Positions 1-64,000 of a DNA stretch of 64,000 nt are shown here, piece by piece. Origin of the DNA: Rhizobium sp. BT04 (GTDB lineage Bacteria; Pseudomonadota; Alphaproteobacteria; Rhizobiales; Rhizobiaceae). Both the position numbers and the translations under genes were made by a program. The DNA is taken from the NCBI RefSeq assembly GCF_030053135.1, contig NZ_CP125652.1:2080001-2144000 (forward strand), read 5' to 3'. The notes under the pieces were generated by a model. The model made no database searches and was not told where the DNA came from. It worked only from the letters and a program-made list of their open reading frames with translations. Each line of letters begins with the position of its first letter. Position 1 is the stretch's first letter.

Positions 1-2
1 AA

Positions 3-101
3 ATGCCAAGCCTTTCTTATACGCATCCGGATCCGGTCAAGGCCGCCGCCGGTATCGTCATCAGCCGCAAGGAGCTGGCCGGATTCATGGTCTGCCGCTG
101 A
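3..101 (+). CDS. 3' end of an unidentified gene, or a very short ORF
   Basis: An open frame runs from the window edge to a TGA at 99-101. It encodes about 32 residues ending in ELAGFMVCR. An ATG lies at position 3, but the frame could equally be the tail of a gene that begins outside the window. I recognise no family. Nothing shows whether it is translated. Confidence 0.3.
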   Translation: MPSLSYTHPDPVKAAAGIVISRKELAGFMVCR

Positions 102-257
102 GGCAGCCGACCCCATCAAGTCCTGGCGGCGCTTTATCGGGAAGCGCTGAGTGTCTTTTGCGGCGCCTGATATCCCTCTCGTTTTTTATTCGTCTTGCTG
201 GCATCCTTCCGCCGTTCATGCCAAGAGACGGCATCAAAAGCAGGACAAGGACGGCAG

Positions 258-1064
258 ATGAGGGAGCGGCGCCCACCGCACAAGACGCGCGAGCGGACAA
301 AGCTTGCCGATGACGCTGCCGGCAAGCGGGTCACCCTCCCCCGCGCCCTTTCCAAGCTCGGTTATTGCTCCCGCACGCAGGCCGAACGCCTGATTGCCGA
401 AAACCGCGTCGCTGTCGACGGCCGGGCCGTCACGGATATTTCCGCATGGGTCGATCTTGCAACGGCGAGGATCAGCGTCGACGGCCTGGTTATCGCTGCC
501 GAGGCGAAAATCTACCTGATGCTCAACAAGCCGCGCGGACTGGTCACCACCCGCCATGATCCCGAAGGCAGGCCGACGGTCTATGATTGCCTCAGGGATT
601 TCGACATCCCGCATCTCTCCCCCGTCGGCCGGCTCGACAAGGCGAGCGAGGGCCTGCTGCTTTTCACCAACGACACCGAATTTGCCCAGATCCTGCTCGA
701 TCCGATCACGCATGTGACGAAGACCTATCATGTTCAGATCGACCGCATCATGGATGACGAGGCGATGGCCGCAATGACATCGGGCATTCGCCACGACGGC
801 GAGTTGCTGACGGCAACCGCCGCGCGGCGCCTGCGCCAGGGCGACAGGAACTCATGGATCGAGGTCGAACTCGACGAGGGCCGCAACCGCCAGATCCGCC
901 GCATGCTGGAAACGCTCGGGACGGAATGCCTGCGCCTTGTGCGCGTCGCAATCGGCGAGCTCGAACTCGGCGAACTACCGAAGGGCGCCGTGCGCGCGCT
1001 GACTGCGGCGGAATTGCAGTCGCTGCGGCGGAAAACCGGCATCGAAAAGGCAAGACGCAATTGA
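258..1064 (+). CDS. RsuA/RluB/E/F-family rRNA pseudouridine synthase
   Basis: Converts a specific uridine in ribosomal RNA to pseudouridine in the cytoplasm. The 268-residue product has an N-terminal S4 RNA-binding domain (about residues 25-72, with LGYCSRTQAERLI) and then the catalytic domain. The motif GRLDKASEGLLL carries the catalytic aspartate at about residue 127, and EGRNRQIRRM lies near the C terminus, as in the RsuA branch. A longer frame opens at 195. ATG 258 is preferred because the upstream extension is low-complexity and an AGGACAAGG stretch lies just before this ATG. Which rRNA site it modifies cannot be read from the sequence. The stop overlaps the start region of the phosphoribosyltransferase, so the two are probably co-transcribed. 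Confidence 0.85.
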   Translation: MRERRPPHKTRERTKLADDAAGKRVTLPRALSKLGYCSRTQAERLIAENRVAVDGRAVTDISAWVDLATARISVDGLVIAAEAKIYLMLNKPRGLVTTRHDPEGRPTVYDCLRDFDIPHLSPVGRLDKASEGLLLFTNDTEFAQILLDPITHVTKTYHVQIDRIMDDEAMAAMTSGIRHDGELLTATAARRLRQGDRNSWIEVELDEGRNRQIRRMLETLGTECLRLVRVAIGELELGELPKGAVRALTAAELQSLRRKTGIEKARRN

Positions 1065-1078
1065 CTGATGTGACTGGC

Positions 1079-1765
1079 ATGGCGCCGCACGATTTCTGGC
1101 AGGAGTTTGATCCGCCGGACACCTTTGCCGGCGATGGCGAGTTTGCCGCCTTCTATGTCGCCGCACTGGAAGATGGCCGCCAGCTTCGCCTGCCGATCCG
1201 CGTGTTGGCGGACGGCAATCACGCCCTCGCCTCGCTGATCGTCAACCAGGCAAGCTTCGCCGTGCTCGATACGCTCGCCGAAAGCCTCGCCGAAAAGATC
1301 AGGCCTAGGGGCATCGATGTCGTCGCCGGCCTGCCGACGCTCGGCCTGACACTTGCCGCCGCCGTGGCGCAGAAGCTCGGTCATAACAGGTACGTTCCGC
1401 TCGGAACCTCACGTAAATTTTGGTACCGCGACGAGCTCTCCGTTGCCCTGTCTTCGATCACCACGCCGACGCAACAAAAGCGCCTCTATATCGATCCGCG
1501 CATGCTGCCGCTGCTGAGCGGACGGCGCGTCGCCTTGATCGACGATGTCATTTCCAGCGGCGCCTCGATCGTCGCGGCTCTTGATCTGCTGACGGCCTGC
1601 GGTATCGAACCGGTCGTCATCGGCGCCGCCATGCTGCAATCGGAGCGCTGGCGCGAAAGCCTGACGGCCGCCGGCCCGCAATGGACCGCGCGCACCGTCG
1701 GCGTCTTCGCAACGCCCCTTCTGGAGCGGAACGCCGCAGGCCGGTGGCAGGCCCCAGCGGCCTGA
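1079..1765 (+). CDS. Type I phosphoribosyltransferase family protein
   Basis: A 228-residue cytoplasmic protein with the PRPP-binding signature of type I phosphoribosyltransferases, VALIDDVISSGAS, at about residues 151-163. Hydrophobic strand/helix patterns around it fit the Rossmann-like fold. The substrate base is not evident. Proteins of this type are usually annotated only as phosphoribosyltransferases. Possible starts are TTG 1061 (overlapping the previous stop), GTG 1070 and ATG 1079. ATG is given here, but the exact start is uncertain. It follows the pseudouridine synthase directly, which suggests one transcript. Confidence 0.75.
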   Translation: MAPHDFWQEFDPPDTFAGDGEFAAFYVAALEDGRQLRLPIRVLADGNHALASLIVNQASFAVLDTLAESLAEKIRPRGIDVVAGLPTLGLTLAAAVAQKLGHNRYVPLGTSRKFWYRDELSVALSSITTPTQQKRLYIDPRMLPLLSGRRVALIDDVISSGASIVAALDLLTACGIEPVVIGAAMLQSERWRESLTAAGPQWTARTVGVFATPLLERNAAGRWQAPAA

Positions 1766-1857
1766 GACGAGATATTGCAGGCCTGCCTGCCGGCACCTCT
1801 GTACAGCCCACGAGGAACGATTACAGTCCGCCCGATCGATGAAACACGGACCTGCCC

Positions 1858-2790
1858 ATGTCGTTCGAGCAAGCATCCCTGCTGATCCTTCTGCTGGCGA
1901 TGCTGGTTCTCTTCTCACTCGATCGCTTCCGCATCGAGGTGGTCTCGATCGCCGGTCTGCTTGCCGGCTATGCGCTTGGCCTTTATCCCGCCGATCGGAT
2001 CTTCACGGGCTTCGCCAGCCCCGTCGTCGTCAACGTCGTCGGGATCCTGCTGATCGTCCAGGTTCTGGCGCGCAGGCTCTTCGACAGTCTCCCTGCCCGT
2101 TTCGCGGCCACAGAACCCTCGGGTTTCCAGGTCATATCAGGCATGCATCGCTCGCCGGCTTCACCTCCATCTTCATGAATATCGGTGCCTTTGCGATCAC
2201 CCTGCCGGTGGCGCTGCGACTCGGCACGGCTCTGGCGATCCCTCGCCGCCAGTTCGTCATGCCGGTCTCGTTCGCAGCCCTGCTCGGCGGTCTCGTTTCG
2301 CTGATCGGCACGCCGGCCAACCTGCTCGTCAGCGAGGCGCTCGGCGAGGCGAGCGGAGCCGGCTTTCACTTCTTCGATTTTGCCTATGTCGGCCTGCCGG
2401 TCGCAATCTCCGGCACTCACCGGGGCGGCCGAGACCATCGCCGGCTGGAGCCTCGTCGTGCCGATCACCCATGCGCTCTTCGGCGTCGCTCTCATCCTCT
2501 TCCTCGCCATGGCGCTGACGCCCTTCGTCAATAACGCAACCGTCGCCATCGTCCTGACCCCGATCGCACTGGAATTTGCAAGAACCGGCCAGCATGCGCC
2601 GCACGCCTATCTGATCGCGGTCGCCGCCGGTGCCTCGCTCGATTTCCTGACGCCCTTCGGCCATCACAACAACACGCTGGCCATGGGCATCGGCGGCTAC
2701 CGCTTCAGCGACTTCCTGCGCGCCGGCTGGCTGCTTGCCGTTACAAGTAACGGCCTCGCCTTGTTTCTCCTGGCTCTGTTCTGCCTGTGA
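1858..2790 (+). pseudogene. Decayed SLC13-type (Na+/anion symporter) permease
   Basis: Three hydrophobic stretches in alternating frames together look like one SLC13/DASS-family permease. The first (1858 to about 2130) encodes the N-terminal segment with LFSLDRFRIEVV. The second, in another frame (about 2150-2410), carries FTSIFMNIGAFAITLPVALR and LIGTPANLLVSEALG. The third (about 2412-2790) carries ALTPFVNNATVAIVLTPIAL and LTPFGHHNNTLAMG. Family members have about 590 residues with central TrkA-C domains. Here only about 300 residues remain, and the middle is missing at the second junction. So there are at least two frame breaks plus an internal deletion. The gene is not expected to make a working transporter. 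Confidence 0.8.
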
Positions 2791-2871
2791 TGCGATACTT
2801 GCGGCCACCTTGACTTCCCGGCAATGAAACGACAGGAAGCCTTCACCCAATCACAAGGACAGTCGAGCGCC

Positions 2872-3816
2872 GTGCGAATCCTCTCCGAAGCCCATTTCCC
2901 GGAACTGCCGAACTATTATCGCGGCAAGGTGCGCGAGAATTACGACCTTCCGGACGGACGCCGGATCATCATCAGCACCGACCGGCTGAGCGCCTTCGAC
3001 CGCATCCTCACCTGCATCCCCTATAAGGGCCAGGTGCTGACGCAGACGGCGCGCTACTGGTTCGAGGCGACTGGGGATATCTGCCCCAATCACGTTCTCG
3101 ACTATCCCGATCCGAATGTCGTCATCGGCAAACGGCTCGACATCCTGCCGGTCGAGATCGTCGTGCGCGGTTATCTCGCCGGCACCACCGGGACCTCGAT
3201 CCTGACGCTCTACAAGAAGGGCGAGCGCGAGATGTATGGCATGCGGCTGCCCGACGGCATGCGCGACAACCAGATCCTGCCCGAACCCGTCATCACCCCG
3301 ACCAGCAAGGAATTCGACGGCGGCCATGATGAGCCGCTGACGCCTGAGGAAATCGTCACGCGTGGCCTTCTGACTGCAGAGCAATGGCAGATATTGTCGA
3401 CCTACGCGCTCACCCTCTTTGCCCGCGGCCAGGAGATGGCGGCCAAACGCGGCCTGATCCTTGTCGACACAAAATATGAATTCGGCACCGATGGCGATGG
3501 CAATATCATCCTCGCCGACGAGATCCACACGCCCGACAGCAGCCGCTACTGGCTTGCCGAAAGCTATCCGGCAAGCTTCGCTGCCGGAAAACGGCCTGAT
3601 AGTTTCGACAAGGATTTCGTCCGTGCCTGGGTGGCCGAGCGCTGCGACCCCTATAAGGACGAGATTCCCGAAATCCCCGTCGAACTGATCGAGCAGACCT
3701 TGGCCGTCTATATCAAGGCTTACGAGGCGATTACCGGCGAGCGTTTTGTCCCCGACGATAGCGACGAGACGGCGCTTGCCCGTGTTCGAAACAACCTAGC
3801 CCCCTATTTCCCTTGA
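2872..3816 (+). CDS. purC: Phosphoribosylaminoimidazole-succinocarboxamide synthase
   Basis: SAICAR synthase joins CAIR and aspartate using ATP in de novo purine synthesis. The family signatures are clear: [11 protein letters not shown] near the N terminus, [23 protein letters not shown] and LVDTKYEFG, followed by [14 protein letters not shown]. The length of about 314 residues matches the longer PurC class. GTG 2872 is chosen because AAGGACAG precedes it and homology begins at [13 protein letters not shown]. An in-frame ATG at 2824 would add 16 unrelated-looking residues. Rhizobia often carry a second, shorter purC elsewhere, so this may not be the only copy. Confidence 0.9.
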
Positions 3817-3919
3817 AAAGACGAGGGGCAAAGCCGACCGGCCAAGCATCGGCTTGCGGTTTGTCTCCCAATAGCGCTAGCATTAAAGAGGGTACCGGGC
3901 CCGGCCCGGCGGGGGACGG

Positions 3920-4522
3920 ATGATAAAAAGGCCGAGACGCAAGGCCGAGGAAACGCGGGAGGACATTCTCTCCATGGCGGAGATGCTGTTTCGCGAGCGT
4001 GGCTATCTCGCGGTGTCGATCGCCGATATCGCAGGGGCACTGCACATGTCGCCCGCCAATGTCTTCAAACATTTTCATTCCAAGGTTGCACTGATCGACG
4101 CGATCGCCGGACGCCATCTCGACAATGCCACCGAGCGTTTCGCCGCCTTCGAGCAGGACCTGCCGCCCAAGGAGCAACTGCTCCGCTTCGTCCTGCGCCT
4201 GCTGGAAGGCCATCTGCAGGACATCCAGAAGAACCCTTACATCTTCGAAATGGTGCTTTCGACGATCGAGGCCAAACTCGACGCCGGCAACCGCTATCGC
4301 GCCCGTATAGAACAGAAGCTCGGTGAGATCATCCGCGAGGGCATAGTGGAGGGACGCTATCAATGCCGCGATCCCGAGAGCGCCGCACGCACCGTCGCAG
4401 ACGTGCTGGCCTGCGTATTGCACCCGATCCTGATCGCCCGCGACGACAAGGAAACTCTCGTCCACCGTGCCGAGGACATCGTCGGCTTCGTCGATGCCGC
4501 ATTGCAAAATAACGCTTGCTAA
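3920..4522 (+). CDS. TetR/AcrR-family transcriptional regulator
   Basis: A 200-residue protein whose first 60 residues form a TetR DNA-binding domain (REDILSMAEMLFRERGY, then SIADIAGALHMSPANVFKHF). The remainder is the helical ligand-binding domain. It lies directly upstream of, and co-oriented with, an RND efflux operon. It is therefore probably the pump's local repressor, released by a pump substrate. That role is inferred from position. A perfect interrupted palindrome overlaps its stop codon and lies before the efflux genes. The start is ATG 3920. Confidence 0.85.
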   Translation: MIKRPRRKAEETREDILSMAEMLFRERGYLAVSIADIAGALHMSPANVFKHFHSKVALIDAIAGRHLDNATERFAAFEQDLPPKEQLLRFVLRLLEGHLQDIQKNPYIFEMVLSTIEAKLDAGNRYRARIEQKLGEIIREGIVEGRYQCRDPESAARTVADVLACVLHPILIARDDKETLVHRAEDIVGFVDAALQNNAC

Positions 4523-4548
4523 GTGACGATTGCTGACTTACGTCACTT
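4521..4548. promoter_or_regulatory. Candidate TetR operator before the efflux operon
   Basis: Perfect 8-bp inverted repeat: AAGTGACG at 4521-4528 and CGTCACTT at 4541-4548, separated by 12 bases. The overall 28-bp size is typical of AcrR-type operators. A second, overlapping repeat, TTACG-N6-CGTAA, spans 4538-4553. Both lie in the tetR-efflux intergenic region. Function is inferred from position and symmetry. Confidence 0.5.
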
Positions 4549-4689
4549 CGTAAAGCCTTTCTTAAATTCGGATAATGGCATTTGAAGCCAAACCAATCCT
4601 GACGCTTATAGGAGCCTGCGCTCGGTCAAGCTGAGCCGCGGCCGAGCCCGTGGATTGAATGGCCATTGCCACCGCACAGGGAATTCAGA

Positions 4690-5901
4690 ATGATACGGCG
4701 CGCCCTCCTCATCTCCTCGGCCCTGGCGCTCGGCACCTTGCTCGCCGGCTGCAGCGACAATGCCGGCAAGCCCGCCGGCAATACGGGCGCAGGTGCCGCA
4801 CAGCAGGCCGCCGCCGTCGGCGCGGTCACGATGACGAAGGCCACGTTCCCAATCACGACGATCCTTCCCGGCCGCGCCGAGACATTCCAGACGGCCGATA
4901 TCCGCCCGCAGGTGAGCGGCCTCATCCGCGAGATCGCCTTTAAGGAAGGCGGAGAGATCAAGAAGGGCGACCTTCTCTACCAGATCGAGGATGCCCCCTA
5001 TATCGCCGCCGTAGAGCAGGCCAAGGCGGCAATCTCCAAGGCGCAAGCCAGCGTGCCGAGCGCCGAAAGCAATCTCGACCGCTATCAGCGCCTCGTCGGC
5101 AGCGGCGCGACCCAGATCGAATTCGAAACAGCCAAGACGACGCTGCTCCAGGCCAAGGCCGAAGTCGAGTCGGCAAAGGCAGCACTTTCCGCCGCGCAGA
5201 TCGATCTCGACCACACCAGGATCGTCGCACCCTTCGACGGCGTCATCGACCAGACGGCCTATAATGTCGGCAACGTCGTCTCGGCCAATCAGACGACGGC
5301 GCTGACGACGATCCGCCAGCTCGATCCGATCTATATCTCGCTGACGGAATCGAGCACCAACCTTTTGAAGCTGCGCGATGCGATGGCCGCCGGCAACATC
5401 AAGGGCGCAGACAACGTCGCTTTCCACCTGATCCTCGAAGACGGCAAGGAATATAACCAGCTGGGCAAGCTCGACATGTCGAAGCAGGTGGTCAGCGAGA
5501 CCACAGGCACTTTCATCATCCGCGTGCTCTTTCCCAATCCCGATCGCGTCGTCCTGCCCGGCATGTATGTGCGGGCAACCGTCGAGCTCGGCGCCGAGGC
5601 CGGTTATGCGCTGCCGCAGCTGGCGACGAGCCGTGATGCCAATGGCCGGCTGACGGCACAGTTCATTTCCGCCGACGGCAAGGTCGAAACCCGCGCCTTC
5701 GAGAACAGCTCACCCTCCAACAATTCCTGGCTCGTGACCGAAGGCATCAAGGACGGCGATCAATTGATCGTCAGCGGCCTGCAGTCGATCACAGCGGGCA
5801 TGCCGGTGAAGCCCGTTCCGATGAAGATCAACGACAACGGCGTGGTCGTGCCTGCCGAGCAGCCCGCGGCCGGTGATACGCAGAAGCCCGCAGCGAAATA
5901 A
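4690..5901 (+). CDS. RND efflux periplasmic adaptor (AcrA/MexA type)
   Basis: Membrane fusion protein linking an inner-membrane RND pump to an outer-membrane channel. It begins with a lipoprotein signal peptide whose lipobox LLAGC puts the lipid-bearing cysteine at about residue 21. A biotinyl-lipoyl-like domain follows (VSGLIREIAFKEGGEIKKGD), then a coiled-coil hairpin rich in Ala, Gln and Lys (about residues 110-165), then beta-barrel and membrane-proximal domains. The length of 403 residues is normal. A longer frame opens at 4666, but the signal peptide starts at ATG 4690. The RND pump gene lies 48 bp downstream in the same direction. Confidence 0.92.
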   Translation: MIRRALLISSALALGTLLAGCSDNAGKPAGNTGAGAAQQAAAVGAVTMTKATFPITTILPGRAETFQTADIRPQVSGLIREIAFKEGGEIKKGDLLYQIEDAPYIAAVEQAKAAISKAQASVPSAESNLDRYQRLVGSGATQIEFETAKTTLLQAKAEVESAKAALSAAQIDLDHTRIVAPFDGVIDQTAYNVGNVVSANQTTALTTIRQLDPIYISLTESSTNLLKLRDAMAAGNIKGADNVAFHLILEDGKEYNQLGKLDMSKQVVSETTGTFIIRVLFPNPDRVVLPGMYVRATVELGAEAGYALPQLATSRDANGRLTAQFISADGKVETRAFENSSPSNNSWLVTEGIKDGDQLIVSGLQSITAGMPVKPVPMKINDNGVVVPAEQPAAGDTQKPAAK

Positions 5902-5949
5902 TCGCAGCAGGCCCGCATCGTCACCGTCTCAGCCGCACAGGAACAACCG

Positions 5950-8900
5950 ATGGCCAAGTTTTTCATCCGACGTCCGATTTTCGCCTGGGTCATTGCGATC
6001 ACCATCATGCTCGCCGGCCTGCTGGCGATCTTCACGCTGTCGATCTCGCAATACCCCGACATCGCCCCGACGACGGTCCGCATCAATGCCACCTACCGGG
6101 GCGCCAGCGCCGAGACTGTCGAGAAATCGGTGACGACGATCATCGAGGATGGCATGACCGGCCTCGACGACCTGACCTACATGACCTCGACCTCGTCGAC
6201 CGGTTCGGCCAGCATCCAGCTCACCTTCGGGACCAGCGCCGACCCGGATATCGCCCAGGTGCAGGTGCAGAACAAGCTGCAGCTGGTTCAGTCGCAGCTC
6301 CCGGGCGACGTCATCGACGCCGGCATCAGCGTCACCCGCTCGACGTCGAGCATTCTTCTCGTCGGCTCGCTCGTTTCGACCGACGGCAAGCGCAACTCGG
6401 TCGACCTCGGCAACATCATGTCGACCTCGATCGAGGATCAGATCCAGCGGCTGGAAGGTGTGGGCAGTATCAACGTCTTCGGTTCGGGTTACGCCATGCG
6501 CGTCTGGCTCGATCCGTTCAAGCTCTTGAAATACCAATTGACTCCGAGCGACGTCACGTCAGCCATCCAGGCACAGAACACCCAGGTCTCCGTCGGGTCG
6601 CTCGGCGCCCAGCCGGCCCTTCCCGGCCAGCAGATCAACGTCACCATCACCGCCCAAAGCCAGCTGACCACCGTCGCCGATTTCGAGCACATCATTCTGA
6701 AGGTCGAAAAGGACGGCGCAACGGTGCGCTTGAGCGACGTCTCGCGCATCGAGATCGGCCAGGAAAGCTACGGTGGCGGTTCGCGGTACAACGGCCAGCC
6801 GTCGACCGGTTTTGCCGTCAATCTCGCGATCGGCGCCAACGCCATCGATACCGCAGCCCGCGTCCGCTCCGCCCTCGAGGTCATCGGCCGCACCCTGCCG
6901 GCGGGCGTGGAGATCACCTATCCCTACGATACGACGCCTTTCGTGGAACTGTCGATCGAGAAGGTCGTGCATACGCTGATCGAAGCGATCGTGCTCGTCT
7001 TTGTCGTGCTGCTCGTCTTCCTGCAGAACCTGCGAGCAACGCTGATCCCGACGATTGCCGTTCCCGTGGTGCTGCTCGGCACCTTCGGGGTGCTGGCCGT
7101 CACCGGCTACTCGATCAATACCTTGACGATGTTTGCCATGGTGCTGGCAATCGGCCTCCTGGTCGACGACGCCATCGTCGTCGTCGAAAACGTCGAACGC
7201 ATCATGTCCGAAGAGAAGCTTTCGCCGCTGGAGGCGACGGAAAAATCGATGGGCGAGATCACCGGCGCCATTGTCGGCATTGCGCTCGTTCTCACCGCCG
7301 TCTTTATTCCGATGGCCTTCTTCGGTGGTTCGACCGGGATCATCTATCGTCAGTTCTCGATCACCATCGTCTCCGCCATGCTGCTGTCTGCGCTCGTCGC
7401 CCTGGTGCTGACGCCGGCACTTTGCGCCACGATGCTGAAGCCGGTCGGCGAACACAGGAAGCACCGCGTCGGCGACTGGTTCAACCGCAATTTCACCCGC
7501 TCGACCAACGGTTATATCAGCGCCATCGGTTATCTCTTGAAGCGGCCGATCCGCGTCATGCTGGTTTTCCTGCTGGTCGGCGCCGGCTGCGCCTATCTCT
7601 TCACCCGCCTGCCGAGCTCCTTCCTGCCGCAGGAAGACCAGGGCGTGCTGCTGACCATCGTCACCACGCCGCCGGGCTCGACCACGCAGCAGACCCAGGC
7701 GGTCGTCGAGAAAGTCGAAAAATACTATCGCGAGAATGAGAAGGATGCCGTCGAATCGGTGTTCGGCGCGCTGGGCTTCGGCTTCAACGGCTCCGGCCAA
7801 AACAGCGCCATCGTCTTCACCAAACTCAAGGATTTCTCGAAACGCACCGATCCGCAGCTGAGCGCCCAGTCGGTTGTCAACCGCGCGCTGCGCAGCTTCT
7901 TTGCCATCCGCGAGGCACAGGTCTTCGCACTCCTGCCCCCGGCAATCCAGGGTCTCGGCGTATCGAGCGGCTTCTCCATGTATCTCGTCGATACCGGCGG
8001 CCACGGCAACGACGCCCTGACGGCCGCCTCCAAGCGGCTGATCCAGATGGGCAATACGTCGGGCAAGATCGTGGCGCTGCGCAGCAGCAATAAGGAAGTC
8101 GAGCCGCAGATGCGCATCGTGCTCGATCAGGAGAAGATCGGCGCCATGGGCGTCGATATCGCCTCGGTCAATTCGATGCTGTCGATCATCTTCACCGGCC
8201 GCGACGTCAACGACTTCACGCTGAACGGCGAGATCAAGCCGGTCTATGTTCAGGGCGATGCGCCCTTCCGCATGCAGCCGGATGATCTCGACCATTGGTA
8301 CGCCCGCAACACTGCCGGTGAAATGGTGCCCTTCTCCGCCTTTACCAGGACGGAGTGGGTGAAAGGCGCGCCATCGCTTGCCCGCTTCAACGCCGTCAGC
8401 GCCATTCCGCTCGACGGCGCTTCCGCACCCGGCGTCTCCTCCGGCGATGCGATGAACGAAATGGAAGCGCTGACCGAACAGCTCGGCGGCGGTTATACGG
8501 TCGCCTGGCAGGGCATCTCCTACCAGGAGCGCCTTTCCGGTTCGCAGGCGCCGATGCTCTATGCGATCTCGGTTCTCGTCGTCTTCCTCTGCCTGGCGGC
8601 ACTTTACGAAAGCTGGTCGATCCCCTTCTCGGTGATCATGGCGGTGCCTGTCGGCATCCTCGGCGCGCTGATGGCGGCCACGCTCTTCAGCCAGGCGAAC
8701 GACGTCTATTTCAAGGTCGGCCTGCTGACGACCATCGGGCTGGCGGCGAAGAACGCGATCCTGATCGTCGAATTCGCCAAGGACCGCATGGAAAGCGGCA
8801 TGGGACTCTACGAAGCGACGCTGGAGGCGGCGAGATTGCGACTGCGGCCGATCATCATGACGTCGCTCGCCTTTATCCTCGGCGTCGTGCCGCTGGCGAT

Positions 8901-9060
8901 CGCCACGGGCGCCGGCTCGGCGGCCCAGAATGCCATCGGCATCGGCGTCCTCGGCGGCATGCTGGCGGCGACGATGCTCGGAATTTTCTTCGTACCGTCG
9001 TTCTTCGTCGTCATTCGACGCATCTTTGCCACACGGAGCAAAAATGCGGCAGGAGTGTGA
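5950..9060 (+). CDS. RND multidrug efflux transporter, HAE1 family (AcrB/MexB type)
   Basis: A 1036-residue proton-driven inner-membrane pump, the expected size for the hydrophobe/amphiphile efflux family. It opens with FFIRRPIFAWVIAI, the usual TM1 sequence. Two large periplasmic loops separate twelve membrane segments. The proton-relay aspartate pair is visible in VDDAIVVVENVER at residues 406-407, matching AcrB Asp407/408. The second half repeats the pattern, with GLAAKNAILIVEFAKD. It probably exports drugs, plant phenolics or detergents together with the adaptor and the NodT-type channel. Substrate range cannot be deduced. Confidence 0.95.
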   Translation: MAKFFIRRPIFAWVIAITIMLAGLLAIFTLSISQYPDIAPTTVRINATYRGASAETVEKSVTTIIEDGMTGLDDLTYMTSTSSTGSASIQLTFGTSADPDIAQVQVQNKLQLVQSQLPGDVIDAGISVTRSTSSILLVGSLVSTDGKRNSVDLGNIMSTSIEDQIQRLEGVGSINVFGSGYAMRVWLDPFKLLKYQLTPSDVTSAIQAQNTQVSVGSLGAQPALPGQQINVTITAQSQLTTVADFEHIILKVEKDGATVRLSDVSRIEIGQESYGGGSRYNGQPSTGFAVNLAIGANAIDTAARVRSALEVIGRTLPAGVEITYPYDTTPFVELSIEKVVHTLIEAIVLVFVVLLVFLQNLRATLIPTIAVPVVLLGTFGVLAVTGYSINTLTMFAMVLAIGLLVDDAIVVVENVERIMSEEKLSPLEATEKSMGEITGAIVGIALVLTAVFIPMAFFGGSTGIIYRQFSITIVSAMLLSALVALVLTPALCATMLKPVGEHRKHRVGDWFNRNFTRSTNGYISAIGYLLKRPIRVMLVFLLVGAGCAYLFTRLPSSFLPQEDQGVLLTIVTTPPGSTTQQTQAVVEKVEKYYRENEKDAVESVFGALGFGFNGSGQNSAIVFTKLKDFSKRTDPQLSAQSVVNRALRSFFAIREAQVFALLPPAIQGLGVSSGFSMYLVDTGGHGNDALTAASKRLIQMGNTSGKIVALRSSNKEVEPQMRIVLDQEKIGAMGVDIASVNSMLSIIFTGRDVNDFTLNGEIKPVYVQGDAPFRMQPDDLDHWYARNTAGEMVPFSAFTRTEWVKGAPSLARFNAVSAIPLDGASAPGVSSGDAMNEMEALTEQLGGGYTVAWQGISYQERLSGSQAPMLYAISVLVVFLCLAALYESWSIPFSVIMAVPVGILGALMAATLFSQANDVYFKVGLLTTIGLAAKNAILIVEFAKDRMESGMGLYEATLEAARLRLRPIIMTSLAFILGVVPLAIATGAGSAAQNAIGIGVLGGMLAATMLGIFFVPSFFVVIRRIFATRSKNAAGV

Positions 9061-9210
9061 TAAAAATGCACTGTGATAATGCTGTTCTCGTTGCTACATT
9101 GCGCCCGACTGCTTCGGAATGGTGTTTTTGGTACGACGAGGCGCGGCGGCCGATAGTGAAGCATGAAGCTTCGGACAAGAATTGACTTGCTCGAGTACAG
9201 GATGAAATGA

Positions 9211-10653
9211 ATGGTATCTCTTCGTTTTGCCACACCGGCATTATTGTTATTACTGTCGGGCTGTGTGGTTGGCCCGGATCATGTTCCTCCTGAGATGCCG
9301 CTGCCCGCCAAATTCGGAGAAGGCGGAACGAAGAGCGATGGTGATGTTGCGACCGCCGCATGGTGGACCGCCTTCAACGATTCGAGGCTGAACGGCTACG
9401 TCAACGCCGGCCTCGAGCAGAACCTGTCAGTCCAGCAGGCGATCGAACGCATAAATGCGGCCTCCGCCAACGTCACCACCGCCGGCGCCGGCGGCCTGCC
9501 GAACCTGACCGTCGGCGGCTCGCACACGGTCAGCGGCCAGAGGGGCGAATTGCGCACGCAGTTCGACACGCGCAACACCAGCGCCGGCGACGTCCAACTG
9601 AGCTGGCTGCTTGATCTCTTCGGCCTCTACAAGCGCAGCACGGAGAGCGCGCTCGCCTCGCTCGATTCCGCTTACGCATCCGCTGATGTCGCCAAGCTGA
9701 CCCTCGTGCAGGATCTCGTGTCGAGCTATATCGACGTTCGCTATTATCAGCAGCGCCTAGCGCTTTCGAATGCCAACCTGAAGTCTCGCCGGGAAACCTA
9801 CGAACTGACCAAGTTCCAGCTCGAAGCCGGCGCCGCCTCGCGTCTCGACGTCGTTCAGGCCGAAGGCCTGGTGCAGTCGACGCTCGCCGAAATTCCGGGC
9901 CTCGAAACCAACATCCGCATATCGGCCCATCACATCGCGACGCTGCTCGGCCTGCCGGCCTCAGCCCTGGTCGATGAATTGCTGAGGGGCTCTGGTCAGC
10001 CGGTATTCCGCGGCGGCATCACCTCCGGCATCCCGGCGGACCTGATCCGCAACCGTCCCGATATTCGTGTGGCGGAACGTGATCTCGCTGCTGCAACCGC
10101 CAATATCGGTGTAGCCCAGGCGCAGCTGTATCCGAGCATCTCGCTCAGCGGCTCGATCTCACCGTCCTACATCAACCAGCGTGGTGTCCATGGCGGCCTG
10201 ACGCCTTGGTCCTTTGGCCCGACCCTCAACCTGCCGATCTTCGACGGCGGTCGCCTGCGCGCCAACGTCAAGTCCGCGCAGTCCGATGCCGCCACGGCCT
10301 ATCTCAACTGGAAGTCGACGGTGCTGACCGCGGTCGAACAGGTCGAGAACGCGCTTTCGGCCGTCCGGCGCGACGCCCGCACGGTCGCCGCACTTCAGGC
10401 CCAGGTAAAGACCACCCAGGAAACACTCGAACTTTCCACCGCATCCTACAAGGACGGCGCCTCTTCGCTGCTCGACGTTCTCGACGCGCAGCGCCAGGTC
10501 TCACTGGCCCAGGCAAGCCTTGCCCAGTCCGTCCAGCAGATGGCCAAGGACTACGTCTCGCTGAACATCGCCGTCGGCGGCGGCTATGCGCCTGGCGGCA
10601 AAACCACCGCACCGGTGAAGCCCGTGCCGACAGCGAAGCCAGCCAAGAGCTGA
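9211..10653 (+). CDS. Outer-membrane efflux lipoprotein, NodT/OprM family
   Basis: TolC-like channel of the tripartite pump. The N terminus is a lipoprotein signal with LLLLLSGC, the modified cysteine being residue 18. Two repeated outer-membrane efflux domains follow, seen in WLLDLFGLYKRSTESALA, IRNRPDIRVAERDLAAA and LNLPIFDGGRLRANVKSA. At 480 residues it has the normal length. It lies 150 bp after the pump gene and ends just before a strong terminator, so it closes the efflux operon. The NodT name reflects family membership and is not evidence for a nodulation role. Confidence 0.92.
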   Translation: MVSLRFATPALLLLLSGCVVGPDHVPPEMPLPAKFGEGGTKSDGDVATAAWWTAFNDSRLNGYVNAGLEQNLSVQQAIERINAASANVTTAGAGGLPNLTVGGSHTVSGQRGELRTQFDTRNTSAGDVQLSWLLDLFGLYKRSTESALASLDSAYASADVAKLTLVQDLVSSYIDVRYYQQRLALSNANLKSRRETYELTKFQLEAGAASRLDVVQAEGLVQSTLAEIPGLETNIRISAHHIATLLGLPASALVDELLRGSGQPVFRGGITSGIPADLIRNRPDIRVAERDLAAATANIGVAQAQLYPSISLSGSISPSYINQRGVHGGLTPWSFGPTLNLPIFDGGRLRANVKSAQSDAATAYLNWKSTVLTAVEQVENALSAVRRDARTVAALQAQVKTTQETLELSTASYKDGASSLLDVLDAQRQVSLAQASLAQSVQQMAKDYVSLNIAVGGGYAPGGKTTAPVKPVPTAKPAKS

Positions 10654-10688
10654 TCGGCAGCCGGTCTTTTGGAAAATTGGAAAATCGA

Positions 10689-10717
10689 AACCCCGCGATC
10701 GTCTCGCGGGGTTTTTT
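10689..10717 (+). terminator. Rho-independent terminator after the efflux operon
   Basis: Perfect 10-bp stem: AACCCCGCGA at 10689-10698 and TCGCGGGGTT at 10704-10713, with the 5-base loop TCGTC. It runs directly into a T tract. It lies 36 bp after the NodT-family stop codon. Confidence 0.9.
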
Positions 10718-10796
10718 GATGCCTGCCGAATTCGCTTCGCGGATAATTGCGCATAAGATGAATTTGGATTCGACAAGCAAAAAAAGCTGAGGTAAA

Positions 10797-10822
10797 GCTC
10801 TGATTAAACGATTAATCAGAGC
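10797..10822. promoter_or_regulatory. Perfect palindrome, probable LacI-family operator
   Basis: Arms GCTCTGATTAA (10797-10807) and TTAATCAGAGC (10812-10822) surround ACGA. The even symmetry with a central CG in TTAAACGATTAA resembles LacI/GalR operators. It ends 10 bp before the LacI start codon. It would therefore overlap the promoter or leader of the whole nucleoside operon and make that operon autoregulated. Confidence 0.7.
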
Positions 10823-10832
10823 GCCGTCGATC

Positions 10833-11882
10833 ATGGCTCAATCGCGCCCGGGACCAAACCTCAGCAGGATAGCGACGTCGCTCGGCGTCTCTGTCGCCAC
10901 CGTCTCCAATGCGCTTTCCGGCAAGGGCCGGGTCTCCGGCCAGTTGATCGAGAGAATCCGCGAGCACGCAGCCGAACTCGGCTATGTCCCGAGCCAGGCC
11001 GGCCGGGCGCTCAGGACCGGACGCAGCGGCGTCCTCGGCCTGGTGCTGCCCGATATCGCCAATCCGCTGTTCCCGAAGATCGCTCAGGCGATCGAATTCG
11101 CAGCCTCCGCCGCCGGTTACGGCGTGCTGATCGCCGATTCCCGCGGCGATGCCGCCACCCAGACCGAGGCGATCAACCGGCTCGTCGAGCGCAGCGTCGA
11201 CGGCATGGTCATCATTCCCCGCCGCGCCACTCGTATTTCTGCCGCCGCCTGTCCGGTCGCCGTCATCGACACCGCCTCGACGCCAGGCAACACCGTGGCC
11301 GCCGACCATTGGCAAGGCGGCCGCGAAATCGCCGACCATCTCGCCGGCCTTGGCCATCGCCACATCCTCATCATCGGCAACAACCAGGAATCCAACGTCC
11401 AGAACGACCGTGCCGGCGGCATCCGCTCCGGCATGCGCCCGGGCATGCATGCGGAAACACTGTGGATCGACAGGCTGGAGCAGGATGGCGGCATTGGCTG
11501 CCCGCTCGGCCTCGCTGAAAAGGTAGAACAGGGTTTCACCGCCTTCGCAGCCCTCTCCGACCTCCAGGCCCTGCGCGCGCTGACGGAACTGCAGCAGGCC
11601 GGCATCAGCATTCCCGCCGATGTCAGCGTCACCGGCTTCGACGATCTCATCTGGTCACCCGTCGTTACGCCGTCGCTGACGACGGTCCGGATGGACATGG
11701 ATAGAATCGCCGAGATTGCCGTGTCGGCGCTGACGGATGCCATAAGAACCAGCGCCACCGGGGAGGGCATGCTCGTTACCGCGGAAATCGACCGTGTCGC
11801 CATGCAGTTGATCGTCCGCCAATCGTCCGGGCCCTGCGAGCCCGGCACCAAAAACCTCAGAGATGGAGAACATGTAGGATGA
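10833..11882 (+). CDS. LacI-family transcriptional regulator of the nucleoside operon
   Basis: A 349-residue regulator. The N-terminal LacI helix-turn-helix is clear (SRIATSLGVSVATVSNALSG, about residues 10-29), with the hinge at about residues 45-60 (GYVPSQAGRALRTGRSGV). The rest is a periplasmic-binding-protein-like effector domain. Its stop overlaps the next start as ATGA, and it leads a seven-gene operon for an ABC importer, nucleoside hydrolase and adenine deaminase. The likely inducer is therefore a purine base or nucleoside, which is inference. A palindromic operator lies immediately upstream. Confidence 0.9.
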   Translation: MAQSRPGPNLSRIATSLGVSVATVSNALSGKGRVSGQLIERIREHAAELGYVPSQAGRALRTGRSGVLGLVLPDIANPLFPKIAQAIEFAASAAGYGVLIADSRGDAATQTEAINRLVERSVDGMVIIPRRATRISAAACPVAVIDTASTPGNTVAADHWQGGREIADHLAGLGHRHILIIGNNQESNVQNDRAGGIRSGMRPGMHAETLWIDRLEQDGGIGCPLGLAEKVEQGFTAFAALSDLQALRALTELQQAGISIPADVSVTGFDDLIWSPVVTPSLTTVRMDMDRIAEIAVSALTDAIRTSATGEGMLVTAEIDRVAMQLIVRQSSGPCEPGTKNLRDGEHVG

Positions 11883-12901
11883 AAAAAGCTGTCATTGCCG
11901 CGGTGGCGCTGTCCGCACTGTCACCGCTTGCCGCATCGGCGGCAGAACGGACGCTGACCATTTCCGTCTATGCCTTTGCCCAGGATGATTTCAAGACGCT
12001 GGTCTACGATCCGTTCGAAGCCAAATGCGGCTGCAAGCTCGTGGTCGAGACCGGCAACAGCGTCGAACGCCTGGCCAAGATGGAGGCCAACAAGGCCAAC
12101 CCCGTCGTCGATCTTGCCGCCGTTTCGATGGCCGATGCGCTGGCCGCCTCCCGCGCCGGGCTGACCGACAAGGTGGATACCGCGAAACTTTCCAATTTCG
12201 CCAAGCTGTACGACATCGCCAAGGATCCGAACGGTGACGGCATGAGCGTCGGCTATACCTTCTACGCCACCTCCATCGCCTATCGCTCCGACAAGATGAA
12301 GATCGACTCCTGGGCCGATCTCTTGAAGCCGGACTATGTCGGCCACGTCGCCTTTCCGAACGTGACCACCAATCAGGGGCCGCCAGCGCTCTACATGCTG
12401 GGCCAGGCGCTCGGCAAGGACACGCCCGATCTGAAGGGACCGATCGAGGCGCTGGGCGAGAAGAAGGACGAGATCGTCACCTTCTACGAAAAATCCTCGC
12501 AGCTCGTGCAGCTGATGCAACAGGAGGAGATCTGGGCAGCGCCGATCGGCCGTTTCTCCTGGGCAGGTTTCACCAAGCTCAACCTCCCCATTGCGTGGGC
12601 TACGCCAAAGGAGGGCCAGACCGGCGGCATGAACGTCCTGGTGCTGACCAAGGGTTCGAAAAACGCGGATCTCGCCTTGCAGTTCATGGATTTCTGGCTT
12701 TCGACCGACACCCAGACCAAGCTCGCCGAGAAGCTGATCGACAGCCCCGCAAACAGCGAGGTCAAGCTTTCCGAGGCAGCGGCCAACAACCTCACCTATG
12801 GCGAGGAAACGGCGAAGAGCCTCAAGCTGATCCCTTCCGCCGTCGCCCTCGACAATCGCGCCGGCTGGCTGAAGACATGGAACGAGAAGGTCGGCCAGTA
12901 A
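11879..12901 (+). CDS. ABC transporter periplasmic binding protein, PotD-like
   Basis: Extracytoplasmic solute receptor of the spermidine/putrescine-type fold (COG0687-like). A Sec signal peptide occupies about residues 1-21, ending ASA. The mature 340-residue precursor contains features usual in the group, such as VGYTFYATSIAYRSDKM and LKPDYVGHVAFPN. The family binds polyamines, thiamine and other small cations or sugars. Here the operon partners handle nucleosides and adenine, so a purine-type ligand is more likely. That assignment rests on context alone. Confidence 0.85.
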   Translation: MKKAVIAAVALSALSPLAASAAERTLTISVYAFAQDDFKTLVYDPFEAKCGCKLVVETGNSVERLAKMEANKANPVVDLAAVSMADALAASRAGLTDKVDTAKLSNFAKLYDIAKDPNGDGMSVGYTFYATSIAYRSDKMKIDSWADLLKPDYVGHVAFPNVTTNQGPPALYMLGQALGKDTPDLKGPIEALGEKKDEIVTFYEKSSQLVQLMQQEEIWAAPIGRFSWAGFTKLNLPIAWATPKEGQTGGMNVLVLTKGSKNADLALQFMDFWLSTDTQTKLAEKLIDSPANSEVKLSEAAANNLTYGEETAKSLKLIPSAVALDNRAGWLKTWNEKVGQ

Positions 12902-12958
12902 CGTGAAATCTGGTCCCGGCGCCGCCGGGACCGCTCTCCTGTCCTGGAAAGGCGCCTC

Positions 12959-13786
12959 ATGTTCCAGAACCGCGCGGAAGCCCTGGCGCTTGCCCTGCCG
13001 GCAGCCATCTTTGCGACCATGGTCTTTCTGCTGCCCGTCACGATCCTGCTGTCGGAGGGCTTCCAAGCCGGCAGCGCCTGGAGCCTGTCGGCCTATGCCG
13101 ATTTCTTTTCCGAAACGCTGAACCGCACCGTCTTCCTGCGCACCTTCCGGCTCGGGCTCGAAGTCACCGCCGTCTCCGCGGTCATCGGTTATGCCGCAGC
13201 CTTTGCCATCGTCAATCTGCCGGCGAATGGCAAGGGCCGGATGATCGGCCTCGTCACCCTGCCGCTGATGATCTCGCCGGTCGCCCGCACCTATGCCTGG
13301 ATCGTCATTCTCGGCCGCACCGGCATCGTCAACCAGGCGATCACGGGCCTCGGCCTCAGCGCCGAGCCGCTGCGGCTGCTGTTCACCGAGACCGCCGTCT
13401 TCATCGGGCTCCTGCAGCTCTTCCTGCCGCTGATGATCCTCTCCTTGATCAGCGCGCTGGAAAACATGCCGAAGGATGCCATTCCGGCCGCTCGCGTGCT
13501 TGGCGCCAACTGGTTCCAGGTCTTCTGGAAAGTCATCCTGCCGCTGACCAGGGAGGGCCTCGTCGTCGGCGGCACGCTTGTCTTCACCGGCTCGCTCACC
13601 GCCTATATCACCCCCGCCGTGCTCGGGGGCTCCAAGGTGCTGATGCTCGAAACGCTGATGTACCAGCAGGTTTCCGTCGCCAATGATTTCGTCTCGGCCA
13701 GCGTCATCGCTCTTATCCTGATCATCATGAGCTTTGCCGCCAACATCCTGCTGAAACGTCTTGCGACGGCGAGGAACCGCAAATGA
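12959..13786 (+). CDS. ABC transporter permease, PotB-like
   Basis: A 275-residue inner-membrane permease with about six transmembrane segments. It has the cytoplasmic EAA loop that docks the ATPase, seen around AIPAARVLGANWFQVFWKVILPL. It follows the binding protein by 57 bp and overlaps the next permease by ATGA at 13783. It is one half of the translocation pore for the putative nucleoside importer. Confidence 0.88.
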   Translation: MFQNRAEALALALPAAIFATMVFLLPVTILLSEGFQAGSAWSLSAYADFFSETLNRTVFLRTFRLGLEVTAVSAVIGYAAAFAIVNLPANGKGRMIGLVTLPLMISPVARTYAWIVILGRTGIVNQAITGLGLSAEPLRLLFTETAVFIGLLQLFLPLMILSLISALENMPKDAIPAARVLGANWFQVFWKVILPLTREGLVVGGTLVFTGSLTAYITPAVLGGSKVLMLETLMYQQVSVANDFVSASVIALILIIMSFAANILLKRLATARNRK

Positions 13787-14562
13787 CCCTCCGCCTGTTT
13801 TCGCCTATCGTGCTTGCCCTGCTGCTGGTCTTCCTGATCGGCCCGTTTCTGATCATCATCGCCGCGTCGCTCTCGGCCGGAGAGACGCTGGCCTTTCCGC
13901 CACAGGGCCTGTCGCTGCGCTGGATGATGAAGGTGTTCACCATCGAGAGTTTCCGCGACAGCTTCGCCATGTCGATGTTCCTCGCCGTCTTCGGAACGCT
14001 CGCAGCCCTCGTCCTCGGCATCCCGGCCGCCTACGCCCTGTCGCGCTACCGGCTGCCCTCGGCTGAGACCGTCCGCACCATCGTCTCGCTGCCGATCATC
14101 GTGCCCGGCATCATCGTCGGCCTGGCGCTGCTGCGTTATCTCGTCGTTCCCTTCGGCTTCAACATCACGCTCGCGCTCTTCTTTGCCCATACGGCCCTGG
14201 TGCTGCCCTATGCCGTGCGCGTCGTCTCCGCAAGTCTCGACAATCTGCGCTCTGATATCGAGGAGGCCGCCGTCCTGCTCGGCTCCTCCAGGCTCGGCGC
14301 CTTCTTCCGCGTGGTGATGCCGAATATCCGCGGCGGCATCCTTGCCGCCTTCATCCTCGGTTTCGTCACCAGCTTCAACCAGGTGCCCGTCTCGCTCTTC
14401 CTCTCCGGTCCCGGCGTCCGCACACTGCCGATCGACATGCTGGGTTACATGGAAACCACCTACGACCCATCCATCGCGGCGCTCTCCGCCCTTCTCGCCT
14501 TTCTCTCGATCGGCATCGTCTTCCTCGCCGAACGCTTCCTGGGATTTTCGCGCTATGTCTGA
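13783..14562 (+). CDS. ABC transporter permease, PotC-like
   Basis: A 259-residue second pore subunit with about six membrane helices. The EAA loop is seen around DIEEAAVLLGSSRLGAFFRV. Start and stop both overlap neighbouring genes (13783-13786, and 14555-14562 with the ATPase), which points to translational coupling in one operon. Confidence 0.88.
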   Translation: MTLRLFSPIVLALLLVFLIGPFLIIIAASLSAGETLAFPPQGLSLRWMMKVFTIESFRDSFAMSMFLAVFGTLAALVLGIPAAYALSRYRLPSAETVRTIVSLPIIVPGIIVGLALLRYLVVPFGFNITLALFFAHTALVLPYAVRVVSASLDNLRSDIEEAAVLLGSSRLGAFFRVVMPNIRGGILAAFILGFVTSFNQVPVSLFLSGPGVRTLPIDMLGYMETTYDPSIAALSALLAFLSIGIVFLAERFLGFSRYV

Positions 14563-15580
14563 TGCCTATCTTCAACTCGACAAGCTGACGCTTGCCTATG
14601 GCGATACGGTCGCGGTCGGCAATCTCGACCTTACGATCGGCAAAGGTGAACTCGTGGCGCTTCTCGGTCCCTCCGGCTGCGGCAAGACGACGACGATGCG
14701 CGCCATCGCCGGCCTGCTGACGCCCACCTCCGGCCGCATCAGCCTCGACGGCGCCGATATCACCCGCATCTCTGCCAACAAACGCGCCGTCGGCCTCGTC
14801 TTCCAGTCCTACGCCCTCTTCCCGCATCTGACGGTCTATGAGAACGTCGCCTTCGGCCTGCGCCTCAAGGGCATTTCAGGTGCGGATCTCAACGCCCGCG
14901 TCGGTTCCGGCCTCAAATCCGTCGGCCTCTCGGCCTTCGCCGGCCGCAAGCCCGCCGAACTCTCCGGCGGTCAGCAGCAGCGAGTGGCGCTCGCCCGCTC
15001 GATGGTGATGGAGCCGAAGGTGCTTCTGCTCGACGAGCCGCTCTCCAATCTCGATGCCCGGCTTCGCCTCGAAATGCGCGCCGAATTGCAGCGCGTACAG
15101 AAGGAGACCGGCGTCACCATGATCTTCGTTACCCACGACCAGACCGAAGCCCTGGCGCTCGCCGACCGCATCGTCGTGATGCTGAACGGCGGCATTGAAC
15201 AGATCGGCACGCCGGAAGAGATCTACAACAATCCCGCCTCTGCCTTCGTCGCCGATTTCGTCGGCTTCGAGAACGTCTTCGCGCTGAAGGACGGAAAGCT
15301 AGCGACGCCGAACGGGCCGGTGGCTCTTTCCGGCGCAGTGCCGGAAGCCTCAGCGGGCTTGGCCTGGCGGCCGCGCGCGGTTAACCTCGGTTCCGGCCCC
15401 TTCCAGGGCGCCGTGCGCGGCACCTCTTTCGCCGGCAGCACCCGCGAATATCTCCTCGATACGCCGCTTGGGCCCATCAAGGCCGAGATCGACGCAAGCC
15501 AGCCGCCGCATGAGATCGGCAGCGCGCTCGCCTTCGACCTGCCGGTTGCCGGCGCGGCAAACCTCAAACGGTTCGGGTGA
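14555..15580 (+). CDS. ABC transporter ATP-binding protein, PotA-like
   Basis: A 341-residue ATPase. Walker A GPSGCGKT lies at residues 38-45, the Q-loop in VFQSYALFPHLT, the signature LSGGQQQR from residue 136, Walker B LLLDEPLSNLD with Asp160/Glu161, and the H-loop in TMIFVTHDQTEA. The C-terminal 100 residues form a TOBE-type regulatory domain, as in PotA and MalK. The start at 14555 lies inside the end of the upstream permease gene. The gene reads on into the nucleoside hydrolase after only 4 bp. Confidence 0.92.
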   Translation: MSDAYLQLDKLTLAYGDTVAVGNLDLTIGKGELVALLGPSGCGKTTTMRAIAGLLTPTSGRISLDGADITRISANKRAVGLVFQSYALFPHLTVYENVAFGLRLKGISGADLNARVGSGLKSVGLSAFAGRKPAELSGGQQQRVALARSMVMEPKVLLLDEPLSNLDARLRLEMRAELQRVQKETGVTMIFVTHDQTEALALADRIVVMLNGGIEQIGTPEEIYNNPASAFVADFVGFENVFALKDGKLATPNGPVALSGAVPEASAGLAWRPRAVNLGSGPFQGAVRGTSFAGSTREYLLDTPLGPIKAEIDASQPPHEIGSALAFDLPVAGAANLKRFG

Positions 15581-15584
15581 AATC

Positions 15585-16505
15585 ATGGGCGTCTGGATCG
15601 ATACCGACATGGGCTTCGACGACATATCAGCCATTCTGGTGGTGGCACAGTCGGAATATGAGATCGACGGCCTATCACTGGTCTTCGGCAATGCGCCGCT
15701 GCCGCAGGTGAGAAGGAATGCTGCCGGCGCTGCCATCGCCTTCGGCTGGAAATTCCCCATCCACACCGGCCGCGCCATGCCGGTTCTCGGCAAGCTCGAA
15801 ACCGCTCAGGCGATCCTCGGCGCAACCGGCATTCCGACCATCGGCAAGACCCTGCCGGAGGGACCCGCCCTCGCCGAAAGCGATGCCTTCACGGCGCTCT
15901 GCCGCTGGCTGGAACGTGACGGCCAGCACCGCATCCTGGCGCTCGGGCCCCTTACCAATATTGCCGCCGTGGCGCTTGCCCGGCCCGATCTCGCCGCCCG
16001 TATCAGCGAACTCGTCTGGATGGGCGGCGGCGTCACATCGGGCAACCACACGGCCTCTGCCGAGTTCAACGCGCTGGCCGATCCCGAGGCGCTGGCGATC
16101 GTCATCGCCCATGGCCTGCCGCTGCGCATGGTCGATCTCGACCTCTGCCGCAAGGTGCTGGCGCGGCCCGAGGATGCCGAGCCGGTGCGCACCGCCGACG
16201 GCACCAATGCGGAGCTGATCGCCGATATGCTCTCGGGCTATGTAAGCATCGCCACCAGCCGCGGCCGCCCCGCCATGGCGATCTACGACCCCTGCGCCGC
16301 CGTCGCCTTTGTCGCTCCCGATATCGTCAGCTTCCGTCCCGCGCGCATCGACGTCGAGCTGCAGGGCGCCCTCACCCGTGGTCGCACCGTCGTAGAGACC
16401 CGCGCCGCGCATGCGAATTTCAATGCGCAATTCGCCGCCGACATCGATGCCGATAGGGCGCGTGTGATCATTCTCGCCGCCCTGGTCAACGAGGCCCGCA
16501 AATGA
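15585..16505 (+). CDS. Inosine/uridine-preferring nucleoside hydrolase family protein
   Basis: Hydrolyses ribonucleosides to free base and ribose. The calcium/ribose-binding motif DTDMGFDD is at residues 6-13, the usual N-terminal position. The metal and substrate loops LALGPLTNIA and WMGGGVTSGNHTASAEFNALADPEA follow. The length of 306 residues is typical. It lies between an ABC importer and adenine deaminase with overlapping stop/start (16502-16505). Nucleosides brought in by the transporter are probably split here, with adenine passed to the deaminase. Confidence 0.9.
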   Translation: MGVWIDTDMGFDDISAILVVAQSEYEIDGLSLVFGNAPLPQVRRNAAGAAIAFGWKFPIHTGRAMPVLGKLETAQAILGATGIPTIGKTLPEGPALAESDAFTALCRWLERDGQHRILALGPLTNIAAVALARPDLAARISELVWMGGGVTSGNHTASAEFNALADPEALAIVIAHGLPLRMVDLDLCRKVLARPEDAEPVRTADGTNAELIADMLSGYVSIATSRGRPAMAIYDPCAAVAFVAPDIVSFRPARIDVELQGALTRGRTVVETRAAHANFNAQFAADIDADRARVIILAALVNEARK

Positions 16506-18289
16506 ACGCCACCCCTCGCCAGGAACCCGCCGATCTCAACGATCCCGACTTGCGCGCCCGCGCCGTTGCTGCCGCGCGCGGCGATGCCCCCTTCGACGTG
16601 CTGATTACCGGCGGCCGGCTGCTCGACGCGGTGACGGGCCTGATCCGCGACGCCGATATCGGCCTCGCCGGCGCGCTGATCGCGAGTGTCCATGCCCCGG
16701 CAAGCCGCACGGATGCAGTCGAGATCATCGATGCGGCGGGCAGCGTCCTGACGCCCGGCCTGATCGACACCCACATGCATGTCGAAAGTTCGATGGTGAC
16801 ACCGGCCGAATATGCAAGCGCGGTACTGCCGCGCGGCGTCACATCAATCGTCTGGGATCCGCATGAATTCGGCAACGTCCATGGCCTCGACGGCGTGCGC
16901 TGGGCGATCGAGGCGGCGCGTTCACTGCCGCTGCGCATGATCCTGCTCGCCCCATCCTGCGTACCATCGGCGCCCGGCCTGGAACTTGCAGGCGCCGACT
17001 TCGATGCTGCCGTCGTCGCCGAGATGCTGCGTTCCTCCGCCGTCGGCGGCGTTGCCGAAGTCATGAACATGCACGGCGTCATCGATGGCGAACCGCGCAT
17101 GACTGATATCGTCAATGCCGGACTTGCCTCCGGCAAGCTCGTCTGCGGCCATGCCCGCGGCCTCGAAGGCGCCGATCTCAACGCCTTTATGGCATCGGGT
17201 ATCACCTCCGACCACGAACTCACCTCCGGCGCCGACCTCGCCGCCAAGCTTGCCGCTGGCTTGACGATCGAGCTGCGCGGATCCCACGACCATCTGCTGC
17301 AGGAATTCGTCGAGGTGCTGAACGGTCTCGGCCACCTGCCCCCAACCGTGACACTCTGCACCGACGACGTCTTTCCCGATGAACTCTACAAAAGCGGCGG
17401 CCTCGACGACGTTATCCGCCGTCTGGTGCGCTACGGCATGAAACCGGAATGGGCGCTGCGGGCCGCGACCTTCAACGCCGCAGCGCGGCTGAAACGCTCC
17501 GATCTCGGCCTCGTCGCAGCCGGCCGCCGCGCCGACATCGTGCTCTTCGAGGATCTCCAGGAATTCCGGGCGCGGCTGGTCATATCGGGCGGCCGCATCG
17601 TCGCCCGCAACGGCGGCATGCAGGTCGACATCAGGCAACTCGATACCGCACCGCTTGAAAATTCGGTAAAGCTCCCGCAATTCGGCGAAAATGATTTCCG
17701 CATTCCGTCGAAAGGCACACGCGTCCGCGTCGCCACCATCGACTGCCCGCGCTTCACGCAATGGGGCAAGGCCGAAACAGAGGTCAGGGACGGCTTCGTC
17801 GTGCCGCCGGCCGGCAGTGCCATGATCGCAGTCGTCCATCGCCACGGCAGGGCCGAAGGCACCCCGCGCATCGGCTTCCTCACCGGCTGGGGCGAATGGC
17901 GCGGCGCCTTCTGCACCACCGTCTCGCATGACAGCCACAACCTCACTGTCTTCGGCGGCAATGCACGCGACATGGCGCTCGCCGCCAATGCCGTCATATC
18001 AGCGGGCGGCGGCATGGCGGTCGCAAGAGACGGCGCGATCGAGGCGCTCCTGCCGCTGCCGCTCTCCGGCCTGGTGACCGATGCATCGCTTGAGAACACC
18101 GCCCTGGCCTTCGCCAACATCCGTAAGACCATGGAAAAGATCGCCGACTGGAAACCGCCTTACCGGGTCTTCAAGGCCTGCTTCGGCGCCACACTCGCCT
18201 GCAACGTCGGCCCGCACCAGACCGATCGAGGGATTGCGGATGTGGTGACGGGGGGAGTGATGGAAAGTCCCGTGCTGGAGATTTGGTAA
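16502..18289 (+). CDS. ade: Adenine deaminase
   Basis: Metal-dependent amidohydrolase converting adenine to hypoxanthine and ammonia. At 595 residues it has the family length. The N-terminal composite domain leads to PGLIDTHMHVESSM, whose two metal-ligand histidines are at residues 91 and 93. VWDPHEFGNVHG, GHARGLEGADLNAF, the DHELTSG region and TLCTDDVFPDEL are all characteristic of adenine deaminase. It is the last gene of the LacI-controlled operon and overlaps the nucleoside hydrolase. This supports a purine salvage or catabolic role for the cluster. Confidence 0.93.
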   Translation: MNATPRQEPADLNDPDLRARAVAAARGDAPFDVLITGGRLLDAVTGLIRDADIGLAGALIASVHAPASRTDAVEIIDAAGSVLTPGLIDTHMHVESSMVTPAEYASAVLPRGVTSIVWDPHEFGNVHGLDGVRWAIEAARSLPLRMILLAPSCVPSAPGLELAGADFDAAVVAEMLRSSAVGGVAEVMNMHGVIDGEPRMTDIVNAGLASGKLVCGHARGLEGADLNAFMASGITSDHELTSGADLAAKLAAGLTIELRGSHDHLLQEFVEVLNGLGHLPPTVTLCTDDVFPDELYKSGGLDDVIRRLVRYGMKPEWALRAATFNAAARLKRSDLGLVAAGRRADIVLFEDLQEFRARLVISGGRIVARNGGMQVDIRQLDTAPLENSVKLPQFGENDFRIPSKGTRVRVATIDCPRFTQWGKAETEVRDGFVVPPAGSAMIAVVHRHGRAEGTPRIGFLTGWGEWRGAFCTTVSHDSHNLTVFGGNARDMALAANAVISAGGGMAVARDGAIEALLPLPLSGLVTDASLENTALAFANIRKTMEKIADWKPPYRVFKACFGATLACNVGPHQTDRGIADVVTGGVMESPVLEIW

Positions 18290-18328
18290 GCCGGGACGCA
18301 CGGACCTCGCGACGGACGTCCCGTGCGA

Positions 18329-18358
18329 CCCCCATCCGCCTGCCGGCAGGCGGCAAGG
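18329..18358. repeat. Partial rhizobial mosaic repeat between convergent genes
   Basis: The stretch CCCCCATCCGCCTGCCGGC continuing into GGCGGCAAGGGTG resembles the left part of the fuller repeat at 21682-21779. It contains a short palindrome, GCCTGCCGGCAGGC. It lies in the 87-bp gap between ade and the amidohydrolase and may double as a weak terminator. Confidence 0.4.
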
Positions 18359-18376
18359 GTGCTACAAACGCCAAGC

Positions 18377-19546
18377 TTACCCTTTCAACTCCCGCTCCAC
18401 CAACGCTACCCAATAGGCAGCCCCATAACCAAGCGCCCCATCGTTGAAATCATAAGCCGTATTGTGATGCAGCGCCCCATCCACCGCCTGGCCGTTGCCG
18501 AGCCAGACATAACAACCCGGCGCATTCTGCGCGAAGAAGGCGAAATCGTCTCCCGCCGTCGACGGCGGAAAGCGTGTTCGCACTTTCTCGCCGAAGACAG
18601 CGCCGGCCGCAGCGAGCGACCTCGCCGTGGCATCCGCGTCATTGATGACAGGTGGAATCCGTCGCTCGAATGCATAGTCCACGGCGATGCCGTACATAGC
18701 AGCAGTACCATGCGCCAACCGCCCGATCTCGATCTCCAGCTGATCCCGCACCGCGGGTGAATAGGCCCGTGCCGTCCCACCGATCTCCACGACATCCGGG
18801 ATGACGTTCAAGGCCTTGGAATCACCCGCCTGCAGAAAACAGGTACTGACGACGGCCGGCTGCAGCGGGTCGATCACGCGCCCGACGATCGTCTGCAGCG
18901 TTGACAGGAAGGTGCCGGCGGCCGTGATCGGATCGCGGCCGAGATGCGGCTTGGCGCCGTGCGTGCCGGTTCCCCGGAAGGTCATGCGCCAGCTATCGGA
19001 GGAGGCAAGCTGCGGCCCCTCGACGACAGCGATCTCGTCGACCGCAAGCCCGGGCATATTGTGCAGCCCGTAGACGGCGTCGCAGGGGAAAAGCTGGAAC
19101 AGCCCCTCCTCGACCATGCGCTTCGCCCCGCCGCGCCCCTCTTCGGCCGGCTGGAAGATGAAATGCACCGTGCCGGAAAAACCCCGCGTCGTCGCAAGAT
19201 GCCGGGCGGCGCCGAGAAGCATTGCCGTATGGCCGTCATGGCCGCAGGCATGCATCTTGCCGGGCACGGTCGATTTATAGGGCCGTTCCGCCATTTCAGG
19301 CATGGCGAGCGCATCCATATCGGCCCTGAGCCCGATCCTCCGCGCGCCATTGCCGACCTGCAGCGTACCGACCACACCGGTGCCGCCGACGCCGCGATGC
19401 ACGATGATACCGGCCTCTTCGAGAAGCCCCGCGACGATGCCGGCGGTGCGCTCCTCCTCAAAACCGAGTTCGGGATGGGCATGCAGATCACGACGCAGGG
19501 CGGTGAGGAAGGGCAGATCATCCTTGATCCCGGCGGGAATGCTCAT
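18377..19546 (-). CDS. M20-family amidohydrolase (hippurate hydrolase/N-acyl amino acid amidohydrolase type)
   Basis: A 389-residue metallopeptidase-fold enzyme that hydrolyses an N-acyl or amide bond. Motifs include HPELGFEE (His24), the dinuclear metal site MHACGHDGHTAML (Cys101, His103, Asp104, His106) and FQPAEEGRGGAKRM with its catalytic Glu pair. The cysteine ligand is typical of the HipO/AmhX subfamily. It lies 109 bp downstream of tctA on the same strand. It may act on a carboxylate, or the acylated precursor of one, taken up by that transporter. The substrate is not determinable. Confidence 0.88.
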   Translation of the reverse strand: MSIPAGIKDDLPFLTALRRDLHAHPELGFEEERTAGIVAGLLEEAGIIVHRGVGGTGVVGTLQVGNGARRIGLRADMDALAMPEMAERPYKSTVPGKMHACGHDGHTAMLLGAARHLATTRGFSGTVHFIFQPAEEGRGGAKRMVEEGLFQLFPCDAVYGLHNMPGLAVDEIAVVEGPQLASSDSWRMTFRGTGTHGAKPHLGRDPITAAGTFLSTLQTIVGRVIDPLQPAVVSTCFLQAGDSKALNVIPDVVEIGGTARAYSPAVRDQLEIEIGRLAHGTAAMYGIAVDYAFERRIPPVINDADATARSLAAAGAVFGEKVRTRFPPSTAGDDFAFFAQNAPGCYVWLGNGQAVDGALHHNTAYDFNDGALGYGAAYWVALVERELKG

Positions 19547-19655
19547 CGGGCAATGCTCCTGAGGCCTGGATATCCCTTCACGAGAAACGGGCGCCCGACC
19601 GGCGCCCGCGTCAGTTCATTCCTTGTTCATCAAACGGATCGCAAATTCAACCCCT

Positions 19656-21164
19656 CTACGCTTCCTCGACAAACACCTCCTCGCGCTTCTTCTTGACGCT
19701 CGGCAGGAAGACGACGATCAGCACGGCAACCGCAATGGCCAAAAGAATGGCGCTGATCGGCCGCGTGACGAAGGTTGTGGGATCGCCGCGCGACAGGATC
19801 ATGGCGCGCCGGAGGTTTTCCTCGAGCAGCGGCCCAAGCACGAAGCCGAGCAAGAGCGGCGCCGGTTCGCAACGAAGCTTTGCCAGCACATAGCCGATGA
19901 GCCCGAAGAAGGCGACGGCGTAGAGATCATAGACGTTGGCGTTGACGCTGTAGACCCCGATCGAGCAGAAAGCCATGATGACAGGGAAGAGCACGTAGTA
20001 GGGCACGGTCAAGAGCTTCACCCAGAGCCCGATCAGCGGCAGGTTGAGGATGACCAGCATCAGGTTGCCGATCCACATCGAGGCGATGATGCCCCAGAAC
20101 AGCGCCGGCTGCTCGGTGGCGACATTCGGCCCCGGCACGATGCCCTGGATAATCATCGCGCCGATCATCAGTGCCATGACGGGATTGGCCGGAATGCCGA
20201 GCGTCAGGAGCGGAATGAACGAGGTCTGCGCACCGGCATTGTTTGCCGATTCCGGCCCTGCGACGCCGGCAACCGCACCCTTGCCGAATTCCTCCGGCGT
20301 CTTCGACATGCGCTTTTCCACCGTATAGGAGGCGAAGGAGGCAAGGATGGCGCCACCGCCCGGCAGGATGCCGAGCGCCGAGCCGATGGCCGTGCCGCGA
20401 ATGACCGGCGCAATCATTTCCTTGAATTCCTGGCGCGACGGCAACAGACCGGACACCTTGGCCATCAGCACGGTGCGCGTCGACTCGCCCTCGAGATTAC
20501 GCAGGATTTCTGCCACCCCGAAAACGCCCACCGCAAGCGCCACGAAATTCAGCCCATCGGCATATTCGCGGATGCCGAGCGTAAAGCGTGGCGTGCCGGT
20601 GTAGATGTCGGTGCCGACGAGGCCGAGCAGCAGCCCGAGCGCCACCATCGCCAGTGCCTTGACGACCGAGCCATGCGCAAGCGCGATCGAGGAGACGAGG
20701 CCGACGATCATAAGTGAGAAATATTCAGCCGAGCCGAATTGCAGCGCGATCGCCGTGAGCGGTGGTGCGAAGATCGCGACAAGGAAAGTCGAGACCGTGC
20801 CGGCAAAGAACGAACCCAGCGCCGCGATTGCAAGCGCTGCCCCCGCCCTGCCCTTGCGGGCCATCTGGTAACCGTCGATCGCGGTGACGGCCGACGAGGA
20901 TTCGCCCGGCATGTTGATGAGGATGGCGGTGGTAGAACCGCCGTACTGCGCGCCGTAATAGATGCCGGCGAGCATGATCAGCGAGGAGACGGGCTCCAGT
21001 TGGAAGGTGATCGGCAAGAGCATGGCGATCGTCGCCGTGGCGCCGATACCGGGCAGCACGCCGATCAACGTACCGAGCAGCACGCCGATCAGGCAGAAGA
21101 ACAGGTTTTCCGGAGTGCCGGCTGTCGCAAAGCCGAGCGCGAGATTGCTGAAAAGATCCATCAT
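19656..21164 (-). CDS. tctA: Tripartite tricarboxylate transporter, large membrane subunit
   Basis: A 502-residue inner-membrane protein with about twelve hydrophobic segments, the TctA permease of a tripartite tricarboxylate transporter. Conserved stretches include GVLPGIGATATIAMLLPITF near the N terminus, IYYGAQYGGSTTAIL, MPGESSSAVTAIDGY and the repeated GILPGGGAILASF. It starts 6 bp after tctB ends, and the binding-protein gene lies upstream of tctB. The substrate is a carboxylate such as citrate or a relative, but it cannot be specified. Confidence 0.93.
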   Translation of the reverse strand: MMDLFSNLALGFATAGTPENLFFCLIGVLLGTLIGVLPGIGATATIAMLLPITFQLEPVSSLIMLAGIYYGAQYGGSTTAILINMPGESSSAVTAIDGYQMARKGRAGAALAIAALGSFFAGTVSTFLVAIFAPPLTAIALQFGSAEYFSLMIVGLVSSIALAHGSVVKALAMVALGLLLGLVGTDIYTGTPRFTLGIREYADGLNFVALAVGVFGVAEILRNLEGESTRTVLMAKVSGLLPSRQEFKEMIAPVIRGTAIGSALGILPGGGAILASFASYTVEKRMSKTPEEFGKGAVAGVAGPESANNAGAQTSFIPLLTLGIPANPVMALMIGAMIIQGIVPGPNVATEQPALFWGIIASMWIGNLMLVILNLPLIGLWVKLLTVPYYVLFPVIMAFCSIGVYSVNANVYDLYAVAFFGLIGYVLAKLRCEPAPLLLGFVLGPLLEENLRRAMILSRGDPTTFVTRPISAILLAIAVAVLIVVFLPSVKKKREEVFVEEA

Positions 21165-21170
21165 CGTCTC

Positions 21171-21632
21171 CTAGAACCGGACCCAGGGGCCGAAGCGCTC
21201 GAACGGCAGGCCGAGCCCATAGCTGAAGACCGCCACGGAAAAGATCGTCAGCAACAGCGAAAGAATGATCGCGAAGAATACGTTCATCTTTTGCGATGCG
21301 AAGCAGGCGATGAAGGCGGTGAAGAACAGCGCCGGCGCAAATCCGAGCCCGCGTACCGTCAGCCCGAAGAAGACCGGCGCCGGCAGGATGAAGAGCATGC
21401 CGCGCCAGGCCAAGGCGCCGATCGGCTCACCCTCGACGCGCAGCGCCTGAATGAAGATGATCGCGCCGAGGAGCACCAGCACACAGGCAAGCACCAGCGG
21501 AAAATAACCAGGCCCCATGCGCACGGCCGTGCCGAGGTCGAGCCCCAGCGACTGGATGGCGAAGAAGGCGCCAGTCGCAACGAAAAGCGCGCCGCAGATG
21601 GCATTGGTGGTGTCGAAACTGATGGATTTCAT
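21171..21632 (-). CDS. tctB: Tripartite tricarboxylate transporter, small membrane subunit
   Basis: A 153-residue protein with four hydrophobic helices, the poorly conserved TctB subunit. It is recognised by size, topology and its fixed place between the binding protein and tctA. A good ribosome-binding site, AGGAGA, precedes the ATG at 21632. Confidence 0.88.
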   Translation of the reverse strand: MKSISFDTTNAICGALFVATGAFFAIQSLGLDLGTAVRMGPGYFPLVLACVLVLLGAIIFIQALRVEGEPIGALAWRGMLFILPAPVFFGLTVRGLGFAPALFFTAFIACFASQKMNVFFAIILSLLLTIFSVAVFSYGLGLPFERFGPWVRF

Positions 21633-21681
21633 GGTGTCTCCTGAAGTTGGAGATGGTTCGTGACGCGCTGCTGCGATGGCT

Positions 21682-21779
21682 GCCCCTCATCCGCCTGTCG
21701 GCACCTTCTCCCCGCATGCGGGGGTCCGCAGGACGGGTCGAGACAAGTGGCTCGACCCCGGTAGGTCAGGGTGAGGGGC
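21682..21779. repeat. Mosaic palindromic intergenic repeat (RIME-like)
   Basis: A roughly 98-bp element between tctC and tctB. Its ends are complementary (GCCCCTCA at 21682-21689 and TGAGGGGC at 21772-21779). Inside lies the perfect palindrome CCCCGCATGCGGGG and a hairpin, GGGTCGAG-N8-CTCGACCC. The layout and the CCTCATCCGCC opening match the intergenic mosaic repeats spread through rhizobial genomes. In the transcript it could form a strong structure between the highly expressed binding-protein gene and the membrane genes, changing their ratio. Confidence 0.65.
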
Positions 21780-21811
21780 TCTTTCGGCATGCCCGGACGA
21801 GGATACCATCC

Positions 21812-22795
21812 TCAGTCGGCATATTCTCCGGCAGCCTCGATCACGGTTTTCCAGCGAGCGATCTCGCTTTCGAGCTTGGCTTTCAGCGCAGCCGGCGTCG
21901 CATCAGCGTCGGAGGATGGCGCCGTGCCGAGCTCGGCGAAGCGGGCGCTGACATTCGGATCCTTGAGCGCCACCTGCAGCGACTTCGACAGACGTTCGTT
22001 GATCGCAGCCGGCGTGCCCTTCGGCGTATAGATGCCGTGCCAGATGCCGACTTCGAAGCCCGGCAGGCCGGCTTCGACCGCCGTCGGAATGTCCTTCATC
22101 ACGTCGAGGCGCTTGGGCGAGGTCACGGCATAGGCCTTGATCGTGCCGCCCTGGATCTGCTTCGTCGTGTTGGTCGTCTGGTCGCACATGACGTCGACCT
22201 GGCCGCCGAGCAGGTCGGTCATGGCAGGGCCGGTGCCCTTGTAGGGAACGGTCGTGAGCGGCGTCTGGATGGCGCTCATGAACATCATGCCGCAGAGATG
22301 CGAGGCGGCACCGATGCCGGCATTGGCGACCGTCACCTTGTCCTTGTTGGCCTTGAGATAATCGATCAGCCCCTTGAGGTCAGCCGGCTCCATGTCCTTG
22401 CGTGCGACGATCGTCATCGGCACCTCGGTGACGAGGCCGACATAATCGAAAGCGCCGAGCGTATCATAGGCGAGCTTGCGGTAGAGCGTAGCGCTGGTCG
22501 CCATGCCGATATGGTGCAGCAGGATAGTGTAACCGTCGGGATCGGCATTTGCCACGCGGCCGGCGCCGAGCGTGCCACCGGCGCCGCCGACATTTTCGAC
22601 GACGATCTGCTGGCCGAGATCCTTCGACATGGATTCGGCGACGAGGCGCGCGACGGTATCGGTCGGGCCGCCGGCCGCAAAGGGCACGACCATAGTGATG
22701 GTGCGTTCGGGATAGGTCTGCGCCGTAGCGGCGCCGGCGAGAAGAGAGACCGCTGCAACAGCGGTCAGGCCGAGCATGGCCTTCAGGATTTTCAT
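21812..22795 (-). CDS. tctC: Tripartite tricarboxylate transporter substrate-binding protein
   Basis: A 327-residue periplasmic receptor of the Bug/TctC family. The signal peptide is MKILKAMLGLTAVAAVSLLA, ending near ATA. Family hallmarks follow: YPERTITMVVPFAAGGPTD, VVENVGGAGGTLGAG and VPYKGTGPAMTDLLGGQVD. A longer frame extends upstream, but GGAGGAAACG directly before ATG 22795 fixes the start. It is the first gene of tctCBA and lies downstream of the two-component genes on the same strand. Those genes are likely to control it. Confidence 0.93.
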   Translation of the reverse strand: MKILKAMLGLTAVAAVSLLAGAATAQTYPERTITMVVPFAAGGPTDTVARLVAESMSKDLGQQIVVENVGGAGGTLGAGRVANADPDGYTILLHHIGMATSATLYRKLAYDTLGAFDYVGLVTEVPMTIVARKDMEPADLKGLIDYLKANKDKVTVANAGIGAASHLCGMMFMSAIQTPLTTVPYKGTGPAMTDLLGGQVDVMCDQTTNTTKQIQGGTIKAYAVTSPKRLDVMKDIPTAVEAGLPGFEVGIWHGIYTPKGTPAAINERLSKSLQVALKDPNVSARFAELGTAPSSDADATPAALKAKLESEIARWKTVIEAAGEYAD

Positions 22796-22966
22796 CGTTT
22801 CCTCCCTGATGAAATAAGCGAGCCCGCCGACACTTCCTCCGCGCCGGTTGGGATGGCCTATTTGCCGCCGCGAAAAATGGGTCCGCAATGATCGCCGCCG
22901 CTTTCGAAGGAGGATTCTGCGAAAGTGCGATGCAGCATGGGTCGATTTGGAAACAAACGACCAATG

Positions 22967-22990
22967 CGATGGGTGGATTTCCACCCATCG
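22967..22990. promoter_or_regulatory. Perfect 11-bp inverted repeat upstream of tctC
   Basis: CGATGGGTGGA (22967-22977) and TCCACCCATCG (22980-22990) are separated by only TT. It lies 22 bp past the stop of the sigma-54 regulator and about 170 bp upstream of the tctC start. That distance suits an enhancer site for the regulator. The two-base gap makes it a poor terminator. No convincing -24/-12 promoter could be picked out by eye. Confidence 0.5.
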
Positions 22991-23012
22991 CAGCAGGTTC
23001 AGCCGCCGCAAT

Positions 23013-24347
23013 CTAACCGTCGGTGGTCAGCATCCGCTTGTCGAGGCCGTATTTCTGCATCTTTTCGTAGAGGGTCTTGCGGGAAATGCCGAGTGACTCG
23101 TAGACCGGCCTGAGGCTGCCGCCATGGGCCACCAGCGCGCTGGCAATGACCCCTCGTTCGAATTCGGCAACGCGCTCGGCAAGCCCGGTTGCCTCCTCGG
23201 CCTGCCGCCCGCCATTGTCGAGGCCGAGAACCAGCCGGTCGGCGGCGTTCCTGAGTTCACGCACATTGCCCGGCCAGTCGCGCTGGGCAATGTCGGAGAT
23301 CATCTCCGGCGGCACGGCCCCCTCGTCGCGGCCGTAGCGGGCGGCCGCCTCCCGCACCAGTTGCAGAAAGAGCAGCGGAATATCGGCCCGCCGCTGCGAC
23401 AGCGAGGGCACATGCAGCGTTGCGACATCAAGCCGGTAGAAGAGGTCGGCGCGGAAGCGCCCTGCCGCCACTTCCGCTTCCAGGTCGACCTTGCTCGTCG
23501 CGATGAAGCGCACGTCGAGCGCCACGACCTCGTTCGATCCGAGTCTTGATATCACCCGTTCCTGCAGCACCCGCAGGAACTTCGCCTGCAGGTCGAAGGG
23601 CATGGAGCCGATCTCGTCGAGCAGGATGGTGCCGCCGCGCCCATGTTCGAACTTTCCGTAGCGCGGCCTCACCGCCCCCGGAAAGGCCCCGATCTCATGG
23701 CCGAAGAGCTCGCTCTCGATCAGGTTTGCCGGCAGCGCGGCGCAATTGATCGCGATGAACGGCCGGCTCGCCCGGGCGCTGATATCGTGAAGCGCCCGCG
23801 CCACCACTTCCTTGCCGGCGCCGGTCTCGCCGACGATGAGCGTATCGGCATCGCTCGCGCCGATCGCGCGGATGCGGTAGCGCAGATCCACCATCACCTG
23901 CGTGCGCCCCGGCAGCCGCGCCTCGATATCGTCGCGCTTGCCGGCGACCGCCTTCAGCAGCCGGTTTTCGAGCACGAGGCCGCGCCGCTCCATCGCCCGG
24001 CGGATGACGCCGGCAAGCATTTCAGGCGTAAACGGCTTCTCGATGAAATCGTAAGCGCCTTCGCGCATCGCCTTCACCGCAAGCTGAACGTCGCCATGGC
24101 CGGTGACGAGAATGACCGGCACCTCCTGATCGATCTCGCGGATCTTCTGCATCAGCGTCATGCCGTCCATGCCGGGCATGCGGATATCGCTGACGACGAC
24201 GCCGGGAAAACTGTAGCCGATCAGTTCCAGCACATGGTCGCCGTTCGAAAAGGTCTCGACGCTGAAGCCGGAGAGCTCCAGCGCCTGCGCCGTCGAGCGG
24301 CGCAGTTCCTCCTCGTCGTCAACCAGCAGGATCTTCGCATCGTTCAT
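23013..24347 (-). CDS. DctD-like sigma-54-dependent response regulator
   Basis: A 444-residue regulator with three domains. The receiver spans residues 1-120 (acidic pocket DDEEE, phospho-Asp54 in SDIRMPGM, Lys104). The AAA+ sigma-54 interaction domain spans about 140-375, with Walker A GETGAGKE at 173-180 and Walker B GGTILLDEIGSM. A Fis-type helix-turn-helix at the C terminus has VYESLGISRKTLYEKMQKYG. The sigma-54 contact loop reads GAFPGA at 220-225 instead of GAFTGA. It overlaps the sensor kinase gene by ATGA and lies upstream of tctCBA, so it probably activates carboxylate uptake in response to its substrate. Confidence 0.9.
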   Translation of the reverse strand: MNDAKILLVDDEEELRRSTAQALELSGFSVETFSNGDHVLELIGYSFPGVVVSDIRMPGMDGMTLMQKIREIDQEVPVILVTGHGDVQLAVKAMREGAYDFIEKPFTPEMLAGVIRRAMERRGLVLENRLLKAVAGKRDDIEARLPGRTQVMVDLRYRIRAIGASDADTLIVGETGAGKEVVARALHDISARASRPFIAINCAALPANLIESELFGHEIGAFPGAVRPRYGKFEHGRGGTILLDEIGSMPFDLQAKFLRVLQERVISRLGSNEVVALDVRFIATSKVDLEAEVAAGRFRADLFYRLDVATLHVPSLSQRRADIPLLFLQLVREAAARYGRDEGAVPPEMISDIAQRDWPGNVRELRNAADRLVLGLDNGGRQAEEATGLAERVAEFERGVIASALVAHGGSLRPVYESLGISRKTLYEKMQKYGLDKRMLTTDG

Positions 24348-26170
24348 TCCGCCGCCTCCGGCATCAGCCCCGCCGCCGATTGCAGCTCGATGCGGAAGAC
24401 CGCCCCCCCTTCAGGATGATTGGCAGCAGTCAGGCTGCCGCCGAAATCCTTGATAATGTTGTAGGAGATCGAAAGCCCGAGACCGAGTCCCTTGCCGACG
24501 CCCTTCGTCGTGAAGAAGGGATCGAAGATGCGCTCGGCGATCGCCGCCGGCACGCCCGGCCCGTGATCGCGTATCGTCAGCATCACCTTGCCGGCCTCCT
24601 CGAAGGCGCAAACTTCGATGCGCCTGTCATCCAGCCCTTCCACCGCATCGGCCGCATTCGAGATCACATTCACCAGCACCTGCTGCAGACGCACCGAACC
24701 GGCGCGCACAACCGGCGGACACGGCCCGAGATCGAGCCGGAGTTCGGCATCCGCCGCTTTCAGCCGCCAAGCGATGATCTCGAGCGTGTCATGCATCGCC
24801 TCGTCGAGAGAAACCGACCCGAGCTTCTCGTTCGGTTTGCGGGCGAAGTTGCGCAGGTGCCGGCTGATCGCGGCCATGCGGTCGATGAGCCCGCCGATAC
24901 GCTTAATATTGTCCCGCGCCTCCTCCGTCCGGCCGCGATCGATGAGAACGGAGGCGCTGTCGGTATAGGTCTTGGCGGCGGCGAGCGGCTGGTTGAACTC
25001 GTGCGAAAGCGCAGCCGACATCTGCCCGAGGCCGGCGAGCTTGCCGGCCTGGATCAGATCGGCCTGTGTCTGGCGGAGCTGCTGCTCGGTCAGTCGCCGC
25101 TCGGCGATCTCTTCTTCGATGCGGCTGTTGACGCGGGCAAGATCGGCCGTGCGTTCCTCGACGCGCCGCTCCAGCTCGTTGCGGGCGTCGGCCTGCATCT
25201 GCATGCGCTCGGCAAGCCGCGCCCGCCGCTGGCGAATGACCGCGACCGCGAGCCCGGCAATGCAGAGGACGAGAAAGACCGCCGCAAGCGCGGTGCGCGC
25301 CTGGGCACGGATGGAACTCGTCTCCATCAGCACGTTCACCGTCCAGTCCTCGGCCGGCATGTAATGCGAGAGCACCAGATATTCGCTCGAGCCGCGCTCG
25401 CCGGCCAGCGTCATCAGCTCATGCGGCTCGAGGCGCTGGCGCGTCACCGGTAGCGCCGTCAGCCTGGCATTGGCATAGCGTCGCGACGCTTCCGTGCGCG
25501 CGATGCGATCGGCCGTCAGCGGCAGGATGGCGCCATAGAGCCATTCCGGGCTGCCGGACATGAAGATGATGCCCTCCGGATCGGAGACGAAGATCTTGTA
25601 TTCGCCGCCGCCCCAGGACGATTCGATCATGTCGATATCGACCTTGAAGACGATGACGCCGCGAATAGCCGCATCGATCCGGATCGGCGCGGCAAAATAA
25701 TAGCCGCGCTTCAGCGAGGTGGTGCCGAGCGCGTAGAACCGCGCCTGCCGGCCTTCGATCGCGTCCTGGAAATAGGGCCGGTAGCTGAAATTCTGTCCGA
25801 CGAAGCTTGCCGGTCCATCGTAATTGCTCGCCGCGATCGTCTCTCCATCAGGCTTGACCACATAGATGTCGGAGGATTTCAGCAGCCCGTTGATCTCCTT
25901 GAGATAGAGATTGGCGGCATCGCGCAGCGCCGTATCCTCGGGCGCGCTCACCAATTCCTTGATGTCCTCGTGATCGGCGATCAGCGCCGGCAGCGCTTCG
26001 TAGCGGTTGAGATGCCCGCTGAGCGCCGAGACCGCAAGGCGCAGCGCCGTTCCCGCCTGCGCCGAGGCTTCCGCCATATAGGCGCGCGTCGCGATCGCGC
26101 TTCCATAGGTGAAGAAGGCGAAGGTGATCAGCGGCACCACGAGCAACGCCGCTATCGCGCGATATCGCAA
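24344..26170 (-). CDS. DctB-like sensor histidine kinase
   Basis: A membrane sensor of about 608 residues. TM1 is near the N terminus (IAALLVVPLITFAFFTYG). A periplasmic double-PAS region of about 270 residues holds SYRPYFQDAIEGRQARFYALGT, as in C4-dicarboxylate sensors. TM2 (AALAAVFLVLCIAGLAVAVI) leads into a coiled coil. The HisKA box LSHEFNQPLAAAKTY carries the phospho-His at about residue 390. N, G1 and G2 boxes complete the kinase. The frame stays open back to 26329 with no good start. TTG 26170, behind GGAGGAGCGGG, is proposed because it places TM1 at the terminus. It partners the overlapping regulator. Confidence 0.88.
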   Translation of the reverse strand: MRYRAIAALLVVPLITFAFFTYGSAIATRAYMAEASAQAGTALRLAVSALSGHLNRYEALPALIADHEDIKELVSAPEDTALRDAANLYLKEINGLLKSSDIYVVKPDGETIAASNYDGPASFVGQNFSYRPYFQDAIEGRQARFYALGTTSLKRGYYFAAPIRIDAAIRGVIVFKVDIDMIESSWGGGEYKIFVSDPEGIIFMSGSPEWLYGAILPLTADRIARTEASRRYANARLTALPVTRQRLEPHELMTLAGERGSSEYLVLSHYMPAEDWTVNVLMETSSIRAQARTALAAVFLVLCIAGLAVAVIRQRRARLAERMQMQADARNELERRVEERTADLARVNSRIEEEIAERRLTEQQLRQTQADLIQAGKLAGLGQMSAALSHEFNQPLAAAKTYTDSASVLIDRGRTEEARDNIKRIGGLIDRMAAISRHLRNFARKPNEKLGSVSLDEAMHDTLEIIAWRLKAADAELRLDLGPCPPVVRAGSVRLQQVLVNVISNAADAVEGLDDRRIEVCAFEEAGKVMLTIRDHGPGVPAAIAERIFDPFFTTKGVGKGLGLGLSISYNIIKDFGGSLTAANHPEGGAVFRIELQSAAGLMPEAAE

Positions 26171-26327
26171 AGACAGATCCCGCTCCTCCCCTTTCTGCCT
26201 CCACTCCCCAGCGAGGCCCGACAGTGCCGAGTTTAATGAGACGGACGGGGATTTCCAAGGGCCTGCCGAAACTTGACACTTAACGAACGCGGATATCCTA
26301 TTGCTGCACCGCAAGGAGGCCCCGCCC

Positions 26328-26990
26328 ATGAGCGACGATCAGACACCCGCCGACAGCAAGCTCACCACATCCAAGCGTCGCTGGGCCGCCGAAGGCAAGT
26401 TCCTGACCGGCCGCATCAGCCGACCCGAAACCGAGCGCCTGCCGCCCGGCCAACACCTCGTCAAGAACTGGCCGGTGCTCGATCTCGGCCAGCAGCCTGT
26501 TGTCTCTACGGATACTTGGCGGCTCGAGGTGCGCGGCCTCGTCGAAACGCCGCTCACCCTCACCTGGGCCGCCTTCCACGCGATCGAGCAGAGCACTAAG
26601 GTCAGCGATATCCACTGCGTCACCACATGGTCGCGCTACGACAACAAATGGAAGGGCGTCTCGACGCGCGATCTGCTCGATCTCGCCATGCCCAAGCCGG
26701 AAGCCGGTTACGTCATGCTGACCAGTTATGACGGCTATACCACCAACCTGCCGCTCGCCGATTTCGCCGCCGAGGACGCGATCCTTGCCACCGCCTGGGA
26801 AGGCTTGCCGCTGACGGCGGATCACGGCGGCCCGATGCGCCTGGTCGTGCCGCATCTCTATTTCTGGAAAAGCGCCAAATGGCTGCGCCGCATCGAGCTT
26901 ATGCCGGACGACGAGGCCGGTTTCTGGGAAAAGAACGGCTACCACATCTACGGCGATCCGTGGCGCGAGCAGCGCTATTCCGACGATTGA
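26328..26990 (+). CDS. Sulfite oxidase-type molybdopterin-binding oxidoreductase
   Basis: A 220-residue protein made almost entirely of the oxidoreductase molybdopterin-binding domain (COG2041/YedY-like). The molybdenum-ligating cysteine is probably Cys97 in DIHCVTTWSRYDN. PLTADHGGPMRLVVPHLYFWKSAKW is the other family hallmark. No signal peptide or Tat motif is seen, unlike MsrP, so it may be cytoplasmic. AAGGAGG precedes ATG 26328. The substrate is unknown. Its stop overlaps the end of the convergent downstream gene by 16 bp. Confidence 0.85.
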   Translation: MSDDQTPADSKLTTSKRRWAAEGKFLTGRISRPETERLPPGQHLVKNWPVLDLGQQPVVSTDTWRLEVRGLVETPLTLTWAAFHAIEQSTKVSDIHCVTTWSRYDNKWKGVSTRDLLDLAMPKPEAGYVMLTSYDGYTTNLPLADFAAEDAILATAWEGLPLTADHGGPMRLVVPHLYFWKSAKWLRRIELMPDDEAGFWEKNGYHIYGDPWREQRYSDD

Positions 26991-27607
26991 GCCTCCGGCC
27001 GCAGCAAGCGGCGAAGCGCATAAAAACCAACGCCGAACAATGCGGCAAGCCCCGTCAACGATGCCATACTGGCTGGATGAAGCGGTACCTTGCTCCAGTG
27101 CGGCTTGACAACATCGGCGGTGTTGAAGGCCTCGCCGCTGAACCGGCAGGTGACGAGCGCAAGGCCGCGCCGCACCATGTCGGCGTCGACCGCGGAAATG
27201 ATTTCACCCGCCGCAGCGCTCTCCCGCGGCATCTCACGCATCGAAAACAAGACGGCCTTGGTCGCTGCGAGATAGGCATGGGCGCATTGGTTGAACGGGC
27301 TTTCCTCGTCCGTCACGCTACCCGGCATCCGGCCCCATAGACAATAGGAATACTGGATTTCGGCATAGTTCAGCACGCGGCGGAACCGCTCGTTGGTATC
27401 GACCGCTTGCGACGCAAGGTCAATGATCCCACTGCGATAGTCTGAAATCACCGCCATCTCGCCATGGGAAATCTCGGGGATATCCAGCCCGGCATGGCTG
27501 CCGCCGCCGCTGCGGCTATGGGCAAAGGCGTTTCCGGCAACCACGCAAGAAAAGGCGACGCCGACAAACGCCGTCGACAGGAGCGGTATGGTTCGGCTGC
27601 TTTTCAT
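26975..27607 (-). CDS. Hypothetical exported protein with C-terminal membrane anchor
   Basis: No family is recognised. The 210-residue product starts with a cleavable-looking signal peptide (LLSTAFVGVAFSCVVAGNAFAHS). The mature part has a His/Gly-rich start, three to four cysteines (YSYCLWGR, FNQCAHAY, LVTCRFSG), and a single hydrophobic segment near the C terminus (LTGLAALFGVGFYALRRLL) followed by basic residues. That layout suggests a periplasmic domain tethered to the inner membrane. It lies downstream of cbtA on the same strand after a 49-bp gap and could be co-transcribed with the cobalt genes. Confidence 0.7.
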   Translation of the reverse strand: MKSSRTIPLLSTAFVGVAFSCVVAGNAFAHSRSGGGSHAGLDIPEISHGEMAVISDYRSGIIDLASQAVDTNERFRRVLNYAEIQYSYCLWGRMPGSVTDEESPFNQCAHAYLAATKAVLFSMREMPRESAAAGEIISAVDADMVRRGLALVTCRFSGEAFNTADVVKPHWSKVPLHPASMASLTGLAALFGVGFYALRRLLRPEAQSSE

Positions 27608-27656
27608 GTTTGCCCGAAAAGTTCAGGGCGCCGGTATGCGGCGCCCCTCGATGCAT

Positions 27657-28406
27657 TCAGTGAAACGCCGTTGCCGGCCGACCTCGTTGCGGCCCGCCTT
27701 TCACGGCAAGCTGCTTTTCCGCCAGCACTCCGAAGGCGAGGCCCAAGGTTGCCCAGAGGATCACGTGCATGCCGAGCGAGGTCGTGCGGAACCGCCAGAG
27801 CACCATCGCCGAGAAATTCTCCGGCACCTCGTTGATCGGCGGCAGCAGATAGAGCACGAGGCCGATGAAGACGAGATAGGCGATGCCGGCGATGATCGCA
27901 CCGTTCCAGAGACCGAAACGTTCGGCAAGACGGCGCGACAGCGCCACTGTGGCAACCAGCGCGGCAAGCGAAACGACGATCATCAGGAAGAACATTTCGG
28001 TCCTGACGCCGATCGTGTCGGGATTGCCGACCGCCGGCGGATTGGCCGGATACTTGATCCCGGGAACAAGAACGATCGCCACGAAGGCGGCAAGGGCGAT
28101 GACCGCCGAAGTGCCGCGCGCCGAAAGGCTGCTGAAGCGCCCGTGCACGAAAGCGAAGGCAAGCGCAAAAAGCCCGCCGACGGCGACGCTGTAGGCCATG
28201 ACGCCGGTAAAAAGGCCGAGACCGGCCTGCGTGGCGCGACTGACGATTTCAGGTTCAGCAGCTTCGCCGGCCGCCTGCGCAGTCGCCGCCTCGAAGGCGA
28301 TGGCCGCATCGACCAGCGGCTCGCCGAAGGTATGGGCGAAGGCAAAAACGAGAATACCGGCAATCAGGCCCGCGAGCATGCCGCGAAGCAGAAGGTTTCC
28401 AACCAT
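27657..28406 (-). CDS. cbtA: Cobalt transporter subunit CbtA
   Basis: A 249-residue membrane protein with about five to six hydrophobic helices and the CbtA look: LLRGMLAGLIAGILVFAFA at the N terminus, a proline-rich VPGIKYPANPPAVG loop and YLLPPINEVPENF. CbtA/CbtB are proposed cobalt uptake proteins, usually under B12 control. It follows cbtB on the minus strand behind a cobalamin riboswitch, which strongly supports the assignment. A dispersed inverted repeat separates the two genes. Confidence 0.9.
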   Translation of the reverse strand: MVGNLLLRGMLAGLIAGILVFAFAHTFGEPLVDAAIAFEAATAQAAGEAAEPEIVSRATQAGLGLFTGVMAYSVAVGGLFALAFAFVHGRFSSLSARGTSAVIALAAFVAIVLVPGIKYPANPPAVGNPDTIGVRTEMFFLMIVVSLAALVATVALSRRLAERFGLWNGAIIAGIAYLVFIGLVLYLLPPINEVPENFSAMVLWRFRTTSLGMHVILWATLGLAFGVLAEKQLAVKGGPQRGRPATAFH

Positions 28407-28424
28407 GTCAGGAACTCCCCTAAA

Positions 28425-28470
28425 GCATGTCGCGCAAAACTGTGTGAGCGGTTTCGCGAGAACGACATGC
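28425..28470. repeat. Dispersed rhizobial inverted repeat between cbtB and cbtA
   Basis: GCATGTCG at 28425-28432 and CGACATGC at 28463-28470 flank a segment with CGCAAAACTGTG and GCGGTTTCGCGAGAA. The motif resembles a small palindromic sequence common between genes in Rhizobium. It lies inside the cbtB-cbtA transcript, 18 bp upstream of the cbtA start. Confidence 0.5.
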
Positions 28471-28522
28471 GCAAAACAAGACCTAAGGCGCGAGAAGCGA
28501 ATCTGAAAGATCGCGACGCGCT

Positions 28523-28732
28523 TTAGTGGCAGGGAAAGCCGAGGAGATGACGACCGTCATGCACGAATTCGTGCACATACATGCCATTGAACAGCGCCAT
28601 TGCGCCTTCCTCGGTACCGACGAAATAGAGGACGATGAGCATCAGCAGGCCGCCGAAGATCGCCCAGGGCAGGATCTCTCCTAAGGGGATCGGCGCCGGT
28701 ACTGCTGCGGGCGCGAAAGTGGTGTCAGACAT
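28523..28732 (-). CDS. cbtB: Cobalt transporter subunit CbtB
   Basis: A 69-residue protein with one membrane helix (LPWAIFGGLLMLIVLYFVG). Its histidine-rich C terminus, MYVHEFVHDGRHLLGFPCH, is diagnostic of CbtB and likely to bind metal. It is the first gene after the riboswitch, with a GGAGGAAT ribosome-binding site. It partners cbtA downstream. Confidence 0.92.
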   Translation of the reverse strand: MSDTTFAPAAVPAPIPLGEILPWAIFGGLLMLIVLYFVGTEEGAMALFNGMYVHEFVHDGRHLLGFPCH

Positions 28733-28769
28733 GTATTCCTCCGGGAATGACGCGTTCAGTCGAAAGAGT

Positions 28770-28885
28770 GCTTACGCAGGTGGGTCTGACTTCCAACGCG
28801 AAGAGCTTTCGACACGCTGGTCACAGTGGCGCGACCGTGCCGGATTTCCACCGGCTTCCAAACCCGCAACAGCACGGTTATATCT
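28770..28885 (-). ncRNA. Cobalamin (B12) riboswitch upstream of cbtBA
   Basis: Read on the minus strand, the leader shows the conserved core in order: GGAAGCCGGTGGAAATCCGG, then the B12 box GCCACTG (complement of 28824-28830), then GGAAGTCAGACCC (complement of 28782-28794). This arrangement is the textbook cobalamin riboswitch and lies 38 bp before cbtB. Adenosylcobalamin binding would switch off cobalt uptake. Outer boundaries are approximate. Confidence 0.93.
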
Positions 28886-28961
28886 GCACGCCGAAGAGAC
28901 TGTCAACGAAACTTCACAAGCCGGCAAAGACGCTGGAGCCGCATTCCGGGAGATCAGAACG

Positions 28962-29519
28962 ATGGTGAATACGCGCCTCACCTGGATCTGCCACGGCGCG
29001 ACGATGGCAAGCCGCAAAGCCCTGTTCCCGCTCGACGAACCGCTGGAAGACAAGGCGGAGGAAGAAGCGGCCAGCATGGCTGCCCCTCCCCGCGCCGACC
29101 GTATCGCCACGAGCCCCGCCTTACGCGCGCGCCAGACCGCGGAAGCGCTTCGCCTTGACGCCCGGATAGATCAGGCGCTTCGCGACTGCGACCATGGCCG
29201 CTGGGCCGGCAGGTCGATCACCACGGTCGAGGCAGACGAGCCGGCAAACCTCCTGGCCTGGATGAGCGATCCGGAAGCTGCCCCGCATGGCGGCGAGAGC
29301 CTTGTTGATCTGCGCAGGCGGGTCGCCAGCTGGATGGACAATGAATCCAGCCTCGGCGGCCATGTGATCGCCGTCAGCCACGCGGCCGTCATTCGGGCAG
29401 CGGTGGCGCATGTGCTTCAGGCGCCACTCCCTTCCTTCTGGCTGAGCGACGTCGAGCCACTCGCCGTCATTCACATGACCACTGATGGACGGCGCTGGTC
29501 TCTACGCTTTCCGCATTAG
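28962..29519 (+). CDS. Histidine phosphatase-superfamily protein with altered RHG motif
   Basis: A 185-residue product that aligns in pattern with phosphoglycerate mutase-like phosphatases. The N-terminal motif reads WICHGAT instead of RHGxT. RIATSPALRARQTAEAL and the second catalytic segment VIAVSHAAVIRA are present. The first catalytic histidine is kept but its arginine is replaced by cysteine, so activity is doubtful. It is divergent from the riboswitch-cbtBA operon, which suggests a link to cobalamin metabolism. The frame continues upstream, but homology starts at ATG 28962. Confidence 0.75.
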   Translation: MVNTRLTWICHGATMASRKALFPLDEPLEDKAEEEAASMAAPPRADRIATSPALRARQTAEALRLDARIDQALRDCDHGRWAGRSITTVEADEPANLLAWMSDPEAAPHGGESLVDLRRRVASWMDNESSLGGHVIAVSHAAVIRAAVAHVLQAPLPSFWLSDVEPLAVIHMTTDGRRWSLRFPH

Positions 29520-29646
29520 AGCCCGAGGCCGCTGTAACACCTTGAATCGCTGCATAAACTTATCCAGCCTTACACAAGCAAATCGCGTCATCTCTATTGA
29601 ACCCGGTTTGGCGGGGACTACTTCCTTATCCCAAGGAGATGGAAGA

Positions 29647-29763
29647 ATGACATATGATTGGAGTGGGGAGCGCACGCGACGCTTGCGTTTGATGCGTTTT
29701 GCCACAGTCACAGTTCTGGTCGGTCTCATCGTCAGCGTCCCGCTGCTGATCGTCACCGCCTGA
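29647..29763 (+). CDS. Small membrane protein, 38 residues
   Basis: No named family is recognised. AAGGAG lies 8-10 bases before ATG 29647, and a strong terminator begins 8 bp after the stop. It is therefore a compact independent transcription unit and not a random frame. The product has an acidic-aromatic start (MTYDWSGE), an arginine cluster (RTRRLRLMR) and one transmembrane helix (FATVTVLVGLIVSVPLLIV). The positive-inside rule predicts a cytoplasmic N terminus. Confidence 0.65.
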   Translation: MTYDWSGERTRRLRLMRFATVTVLVGLIVSVPLLIVTA

Positions 29764-29766
29764 AGC

Positions 29767-29811
29767 ACGAAAGGGCGAGCGGTGCCATGGCACGCTCGCC
29801 TTCGTTCTTTT
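29767..29811 (+). terminator. Rho-independent terminator after the 38-residue gene
   Basis: GGCGAGCG pairs with CGCTCGCC, extended by an inner TGCC/GGCA and an outer CGAA/TTCG with one mismatch. A T-rich run ending in TTTT follows at 29811. Confidence 0.8.
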
Positions 29812-29992
29812 CACACGCCAGTCTGCAATCACGACGAAGACCGCGCTCAGCGTTTCTCGGTCTCGCAAAAGCACCCCTCTGGTCCCTTGACGGTACAGCA
29901 ACAGGCTGCCGCCTCCGATAATTCGCCTTCTGGTTTCAACGAACATTTCAGACTTTTGTGCTACTTCCGCGAAGGTTGGAGATGGAGAAGGC

Positions 29993-31567
29993 GTGGTGCC
30001 GGTATTTTTCCAGAGCAGGGCCGGAAGGCAATGTGTGTCGATCGTCGGGTTCGGGATCACTCTCTGGCTCCTCGGCACGCTGCTGCAGCTTGACGACAGC
30101 CTTGCCTTCTTCATGACCGGTTTCGGCGAATACGGCGCCGACAAGCTCGTTCTGGCGCTGGGCATCGCCGGTGCCATGAGCTTCATCTATTCGGTGCTGC
30201 GCATCGCCGACCTGCGCAAGGAAACGGAACAGCGCGCCGCCGCTCAGGCAAAGGCCGATTGGACCGCAACCCACGACCACCTGACCAAACTGCCGAACCG
30301 CTACGCCTTCGAGCGCAAGATTCTTTCCCGGCCGATCAAGACCGACGAGGCCGAGATCGAGGAGTGGGGCCGCAACGTCACCCTCTTCTCCGTCGACCTC
30401 GACGGCTTCAAGAAAGTTAACGATCTCGTCGGCCACAAGGGCGGCGACGTCCTGTTGATCGAGGTTGCCAGACGCATCTGCGCGCTCGGCAATGCCGACT
30501 GCGTCTATCGCTTCGGCGGTGACGAATTCGTCATCGTCGCGTTCGCCCTGACGGCGCAACGCGAGGAGCGTTTTGCCAAGCTTTTGATCCAGGCCATTAC
30601 CCGGCCGATCCATATCGATGGCTTTGCCGTCGAAGTCGGCGCCAGCGTCGGCTACGACCGCTGGGTCGAGGGAGCCGAACCCCTTGAAGATGCCGCCCAT
30701 CGTGCCGACCTTGCCATGTACGAGGCGAAATCACGCGGACCCAACCATTATTTCGTCTTCGAACCGTCGATGCAGGACAAGGTAACGGAACGCGCCGCGC
30801 TGGAAACCAGGCTGCGTGCTGCAATTTCCACCAAGGCGATCAAACCCTTCTATCAGCCGCTGATCGACCTGAAGTCCGGCCAGCTCTGTGGCTTCGAGGC
30901 CTTGGCGCGCTGGATCGGCGATGATGGTGTCAACATCCCGCCGCCTGTCTTCATTGATATCGCCGAGGAGACGGGCATGATCACCGCATTGTTCGAGGAT
31001 CTTCTCGCCCAGGCCTGCAGCGACGCACTCACCTGGCCGGAGCATGTGACCTTGTCCTTCAACGTCTCGCCGGTGCAGATGGAAGACAGGCTCCTGACTT
31101 CCCGCATCCTCAAGGTTCTCTCGGCAAGCCGGCTGCCGCCGCAGCGCCTGGAAGTGGAGATCACCGAAAATGCGCTGATCCAGGATCCCGCCATCGCCGT
31201 CGTCGTTCTCGACGAACTGCACGCGGCCGGCATCCAGATCGCCCTCGACGATTTCGGCACCGGCTATTCGAGCCTCGCCCAACTCGCCCGCTATCGTTTC
31301 GACAAGATCAAGATCGACAAGAGCTTCATCGCCACCTATCGCGACGACGAACGCCAGGAAAAGATCGTCCGCGCCATGCTCGGCCTCGGCAGGAGCCTCA
31401 ACATCAAAACAACAGCGGAAGGCGTTGAGGAGCATAGCCAGCTCGCCTTCCTGCTGCAGCTTGGCTGCGATATCGGCCAGGGCTATCTCTTCGGCAAGGC
31501 GATGCCCGCCGCCGAGGCGGGCATCTTCATCAGCGATCGCAATACCAGTCTGGCCTCCACGGCCTGA
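29993..31567 (+). CDS. GGDEF-EAL bifunctional cyclic di-GMP protein
   Basis: A 524-residue protein. Two N-terminal hydrophobic segments (about residues 14-34 and 50-68) anchor it in the inner membrane. The diguanylate cyclase domain has an intact GGDEF at residues 175-179. The phosphodiesterase domain has an intact EAL at 302-304 and ALDDFGTGYSSL further on. Both catalytic signatures are preserved, so it could make or degrade cyclic di-GMP. No separate sensory domain is visible. GTG 29993 is the likely start, with GGAGAAGG just before it. It stands alone between other units. Confidence 0.9.
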   Translation: MVPVFFQSRAGRQCVSIVGFGITLWLLGTLLQLDDSLAFFMTGFGEYGADKLVLALGIAGAMSFIYSVLRIADLRKETEQRAAAQAKADWTATHDHLTKLPNRYAFERKILSRPIKTDEAEIEEWGRNVTLFSVDLDGFKKVNDLVGHKGGDVLLIEVARRICALGNADCVYRFGGDEFVIVAFALTAQREERFAKLLIQAITRPIHIDGFAVEVGASVGYDRWVEGAEPLEDAAHRADLAMYEAKSRGPNHYFVFEPSMQDKVTERAALETRLRAAISTKAIKPFYQPLIDLKSGQLCGFEALARWIGDDGVNIPPPVFIDIAEETGMITALFEDLLAQACSDALTWPEHVTLSFNVSPVQMEDRLLTSRILKVLSASRLPPQRLEVEITENALIQDPAIAVVVLDELHAAGIQIALDDFGTGYSSLAQLARYRFDKIKIDKSFIATYRDDERQEKIVRAMLGLGRSLNIKTTAEGVEEHSQLAFLLQLGCDIGQGYLFGKAMPAAEAGIFISDRNTSLASTA

Positions 31568-31662
31568 CGGAGCGCTCTACCCTTTGTTTTGACGCGATTC
31601 CCGGCAAAACCGCTTAGCGCTTTGCCTGGGAAAACCGCTTTGCACTCTTCCTGGAATTTGCT

Positions 31663-33264
31663 CTAAAACACCTGCCGCAGGATCACGAACAGCACGAAGG
31701 CGATCGCGATCGAGGCCGGCAGCGTCAGCACCCAGGCCATCAGCATGTTGCGCACGGTCGACCATTGCAGGCCGGAACCGTTCGCCGCCATGGTGCCGGC
31801 GACGCCGGACGACAGAACATGCGTGGTCGAGACCGGCAGGCCGAGATGATCGGCCGAGGCAATGGTGACCATCGCCACCACTTCGGCTGCCGCGCCCTGG
31901 CCGTAGGTCAGATGCGTCTTGCCGATCTTTTCGCCGACCGTGACGACGATCCGCTTCCAGCCCACCATCGTACCGAGGCCGAGCGCGATCGCGACCGCCA
32001 CCTTCACCCAGAGCGGGATGAACTTCGTCGCATTGTCGACCGCCTTGTGGTAGTTCGTCACTGCACTGAGGTCGCCAGCGTCCATCGGCAGCAGCTTCTG
32101 CTTGTCGATCAGCTTCAGCGCCTCACCGATCAGGTAGATGTCGTTACGGACGTTGCCGACGAGATTGGTCGGCACCGCTTCCAGCGTCGGGAAGGCGGCG
32201 ACTTCGGCGCTCGTCTGGTGGATATATTGCTGCAGAGCCGGCGTCGTTGCATCCGTCCAGGTCTTGTTCTTGACGGCGTTGCTGATCTCGGCCTTGTAGT
32301 CGGTGACGGTCACGCTGGGCTTCACATATTTGCCGAGCGCGGTTTCCACCTGGACCGATGCCGACTTGTAAGCCTCGAGATAGTTGACATCGGGCGTGCG
32401 GTTCAGCGCGAAAGCGGTTGGCACGAGGCCGATCAGGATGAGCATGATGAGGCCCATGCCCTTCTGGCCGTCGTTGGAACCGTGGGCGAAGCTGACGCCG
32501 GTGCAGGTGAAGATCAGGATCGCGCGGATCCAGAGCGGCGGCGGCTGGTTGCCCTTCGGTTCGTCGTAGAGTGCCTTGTTGCGCACCAGGACTTTCATAA
32601 CCAGCAGAAGCACGGCGGAAAGACCGAAGCCGATCAGCGGCGAGATCAAAAGCGACAGGCCGATATTGGTCGCCTGCGACCAGTCGACGCCGCTCGTCGC
32701 CGTGCCTGCCGGCGCCAAGAACTGGTTGGCGAGGCCGACGCCGATGATCGATCCCACCAGCGTATGCGAGCTCGACGACGGCAGGCCGAGATACCAGGTG
32801 CCGAGGTTCCAGACGATCGCGGCAATTAGCAGCGCGAAGACCATGGCAAGGCCGGAACCGGAGCCGACCTGCAGGATCAGTTCCACCGGCAGCAGCGCCA
32901 GAATGCCGAAAGCGACGGCGCCGCTCGAGGTCAACACGCCGAGGAAGTTGAAGAAACCCGACCAGATGACGGCGAATTCCGCCGGCAGGGAACGCGTGTA
33001 GATGACGGTGGCTACGGCATTGGCCGTATCGTGGAAACCGTTGACGAATTCGAAGCCGAGCGCAATCAGCAGAGCAAGACCTAAGAGAATCCAGGGAACG
33101 GCAACTGCGGTTGTCAGGTCGCGGGTGAGTGCATAGGCGACATATCCGAGGCCGCAGACCAGAACGAGTGCGAATACCGGCAAGAACCATTTGCCGGATG
33201 AATTCGAACTGTGGAGCGGGTGGGAAGTGTCGCTATGAACCTGGCTGGGGGCAATATCGGCCAT
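31663..33264 (-). CDS. pit: Low-affinity inorganic phosphate transporter (PiT family)
   Basis: A 533-residue inner-membrane Pi:H+ symporter. The two inverted PiT signatures are present: GFEFVNGFHDTANAVATVIYT in the N-terminal half, and GLPVSTTHVLSSGVAG with SFAHGSNDGQKGMG in the second. GLPSSSSHTLVGS is the matching first-half motif. A long soluble insertion of about 130 residues separates the halves, as in several rhizobial Pit proteins. The frame opens 9 codons earlier, but ATG 33264 has a GGAA-type ribosome-binding site. No DUF47 partner gene lies beside it. Confidence 0.9.
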   Translation of the reverse strand: MADIAPSQVHSDTSHPLHSSNSSGKWFLPVFALVLVCGLGYVAYALTRDLTTAVAVPWILLGLALLIALGFEFVNGFHDTANAVATVIYTRSLPAEFAVIWSGFFNFLGVLTSSGAVAFGILALLPVELILQVGSGSGLAMVFALLIAAIVWNLGTWYLGLPSSSSHTLVGSIIGVGLANQFLAPAGTATSGVDWSQATNIGLSLLISPLIGFGLSAVLLLVMKVLVRNKALYDEPKGNQPPPLWIRAILIFTCTGVSFAHGSNDGQKGMGLIMLILIGLVPTAFALNRTPDVNYLEAYKSASVQVETALGKYVKPSVTVTDYKAEISNAVKNKTWTDATTPALQQYIHQTSAEVAAFPTLEAVPTNLVGNVRNDIYLIGEALKLIDKQKLLPMDAGDLSAVTNYHKAVDNATKFIPLWVKVAVAIALGLGTMVGWKRIVVTVGEKIGKTHLTYGQGAAAEVVAMVTIASADHLGLPVSTTHVLSSGVAGTMAANGSGLQWSTVRNMLMAWVLTLPASIAIAFVLFVILRQVF

Positions 33265-33529
33265 GGCATAGTTCCTTATTCCGTTTTGCAAATGTGCCTT
33301 TTGTTAATAATTCCGCAGCGTGAAGCTCTCATGACGTCGTAAGGCACTGACATCAGGCAATATTAGCCGTCACATGCTGTCCGCCCTACGGATGAAAATA
33401 CCCCGTCGCACGCCCCACCGACCGGAATGACGGGCCGGGAGCGACAAAAACACGCGACCGGCGAATAAATGCCTTTCCGTCCGAAGCCCCGGCCCTAAGT
33501 TCGGCATCTTGACGCGGAGTCTTCGAAAC

Positions 33530-34708
33530 ATGCCATCGACCGATCTCCTCCTGACCTTCAACGCCGGCTCCTCGACCGTCAAGATCGGCATCTTCGCGAT
33601 GGATGGCGCTGCGGCCCGGCGCATCGGCAAGGGTGTGATCGATTTTCGCGCCGAGCCGCTCTCGCTCGACCTGACGAAGGGATCGCAGACATTCGAGATG
33701 CCATTGAAGGCCGAAGTGACGGACGACCTGCACGGCGTCGTCGACGAGGTTTTCGCGCTTCTCGCCGATCATGTCGACATCACCGCCACACGCGCCGCTG
33801 GCCATCGCGTCGTCCATGGCGGCGACCGTTTCACGAAGGCGATCGCCCTCGACGCCGCCGCAATCGATGCCGTCGATGCGCTGACCCCGCTTGCACCCCT
33901 GCACCAGCCGCAGGCGCTGCGTTTCATCCGCGCGCTCCGGCATCTGAAACCGCATCTTGCCCAGACAGCCTCCTTCGACACTGCCTTTCATGCCACGCAG
34001 GACGATCTCGTTCGCCGCTTCGCCATTCCCCGTGCCCTGCATGACGAGGGCGTCAAGCGTTACGGCTTCCACGGCCTTTCCTACAAATTCATCGCCGCTG
34101 TGCTTGCCAGCAAGGCGCCGCGTGCAGCTAAGGCGGTGGTCGCCCATTTCGGCAGCGGCGCCAGCCTCTGCGCGCTGGATGACGGCGTCAGCCGCGATTG
34201 CAGCATGGGCTTTTCGACACTCGACGGCATTCCGATGGCGACGCGCCCCGGTTGGCTCGATGCCGGCGTCATCCTGCATCTGGCCGGTGAGAAGAAGCAA
34301 TCCTTCAGGGAGATCGAAGACCTGCTCTATCACCGCTCCGGCTTGCTCGGCGTTTCCGGCATCAGCACCGATACGCGCGAGCTGTTGAAGGACGGGCAGC
34401 CGGAGGCGCGCCAGGCGATCGACCTTTTCACCCTGCGCATCGCCGGCGAGATCGGCCGCATGGCGGCAACGCTGAACGGCCTCGACACCATCGTCTTCAC
34501 CGCCGGCATCGGCGAGCATCAGCCGGAGATCCGCAACGGCGTGGCGAAACGACTGTCCTGGCTCGGCCTTGCGATCGACGAAAAGGCCAATGCCGCCGGT
34601 GATTTCACGATCAGCACTGGGGAAAGCCGCATCGCCGCCCATGTCATCGCCACCGATGAGGAACAGGTCATCGCCGACGAGGCGCTGTCTATTCTTCGCA
34701 GTGACTGA
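33530..34708 (+). CDS. ackA: Acetate kinase
   Basis: A 392-residue cytoplasmic kinase interconverting acetyl phosphate + ADP and acetate + ATP. It shows the phosphate-binding FNAGSSTVK at the start, the substrate loop with [29 protein letters not shown] and [14 protein letters not shown]. Length is family-typical. It lies 71 bp upstream of phosphoketolase, whose product acetyl phosphate is its substrate, so the pair forms the ATP-yielding end of the phosphoketolase route. ATG 33530 begins the conserved sequence. Confidence 0.93.
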
Positions 34709-34718
34709 TCCAGATCAA
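34705..34718. promoter_or_regulatory. Candidate FNR/FixK-type anaerobox
   Basis: CTGAT-CCAG-ATCAA matches the TTGAT-N4-ATCAA consensus at nine of ten positions. It overlaps the ackA stop and lies 62 bp before the phosphoketolase start. Low-oxygen activation of that gene would make metabolic sense. A single match by eye is only suggestive. Confidence 0.4.
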
Positions 34719-34779
34719 CGGCAATTCGGCGCCGACCGGTAGACTTGACGTTGAACAGGTTTTCGAACGGGAGAAGCCG

Positions 34780-37163
34780 ATGGAAACGCATGTCTCGACC
34801 GCCGCTCTGACCGATGCCGAACTCACCCTCATCGACCGCTATTGGCGGGCCGCCAACTATCTCTCGGTCGGCCAGATCTACCTGCTGGCCAATCCTCTGC
34901 TGCGTGAGCCGCTGAAGGCAGAGCACATCAAACCCCGCCTGCTCGGCCATTGGGGCACGACGCCCGGCCTGAATTTCATTTATGCGCATCTGAACCGCCT
35001 CATCCGCGCCCGCGATCTCGACATCATCTACATGTGCGGCCCCGGCCATGGCGGGCCGGGCATGGTGGCCAACACCTATCTCGAAGGCACCTATAGCGAG
35101 ATCTATTCCGATATTTCCGAGGATACGGAGGGCATGCGCAAGCTCTTCCGGCAATTCTCTTTCCCTGGCGGCATCCCGAGCCATGCAGCCCCCGAAACGC
35201 CGGGATCGATCCACGAGGGCGGCGAACTCGGTTATGCCCTCGTCCATGCCTATGGCGCCGCCTTCGACAATCCCGAGTTGATCGTCGCCTCGTCGTCGGC
35301 GACGGCGAGGCCGAGACCGGGCCGCTGGCTGCGAGCTGGCATTCCAACAAATTCCTCAACCCCGCCCGCGACGGCGCCGTACTGCCGATCCTGCATCTGA
35401 ACGGCTACAAGATCGCCAACCCGACCATTCTCGGCCGCACTGGTCATGACGACCTCAAGTGTCTCTTCGAAGGTTATGGCTACGAACCGTTCTTCGTCGA
35501 GGGGCATGAGCCGCGCGACATGCATCAGCAGATGGCCGCAACCCTGGACAGCGTCTTCGACCGCATCCGGGAGATCCAGAGGCAAGCCCGTGACGGCAAG
35601 GCCGCTGAAGGCTGCCCGCGCTGGCCGATGATCGTGCTGCGCAGCCCGAAGGGCTGGACAGGCCCCAAGGAGGTCGACGGCAAGAAGGTGGAAGGCTTCT
35701 GGCGCGCCCACCAGGTGCCGGTCTCCAACTGCCGCGGGGATGACGGCCATCGCAAGATCCTCGAGGACTGGATGCGCGGCTATGACCCCGAAGACTTGTT
35801 CGGCGCCGACGGCCGGCTGAAACCCGAACTGCGCGCGCTGGCACCCGCCGGCGAACGCCGCATGGGCGCCAATCCGCATGCCAATGGCGGCTTGCTGCGC
35901 CGGGAGCTCGACGTTCCCGATATCAGCGACTATGCGGTCGATATCGGCAAGCGCGGCAGCGCCATGGTGCAGTCGACGGAGATTCTCGGCCATTACCTGC
36001 GCGACACGATGAAGCGCAACGCGGAGGCCGCCAACTTCCGTATCTTCGGCCCCGACGAGACGGAATCGAACCGCCTCGGCAGCGTCTTCGACGTCACCGA
36101 CCGTGTCTGGATGGAGGGTATCGAGCCTTATGATGTCCACCTCTCCCGCGACGGGCGCGTTATGGAAGTGCTCTCCGAACATCTCTGCCAGGGCTGGCTG
36201 GAAGGCTACCTCTTGACCGGCCGGCACGGCCTCTTTTCCTGCTACGAGGCCTTCATCCACATCATCGATTCCATGTTCAACCAGCACGCCAAATGGCTGA
36301 AGGTGACGCGCGAACTCGAATGGCGAAAGCCGATCTCATCGCTGAATTACCTGCTGACCTCGCATGTCTGGCGTCAGGACCATAACGGCTTCAGCCATCA
36401 GGATCCCGGTTTCGTCGATCTCGTCGCCAACAAGAAGGCCGATATCGTCCGCATTTATCTGCCGCCGGATGCCAATACCCTGCTCTGGGTCGGCGACCAT
36501 TGCCTGCGCACCTACGACCGCGTCAACGTCATCGTTGCCGGCAAGCAGCCGGAGCCACAATGGCTGTCGATGGATGAAGCGGCGAAACATTGCGAGGCCG
36601 GCATCGGCATCTGGCACTGGGCGGGCAACGAGGAAGACGCGACCTCCCCCGATCTCGTCATGGCCTGCGCCGGCGATGTGCCCACAATGGAGACGCTCGC
36701 CGCCGTCGACCTGCTGCGCAGGGCCATCCCGGAGCTGAAGATTCGTACCGTCAATGTCGTCGATCTGCTGGCGCTGCAATCCCGGGATCAGCATCCGCAC
36801 GGCCTGACCGACGAGGCCTTCGACGCAATTTTCACATCGGACAAGCCTGTCATTTTCGCCTATCACGGCTATCCCTATCTCATTCACCGCCTGACCTACA
36901 AACGCACCAACCACCGCAACATCCACGTCCGCGGCTTCATCGAGGAGGGCACGACGACAACCCCCTTCGACATGACCGTCCTCAACCAACTCGACCGCTA
37001 CCACCTCGCCATCGAAGCCATCGAGCGCGTGCCGGGCCTGAAGGAAAAGGCAAAGGAAGCACTGGCCGCCTTCCGCGGCAAGCTCGCGGAGCATCACGAC
37101 TATGTCAGGGAATATGGCGAGGACATGCCGGAGGTGCGGAACTGGACGTGGCCTGCGGCGTGA
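34780..37163 (+). pseudogene. xfp: Phosphoketolase (Xfp) interrupted by one-base frameshift
   Basis: Thiamine-diphosphate enzyme that splits xylulose 5-phosphate or fructose 6-phosphate to acetyl phosphate. The N-terminal part (34780 to about 35290) has [18 protein letters not shown] and [19 protein letters not shown]. The frame then breaks and the remainder, from about 35291, restores [31 protein letters not shown] and the full C-terminal domains. One missing base after 35290 explains the break, because the expected residues are VACVVGDGE and the TGC codon lacks its G. With that base the product would be about 794 residues, the normal length. This is either a real inactivation or a sequencing error. 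No other damage is seen. Confidence 0.85.
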
Positions 37164-37239
37164 GGCGAAGGCCAGGCACCGCCGGAGAAGTCCGAAGCTT
37201 TCGATATTCGCCGGGTTGGATACAGGTGTGTCTGTTTAG

Positions 37240-37413
37240 GCAGATCCCAACAGGTGGGCCACTGGCAATGTAATAACCGGAAACCTGGCATCATCCGATA
37301 ATGATACTGCGTGGATCACAGCATTAAATGGAACCGCTTTTGATAACAGACACGCCAATCGCGCGTGGGCTGGCATTGATTATTTCAACGATGTCGGGCA
37401 AGCTTTCTTTTAA
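37240..37413 (+). pseudogene. Possible gene remnant in an AT-rich patch
   Basis: An open frame of 57 codons without a start codon follows a TAG at 37237 and ends at a TAA. It encodes a hydrophilic, aromatic-rich segment with DNDTAWITALNGTAF and RAWAGIDYFNDVGQ. Base composition is clearly more AT-rich than the flanking genes. I recognise no family. It could be the tail of a lost gene preceding the small gene at 37443. Confidence 0.35.
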
Positions 37414-37442
37414 GCGTTTACTACGAATATGACTCGCAAGAC

Positions 37443-37805
37443 ATGACAATGCCTCCCCAAATATCCATAAAAATTTCCGATGTAATAGCAACTTCATTAC
37501 TGGCTATTGAGGCACTATACATTATAGGCAATGTGCATTTCTATACCAACTTGGAATTATACGAGATCTACGTAAGCGGGCGCTACCGGAATTTTGAGAT
37601 GATAAGCAAAAACGACAAGATGTTCGAGGCCACGGGCAAAATCATTGACTGCAACAAAGCTCCAGTGGGTAGAGCAGACATCATTGAAATGACGACGTCT
37701 TCCATCTTTTCTATAGGAACATCAATGTTTCTGGAGGTGGCTTTTAAAAAACCCGAAAATGGACATTGCGTGGACCAGATAATGTTCAGGACCATGCCCG
37801 GTTAG
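37443..37805 (+). CDS. Hypothetical protein in an AT-rich island
   Basis: Unrecognised 120-residue protein. It has one hydrophobic stretch (VIATSLLAIEALYIIGNV, about residues 14-31), then a mixed region with two cysteines (IIDCNKAP, GHCVDQIMF). Codon use is unlike its neighbours, with many A/T-ending codons. It lies between two GC-rich metabolic loci together with an apparent gene remnant, which suggests horizontal acquisition. Size and setting would fit an immunity-type or orphan accessory protein, but no homology supports a function. Confidence 0.55.
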   Translation: MTMPPQISIKISDVIATSLLAIEALYIIGNVHFYTNLELYEIYVSGRYRNFEMISKNDKMFEATGKIIDCNKAPVGRADIIEMTTSSIFSIGTSMFLEVAFKKPENGHCVDQIMFRTMPG

Positions 37806-37883
37806 TTCATCAAATGATCTGCCGAAAATCGAGCACCTCGGGCGATAGAGACCGTGTGGAGCAGTCCCGGTGAGTGACTGCCG

Positions 37884-38774
37884 CTATACGCCTTCAAGCC
37901 GGATCTTCTCCTTTACCCGCCAGACCCGCGGCGTTTCTCCGGTATATTTGAGGAAGAAGCGCGAGAAATAGGCGGGGTCGGCAAAGCCGAGCCGAAACCC
38001 GATCTCCTGGACGCTGCCAAGCGTAAAAACGAGCTGGCGTTTCGCCTCTTCGATGAGTTTTCCGGCGAGCAATTCATGGGGGGTATTGCCGGTCATCGAC
38101 CGGACGATACGGGTAAGATGCGTCGGCGAAACGCCAAGCTCCCTGGCGTAGAAGGAAGCGGGCTTGTGCGATCGGAAATGGCGCTGAATGAGTTCGTTCA
38201 GCATTCCCAGCCGCCGCTCATTCTCGTCGGGCGGAAGCTCGCGCGTGTTACCCTGATCGGAAATCCTCGCTGTCAGCCTGAGCGCCAAGGCGACATAGGC
38301 AGCTAATACCTCGTTGCGGCCGCTGCGCCGGTTTTCGAATTCGTCGCCCAGCCGCCGCAATGTCTGCATGACATAGGCTGCCTCGACATTCTCAGGATCG
38401 AGCGGCGTCAGATGCGGTGCCGCCAGCCATTCGCCGAGCTGGCTTTTATCGCCGAGCGGATGGCCGAGATGCGATCTCAACAGGGTGATCACCAGGCCGT
38501 CGACATCGCGTGAAAAGCGAAAACCGTGATTGAGCCCAGGCGGCACGGTGATGATTGCCGGCGGCCGGAGGGCATGGCTCCTTTCGCCGAAAATCGCATC
38601 GCCCGAACCGCCCTCGATGTACAATATCTGAAAGAAACTTTCGTGGCGGTGCAGACGAATTTCCCATTGATGCAGGCTGCTGCGGGAGCGAATTGTTTCG
38701 CAATGCAACCAAAAATCCAGCCCTCGCCTGGTATTTTCGCCGTAGAGTTCATAGGTAGGAACATGTCTGCTCAT
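37884..38774 (-). CDS. pobR: AraC-family regulator, probable PobR
   Basis: A 296-residue regulator with an N-terminal cupin-like sensor (SLHQWEIRLHRHESFFQILYIE) and a C-terminal AraC double helix-turn-helix (residues about 195-290, with YARELGVSPTHLTRIVRSMTG and EIGFRLGFADPAYFSRFFLKYTG). It is divergent from pobA, the arrangement known for AraC-type PobR activators of 4-hydroxybenzoate hydroxylase in rhizobia and agrobacteria. The frame stays open further upstream. ATG 38774, preceded by GGAGGAGCCCC, is the likely start. 4-Hydroxybenzoate is the expected effector. Confidence 0.85.
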   Translation of the reverse strand: MSRHVPTYELYGENTRRGLDFWLHCETIRSRSSLHQWEIRLHRHESFFQILYIEGGSGDAIFGERSHALRPPAIITVPPGLNHGFRFSRDVDGLVITLLRSHLGHPLGDKSQLGEWLAAPHLTPLDPENVEAAYVMQTLRRLGDEFENRRSGRNEVLAAYVALALRLTARISDQGNTRELPPDENERRLGMLNELIQRHFRSHKPASFYARELGVSPTHLTRIVRSMTGNTPHELLAGKLIEEAKRQLVFTLGSVQEIGFRLGFADPAYFSRFFLKYTGETPRVWRVKEKIRLEGV

Positions 38775-38816
38775 GGGGCTCCTCCCGCACCAATGTTCGA
38801 TTAGTGCAATTTTTAG

Positions 38817-40064
<1,248 letters not shown>

Positions 40065-40168
40065 CGGGGAGATTGGCGACGGATGCAAGCCACATTGAAC
40101 ACGGAGCTGGCCGTCCATTGTTTCCGCTCCAGTTCATAACAGTGTGAACATGAATTCCGGGATACGTC

Positions 40169-40561
40169 GTGGCTGAGGTCGACGATCTCTTGGGAAAACT
40201 CGGACTGGCTTCACTGACGCATCGCAAGGTCAATGAGATTGCCTATGGTCAGCAGCGGCTTCTCGAGATCGCCGTGGCGCTGGCGCTGAGACCGAAGGTG
40301 CTGCTGCTCGACGAGCCGGCAGCCGGCGTGCCGCAGAGCGATACCGGTCGCATCGAGCAGGCGCTCGCCGATCTCCCCACCGATCTCGCCGTGCTGATGA
40401 TCGAACACGACGTGGATCTTGTCTTCCGTTTTGCGAAACGCGTCATCGTGCTTACGTCAGGCGCAATCATCTTCGATGGCCGGCCTGAAGACGTCACCAG
40501 GGATGTGCGCGTGCGCGAGGCCTATCTCGGGAGCTATGCCAATGCCAGCCATATCGCTTGA
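40169..40561 (+). pseudogene. 5'-truncated livG-like ABC ATPase remnant
   Basis: Only the C-terminal 130 residues of a LivG-type ATPase (branched-chain amino acid/amide transporter family) remain. The signature region NEIAYGQQRLLEIAVALALR, Walker B VLLLDEPAAGV and the H-loop MIEHDVDLVF are present, but Walker A and the whole N-terminal half are missing. No related sequence is seen between pobA and this fragment. Permease and binding-protein genes expected upstream are also absent. The product could not bind ATP normally. Confidence 0.75.
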
Positions 40562-41257
40562 GGTCGAAAATCTGTCGGCCGGATATGGGCCGACACGCGT
40601 GCTCGAAGGTATTTCCCTCTCCGTGCCGGCAGGAGCCCGGCTCGCCGTATTCGGCCGCAACGGCATGGGCAAGACCACGCTGCTCGCAACGCTCGCCGGC
40701 CAGACCAGGCGATACCAGGGCAGTATCCGCCTCGGCGGTTCGGATGTCACCACGGCACCGAGCGCAACACGGGCGCATAAGGGCCTGGGATATGTGCCGC
40801 AGACGCGCTGCGTCTTCCCGACGCTGACGGTCGAAGAGAACCTTTTCGTCGGCTTGAAGACGCGGCCGGAGACGCGTTGGAGGAAGCCTATGCCATGTTC
40901 CCGCGACTGAAGGAGCGCCGCCGCAACCTCGGCAGCCAGCTCTCCGGCGGCGAGCAGCAGATGCTCTCCACCGCCCGCACCATTCTCGGCCGCCCCTCCG
41001 TTCTGCCGCTCGACGAGCCGCTGGAAGGCCTCGCCCCCGTTGTCCGCGAGGAATTGATGGCTGCCTTTGCCGAACTCGCCAAGACAGGAGACATGACCAT
41101 CCTCCTGGTCGAACAGCGTATCCAGAGCGCGCTCGATTTCGCCGATCAGGTCGTCATTCTCGAACGAGGCAGACTGGCCTGGACGGGAACGCCGGAGAGC
41201 CTCACCAGGGATCACGAGGTCGTCGAGAGCCTGCTCGGGGTCGGCGGACTGCATTGA
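40542..41257 (+). pseudogene. Frameshifted livF-like ABC ATPase
   Basis: It starts inside the end of the livG remnant, as livG/livF pairs usually do. The first part has Walker A GRNGMGKTTL and GYVPQTRCVFPTLTVEENL. Near 40870 the frame breaks at LKTRPE, and the C-terminal half resumes as EEAYAMFPRLKERR with LSGGEQQMLSTARTIL and an atypical Walker B, PLDEPLEGLAP. One missing base near 40875 would account for the shift. Together with the truncated livG this is a decaying importer, possibly once for aromatic acids given its place beside pobA. That last point is inference. Confidence 0.75.
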
Positions 41258-41628
41258 CGCAGAGATCGGCAGAACTGCGGACCTGCCGATCAACTCCCTT
41301 TCACCCAGTATATCGTCATGATGACGTCATCACCTGCCTGTCATTATTGGACTGTCTGAAAGGTTTCTGCAGGCCAAATCGATGCATCGCCAGAAGAGGC
41401 GGGGAACATCCTGATCAACGAAACGGCATCCGCGCAGGACAGCGCATACAATCGTCATTGATAGTCACGATCGACGTCGATGCCGATCCCTTTACTTGGA
41501 TGCCTGGGCTGCAGCCAACCGATTCTGTTGGATTTGACGTTCGGAATCGACCCTACACTCTATGAATTCCGTTGCCAGACACCCGATAGGGTTGCATAGT
41601 TGAACACAACATTACACGGGGGATAGAA
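41258..41628. other. Intergenic stretch with no recognisable gene
   Basis: No credible coding region is seen in these 371 bp. They hold a 14-bp perfect palindrome, TGATGACGTCATCA, at 41320-41333 and presumably the promoter of the VCBS-type gene at 41629. Confidence 0.5.
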
Positions 41629-42462
41629 ATGGCAAACCACAAGCCGGTCGCAGGCGACGTATACCAGCCTATTTTCAACATCGACAACCCGATCGACGGC
41701 AACATCCTGGACAGCACCAGTTCCACGGATGCCGACGGCGATCGGGTGCGCCTCAACTTCGTAAACGGACAGCGAATTCCGCAGCCGGCCGATCCGGATG
41801 GGCCTGCCACAACGACGACGATCGAGGGAAAATACGGCACGCTGACCGTCTATTCCAACGGCAACTACACCTACGAACTCGATCACATCAACCCGGTGGT
41901 GGCGGCGCTCGGCCCGGGAGATCAACTCGTCGATCAGTTCAATTTCAAGATCTCGGACGGCAAAGGCGCCACCGACTTCGGCCTGCTCAATATCGCGGTC
42001 GACCTGCCGGAGCGCGGCGACGTCTTCGTCAATTTCGAGGATGTCGGCACCCACGACTTCCCCACGGGCTACAAAGGCTTCGATTGGGGCGCCTGGCACG
42101 ATGGTGACGACGCAACGATACACAAGGAAGCCGACGGCAACCATTATCTGTCGGGTGGCGTGTTCTGGACACCCATCCAGGCCGCCGATGGCGGCGCCTT
42201 CCAGCTTGAGCAATTCAGTGTCGCCAACGGCACGTCGGACTATGACAACGTTCTGACGATCGAAGGTAGGCTGAACGGCGATACCGTATTCTTGGTCACG
42301 GTCAACATCACCGCCGACAGCATTCATGACCCGCAAGTGATCGATCTCAGCACCTACGGCGCAATCGACTATCTCGTGCTCGACACCGAGCCCGTCATCA
42401 CCGAAACGAGCGGCCCGGACTATTACGGCGCGCAATACGACAACTTCCATTTCATTGTTTGA
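41629..42462 (+). CDS. VCBS/cadherin-like surface or secreted protein
   Basis: A 277-residue acidic protein. Residues about 1-125 resemble one VCBS/cadherin-like repeat: GTLTVYSNGNYTYELD, then LGPGDQLVDQFNFKISDGKGATD. The C-terminal 150 residues are a beta-rich region rich in Asp, Gly and Thr (FVNFEDVGTHDF, YKGFDWGAWHDGDD). No Sec signal is present, consistent with type I secretion or Rap-type adhesin-like proteins of rhizobia, which share cadherin-like domains. That role is inferred. No type I exporter lies nearby. It is a single-gene unit. Confidence 0.65.
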   Translation: MANHKPVAGDVYQPIFNIDNPIDGNILDSTSSTDADGDRVRLNFVNGQRIPQPADPDGPATTTTIEGKYGTLTVYSNGNYTYELDHINPVVAALGPGDQLVDQFNFKISDGKGATDFGLLNIAVDLPERGDVFVNFEDVGTHDFPTGYKGFDWGAWHDGDDATIHKEADGNHYLSGGVFWTPIQAADGGAFQLEQFSVANGTSDYDNVLTIEGRLNGDTVFLVTVNITADSIHDPQVIDLSTYGAIDYLVLDTEPVITETSGPDYYGAQYDNFHFIV

Positions 42463-42620
42463 TGGATCGGGAAAGGGCATCGTATCGCCGAAAACTTGCA
42501 TCTTTTCCGAGCACGTCCTGCAGCGGCTATCCGGTACCAATTTCTTGCGATAGCTGATCGACCTCAGCCTTGCTAGCATTGGATCGTCCGAGGGGGGACG
42601 ATTATGCTGGGATGGAGGAA

Positions 42621-42755
42621 ATGATGCAGTCAGTCGGAATCATCAGGTTAGCGGCGCTCATGTTCTCGCTGGCCGTATGGGCTATTATTATCGCTACCTC
42701 ATACCATCTTTGGACGACGAAGATGCCGATATTGCTTTTGGCGCTCTACAGATAG
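42621..42755 (+). CDS. Possible small membrane protein, about 44 residues
   Basis: GGAGG at 42614-42618 precedes two adjacent ATG codons at 42621 and 42624. The short product has one strong transmembrane helix (LAALMFSLAVWAIIIATSYHLW) and a short hydrophobic tail. No family is known to me. It could be chance, as no terminator follows. Confidence 0.4.
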   Translation: MMQSVGIIRLAALMFSLAVWAIIIATSYHLWTTKMPILLLALYR

Positions 42756-42861
42756 TGTCCTCGGCATTGGCGGAAATTCTGCAGATCAGAGCTGGCCGCG
42801 CGATCGCCGGAACCGGCTCGAAATCGAGCCGCAAAAATCGCTCATTCTGCAATTGAGGAGA

Positions 42862-42938
42862 TGGTAGCGGAGGAGGGATTTGAACCCCCGACACAAGGAT
42901 TATGATTCCTCTGCTCTGACCTACTGAGCTACTCCGCC
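42862..42938 (-). tRNA. tRNA-Met (CAT), elongator type
   Basis: The minus strand folds as a complete cloverleaf. The acceptor is GGCGGAG with CTCCGCT, the D arm GCTC...GAGC, the anticodon stem GAGGA/TCCTT around ATCATAA giving anticodon CAT, and the T arm GGGGG-TTCAAAT-CCCTC. An encoded CCA ends at 42862. The G1-U72-type acceptor start and overall sequence fit elongator methionine tRNA, not the initiator. A lysidine-modified isoleucine tRNA also has CAT but differs in its acceptor identity bases. Confidence 0.92.
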
Positions 42939-43073
42939 ACTGGTCAACGATACCTGCTCGCGAAGCGATGCCGGTTCGTGGGATGAGCGGCTTATAAGGT
43001 GCGCTTCGGCTTTGTGTCAAGCGCATGATCGAGAAAAACGGTGGGCTTTGTGGGGCGCCGTTTCCTATAGCTT

Positions 43074-44273
43074 TCAGGCGGCGACGGGGCTGGCCAAAAG
43101 CGCCTTCAGCGAGGCTTCCGCCGAAGGCTCGCGCTCGGAGCGCTCGATGAAGCCGCCGCCGAAGACGCGGGCGTTATCACCGGGGGCGGAATAAAGCGCG
43201 CAGGCCTGGCCGGGCGCGATGCCCGCCTCGCCGACCGTCAGGTCGACATAGGTGCCGGTCGCATCGACATGCAGCACGGCGGGTGCCGGCGCCCTCGTCG
43301 AGCGGACCTTGGCGTAGCAGGCAAAGCCTTTGCCGGAAGCCGCTCCCGCAAGCGTTTCATCGCCCAGCCAGTTGACGTCTCGGAGATAGACGCGGTGCGT
43401 CTCCAGTGCCTCTTTCGGCCCGACGATCACGCGGCGCGAGCGGGCGTCGAGAAAGACGACGTAGAGCGGCTCGCCGGTGGCGATGCCGATGCCGCGGCGC
43501 TGGCCGATCGTGAAATGCAGGATGCCCTCATGGGTACCGAGCACGCGACCGTCGAGATGGACGATCTCGCCAGCAAGCGCCGCATTCGGCTTCAGCTTGG
43601 TGATGATGTCGGAATATTTGCCCTGCGGCACGAAGCAGATGTCCTGGCTGTCGGCCTTCTTGGCGACGACGAGGCCCATTTCCTCGGCAAGCCTGCGGGT
43701 CTCGGCCTTCGGCAGGCCGCCCAAGGGAAAGCGCAGATAATCGATCTGTTCCTGCGTCGTGGCGAAGAGGAAATAGCTTTGGTCGCGGTCGGCATCGGCC
43801 GGGCGGAACAGCGCGCGGCGGCCGGGGCTTTCCGGCGAAGGGTTCCGGGCCGAACGGATATAGTGGCCGGTCGCCAGCGCATCGGCGCCGAGCTCCTTGG
43901 CCGTCGCCAGCAGGTCGGCAAATTTGACGGTCTGGTTGCAGGACACGCAGGGGATCGGCGTTTCGCCCGCCACATAGCTTTCGGCGAAGGGATTGATCAC
44001 CGTCTCGCGAAAGCGCTTCTCGTAATCGAGCACGTAATGCGGGATGCCGAGCGTTTCGCAGACGCGGCGCGCATCGTCGATATCCTGGCCGGCGCAGCAG
44101 GAGCCGGCACGGTGAACGGCGGCGCCATGATCGTAAAGCTGCAGCGTAATGCCGAGCACATCGTAACCCTGCTGTTTGAGGAGGCCGGCGACGACGGATG
44201 AATCGACGCCGCCCGACATGGCGACGACGACGCGGGTCTCTTCCGGCTTCTTGTCAAAATCCAGTGTGTTCAA
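43074..44273 (-). CDS. mnmA: tRNA-specific 2-thiouridylase
   Basis: Thiolates the wobble uridine of tRNAs for Lys, Glu and Gln. The ATP-pyrophosphatase P-loop SGGVDSS lies at residues 20-26. The catalytic cysteine motif is [11 protein letters not shown] with a second cysteine in [24 protein letters not shown] and [10 protein letters not shown] are MnmA signatures. The length is 399 residues from TTG 44273, where family homology begins ([11 protein letters not shown]). The frame continues upstream without similarity. It reads toward the tRNA-Met gene. Confidence 0.93.
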
Positions 44274-44448
44274 CGATGTGCCAATTCTGCTCGGGTCACG
44301 ATCCGCCCTTGCGCTGCAATTGCGGCGGATTTGCTGATCTCCGGCGGGATCGGCCGCCGTGTCTCGATGAGGGACCGATATAGAAAGGATTGCCTCTGGA
44401 CGCAAGGGGCGGGCCTTCGGACGGCCGATAGTTTCGCATTCCCAGTTG

Positions 44449-44475
44449 AAAAGAGGGCGCAGCCGAAGCCGCGCC
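44449..44475 (-). terminator. Rho-independent terminator after the 33-residue gene
   Basis: On the minus strand GGCGCGGC, the tetraloop TTCG and GCTGCGCC form an 8-bp stem with one G-U pair, followed by CTCTTTT. It lies 22 bp past the stop of the small exported-peptide gene. Confidence 0.8.
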
Positions 44476-44497
44476 TTGGTAAAGCGGGGGGTGCGGC

Positions 44498-44599
44498 TCA
44501 GGTGCCGATCAGCTTGTTACAGGCGAATGCGATGCCCGGATTGGCGATGATGGCAGTCACGAGCGCCAGTCCGATCACCGAGAATGAATAGCGTTTCAT
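44498..44599 (-). CDS. Small exported peptide, 33 residues
   Basis: This gene is too short for usual gene calls but looks real. GGAGGATGCAT precedes the ATG at 44599, and a perfect terminator follows the stop. The product is almost all signal peptide: MKRY, then the hydrophobic [13 protein letters not shown], then NPGIAFA, leaving a predicted mature tail of CNKLIGT. The cysteine right after AFA could make it either a Sec-cleaved heptapeptide or a minimal lipoprotein-like peptide. No family is recognised. Confidence 0.6.
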
Positions 44600-44986
44600 A
44601 TGCATCCTCCTTCCAGCCCGCGACAATTATGAGGGTTCGGCCGTCGTTCTCAAAATAACGAATGCTTGATGGCGCCCGACAACCGCCGCCGAAGGCAGCG
44701 ATCCTCTATGCCTGTCCATGCTGGGGGCCTCCATCTGCTCGCCTTCAGCAAAGGGGAAGTTCGGGGGCGGCTCATGCCGACTCCAGACAGAATATCGGAA
44801 AAATTAAATAAAATCAGCCTCATAATCGAGGCTAAATCTTAAGCTTCCATCGGCGAAATGAGCAAAGCGGCAAGCTGCGATCATGATTCTGGCTTCCAAA
44901 AAATAATGGGGCGCCATGGAACAATTCCACCGATTGTGCGTTGCCGGGCTACATCGATGTCGCAATGGGATGCTGAGGAGGGTTTC
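44600..44986. other. Intergenic stretch between divergent small genes
   Basis: The 387 bp hold the promoters of the minus-strand 33-residue gene and the plus-strand 87-residue gene. An AT-rich patch, GGAAAAATTAAATAAAATC, lies near 44800. A short frame from 44708 has no ribosome-binding site and is not called. Confidence 0.4.
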
Positions 44987-45250
44987 ATGGCCAGGGTCGG
45001 CACGACAACGGATTACAGCAGGATCAGGCATTGGATCGAAGAGCGCGGCGGCCATCCCGCCCGTATCCAGAACGCGCCGGACAGCGAAACCGTCCGCGTC
45101 GATTTCACCTCGGAACCGCTGGAGGAGATTTCCTGGGACGAATTCTTCGAGGGTTTTGACGGTAGCAGGCTCGCTTTCCTTCACCGCACAAAGGCACAGG
45201 ACGATGCCGCCCGTCTTGGCAGGATTGTCCGCCGACGCCGGCATCACTGA
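44987..45250 (+). CDS. Conserved-looking hypothetical protein, 87 residues
   Basis: AGGAGG lies 7 bases before ATG 44987, and a bidirectional terminator follows, so the gene is credible. The 87-residue soluble product has a mixed N-terminal part (YSRIRHWIEERGGHPARI), an acidic middle (EEISWDEFFEGFDGSRLAFLH) and a basic tail (RIVRRRRHH). No function is known to me. It converges with serA. The frame extends upstream to 44858 without a better start. Confidence 0.7.
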   Translation: MARVGTTTDYSRIRHWIEERGGHPARIQNAPDSETVRVDFTSEPLEEISWDEFFEGFDGSRLAFLHRTKAQDDAARLGRIVRRRRHH

Positions 45251-45275
45251 CGCTCACCGGTTCGTCAATGGCAGA

Positions 45276-45305
45276 AACCCGGCGCCGTTTCCCGCGCCGG
45301 GTTTT
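45276..45305. terminator. Bidirectional terminator between the 87-residue gene and serA
   Basis: AACCCGGCGC (45276-45285) and GCGCCGGGTT (45294-45303) form a 10-bp perfect stem with an 8-base loop. T runs flank it on the plus strand, with a shorter A run on the left side. It can serve both converging genes. Confidence 0.8.
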
Positions 45306-45328
45306 CCATGTTTTCCTTGGGAGGAAAC

Positions 45329-46924
45329 CTAGTCGATGTTGAAGGTGAGCAGCTTTGCCTGGCGGATCGCCTGGTGGGCCGTCAGCTGCGCAAGCACGCT
45401 GTCATCAACCTCGCCGTCGACATAGAGCAGCGCGATGGCGTCGCCGCCTTGCTTGTCGCGGCCGAGCTGGAAGTTGGCGATGTTGACGCCAGCGGCACCG
45501 AGCGTCGTGCCGATGAAGCCGATCATGCCGGGAACGTCGGTGTTGGTGATGTAGATCATGTGCGAGCCGACATCCGCATCGAGGTTGATGCCCTTGATCT
45601 GGATGAAACGCGGCTTGCCGTCCGAAAACACCGTGCCGGCGACCGAGCGCGTCATGCTTTCCGTCGTCACCGTCAGCTTGATATAGCCGTCGAAGACGCC
45701 AGTTTTGTCGCGCTTGACCTCGGACAGCACGACGCCCTTTTCCTTGACCATGATCGGCGCCGAAACCATGTTGACATCGGCGACCTGCGGGCGGATGAGG
45801 CCGGCGAGCACGGCGCTCGTCAGCGCCCGCGTGTTCATGCCGGCCGTGACGCCGTCATAGAGGATCTCAATTTCCTTAATCGGCTCCTCGGTGACCTGCC
45901 CGACGAAGGCGCCGAGAACATCGGCGAGACGGATGAAGGGCTTCAGGATCGGCGCTTCCTCGGCGGTGATCGACGGCATATTGATGGCGTTGGAGACCGC
46001 GCCGTTGACGAGGTAATCCGCCATCTGTTCGGCCACCTGCAGAGCGACGTTTTCCTGCGCCTCGGTGGTCGAGGCGCCGAGATGCGGCGTGCAGACGACG
46101 TTCGGCAGGCCGAAGAGCGGGCTTTCCTTGGCAGGCTCGACCTCGAACACGTCGAAAGCGGCGCCGGCGACATGGCCGGATTTGATGGCTTCGGCAAGCG
46201 CTGCCTCGTCGACCAGGCCGCCGCGGGCGCAATTGATGATGCGCACCCCGGGCTTGGTCTTTGCCAGGGCATCCTTGTTGAGGATGCCGCGCGTCTTGTC
46301 GGTCATCGGCACATGCAGCGTGATGAAATCGGCGCGAGCGAAAAGCTCGTCGAGCTCGACCTTGGTAACGCCCATCTCCTCGGCGCGCTCCTTCGAAAGG
46401 AACGGATCGTAGGCGACGACATGCATCTTCAGGCCGATGGCGCGGGCGCAGACGATCGAGCCGATATTGCCGGCGCCGATGACGCCGAGCGTCTTGCCGG
46501 TAATCTCGACGCCCATGAATTTCGACTTCTCCCACTTGCCGGCCTGGGTCGAGGTATCGGCTGCCGGAAGCTGGCGGGCGACGGCGAACATCAGCGCGAT
46601 CGCGTGTTCGGCCGTGGTGATCGAATTGCCGAAGGGCGTGTTCATGACGATGATGCCGCGGCGCGAGGCAGCCGGAATATCGACATTATCGACGCCGATG
46701 CCGGCGCGGCCGACGACCTTGAGGTTCTTCGCCCCCGCGATAATCTTTTCCGTCACCTTGGTGGCCGAGCGGATGGCTAGGCCATCATAGTTGCCGATGA
46801 CTTCGAGCAGACGGTCTTTGTCCTTGCCGAGCTGCGGTTCGAAATCGACTTCGACACCGCGGTCGCGGAAAATCTGGACGGCGGTTTCCGACAATTCGTC
46901 GGATACGAGAACGCGAGGTGCCAC
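45329..46924 (-). CDS. serA: D-3-phosphoglycerate dehydrogenase
   Basis: First step of serine synthesis, oxidising 3-phosphoglycerate with NAD. The 531 residues are the long-form enzyme. The catalytic and nucleotide-binding domain shows GVIGAGNIGSIVCARAIG, RGGLVDEAAL and the catalytic His in TPHLGAST. An intervening domain and a C-terminal ACT regulatory domain (about residues 455-531, with TDVPGMIGFIGTTLGAAGVNI) follow. GTG 46924 is chosen because AAGGAGG sits right before it and the mature start PRVLVSDEL follows. It lies 83 bp downstream of serC on the same strand. Confidence 0.95.
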   Translation of the reverse strand: MAPRVLVSDELSETAVQIFRDRGVEVDFEPQLGKDKDRLLEVIGNYDGLAIRSATKVTEKIIAGAKNLKVVGRAGIGVDNVDIPAASRRGIIVMNTPFGNSITTAEHAIALMFAVARQLPAADTSTQAGKWEKSKFMGVEITGKTLGVIGAGNIGSIVCARAIGLKMHVVAYDPFLSKERAEEMGVTKVELDELFARADFITLHVPMTDKTRGILNKDALAKTKPGVRIINCARGGLVDEAALAEAIKSGHVAGAAFDVFEVEPAKESPLFGLPNVVCTPHLGASTTEAQENVALQVAEQMADYLVNGAVSNAINMPSITAEEAPILKPFIRLADVLGAFVGQVTEEPIKEIEILYDGVTAGMNTRALTSAVLAGLIRPQVADVNMVSAPIMVKEKGVVLSEVKRDKTGVFDGYIKLTVTTESMTRSVAGTVFSDGKPRFIQIKGINLDADVGSHMIYITNTDVPGMIGFIGTTLGAAGVNIANFQLGRDKQGGDAIALLYVDGEVDDSVLAQLTAHQAIRQAKLLTFNID

Positions 46925-47007
46925 TATGGCCTCCTTCAAAAGTGTTCAGCGATGGATGAAATAGGAATGCTGGGCTCCGCCCGATGGCGGAGCCGGATGC
47001 GATCAGG

Positions 47008-48186
47008 TCAGGCGGCAGCCTGAGCAAGCTGCGCCTTCTGGGTTTCGAAAGCCCAGGAAAGCCACGGCATCAGCTTCTGCATGTCGGATGCCTCGATCGT
47101 GGCGCCGGCCCAGATACGCAAGCCGGACGGCGCGTCGCGGTAGTGGCCGACGTCATAGGCGACGCCTTCCTTTTCCAGGAGGCCGACGAGACCCTTAGCG
47201 AAATTCGCCTGGCCATCGTCGTCGAGGGCGCTCACGTCCTTATCGACGATCTTCAGGCAGACGGAGGTGTTCGAGGCCGTTTCCGCCTTGACGGCGAGAT
47301 TGGCAATCCAATCGTTTGCGGCAACGAAATCGTGGATGACCTTGGCATTGGCATCGGCGCGACCGATCAGAGCCTTGAGACCGCCGAGCTGCTTAGCCCA
47401 GAGAAGCGCATCGATATAGTCCTCGACGCAGAGCATCGACGGCGTGTTGATCGTCTCGCCCTGGAAGATGCCTTCGATCAGCTTGCCGCCGGAGGTCAGG
47501 CGGAAGATCTTCGGTAGCGGCCATGCCGGCTGATAGGAGATGAGCCGTTCGACGGCACGCGGCGACAGGATGAGGATGCCGTGCGCGCCCTCGCCACCCA
47601 GAACCTTCTGCCAGGAGAAGGTGACGACATCGAGCTTGGCGAAATCGAGTTCCTGCGCAAAAGCGGCCGAGGTGGCGTCACAGATCGTCAGGCCCTTGCG
47701 GTCGGCGGGAATGAAATCGGCGTTCGGCACGCGCACGCCGGATGTGGTGCCGTTCCAGGTGAAGACGACGTCGCGGTCGAAATCGACGGTCGCGAGATCG
47801 GGAAGCTCGCCGTAACCGGCTTCGAGCTTGCGCACATCCTTGAGCTTCAACTGCTTGACGACGTCGGTGACCCAGCCGGCGCCGAAGCTTTCCCAGGCGA
47901 GCATGTCGACGCCGCGTTCGCCGAGCAGCGACCAGAGCGCCATTTCAACGGCGCCGGTATCGGAAGCCGGAACGATGCCGATGCGATAATCCGCCGGCAC
48001 GTCGAGAATTTCACGGGTAAGGTCGATGGCCTGCTTGAGCTTGGCCTTGCCGACCTTCGCGCGGTGCGAACGGCCGAGAGCCGCGTCGGAAAGGGCTTCG
48101 AGCGACCAACCGGGGCGCTTCGAGCACGGGCCAGAAGAAAAATGGGTATTGTGCGGACGGATGTCCGGCTTTGCGGTCTTCGCCAT
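47008..48186 (-). CDS. serC: Phosphoserine aminotransferase
   Basis: A PLP enzyme converting 3-phosphohydroxypyruvate to phosphoserine, the second step after SerA. It has 392 residues, the length of the alphaproteobacterial form. [13 protein letters not shown] opens the fold. The PLP-lysine lies in [15 protein letters not shown], and [13 protein letters not shown] and [12 protein letters not shown] are characteristic. It is the first gene of the serC-serA unit and carries a structured leader. Confidence 0.95.
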
Positions 48187-48262
48187 GGTGCTATCCTCTC
48201 AGATAGAAAGCCCTTCGTTGGGGAAGGGTGTCCCGCCGCCGTGTGTATGGATCGGACGCTTC
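48187..48262 (-). ncRNA. Structured serC leader, candidate serC RNA motif
   Basis: Read toward serC, a conserved-looking GGCGGCGGGACACCC is followed by a hairpin (complement of CCCTTC 48211-48216 with GAAGGG 48223-48228). A second small hairpin, TATC/GATA (48192-48205), covers the ribosome-binding region AGAGGATAG. A serC RNA motif is described upstream of alphaproteobacterial serC genes, and position and pattern fit. The match is from memory and needs a covariance-model test. Confidence 0.55.
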
Positions 48263-48324
48263 ATAGTCAAGATCGAAGTGTCGCAAGCAGAAGATATTTT
48301 GACGCAGGCAAGGCGGCCGAAACG

Positions 48325-48353
48325 AAAAAAGCCGCCCGGACTCGGGCGGCTTT
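48325..48353 (-). terminator. Rho-independent terminator of the outer-membrane protein gene
   Basis: On the minus strand AGCCGCCCG and CGGGCGGCT form a 9-bp stem around a short loop, followed by six or more T residues. It lies 18 bp past the stop of the barrel gene. Confidence 0.85.
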
Positions 48354-48371
48354 CTGATGCAAGAGAGTGAA

Positions 48372-49208
48372 TTACTTGTAGACCGGCTGCTGCAGCGGGA
48401 TTGCCGGCGGCTCGTAGGCGACCGGCTGGGCGCAGCCACCGAAGAGATAGCGGGCGCCGACGCGAGCTTCGTGGACGCTGAGACCCTTGTCGCGGCCCGG
48501 GCCGCCATTTTCTGCGAAGCCGAACATGTTGCCGCCGTCGATATGCAGGTAGCGGTAGCCGACATCGGCCTTGATGTTGCAGGTCACGTCGATCGAGGCG
48601 CCGGCCATGAGCGCGTAGGTGAAGCGCCAGTTGCCCTTGCCGCCATGGGTGACCTGATCGTCGCAGAAGCTGCCGTCATCGGCGCAGGCGACGTTGCGGA
48701 GATTCTTCCACTTCACATAGGAACCGCCGATACCGGCGCCGACATACGGCGTGACGTAGCCATAGGTGCCGAGATCGACGTAAGCGTTGGCAAGCAGCGT
48801 ATAGGCGGTCAGCGAAGAGCGGTCGCTCGACGTGCAATCCACCAGCGGGAAGCCGCACTGCCCAGATGTCGAGCCCTTGAAATCAGCCTGCGTGAGATAG
48901 TCAAAAGTCAGATCGGTGCGCAGATAGCTGTTGATCTGATAACCGACACCGCCGCCGACCGTCCATGCGTCGTCCAGATCGGCACGGTCGAAATCGACTT
49001 CCGTGGCGTTGCTGCCCTGGAAATAGCGGGCGCCGCGCAGATCGGTGAAGGCATAACCGACATCGCCGCGCAGGTACCAGCCGGTCGCTTCGCTGACCGT
49101 CACCTCAGGCGGCTGCTCCGGGATAGGCTCGGCAGGGGCGAGGTCCGCGGAATAGGCGTTTGTCGCGATCAACAATGCGGCAAAGATGCCGGACAAGCTT
49201 CTTTTCAT
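48372..49208 (-). CDS. Outer-membrane beta-barrel protein (Omp25/RopB-like)
   Basis: A 278-residue precursor with signal peptide MKRSLSGIFAALLIATNAYSA. An acidic proline-rich linker and a porin-like eight-strand barrel follow. Repeating alternating strands are seen: WYLRGDVGYAFTDLRG, WTVGGGVGYQINSYLRTDLTFDY, YVTPYVGAGIGGSYVKW, CNIKADVGYRYLHIDGG, and a last strand EARVGARYLFGG. The fold matches the heat-resistant agglutinin/Omp25 family of alphaproteobacteria. Five cysteines in the loops are unusual and may form disulfides. The homologous start is ATG 49208, although the frame extends to 49313. Confidence 0.85.
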   Translation of the reverse strand: MKRSLSGIFAALLIATNAYSADLAPAEPIPEQPPEVTVSEATGWYLRGDVGYAFTDLRGARYFQGSNATEVDFDRADLDDAWTVGGGVGYQINSYLRTDLTFDYLTQADFKGSTSGQCGFPLVDCTSSDRSSLTAYTLLANAYVDLGTYGYVTPYVGAGIGGSYVKWKNLRNVACADDGSFCDDQVTHGGKGNWRFTYALMAGASIDVTCNIKADVGYRYLHIDGGNMFGFAENGGPGRDKGLSVHEARVGARYLFGGCAQPVAYEPPAIPLQQPVYK

Positions 49209-49420
49209 GGATCCCACTCCAAAATCCCGTTGCGTCGGCAGGCTCAAGTCGCTGCCAATCTGGTACGCGTCGCATGGATAATGAATGGGAAACGTTAAAA
49301 GCTGCTTAACCACGCTTGTTTACCTTGATGCAGGCACCGCCACGTCCTCGACATGGGTCGGGTTGCATCGTCGGAATGGTTCAGCCTCGGCAAAAGCAGC
49401 AGACGACATAAGCGCGCATG

Positions 49421-49448
49421 AAAAAAGCCGGCGCTTTCGCACCGGCTT
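49421..49448 (-). terminator. Rho-independent terminator of glmM
   Basis: AGCCGGTGC, a GAAA tetraloop and GCGCCGGCT form a 9-bp stem (one G-U pair) followed by TTTTTT on the minus strand. It lies 22 bp downstream of the glmM stop. Confidence 0.88.
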
Positions 49449-49470
49449 TCCATAGTCTGGCCTGATGGGA

Positions 49471-50823
49471 TCAGGCTGCGGTCCGGACGTTCGAGATCGT
49501 GCCGATCAGCTCATTGACGATGCGCTCGATCTGGGCGCGGTCGTCGCCTTCGGCCATGACGCGGATCAACGGCTCGGTGCCCGAGGGGCGAATGACGAGG
49601 CGACCGCTCCTGGCCAGCTCGGCTTCGGCATCGGCGATCGCCTTCTGCACCTGGATATCCTCCAGCGGCTTGCCGCCGCTGATGCGGACATTGCGCAGGA
49701 GCTGCGGCACCGGCTCGAAACGGCGGCAGACCTCGCTGACGGTCCGGCCGGTGCGCTTCACTGCGGCAAGGATCTGCAGCGCCGCGACGAGGCCGTCGCC
49801 GGTCGTGCCATAATCCGAGAGCACGATATGGCCGGACTGTTCGCCGCCGACATTGTAATTGTGCTGGCGCATATGCTCGACGACGTAGCGGTCGCCGACC
49901 TTCGTGCGGGCAAGCGCCATGCCGCGCTCGTCGAGGAAACGCTCGAGGCCGAGGTTGGACATCACAGTGGCAACAATGCCGTTGCCCCGCAGCTGCTGGC
50001 TCTCGGCCCAGCTTTCGGCAATGACGGCCATCAGTTGGTCGCCGTCGACGATCGAACCATTCTCGTCGATAATGATGACGCGATCCGCGTCGCCGTCGAG
50101 CGCAATGCCGATATCGGCGCGCACCTCGTCGACCTTTTTCTGCAGGGCGACGGGGCTGGTGGAACCGCAATTGAGATTGATGTTGGTGCCGTTCGGCTCG
50201 TTGCCGATCGTCACGACATCCGCACCCAGCTCCCACAGCACGGCGGGCGCCACTTTATAGGCAGCACCATTGGCGCAGTCGATCGCGATCCGCAGGCCCT
50301 GCAGCGTCACGTCGCGCGGCAAAGTCCGCTTGGCATGTTCGATATAGCGGTCATGCACACCGTCGACGCGCTTGGCACGGCCGATGTCATCGGATTTGGC
50401 GAGCTGCGCGTTCAGGTCCTTTTCGAGCAGGTCCTCGATCTCGGCTTCGAGCTCGTCTGAAAGCTTGTAGCCGTCGGGGCCGAAGAGCTTGATGCCGTTA
50501 TCCTCGTAGGGATTGTGCGAAGCCGAGATCATCACACCGATATCGCAGCGCAGCGAGCGCGTCAGCATGGCGACGGCAGGTGTCGGGATCGGGCCGAGAA
50601 TGAAGGCGTCGAGGCCGGCGGCCGTGAAGCCCGCGACCATGGCATTCTCAAGCATATAACCGGAAAGGCGCGTATCCTTGCCGATGACGACACGGTGGCG
50701 GTGGTTGCCCCGGCGGAAGATCGTGCCGGCGGCAATGCCGACCCGCATCGCGAGATCCGGCGTCATCGGGAAGACGTTGGATTGGCCGCGAATGCCGTCG
50801 GTCCCGAAATAGCGTCTTTTCAT
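49471..50823 (-). CDS. glmM: Phosphoglucosamine mutase
   Basis: Converts glucosamine 6-phosphate to glucosamine 1-phosphate for peptidoglycan and LPS. At 450 residues it has the standard length. FGTDGIRG opens the protein. The phospho-serine is Ser102 in [13 protein letters not shown], the metal loop is DGDADR, and the sugar-specificity loop GEQSGHIV and phosphate-binding [12 protein letters not shown] follow. ATG 50823 has AGGAGTG before it. ftsH lies upstream on the same strand, but a terminator separates them. Confidence 0.95.
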
Positions 50824-51005
50824 CTGCACTCCTGCGTTTTCGCGCGCCATTCAAGGCAGCGCATCCTTTCAAGCAAATCCGGCTTCAATGGGATGTCGTC
50901 AATCCAGAAGCGTGATTTATGCTTGCCTCAATTCAGCGGAATGCCACAAAATGCGGCGATCGGCACGTAAATTAGCAAGAAAAATGATTATATCCCGTTA
51001 CCAAT

Positions 51006-51041
51006 AGAAAAAGCCGAATCTCCCGCCTGGGAAATCCGGCC
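51006..51041 (-). terminator. Rho-independent terminator of ftsH
   Basis: On the minus strand a 12-bp imperfect stem forms between GCCGGATTTCCC and GGGAGATTCGGC (G-U pairs tolerated), followed by TTTTT. It lies 23 bp past the ftsH stop. Confidence 0.8.
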
Positions 51042-51063
51042 TTGTTCAAGATGGTGCCGCTGT

Positions 51064-52995
<1,932 letters not shown>

Positions 52996-53092
52996 TGAAC
53001 TCCCCAGCACTGGAACAGCCGCCTCATGGCGACCGTCTTATTCTTCTCTAACATAGGGTTGCGCCGTGCGATTGCCAAGGCGATCCCCCAGG

Positions 53093-54589
53093 TCAGATGG
53101 TTTTTCCGTCAATACTTCTTAAAGGCGGCCTCGCATAGGGCGCCGTCGCGAAAACCGCCGAAAGCCTGTTGGCAAAGATGAAATCAAATCGTGTCAAAAA
53201 GCGGTCGAAGGGTGCGAAATAGGGCGTGAGGTCGACCCTGCGGACGAATTCCTCGGATAAAGGGGCTCCTTCGGCGGTTAAAGCCGGCGCGGAGGCGACG
53301 GCGCGCTTCCATGCCGCCTTGGGGAGGTGATGCATACGCTCCCTCATTCCTGTGCTCGGACTTGATCCGAGGGATGTCACAGGAATCCAGCCACCGCGCG
53401 TCCGCGCGGTGATTGACTCAACAATGCGTGAAGCGTCTCCCGCGCCCAAGGACTTGGGCGCGCTGGATTCCTGTGACATCCCTCGGGCAAAGCCCTGAGG
53501 CCACAGGAATGAGGGAGCGTGTGGATCGGCGGCCTCGACCACCATCGATGTGGACAAACCATTCCACGCATAAAACCTTCCATCCCACACCCCAGCCTCT
53601 CCCGGCGGCAATAACAACGGCATTATCCCCCGGCTCTCGCGCGTGAGATAAAGCCCGTCACGCCTGAGATCGAAAACCACCCTGCCGGCGGTCATCCGTC
53701 CCGGTTCACTGCCGGTGGCAAATGCAAGGATACGCTCCATATGCGCCCTCCCCGGCGCAAACGGCTGTCCGCCGAAAACAGCCGTCAGGCGCCCAAGCGC
53801 ATAATCGAGGACGGCCCGATCCTGCCGCAGCCCATCCGGCAGCACCCGCCCGAGCAGACCGCGGTGAAGCGTGAAGTGACGATCCAGCCATTCGGCGCCG
53901 CCGAACGACAGAGCCAACCGCTCCGCCCAGGCCGCACGAATATCCTTCTGCGCCGATGTATCGGCCGAAAGCTGCCGGCGCGTCCGCGCGCGCTCATATT
54001 TCATATCCTCGTTGCTGGGATCGTCGATCCATCCCGCGCCTCGTTCTCTCAGGAAAGCGCGGACATCTGCCCGGGTGGAAAAAAGAAGCGGCCGTAAAAT
54101 CCAGAAACGCCGATCGAAGAGCACCGCATCGGCAATACCCGTCGAAATCTGCTCTGTCCGCATGCCGTGCATGGCAAGTGTTTCGCGCTGGTCATCGAAT
54201 GTGTGGCCGGTGACGATGAGATCAGCGTCGGATGCTCTCGCTGCCTCGACCAGAAGGCCATAGCGCGCCTCACGGGCAGCAGCCATGATGCCGGTTTTCG
54301 GCTTGGCGCCCTGCCAGACCAGGGTGGTGTGGGAAATGCCGCGCGATGCGCAGAGGGCTGCGACGTCTCGCGCCTCGTCTGCGGAACCTGCACGCAGCGC
54401 ATGGTCGACGGTTGCAGCGCATAGGGAAATCTTGAGATGGGGCGCGGCCTTCACGGCTTCATCGAGAAGGAGAAGCAGGCCGGTCGAATCGCTGCCGCCC
54501 GAAATCGCGACGAGAATGCGCGCGGGGCTTTGAAGCGAGCTAAGAAACTGGAGGATCGCCTGTTGCGGCGACGGGGCTTCCGGAGGCAT
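53093..54589 (-). CDS. tilS: tRNA(Ile)-lysidine synthase with an in-frame repeat-derived insertion
   Basis: Modifies C34 of the AUA-reading tRNA-Ile to lysidine and is normally essential. The PP-loop SGGSDST lies at residues 30-36. VTGHTFDDQRETLAMHG and DDPSNEDMKYERARTRR are TilS hallmarks. The C-terminal RNA-recognition region is interrupted by about 62 residues (about 357-418) encoded by a palindromic repeat. This includes SQESSAPKSLGAG and GWIPVTSLG. The frame is kept throughout, so a 498-residue protein is predicted, against roughly 430-440 without the insert. Sequence on both sides of the insert still looks TilS-like (HLPKAAWKRAVAS follows). Confidence 0.9.
   Translation of the reverse strand: MPPEAPSPQQAILQFLSSLQSPARILVAISGGSDSTGLLLLLDEAVKAAPHLKISLCAATVDHALRAGSADEARDVAALCASRGISHTTLVWQGAKPKTGIMAAAREARYGLLVEAARASDADLIVTGHTFDDQRETLAMHGMRTEQISTGIADAVLFDRRFWILRPLLFSTRADVRAFLRERGAGWIDDPSNEDMKYERARTRRQLSADTSAQKDIRAAWAERLALSFGGAEWLDRHFTLHRGLLGRVLPDGLRQDRAVLDYALGRLTAVFGGQPFAPGRAHMERILAFATGSEPGRMTAGRVVFDLRRDGLYLTRESRGIMPLLLPPGEAGVWDGRFYAWNGLSTSMVVEAADPHAPSFLWPQGFARGMSQESSAPKSLGAGDASRIVESITARTRGGWIPVTSLGSSPSTGMRERMHHLPKAAWKRAVASAPALTAEGAPLSEEFVRRVDLTPYFAPFDRFLTRFDFIFANRLSAVFATAPYARPPLRSIDGKTI
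53336..53520. repeat. Palindromic mosaic element inserted in tilS (copy A)
   Basis: A 185-bp element. Its ends are a 19-bp perfect inverted repeat, ACGCTCCCTCATTCCTGTG (53336-53354) and its complement (53502-53520). A second nested pair, TCACAGGAATCCAG (53377-53390) and CTGGATTCCTGTGA (53463-53476), lies inside. Small hairpins fill the gaps: CTCGGA/TCCGAG, CCGCGCG/CGCGCGG and CGCGCCCAAG/CTTGGGCGCG. It shares its arms and the CGCCCAAG hairpin with copy B at 62569, in opposite orientation. Confidence 0.9.
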
Positions 54590-54600
54590 GCCGGAAGACC

Positions 54601-55590
54601 TTAGCAGGCGAGGCGCTTCTGTTCGCTCGCAACCTTGCTGATGACGGCACGTGAAGCCTTCGGATAACGCTTCGAGACTTCGCGCAACGTCGCACAGGCC
54701 GTCTCCTTATTGTCGAGGGCGGCAAGCGACATGCCGAGCTTCAGCAGCATTTCCGGCGCCTTTTCGGAGGTACCGTATTTCTGGTGCGCATTGAGGAAGG
54801 TTTTGGCCGCCTCATTATACTTGCCCTGCGAATAGAGCGCTTCGCCAAGCCAGAAATTGGCGTCCGCCGCCCGCGCGCTGCTCGGGTAGCGGGTGATGTA
54901 CTGCGTGAATTCCTGTTCGGCCGTGCTGTAATCGCCGGACAAGACGTGGCCATAGGCGGCCTTGTACTGGTCCGCCTCACCGCCGAGCGAGGCGGTCTGC
55001 TGCGGCGCTTTGGGGTTGGCATCGGGAATCGGGCCGGAACCGATTGTGGCATTATCGTCGACGGTTCCGCCGATCGGATTGCCGTTCTTATCGAAATCGA
55101 TCGAGCCGAGTTCCTTCGGCGGCTGGCCGAGACCGCTATTCTCAGGCACGCCCGTGGAGGGAGCCGTTTCGGCTCCCTGCGGCGCTTGGATCACTTTGGC
55201 GATGTCGTCGCCGCCCGAGGCTGCCGGAGCGGCATCGGTCTCGCTCTTCTTGACGGGAGCCTTGGCACCGCCGCCGCCGGAACCCGTCTTTTCCAGCTGC
55301 TGGAAGCGGAATTCATTGTCTTCCTGCTGCTTGCGGATCGTCTCCTGCATCTGCAGCAGCTGAAAGCTCATCTCCTCGATCCGCCCATTCAACTGCCGCA
55401 ATTGCTCTTCGAGCTGCTGCACGCGGACCTCCGCATCGCCGCTCTGCACCTTGACGACGGGCGGCGCCGCCTGGTTTTCCGCGGATCGGCCGCCGAGATG
55501 CAGCCCAAAGAACGAGGCGGAATAGGCCGCCCTTTCGCTCCCGGTCACAGCCGCGAGGCACAGCATGCCTGCCACGACAAGTTTCTTCAT
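54601..55590 (-). CDS. cpoB: Cell division coordinator CpoB (YbgF), Tol-Pal associated
   Basis: Periplasmic protein linking Tol-Pal constriction with peptidoglycan synthesis. The 329-residue precursor has signal peptide MKKLVVAGMLCLAAVTGS. A coiled coil follows (about residues 60-110, VQQLEEQLRQLNGRIEEM), then a Gly/Pro/Ala-rich linker. The C-terminal TPR repeats contain QYKAAYGHVLSGDYSTAEQEFTQY, ADANFWLGEALYSQGKYNEAAKTF and PEMLLKLGMSLAALDNKETACATL. It is the last gene of the tol-pal block and lies 11 bp upstream of tilS. A terminator separates it from pal. Confidence 0.92.
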   Translation of the reverse strand: MKKLVVAGMLCLAAVTGSERAAYSASFFGLHLGGRSAENQAAPPVVKVQSGDAEVRVQQLEEQLRQLNGRIEEMSFQLLQMQETIRKQQEDNEFRFQQLEKTGSGGGGAKAPVKKSETDAAPAASGGDDIAKVIQAPQGAETAPSTGVPENSGLGQPPKELGSIDFDKNGNPIGGTVDDNATIGSGPIPDANPKAPQQTASLGGEADQYKAAYGHVLSGDYSTAEQEFTQYITRYPSSARAADANFWLGEALYSQGKYNEAAKTFLNAHQKYGTSEKAPEMLLKLGMSLAALDNKETACATLREVSKRYPKASRAVISKVASEQKRLAC

Positions 55591-55693
55591 ATGTATCGTC
55601 CTGTCCCAGTGATTCTTCGCACCTCGATGGCACGAACAGGAGATTTTTCCAATTGCTTTCAAAAAGCAACGGAGTCTGGCCAAAGTGTGGTCA

Positions 55694-55726
55694 AAAAGAA
55701 AAGGCGGCCCCTTCAGGGACCGCCTT
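55694..55726 (-). terminator. Rho-independent terminator of pal
   Basis: AAGGCGG and CCGCCTT, extended by a CCC/GGG core around TGAA, are followed by TTTTCTTTTT on the minus strand. It lies 24 bp past the pal stop and about 100 bp before cpoB. Confidence 0.85.
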
Positions 55727-55750
55727 CCGAAAGCCAGCTGTACCGGCAAA

Positions 55751-56287
55751 TTACATGCCGGCGCCGCCGAGAACCGTGACCGCACGGCGGTTCTGCGACC
55801 AGCAGGAAATATCGTCGCAGACGGCGACCGGACGTTCCTTACCGTAGGAAATCGTCTTCAGGCGCTGCGCCGGGACGCCGCGCGAAGCGAGATAATCCTT
55901 GGCCGCAGCCGCACGGCGGGCGCCGAGCGCGAGGTTGTACTCGCGCGTGCCGCGTTCGTCGGCATGGCCTTCGACGGTGATCTGGTAGTTCGGGTAGCGG
56001 GCGAGCCACTGCGCCTGACGGTCGAGCGTCTGCGAAGCATCGGCACGGATCGACGAAGAGTCGGTGTCGAAGAAGATGCGGTCGCCGACATTGACCGTGA
56101 AGTCCTGGGCCGAGCCCGGCGTTGCCGCACCACCCGCGCCACCGGCGCCGAGGCCGAGATCGCCGGCGCTGTTCGGCGGCTTCTTAGCGCAGCTCGCGAG
56201 GGCGAGACCGGCGACAAGCGCGATCATGACGGGGTTGCGGGCGAAATTCTGCATGCGGCTCATTGCCGGGGTGTGAATTCGGCTCAT
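55751..56287 (-). CDS. pal: Peptidoglycan-associated lipoprotein Pal
   Basis: An outer-membrane lipoprotein binding peptidoglycan and TolB. The signal has lipobox LALASC with the lipidated cysteine at about residue 33. A Gly/Ala-rich linker leads into an OmpA-like domain with FFDTDSSSIRADA, ITVEGHADERGTREYNLALGARRA and ISYGKERPV. The length of 178 is normal. AAGGAGAC lies 7 bases before ATG 56287, so the long start is used although ATG 56263 also exists. Confidence 0.95.
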   Translation of the reverse strand: MSRIHTPAMSRMQNFARNPVMIALVAGLALASCAKKPPNSAGDLGLGAGGAGGAATPGSAQDFTVNVGDRIFFDTDSSSIRADASQTLDRQAQWLARYPNYQITVEGHADERGTREYNLALGARRAAAAKDYLASRGVPAQRLKTISYGKERPVAVCDDISCWSQNRRAVTVLGGAGM

Positions 56288-56437
56288 GGCCGGGTCTCCT
56301 TGCGATTTCAGGGTTTCCGGACAGTAACCGCACTCGGTTAACCGCCCCTCAATGACTATGGTTAACGATTTACTGATTTGTCCCGTAGTCGCCCGGTTTC
56401 ATGACTTTGGGGCGACATGAAGGCATTGTGGCACCCG

Positions 56438-57748
56438 CTACTCCAGAAGCGGCGACCAGGCCGGGTCGGAACCGTAGGTCGGCGTCTTCACAAGCTGCTC
56501 GTTGTAACCGGTCAGATCGATCGAATAGAGCTGCGGACCGCCCGCCCCTGCCGCCTGGCGGAAGAACATCAGGACGCGGCCGTTCGGCGCCCAGGTCGGG
56601 CCCTCATTGTGGAAGCCGGTCGTCAGGATGCGCTCGCCTGAACCATCCGGTTTCATCACGCCGATCGAGAATTTGCCGCCGGCCTGCTTGGTGAAGGCGA
56701 TGAGATCGCCGCGCGGCGACCAGACCGGCGTCGAATAGGAGCCGTCACCGAAGGAAATACGGGTCTGGCCCGAGCCGTCGGCATTCATCACGTAGATCTG
56801 CGGCTTGCCGCCGCGGTCGCTTTCGAAGCTGACACGCGCGCCGTCAGGCGAATAGGAGGGCGAGGTGTCGATCGCAGCCGTCGAGGTCAGCCGCGTCGTC
56901 GTGCGCGAGCGCAGGTCCATCGTGTAGATGTTGGAATTGCCTTCCTGCTGCAGGCTCATGATCACCTTCTGCCCATCCGGCGAAAAGCGCGGCGAGAAAG
57001 TCATGCCGGGGAAATTGCCGACGACCTCGCGCTGCCCGGTTTCCAGCTGCAGCAGGTAGACCCGCGGCTGCTGATTGGCAAAGGACATGTAAGTGACTTC
57101 CTGCCGGCTCGGCGAGAAGCGCGGCGTCAGTACGAGATCGCTGCCGTCCGTCAGCATGCGCACGTTAAAGCCGTCCTGATCCATGATCGCCAGCTGGCGC
57201 TTGCGCTGCTGCTTGGTACCGGATTCGGAGACGAAGACGACACGAGTGTCGAAATAACCTTCCTCACCGGTGATCTGCTTGTAGATCGCATCGGCGATGA
57301 TATGAGCGACGCGGCGCCAGTTCTCCGGCTGCGTATAGAACTGCTGACCGGTCATCTGCTGTCCGGCGAACGGGTCCCAGAGGCGAAACTCGGCGCGAAG
57401 ACGGCCATCCGCTTCCTGGGTAACCCGCCCGGTGACCAGCGCCTGCGCATTGATGACCTTCCAGTCCTCGAAACGTGGTGCAGCATCAGGATTCGTAATC
57501 TTCTCGATAAAGGCGGTCTTGCTGATCGGTGCAAACAAGCCGGAGCGCTGCAGGTCGGCGGCAATGACCTGCGAGACTTGCGCACCCATATCCCCCTGCA
57601 GGAAGTCCGTCACCGCAATCGGCAGCGGCTGGACGTTGCCCTTTCGAATATCGAGGGTGACCAGCGCATTGGCCGGCGTCGTGAAGACGGCGGCGGTCAA
57701 TAGACCAGCTGCGACCAAAATGGCGCGAAAAAAAGAACACTTTGTCAT
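56438..57748 (-). CDS. tolB: Tol-Pal system beta-propeller protein TolB
   Basis: A periplasmic protein with a signal peptide ([20 protein letters not shown]), an N-terminal alpha/beta domain and a six-bladed beta-propeller. The propeller is shown by repeated motifs such as [60 protein letters not shown] and [15 protein letters not shown]. Its 436 residues match the family. It lies between the TolA-domain ORF and pal. Confidence 0.96.
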
Positions 57749-57768
57749 ACCAAACAGCCTTTCAGCAT

Positions 57769-57996
57769 CTATGGAGTCGGATCGCTGGGTTCGAAGTGCA
57801 GGACGACTTCCTTCCAGGACTCGTATTTCTCTTTCGGAAGCATGGTGAACTGCGATGCACGCAGCACCGCGCGGAGAGCCGCAGCCGATAGGTTTTTCCG
57901 AGCAGCTTCATTGCCGCCGGTGGCTTCTACCTCGGGCGAGCCAACAATCGCGCCGGCTGCAAAAGACTGGTTGTCATGGGACAGGTCGGCCAGCAT
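57769..57996 (-). CDS. TolA C-terminal-domain-like ORF directly after tolA
   Basis: A 75-residue frame that begins with ATG immediately after the TAG stop of tolA, in the same reading frame. Its residues [10 protein letters not shown] and [20 protein letters not shown] parallel the tolA ending GQPEVESSGG and RAVMKSAPFSTLPKDKYDAW. It is therefore a diverged tandem copy of TolA domain III without membrane anchor or signal peptide. No good ribosome-binding site precedes it. Translation would need coupling or TAG readthrough. It could be a functional extension of TolA, a separate small protein or a relic. Confidence 0.6.
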
Positions 57997-59136
57997 CTAG
58001 ATTCCCATGCTACTTGGATCGAAGTTAAGCTCGACCTCATTCCAGGCATCATACTTGTCCTTCGGAAGCGTCGAGAAGGGTGCAGACTTCATCACAGCTC
58101 TATAAGCACCGCCTTCCAACGCACGGCGCGTGGAGTCGCTGCTGCTGCCGCCCGACGACTCGACTTCCGGCTGGCCGATAATGTTGCCGTCTTTGTCGAG
58201 CTTCATGTGCACCTTGATGACCATGCCGGAAAGGCCTTCCATCCCGGGCGTGACAAGCCAATTACCTTCGATCAGGCTACGCATCGCATCTTCTTCGCTT
58301 TGGCTGAGCTTGGAACCGCCATTGCTCTTCTTCGCCCCCAGCGATGCCTCCTGCGTCGAACGCTTGGCGCCGCCGGCGGAAGGATCGGTCTTGTTCAGCA
58401 GAGCCGAAATCTCATCGGCATTGAAATCGCTCTTCATCGTCGAGGCCGATTTCGCCACTTCCTGCTTCTTGTCGGCCTTCTTCTTGTCCGTCGGTTTTTC
58501 GGCAGCCTTCGGCTCGTCCGGAGTTTTTTCCGCCGGCTTCTCGGCAGGCTTCTGTGGCTCCGGCGGCTTCACCTCGGGTTTGGCGACAGGTGTCGGCACC
58601 TTGTCCGGCAGCGCCTCGGCGTCCGGCTTCGGCGGTTCCTCCGGCTTGGCCTGCTCTTCCGGCGGCTTCTCCTCCGGCTTCGGCGGCGTCACCTCGACCG
58701 GCTTCGGCGGCGGAATCGACGCGACCTCCTTCGGCTGCTCGACCTCGGTCTCTTCCTTATTGATTTCCTTGACGTCGTTCGGCTTGGGATCGACCTGAGG
58801 CTGCGGCTTTTCGCTCGAATTCGCCGCCGCCGCTTCGCTGTTGCTCGGCTTGGCATTCGGAACCGGCGGCGTCTTCAGATCGACATTGTTGTCGCCGGCA
58901 TTCTCAGCCGGCTGCGCGATCGGCGGCCGCGTCGTCGGCACAGGCGCGGAAGTCTCCTTCTTCGGAGCCTTCTTGTCGCCTTGCTGCATCTGGGTGATGG
59001 ATTCCACCGGCACCAGATCGACCGGCATCGCCTCGAAATCCTCCACCTTGAAGGATTCGGGCGCGCTGAGCGACACCATCGCCCAGGTAAGCACCAGGCA
59101 ATGCAGAACAGCAGATGTGACGACGCTGGTCTTCAT
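57997..59136 (-). CDS. tolA: Cell envelope integrity protein TolA
   Basis: An inner-membrane protein that bridges to Pal/TolB across the periplasm. One N-terminal membrane segment (SAVLHCLVLTWAMVSLS, about residues 8-24) is followed by a long Pro/Lys/Glu-rich region (about 75-225, many KPEEKP-type repeats). A C-terminal TonB/TolA-like domain has GMVIKVHMKLDKDGNIIGQ and YRAVMKSAPFSTLPKDKYDAW. At 379 residues the length is normal. It ends in TAG and is followed in frame by a second domain-like segment. tolR lies 8 bp upstream. Confidence 0.92.
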   Translation of the reverse strand: MKTSVVTSAVLHCLVLTWAMVSLSAPESFKVEDFEAMPVDLVPVESITQMQQGDKKAPKKETSAPVPTTRPPIAQPAENAGDNNVDLKTPPVPNAKPSNSEAAAANSSEKPQPQVDPKPNDVKEINKEETEVEQPKEVASIPPPKPVEVTPPKPEEKPPEEQAKPEEPPKPDAEALPDKVPTPVAKPEVKPPEPQKPAEKPAEKTPDEPKAAEKPTDKKKADKKQEVAKSASTMKSDFNADEISALLNKTDPSAGGAKRSTQEASLGAKKSNGGSKLSQSEEDAMRSLIEGNWLVTPGMEGLSGMVIKVHMKLDKDGNIIGQPEVESSGGSSSDSTRRALEGGAYRAVMKSAPFSTLPKDKYDAWNEVELNFDPSSMGI

Positions 59137-59144
59137 CTTGAACG

Positions 59145-59600
59145 CTATTGGTCCTTCTTCTGCTGCGTCACGAGGCCGATATTCTTGAAGCCTGCACCCT
59201 GAATACGGGCCATGACGTCGGCGATGACACCGTAGGGCGCCGTTGCGTCGCCGCGCACGAAGATACGTTCGTTATAACCGGTGGTGGCGATCGCCTCGAG
59301 CTTGGCGGCGATCTCCGCGGCCGGGATCGGCGTTTCCTGCAGGAACACTTCGCCGTCGTTCTTGACGGAGATGGTGATCGGCTGCGTCTCGGAATTCAGC
59401 GCCTTGGCCTGCGTTTCCGGCAGGTCGATCGGCACCCCGACGGTCATCATCGGTGCTGCGACCATGAAGATGATCAAAAGCACCAGCATGACGTCGACAA
59501 GCGGCGTCACGTTGATTTCGGAAATCACGGCCCTGTTCCGACCGCCGCGACGGCGGCGTCCGCCGCCCCCGCCGCCATTGCCTCCAACAGCCATACCCAT
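59145..59600 (-). CDS. tolR: TolR, Tol-Pal proton channel subunit
   Basis: A 151-residue ExbD/TolR-family protein. A glycine/arginine-rich N terminus, one membrane helix (VDVMLVLLIIFMVAAPMM) with the proton-relay aspartate in PLVDVML, and a periplasmic domain with VFVRGDATAPYG-type sequence are visible. It pairs with TolQ upstream (18 bp) to energise TolA. Confidence 0.95.
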   Translation of the reverse strand: MGMAVGGNGGGGGGRRRRGGRNRAVISEINVTPLVDVMLVLLIIFMVAAPMMTVGVPIDLPETQAKALNSETQPITISVKNDGEVFLQETPIPAAEIAAKLEAIATTGYNERIFVRGDATAPYGVIADVMARIQGAGFKNIGLVTQQKKDQ

Positions 59601-59618
59601 GTCAGAATACTCCGTTGG

Positions 59619-60338
59619 TTACTGAGCGGCAGCGCGCGGCTGCAGTTTCTCGTCGATCTGGCGCGAAAGTATGGCGGAGAATTCATCCGCGAAGCCTTCC
59701 ATGCGGCCCGAGAGCTTGCCGGCATCGGCAGAGAACTTGTTGTAGGCGATAACCGCCGGGATAGCGGCAACGAGGCCGATCGCGGTCGCAAGCAGCGCTT
59801 CGGCGATACCGGGCGCGACAACCGCAAGGTTGGTCGACTTCGAACCGGCGATCGCCTGGAACGAGGTCATGATGCCGACGACCGTGCCGAAGAGACCGAT
59901 GAACGGACCGGCCGAACCGATCGTTGCCAGTGACCCGAGACGGGCGCCGAGAAATTCCGATTCGCGTGACAGCGTCACGTCCATCGCCCTATCGATGCGC
60001 ATCTGCAGGCCGATCGGCGAGCGGGCGCCGCGTTCGAAGGATTTCTTCCACTCGCGCATGGCCGCCACGAAGATCGCCGCCAGCCCGGTATTGTTGCGTT
60101 CCGACAGCGAGCGGTAAAGCTCCTCCAGCGACTGGCCCGACCAGAAGACCTGCTCGAACTTGTCGAACTGGCGCCGTGCGCGGCCATAGGCCAGATATTT
60201 GTCGATGACGATCGCCCATGTCCACACCGAGGCTGCGATGAGCCCGAGCATGACGAGCTTGACGACGATGCCGGCCTGCATGAAAAGCGACCAGAGGCTG
60301 ACGTCCGTCGTTGCTGCTGCCAATCCTACTTGTTCCAT
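59619..60338 (-). CDS. tolQ: TolQ, Tol-Pal proton channel subunit
   Basis: A 239-residue ExbB/TolQ-family protein with three membrane segments (LFMQAGIVVKLVMLGLIAAS, TIGSAGPFIGLFGTVVGIM, IAEALLATAIGLVAAIPAVI). GLFGTVVGIM and the ATAIGL motif line the proton path. ATG 60338 begins the family sequence. The frame opens 17 codons earlier. First gene of the tolQRAB-pal run. A hairpin lies in its leader. Confidence 0.95.
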   Translation of the reverse strand: MEQVGLAAATTDVSLWSLFMQAGIVVKLVMLGLIAASVWTWAIVIDKYLAYGRARRQFDKFEQVFWSGQSLEELYRSLSERNNTGLAAIFVAAMREWKKSFERGARSPIGLQMRIDRAMDVTLSRESEFLGARLGSLATIGSAGPFIGLFGTVVGIMTSFQAIAGSKSTNLAVVAPGIAEALLATAIGLVAAIPAVIAYNKFSADAGKLSGRMEGFADEFSAILSRQIDEKLQPRAAAQ

Positions 60339-60707
60339 TGATCCAAAATCCCCGAATCCAAACGCCCGGTGCTGGACCGGGCGGCACAAAATGATCTCGC
60401 AAGAAGTGTCCGGCGACCGCCCAAAGCCCTGGTCAAGCTTCCAAGCTCATCTTCCGCCTTCTTGCCGTCAAATTTGGTCAAAGGAAGGCGTGCACCGCAC
60501 AAACTCCGACTTTCCCAGTAAGACACTATTATGGTTAATAGATCGTTAGTGCTGGATTGTGACAGTAAGCCTGTATTTGGAAGGTTTCGTTCCATGGATT
60601 ACTTGACCGGAGCAAGATCCGGCTGCCCGAGCGCTCATCCTGCGGCGCGGGAATTCCTTCACATATAACTCAAGTTTTGACAAGCCTGAATTCCGGGCGA
60701 TTCGTCG
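60339..60707. other. tolQ leader and ybgC-tolQ intergenic region
   Basis: These 369 bp hold no gene. An 8-bp perfect inverted repeat, CGCCCGGT (60363-60370) and ACCGGGCG (60376-60383), lies 25 bp upstream of the tolQ ATG without a T run. It may be a leader hairpin affecting translation. The AT-rich stretch at 60525-60560 probably contains the tol promoter. ybgC, usually joined to tolQ, is separated here. Confidence 0.5.
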
Positions 60708-61163
60708 CTATAGCGGCGTGCTGCCTTCGAGGAATTTCGCCGCCAGTGTCTCCGGCAGCCGCCGCGGCCGCCCCCGGGCGTTGATGACGGCGATGATCAC
60801 CTTGGCGGCGATCAGCAGCGTCTCGCCCGAACGGATCTGCTGATTGAGCACCATCTTGGCGCCGCCGGCCTTCTCCGTATGCGTCAGGATCGTCAGCACA
60901 TCATCCATGCGCGCCGGGCTCTTGAAGTCGATCTCCATACGGTGGACGACGAAGACTAGGCCTTCCTCATCGGCGCTGATGAGCTCGCGCTGCTCGACGC
61001 CGAGGCAGCGCAGATAATCGGTGCGGCCGCGCTCGAGGAAATGCAGGTAACGGGCGTGATAGACCAGGCCGGAGAAATCCGTGTCTTCATAATAGACCCG
61101 CTGGACGAGGCGGTGCCCGGCCTCCGTCAGCTCTCCCGAAATGGAAAAAGGGCGTTCCGTCAT
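60708..61163 (-). CDS. ybgC: Acyl-CoA thioesterase YbgC (Tol-Pal associated)
   Basis: A 151-residue hot-dog-fold thioesterase. The catalytic motif is VYYEDTDFSGLVYHARYLHFLERGR, with the aspartate typical of the 4-hydroxybenzoyl-CoA thioesterase/YbgC group. The later strand segment GAKMVLNQQIRSG fits the fold. GGAGATAATT precedes ATG 61163. It is the first gene of the tol-pal block, though 369 bp before tolQ. It may act on acyl chains for phospholipids. Confidence 0.92.
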   Translation of the reverse strand: MTERPFSISGELTEAGHRLVQRVYYEDTDFSGLVYHARYLHFLERGRTDYLRCLGVEQRELISADEEGLVFVVHRMEIDFKSPARMDDVLTILTHTEKAGGAKMVLNQQIRSGETLLIAAKVIIAVINARGRPRRLPETLAAKFLEGSTPL

Positions 61164-61305
61164 AATTATCTCCAAACTTCGGTGCCCTCTTTGGCGCAAC
61201 GCTTCCCGGCAGGCAAGCATTGAATGCCCGGCAGGCAGGCATTGAATGATTGTCATAATTCCTAACTATTCCCGATAACGAACCAACCGATCAGGAGACG
61301 ATGCG

Positions 61306-62526
61306 ATGAAGATTGCGGTTATGGGCGGAGACGGTTTCATTGGCTGGCCGACGTCGCTACATCTCTCCGATGCCGGTCACGACGTCCATATCCTCGACAA
61401 TCTCTCGCGCCGCTGGATCGACACCGAACTCGGCGTTCAGTCGCTGACGCCAATGGATTCGATCCAGGAGCGCACCCGCATCTGGCATGCCGAAACCGGA
61501 CGCCGCATCCACTTCAACCTGATCGATCTCGCCAGGGATTATGAACTGTTGAAGAACTGGCTTTCCGAGCACCGCCCGGATGCCGTCATCCACTTCGCCG
61601 AGCAGCGGGCCGCGCCCTATTCGATGAAAAGCGACCGCCACAAGAACTACACCGTCAACAACAATGTCAGCGCCACGCACAACCTGCTGAACGCGTTGAC
61701 CGAACTCAATCTCGACGCCCATCTCATCCATCTCGGCACCATGGGCGTCTACGGCTATTCGACGGTCGGCGCGGCCATCCCCGAAGGCTACCTGCCGGTC
61801 GGCATCGAAACGCCAGCCGGCGAGACGGTCAACCAGGAGATCCTCTATCCCTCCAATCCCGGCTCGATCTACCACATGACCAAGTGCCTGGATCAACTTC
61901 TCTTCCAGTTCTACGCCAAGAACGACGTGCTCAGGATCACCGATCTGCACCAGGGCATCGTCTGGGGCACGCATACCGAGCAGACGCGCCGCCATGCGCA
62001 GTTGATCAACCGTTTCGACTACGACGGCGACTACGGCACGGTGCTGAACCGCTTCCTCATCCAGGCGGCGATCGGCTATCCCTTGACGGTGCACGGCACC
62101 GGCGGCCAGACCCGTGCCTTCATCCATATCCAGGATTCGGTGCGCTGCATCGAACTGGCGCTGAAAAACCCGCCGGCCCGCGGCGCCCGCGTCGAGATCT
62201 TCAACCAGATGACGGAAACCCACCGGGTGCGCGACCTCGCCCAGATGATCGCCAGGATGAGCGGCGCCGACATCGCCTGGCTGCCCAACCCGCGCAAGGA
62301 AGCCGCCGAGAACGAGTTGATCGTCCAGAACGAAAAGTTCCGCAATCTCGGCCTCGAACCGATCACGCTGGAAGCAGGCCTGCTCGGCGAGATCGTCGAC
62401 GTCGCAAAGAAATTCGCCTATCGCGTCGACCGCTCGCGCGTGCCGGCCGTCTCCGCCTGGACCAAGGACATCGCCGCGACGATCAATCACGATCCGGAAG
62501 GCAAGCGGCTGAAGTCTGTCTCGTGA
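61306..62526 (+). CDS. sqdB: UDP-sulfoquinovose synthase
   Basis: Makes UDP-sulfoquinovose from UDP-glucose and sulfite for the sulfolipid SQDG. The 406-residue SDR-fold enzyme has an N-terminal NAD motif GGDGFIGWPTS, and the catalytic YHMTK-type motif appears as SIYHMTKCLDQLL. HFAEQRAAPYSM, GIVWGTHTEQ and GGQTRAFIHIQDSVRC are SqdB-specific. The sulfolipid glycosyltransferase follows in the same direction, separated by a palindromic repeat. SQDG replaces phospholipids under phosphate limitation in rhizobia. Confidence 0.94.
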   Translation: MKIAVMGGDGFIGWPTSLHLSDAGHDVHILDNLSRRWIDTELGVQSLTPMDSIQERTRIWHAETGRRIHFNLIDLARDYELLKNWLSEHRPDAVIHFAEQRAAPYSMKSDRHKNYTVNNNVSATHNLLNALTELNLDAHLIHLGTMGVYGYSTVGAAIPEGYLPVGIETPAGETVNQEILYPSNPGSIYHMTKCLDQLLFQFYAKNDVLRITDLHQGIVWGTHTEQTRRHAQLINRFDYDGDYGTVLNRFLIQAAIGYPLTVHGTGGQTRAFIHIQDSVRCIELALKNPPARGARVEIFNQMTETHRVRDLAQMIARMSGADIAWLPNPRKEAAENELIVQNEKFRNLGLEPITLEAGLLGEIVDVAKKFAYRVDRSRVPAVSAWTKDIAATINHDPEGKRLKSVS

Positions 62527-62568
62527 GCGGTGTCTTATTGTTGAAACCCCGCCAGTCCAACGATGTCC

Positions 62569-62686
62569 CCCTCATTCCTGTGTTTGTCACAGGAATCCAG
62601 CACGCCCAAGTCTTTGGGCGCAGGAGAGTCATTCACGGCGCCGACGCGCCGTGGCTGGATTCCTGTGACAAGCACAGGAATGAGGG
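62569..62686. repeat. Palindromic mosaic element between sqdB and sqdD (copy B)
   Basis: A 118-bp element. Ends CCCTCATTCCTGTG (62569-62582) and CACAGGAATGAGGG (62673-62686) are complementary. The nested pair TCACAGGAATCCAGC (62587-62601) and GCTGGATTCCTGTGA (62654-62668) lies inside. The core has CGCCCAA-TCTT-type and ACGGCGC/GCGCCGT hairpins. It belongs to the same family as copy A in tilS but lies in the opposite orientation and is shorter. Confidence 0.9.
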
Positions 62687-62710
62687 ATGGCGAGGAGGTG
62701 GTCGACAACG

Positions 62711-63535
62711 ATGATTTCTACCTCAACCCTCGCCTATGTCACCCTCGTCAGCAATGCAGACTACGCCAAGGGCGCCACCGCCCTAGCAAATTCGCTTCGC
62801 CGAACCGGCACCAGCGCCGACATCGTCATCCTCCACACCGGCGGCGTCGATGCGGCCGCCCTCGCCCCGCTCAAGACCCCCGGTTGCCGCCTGATCGAGG
62901 TCGAGCACCTGCCGCTGTCTGCCGCCTTCAACGAGCGCCATGCCCGCGGCCAGCTTCACTCAGCCGCCCCCTTCACCAAGGGCCGCAAGCCGGATTTCCA
63001 TTCGCCGCTCGACAATTTCTGCAAGCTCAGGCTGTGGCAACTCGTCGAATACCAGCGCTGCGTCTTCATCGACGCCGATGCCCTCGTGCTGAAGAATGTC
63101 GACAGGCTCTTCCTCTACCCGGAATTTTCCGCCGCCCCCAATGTCTATGAAAGTCTCGCCGACTTCCGCCGCATGAATTCCGGCGTCTTCGTCGCCACGC
63201 CCTCGCATGACACGTTCCGGCACATGCTCGAAAGGCTCGACAGGCCGGACGCCTTCTGGCGGCGCACCGATCAGACCTTTCTCGAGACGTTCTTCCCGGA
63301 TTGGCACGGCCTGCCGATCTATTTCAACATGCTGCAATATGTATGGTTCACCATGCCGGAGCTTTGGGACTGGAAGAGCATTTCGATCCTGCATTACCAG
63401 TATGAAAAACCGTGGGAAAAGGATCATCCCAAGGCAGCGCGACTACAACCTTTGATCGATCTGTGGCACCGTTTCCATGATGGCAGCGATGTGCCTGAGA
63501 TCACGGCGCTGGACAATCCGGAAGGGACAGCATGA
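62711..63535 (+). CDS. sqdD: Sulfolipid glycosyltransferase SqdD (glycogenin-like)
   Basis: A 274-residue GT-A family glycosyltransferase resembling glycogenin, proposed to transfer sulfoquinovose to diacylglycerol. LAYVTLVSNADYAKGA opens the fold, and the metal-binding DxD is seen as FIDADALVLKNVD. MNSGVFVATPSHDTF and RTDQTFLETFF follow. ATG 62711 is chosen, with AGGAGG 13-18 bases upstream. The stop overlaps the next gene by ATGA. Confidence 0.88.
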   Translation: MISTSTLAYVTLVSNADYAKGATALANSLRRTGTSADIVILHTGGVDAAALAPLKTPGCRLIEVEHLPLSAAFNERHARGQLHSAAPFTKGRKPDFHSPLDNFCKLRLWQLVEYQRCVFIDADALVLKNVDRLFLYPEFSAAPNVYESLADFRRMNSGVFVATPSHDTFRHMLERLDRPDAFWRRTDQTFLETFFPDWHGLPIYFNMLQYVWFTMPELWDWKSISILHYQYEKPWEKDHPKAARLQPLIDLWHRFHDGSDVPEITALDNPEGTA

Positions 63536-64000
63536 AGGTATTGGTATCTGGTGGAACGGGTCTCGTCGGCCGGTATGTCGTCGAAGAACTGCTGACCGCC
63601 GGCTATCAGGTGATCGTCGGCGGACGCCGTGCGCCGCATCCGCGCCTCTTCTCCCGCCCGGTCGAGTTCGCAGCCCTTTCCCTTGATCCCGACAAGGATC
63701 AAATCGACGTTTTCGACGACGCCTATTTTTTCGTCCACGCCGCCTTCAGCCATATCCCGGGCAAATACCGCGGCGGCGAGGGTGACGATCCCAAAACCTT
63801 CCACAGGCTGAACCTCGACGGCACCGTCCGGCTTTTCGAAGCTGCCAAACGCGCCGGCACGCGCCGCTGCGTCTTCCTGTCCAGCCGCGCCGCCTACGGC
63901 GAACATCCCAGGGGAAGCGAGATGACAGAGACGATGCTGGCCAAGCCCGAAACACTCTACGGCCAGGTCAAGCTCGATGCCGAGCGAGCGCTTGCCCACC
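63532..64000 (+). CDS. NAD-dependent epimerase/dehydratase, 5' part, possible sqdC
   Basis: The gene runs off the window after about 156 codons. An SDR Rossmann motif SGGTGLVGRYVVEELL at the N terminus, and VHAAFSHIPG, FLSSRAAYG and the active-site YGQVKLDAE identify it as an extended SDR. It overlaps sqdD by four bases, and the sulfolipid operon of rhizobia and Rhodobacter includes a third gene, sqdC. Assignment as sqdC is likely from context but not proven. Confidence 0.75.
   Translation, partial: MKVLVSGGTGLVGRYVVEELLTAGYQVIVGGRRAPHPRLFSRPVEFAALSLDPDKDQIDVFDDAYFFVHAAFSHIPGKYRGGEGDDPKTFHRLNLDGTVRLFEAAKRAGTRRCVFLSSRAAYGEHPRGSEMTETMLAKPETLYGQVKLDAERALAH

What the first reader, a model, noticed from the sequence alone, without database searches (positions are those of the whole stretch)
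53336..53520. Palindromic repeat carried in frame inside tilS
A 185-bp element with 19-bp perfect terminal inverted repeats and nested hairpins sits inside the coding region of tilS, normally an essential gene. It adds about 62 residues (357-418) without breaking the frame. Recognisable TilS sequence continues on both sides. This resembles the Rickettsia palindromic elements that insert in frame in protein genes, but here it is a rhizobial mosaic repeat. The insert must be tolerated as a surface loop in the C-terminal tRNA-binding region, or the strain must have another route to lysidine.
Basis: partly seen in the sequence, partly recalled or inferred. Interest (0 to 1): 0.75.

Follow-up and report, generated by a model that had tools for sequence, protein, structure and literature searches.

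The report
Two-way palindrome repeat inside tilS
In many Rhizobium species a hairpin-forming DNA repeat, normally found between genes, sits inside the tilS gene for a tRNA-modifying enzyme and appears to be read through as a floppy protein loop in either of two orientations, a natural experiment on how a working protein tolerates foreign DNA.

Summary
In detail: 53336-53520 is a palindromic repeat with 19-bp perfect ends inside the open tilS frame (residues 358-417). It is not a quirk of one strain. Of tilS genes in 148 genomes of the genus, 47 carry an intact copy in this linker, 27 a remnant, 69 none, 5 are unclear (labels by eye). All 47 intact copies have the length class that keeps the frame; 9 of 24 non-tilS copies do. 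Copies sit in two orientations, each in its own codon phase. A shared variable centre indicates that many derive from one insertion that was turned round. In the main clade orientation is random on the tilS tree (13 changes, 39 rows; shuffled mean 13.2) and linked mainly to linker bases, so a short cassette is probably swapped between strains. dN/dS is 0.91 and 0.66 in the insert, 0.2 in the enzyme, while the palindromic arms are conserved as DNA. AlphaFold2 confidence collapses in the insert only. Best reading: a tolerated, RIME-like palindrome that works like Rickettsia palindromic elements, but in one gene and both orientations. A nucleic-acid role is not excluded.

The parts
53093..54589 (-). 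tilS, tRNA(Ile)-lysidine synthetase, 498 aa, open frame with the insert read through
   Evidence: ORF; TIGR02432 141 bits, cut-off 93.6; PF01171; Foldseek to TilS structures 1ni5, 3a2k, 2e21, 1wy5
53336..53354 (.). terminal inverted repeat, + strand left (family consensus CTCCCTCATTCCTGTG from 53339)
53502..53520 (.). terminal inverted repeat, + strand right
53358..53391 (.). inner inverted repeat arm, partner 53462-53495; this side holds a loop module that short copies lack
53462..53495 (.). inner inverted repeat arm, partner 53358-53391
53392..53411 (.). core hairpin 1 (CACCGCGCGTCCGCGCGGTG)
   Evidence: sequence; consensus
53412..53441 (.). variable centre, the fingerprint of this insertion: differs among non-tilS copies, shared in reverse complement with type B tilS copies
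53442..53461 (.). core hairpin 2 (GCGCCCAAGGACTTGGGCGC); its order relative to hairpin 1 defines the orientation (window = type A on the coding strand)
51064..53010 (-). ftsH (name from recall of its sequence), next ORF downstream on the same strand, 82 bp after the tilS stop; relevant to the RNA-level rival
   Evidence: ORF list
62569..62686 (-). second copy of the family in the window, short form of 118 nt, between the ORFs 61306-62526 and 62687-63535
   Evidence: (L184)

Best explanation
A non-autonomous composite palindromic repeat of the Rhizobium group inserted long ago into the linker just before the last part of the TilS C-terminal region. It is translated as an unstructured loop, and selection keeps the frame and the absence of stops but hardly the peptide. 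In each orientation the element has one reading frame that is open in every tilS copy, so type A and type B copies sit in different codon phases. The same insertion has been turned round. The linker alleles A and B have since been passed between strains and species by short-tract recombination with crossovers near the linker edges. In some lineages the copy wore down by in-frame deletions. Shown: frame, phases, two orientations, shared centre (for about half of the A copies), random placement on the tree, association concentrated in the linker, low protein constraint. Inferred: translation as a loop, recombination as the agent of exchange, the mechanism of inversion, mobility of the family.
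For: Empty site: 69 of 148 tilS genes have a short linker (protein lengths 424-453 in the compared stretch, against 479-528 for intact carriers without the split G007 gene). Frame: 47 of 47 intact tilS copies are in one length class mod 3, with TIR phase 0 in 20 of 20 type A and phase 1 in 25 of 25 B and 2 of 2 C; of 24 non-tilS copies chosen by one arm only, the three classes hold 9, 9 and 6, and 9 fit (Fisher p 1e-9, but tilS rows are related, so not a true probability). Turned round: the window copy's centre matches B copy L059 at score 0.93 (26 of 28 bases), the best of 41 non-tilS centres at 0.68; 11 of 20 A copies match their best B by about 0.1 or more above their best non-tilS centre. 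Exchange: in the 63-row clade intact A/B labels need 13 changes on 39 rows, shuffled mean 13.2 sd 1.5; association with A/B reaches 1.0 in linker flanks, is at most 0.41 over most of the N part (0.55 in its last bin) and at most 0.50 in the C part; shuffled 95% point 0.51. P0012 (A) and P0049 (B) are 97.6% identical before the linker (76.9% after); P0013 (A) and P0027 (B) are 100% identical after it (92.6% before). Tolerance: dN/dS 0.91 (A, 18 rows) and 0.66 (B, 20 rows) in the insert, 0.20 and 0.19 in the N domain; pLDDT below 50 only in the insert and the last three residues.
Against: No proteomic evidence that the loop is in the mature enzyme; low pLDDT may in part reflect few aligned rows there. 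The exact target and any target duplication could not be defined. A group of type A copies (L047, L049-L052, L082, L084) has other centres that match B copies no better than non-tilS copies, so not all copies need trace to one insertion. Strong conservation of the arms at DNA level is more than mere tolerance predicts. Simple inversion between the TIRs would keep the TIR phase, yet A and B differ in phase, so further 1-2 nt shifts are needed. The tilS tree may itself be blurred by recombination, which would also scatter the labels.
Confidence: 0.75

Rival explanations
1. The palindrome is kept for a nucleic-acid job: a very stable RNA hairpin inside the tilS message, upstream of ftsH, that protects, processes or slows the transcript, with the peptide a by-product.
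For: In the 136-nt copies (5 of 18 A, 11 of 20 B rows) arms and hairpins differ by 1-11%, the centre by 21%; the N domain differs by 17-18%, and the left linker flank has pS 0.47-0.49 and pN 0.28-0.31 (18 A rows, 11 of 20 B rows). pS in the insert is 0.15 against 0.38 in the N domain. The RNA folds at -138 kcal/mol, z -14. The 3' arm hairpin is paired in 352 of 360 cells of 40 short arms. The next ORF, ftsH, follows 82 bp downstream.
Against: 27 of 148 tilS genes keep only a remnant and 69 none (by eye), so it is dispensable. Compensatory changes in tilS copies are few: 2 double changes in 360 cells, in two near-identical rows, against 8 broken cells, and 2 of 36 and 2 of 48 pairs in the consensus folds. 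Homogenisation with the other genomic copies would also explain conserved arms.
Confidence: 0.2
2. Types A and B are separate insertions at one favoured spot, with no inversion.
For: A and B differ in codon phase and in both flanks. 9 of 20 A copies share no clear centre with B copies. Other clades (L091-L103; L082/L084) carry copies with shortened or different centres at about the same place, so more than one insertion in this linker is likely over the genus.
Against: The centre, which differs among non-tilS copies, is shared in reverse complement by the window's A copy and the B copies L059-L061 (26 of 28 bases). C copies (L013, L100) have B-phase arms with the core turned round.
Confidence: 0.2
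3. tilS is a dying or redundant gene in this clade and the insert is debris.
For: In one of 148 genomes (G007) the gene is split by a frameshift near codon 187.
Against: N domain dN/dS about 0.2; one TilS match at E<=1e-60 in each of the 148 genomes apart from the G007 split; the linker is open in all 148; the SGGSDS motif is invariant in 51 aligned rows.
Confidence: 0.03

Closest known systems
Rickettsia palindromic elements (RPE), including RPE-1, RPE-4 and RPE-6 in R. conorii
   Same: Palindromic repeat of roughly this size (about 150 bp according to PMC10969869, passages) read in frame inside housekeeping genes; a tRNA-modification gene, tRNA pseudouridine synthase B, carries RPE-1 (PMC3733652 section 15).
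   Different: RPEs entered many unrelated genes (44 integrations in R. conorii according to PMC10969869, passages). Here only one gene with internal copies was found, across half the genomes of a genus, in both orientations and with likely allele exchange. No sequence relation was tested.
Rhizobium-specific intergenic mosaic elements (RIME) and related palindromic repeats of Sinorhizobium
   Same: Composite of palindromes, mostly intergenic, in Rhizobium and Sinorhizobium records; hits of 119-120 bp in S. meliloti plasmids at about 73-75% identity.
   Different: RIMEs are described as intergenic (PMC2573895, passages; the original 1995 paper was not held). Identity to RIME1 or RIME2 was not tested.
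GTAG/CGTC REP repeats and their intragenic copies (PMC3733652)
   Same: Palindromic repeats sometimes located within genes, often for DNA or RNA enzymes; recB of X. campestris and X. oryzae has them at about the same site (section 15).
   Different: Longer composite with CTCCC ends instead of a GTAG tag, and no Y1_Tnp (RAYT-type) transposase in this genome.
MITEs
   Same: Short, terminal inverted repeats, many copies.
   Different: No target duplication seen; in the own genome the TIR pairs lie about 33-175 bp apart, none at the spacing of a full insertion sequence (up to 1 mismatch).

Membership tests
TilS (host protein) | PP-loop N domain scoring over the TIGR02432 cut-off | tested here: met
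   141.1 bits against 93.6
Rickettsia palindromic elements | palindromic repeat read in frame inside a conserved gene whose relatives lack it | tested here: met
   open frame in 47 of 47 intact copies, 69 of 148 relatives without it
Rickettsia palindromic elements | in-frame insertion in many unrelated genes | tested here: not met
   0 of 7 own-genome copies and 2 of 24 others lie in a frame open 50 codons past both sides (L198 repeats L007 and is counted once); protein searches with the insert alone hit TilS (by name or PF01171) in 20 of 20 (A) and 33 of 37 (B), the other 4 being a di-haem oxidoreductase with the repeat at its N-terminus (50 and 49 candidates, proteins of about 270-870 aa only)
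Rickettsia palindromic elements | sequence belongs to a described RPE family | not tested
   no RPE reference sequence was fetched
RIME | repeat located between genes in Rhizobium and relatives | tested here: met
   60 of 193 plasmid records listed; 53 of these had annotation and 52 show no listed gene under the match (gene table incomplete); 112 Rhizobium and 74 Sinorhizobium records of 193. The tilS copies are the exception
RIME | sequence identity to RIME1 or RIME2 | not testable with these tools
   original paper not held; search for RIME1 gave 5 papers, none on these elements
REP/RAYT system | RAYT (Y1_Tnp, PF01797) in the genome | tested here: not met
   0 matches in own genome; control genomes ring in 5 of 14
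MITE | target-site duplication and a parent element with the same ends | tested here: inconclusive
   no duplication seen by eye in own-genome copies; no TIR pair at IS spacing among 35 TIR matches; other genomes not checked

The most novel reading that the evidence does not exclude
A core enzyme gene carries a two-state DNA cassette: one palindrome, readable in both orientations, kept as a nucleic-acid structure inside the coding sequence while its peptide drifts. The two orientations persist across species as exchangeable alleles, which would need a benefit of the hairpin (for tilS-ftsH expression, or as a recombination or cruciform site) or an active mechanism that turns and homogenises it.
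Probability: 0.2. Interest if true: 0.82.

Novelty: new variant of a known kind. Interest (0 to 1): 0.62.

Why it matters
Protein-coding palindromes are best known from Rickettsia, where many genes carry one. Here one gene, generally regarded as essential (recall), is sampled in 148 genomes with empty, intact, reversed, core-inverted and decayed states, so one can measure how a selfish repeat is tolerated, which frames and orientations survive, how it decays in frame and how alleles move between species. It also offers a case in which DNA inside a core gene seems conserved as DNA more than as protein.

Tried and rejected
Simple in-place inversion between TIRs as the whole story: rejected, since A and B differ in TIR phase. 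Read in the phase in which a copy sits, the reverse complement is stop-free in 0 of 20 A, 9 of 25 B and 2 of 2 C copies, so only B and C could interconvert directly. Flanks inverted together with the element: 6.7 matches of 12 against 5.0 random on one side and 5.3 against 5.2 on the other, but the uninverted left flank gave 6.4; not decided. In-frame copies in other genes: 23 long-frame candidates fetched; on reading they look like antisense or chance frames, 5' extensions, or the N-terminal stretch of a di-haem oxidoreductase; only one protein of that last family (P0051) was given to Pfam. Rfam at gathering thresholds gives no family at the element. Covariation as proof of structure selection in tilS copies: weak. 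First length-class sample (29 copies) was biased, because 20 of its source loci were chosen by an open element peptide; replaced. In one search, of 39 source loci 3 were tilS, 9 lacked a recognisable 3' TIR and 3 lacked the arm, leaving 24; lengths there start two bases later than, so class 2 there is class 1. In one search several of the 41 non-tilS 'centres' were mis-cut by the pattern and were left in. In one search two loci (L217, L218) were not located, three were tilS, and L198 repeats L007. One search uses only short arms (40 and 32 of 47 tilS copies, 20 of 24 non-tilS). Alignments A3 and A4 hold 19 of 20 type A and 21 of 25 type B copies. leave out L107. Labels for all states were given by eye from the peptide, several decayed ones on about ten residues; intact ones were then confirmed by pattern. 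A hand-typed arm alignment was made but not used for counts. Presence of an element-derived linker goes with presence of the arm pattern in the genome (65 of 74 against 10 of 69), but this is partly circular because the pattern can match the tilS copy itself. Literature: searches gave no listed report of a palindrome in rhizobial tilS; the listings were capped, the word tilS mostly met tumour papers, and the library lacks most subscription journals.

Full report
What is there. On the minus strand the window encodes TilS, 498 aa, 53093-54589 (TIGR02432 and PF01171; fold matches to solved TilS structures). Inside it lies a composite palindrome with 19-bp perfect ends at 53336-53354 and 53502-53520, two inner arms, two core hairpins and a variable centre. 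Compared with other copies of the genome the family unit runs from CTCCC to GGGAG, 53339-53517, and codes for residues 358-417. The RNA folds at -138 kcal/mol, z -14.

The family. The own genome has 23 hits to the element, several of them the two strands of one site, and 35 near-matches to the TIR against 3 for the reversed control. An exact arm pattern occurs in 80 of 148 genus genomes, tilS copies included. The element peptide, at E up to 1e-10, occurs in 4 of 109 genera sampled in the family, the own genus included. In plasmid records, 52 of 53 annotated places among the 60 listed (of 193) show no gene under the match (the gene table is incomplete). Solo short palindromes of the arm type exist (L187). 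In the own genome no RAYT transposase and no TIR pair at the spacing of an insertion sequence were found, and no target duplication is visible.

tilS across the genus. I took tilS from the 148 genomes that the genus search covered (and loci) and read the linker between WDGRF and LPK. By eye, 20 carry an intact type A copy (as the window), 25 type B, 2 type C, 12 and 15 decayed A and B, 5 are unclear and 69 have none. The linker is open in all 148; one genome (G007) has a frameshift elsewhere in the gene. In the tilS tree built without the linker a group of 47 rows has only short linkers without the element; copies occur in three other clades, in two of which the intact copies have a different or shortened centre, which suggests more than one entry into this linker.

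Frame and orientation. Type A copies always begin at codon phase 0 and type B and C at phase 1, and the length class is the same in 47 of 47. Of 24 non-tilS copies found only by one arm, 9 fall in that class. In tilS, A copies are open in the frame used in 20 of 20 and in the B phase in 9 of 20; B copies are open in their own in 25 of 25 and in the A phase in 4 of 25. Thus orientation and phase go together. Reading the other strand in the present phase is free of stops in 0 of 20 A, 9 of 25 B and 2 of 2 C copies; the two C copies, with B-phase arms and a turned core, fit a direct turn of the core.

One insertion turned round, then swapped. The centre differs strongly between non-tilS copies, but the window's A centre in reverse complement matches the B copies L059-L061 at 26 of 28 bases (score 0.93; best of 41 non-tilS 0.68). 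Mean similarity is 0.60 for A-B, 0.44 for tilS-other and 0.38 among others (some of the 41 were mis-cut). For 11 of 20 A copies the best B beats the best non-tilS centre by about 0.1 or more; for the other 9 (among them L047, L049-L052, L082, L084) it does not. On the tilS tree of the 63-row clade, A and B are scattered: 13 changes among 39 intact rows against a shuffled mean of 13.2; with decayed copies, 18 among 59 against 19.9. The state is tied to bases in the linker flanks up to a correlation of 1.0, but over most of the N part it stays at 0.41 or below (0.55 in the last 60 bases) and at 0.50 or below in the C part (shuffled 95% point 0.51). Proteins 97.6% identical before the linker (76.9% after), or 100% identical after it (92.6% before), carry opposite types. 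Proteins named R. leguminosarum, R. laguerreae, R. phaseoli and R. esperanzae occur in both lists. I infer short-tract recombination of linker alleles; recombination over the whole gene would blur the tree as well, so the number of exchanges is not known.

Protein or DNA? The insert has dN/dS 0.91 (A) and 0.66 (B) against 0.20 and 0.19 in the N domain. AlphaFold2 on a 51-row alignment is confident over most of the enzyme (313 of 498 residues at 90 or more) and below 50 at 359-394, 398-415 and the last three residues. So the peptide looks like a disordered loop with little sequence constraint. Yet in the 136-nt copies (5 A and 11 B rows) arms and hairpins differ by only 1-11%, the centre by 21%, and the linker beside them has pS 0.47-0.49. 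The palindrome is conserved as DNA. Either it is homogenised with other copies or between arms, or the hairpin has a use; compensatory changes within tilS are too few to decide, though 20 non-tilS arms show 6 double changes against 3 broken cells of 180.

Only tilS, as far as seen. Searches of a large protein set with the insert alone found TilS (by name or PF01171) in 20 of 20 (A) and 33 of 37 (B) hits; the other 4 are a di-haem oxidoreductase with the repeat at its annotated N-terminus, before a likely signal peptide (P0051). These searches scored 50 and 49 candidates and cover only proteins of about 270-870 aa. Of 31 distinct non-tilS copies located, 2 lie in a frame that runs at least 50 codons past both sides; both look like chance frames to me and were not tested further.

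Compared with what is known. In-frame palindromes are known from Rickettsia and from REP-rich species (PMC3733652, section 15 read, other passages seen; PMC10969869, passages). RIMEs are known as intergenic repeats (PMC2573895, passages). This one works like an RPE but fails the many-genes feature, and it differs in being bidirectional and, by inference, exchanged. I therefore call it a new variant of a known kind.

Noticed in passing
L115, L116, L117, L118, L120, L220, L221; proteins P0051, P0053, P0056, P0058: A di-haem oxidoreductase gene (PF06537) carries the same repeat in type B frame between an ATG and the likely signal peptide. The five copies measured (L115-L118, L120) are 133 nt long and open; in the translations read no methionine lies between repeat and signal peptide. 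It may be a second coding host of the repeat, or a mis-annotated start.
   Followed up: partly
window 62569-62686: A second, short copy of the repeat lies directly before the ATG at 62687 of a 282-aa ORF; a 195-aa frame starting at 62563 reads through it.
   Followed up: partly
L107 / G007:C1:3349034-3350490: tilS is split by a frameshift near codon 187 in this genome; sequencing error or pseudogene.
   Followed up: no
L098, L100, L103 (tilS linkers of G156, G150, G160): Besides the palindrome, these linkers carry roughly 30 extra residues of biased composition on each side, giving the longest linkers of the set.
   Followed up: no
L047, L060, L040: Optional loop modules of the two arms are near or exact reverse complements of each other, including a private substitution in L047, as if one arm had been copied from the other.
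   Followed up: partly
G000:C6:1919756-1919788, 3550900-3550932, 1911478-1911510: Solo 33-bp palindromes made of two TIRs back to back (one with a mismatch), possibly the smallest unit of the mosaic family.
   Followed up: no
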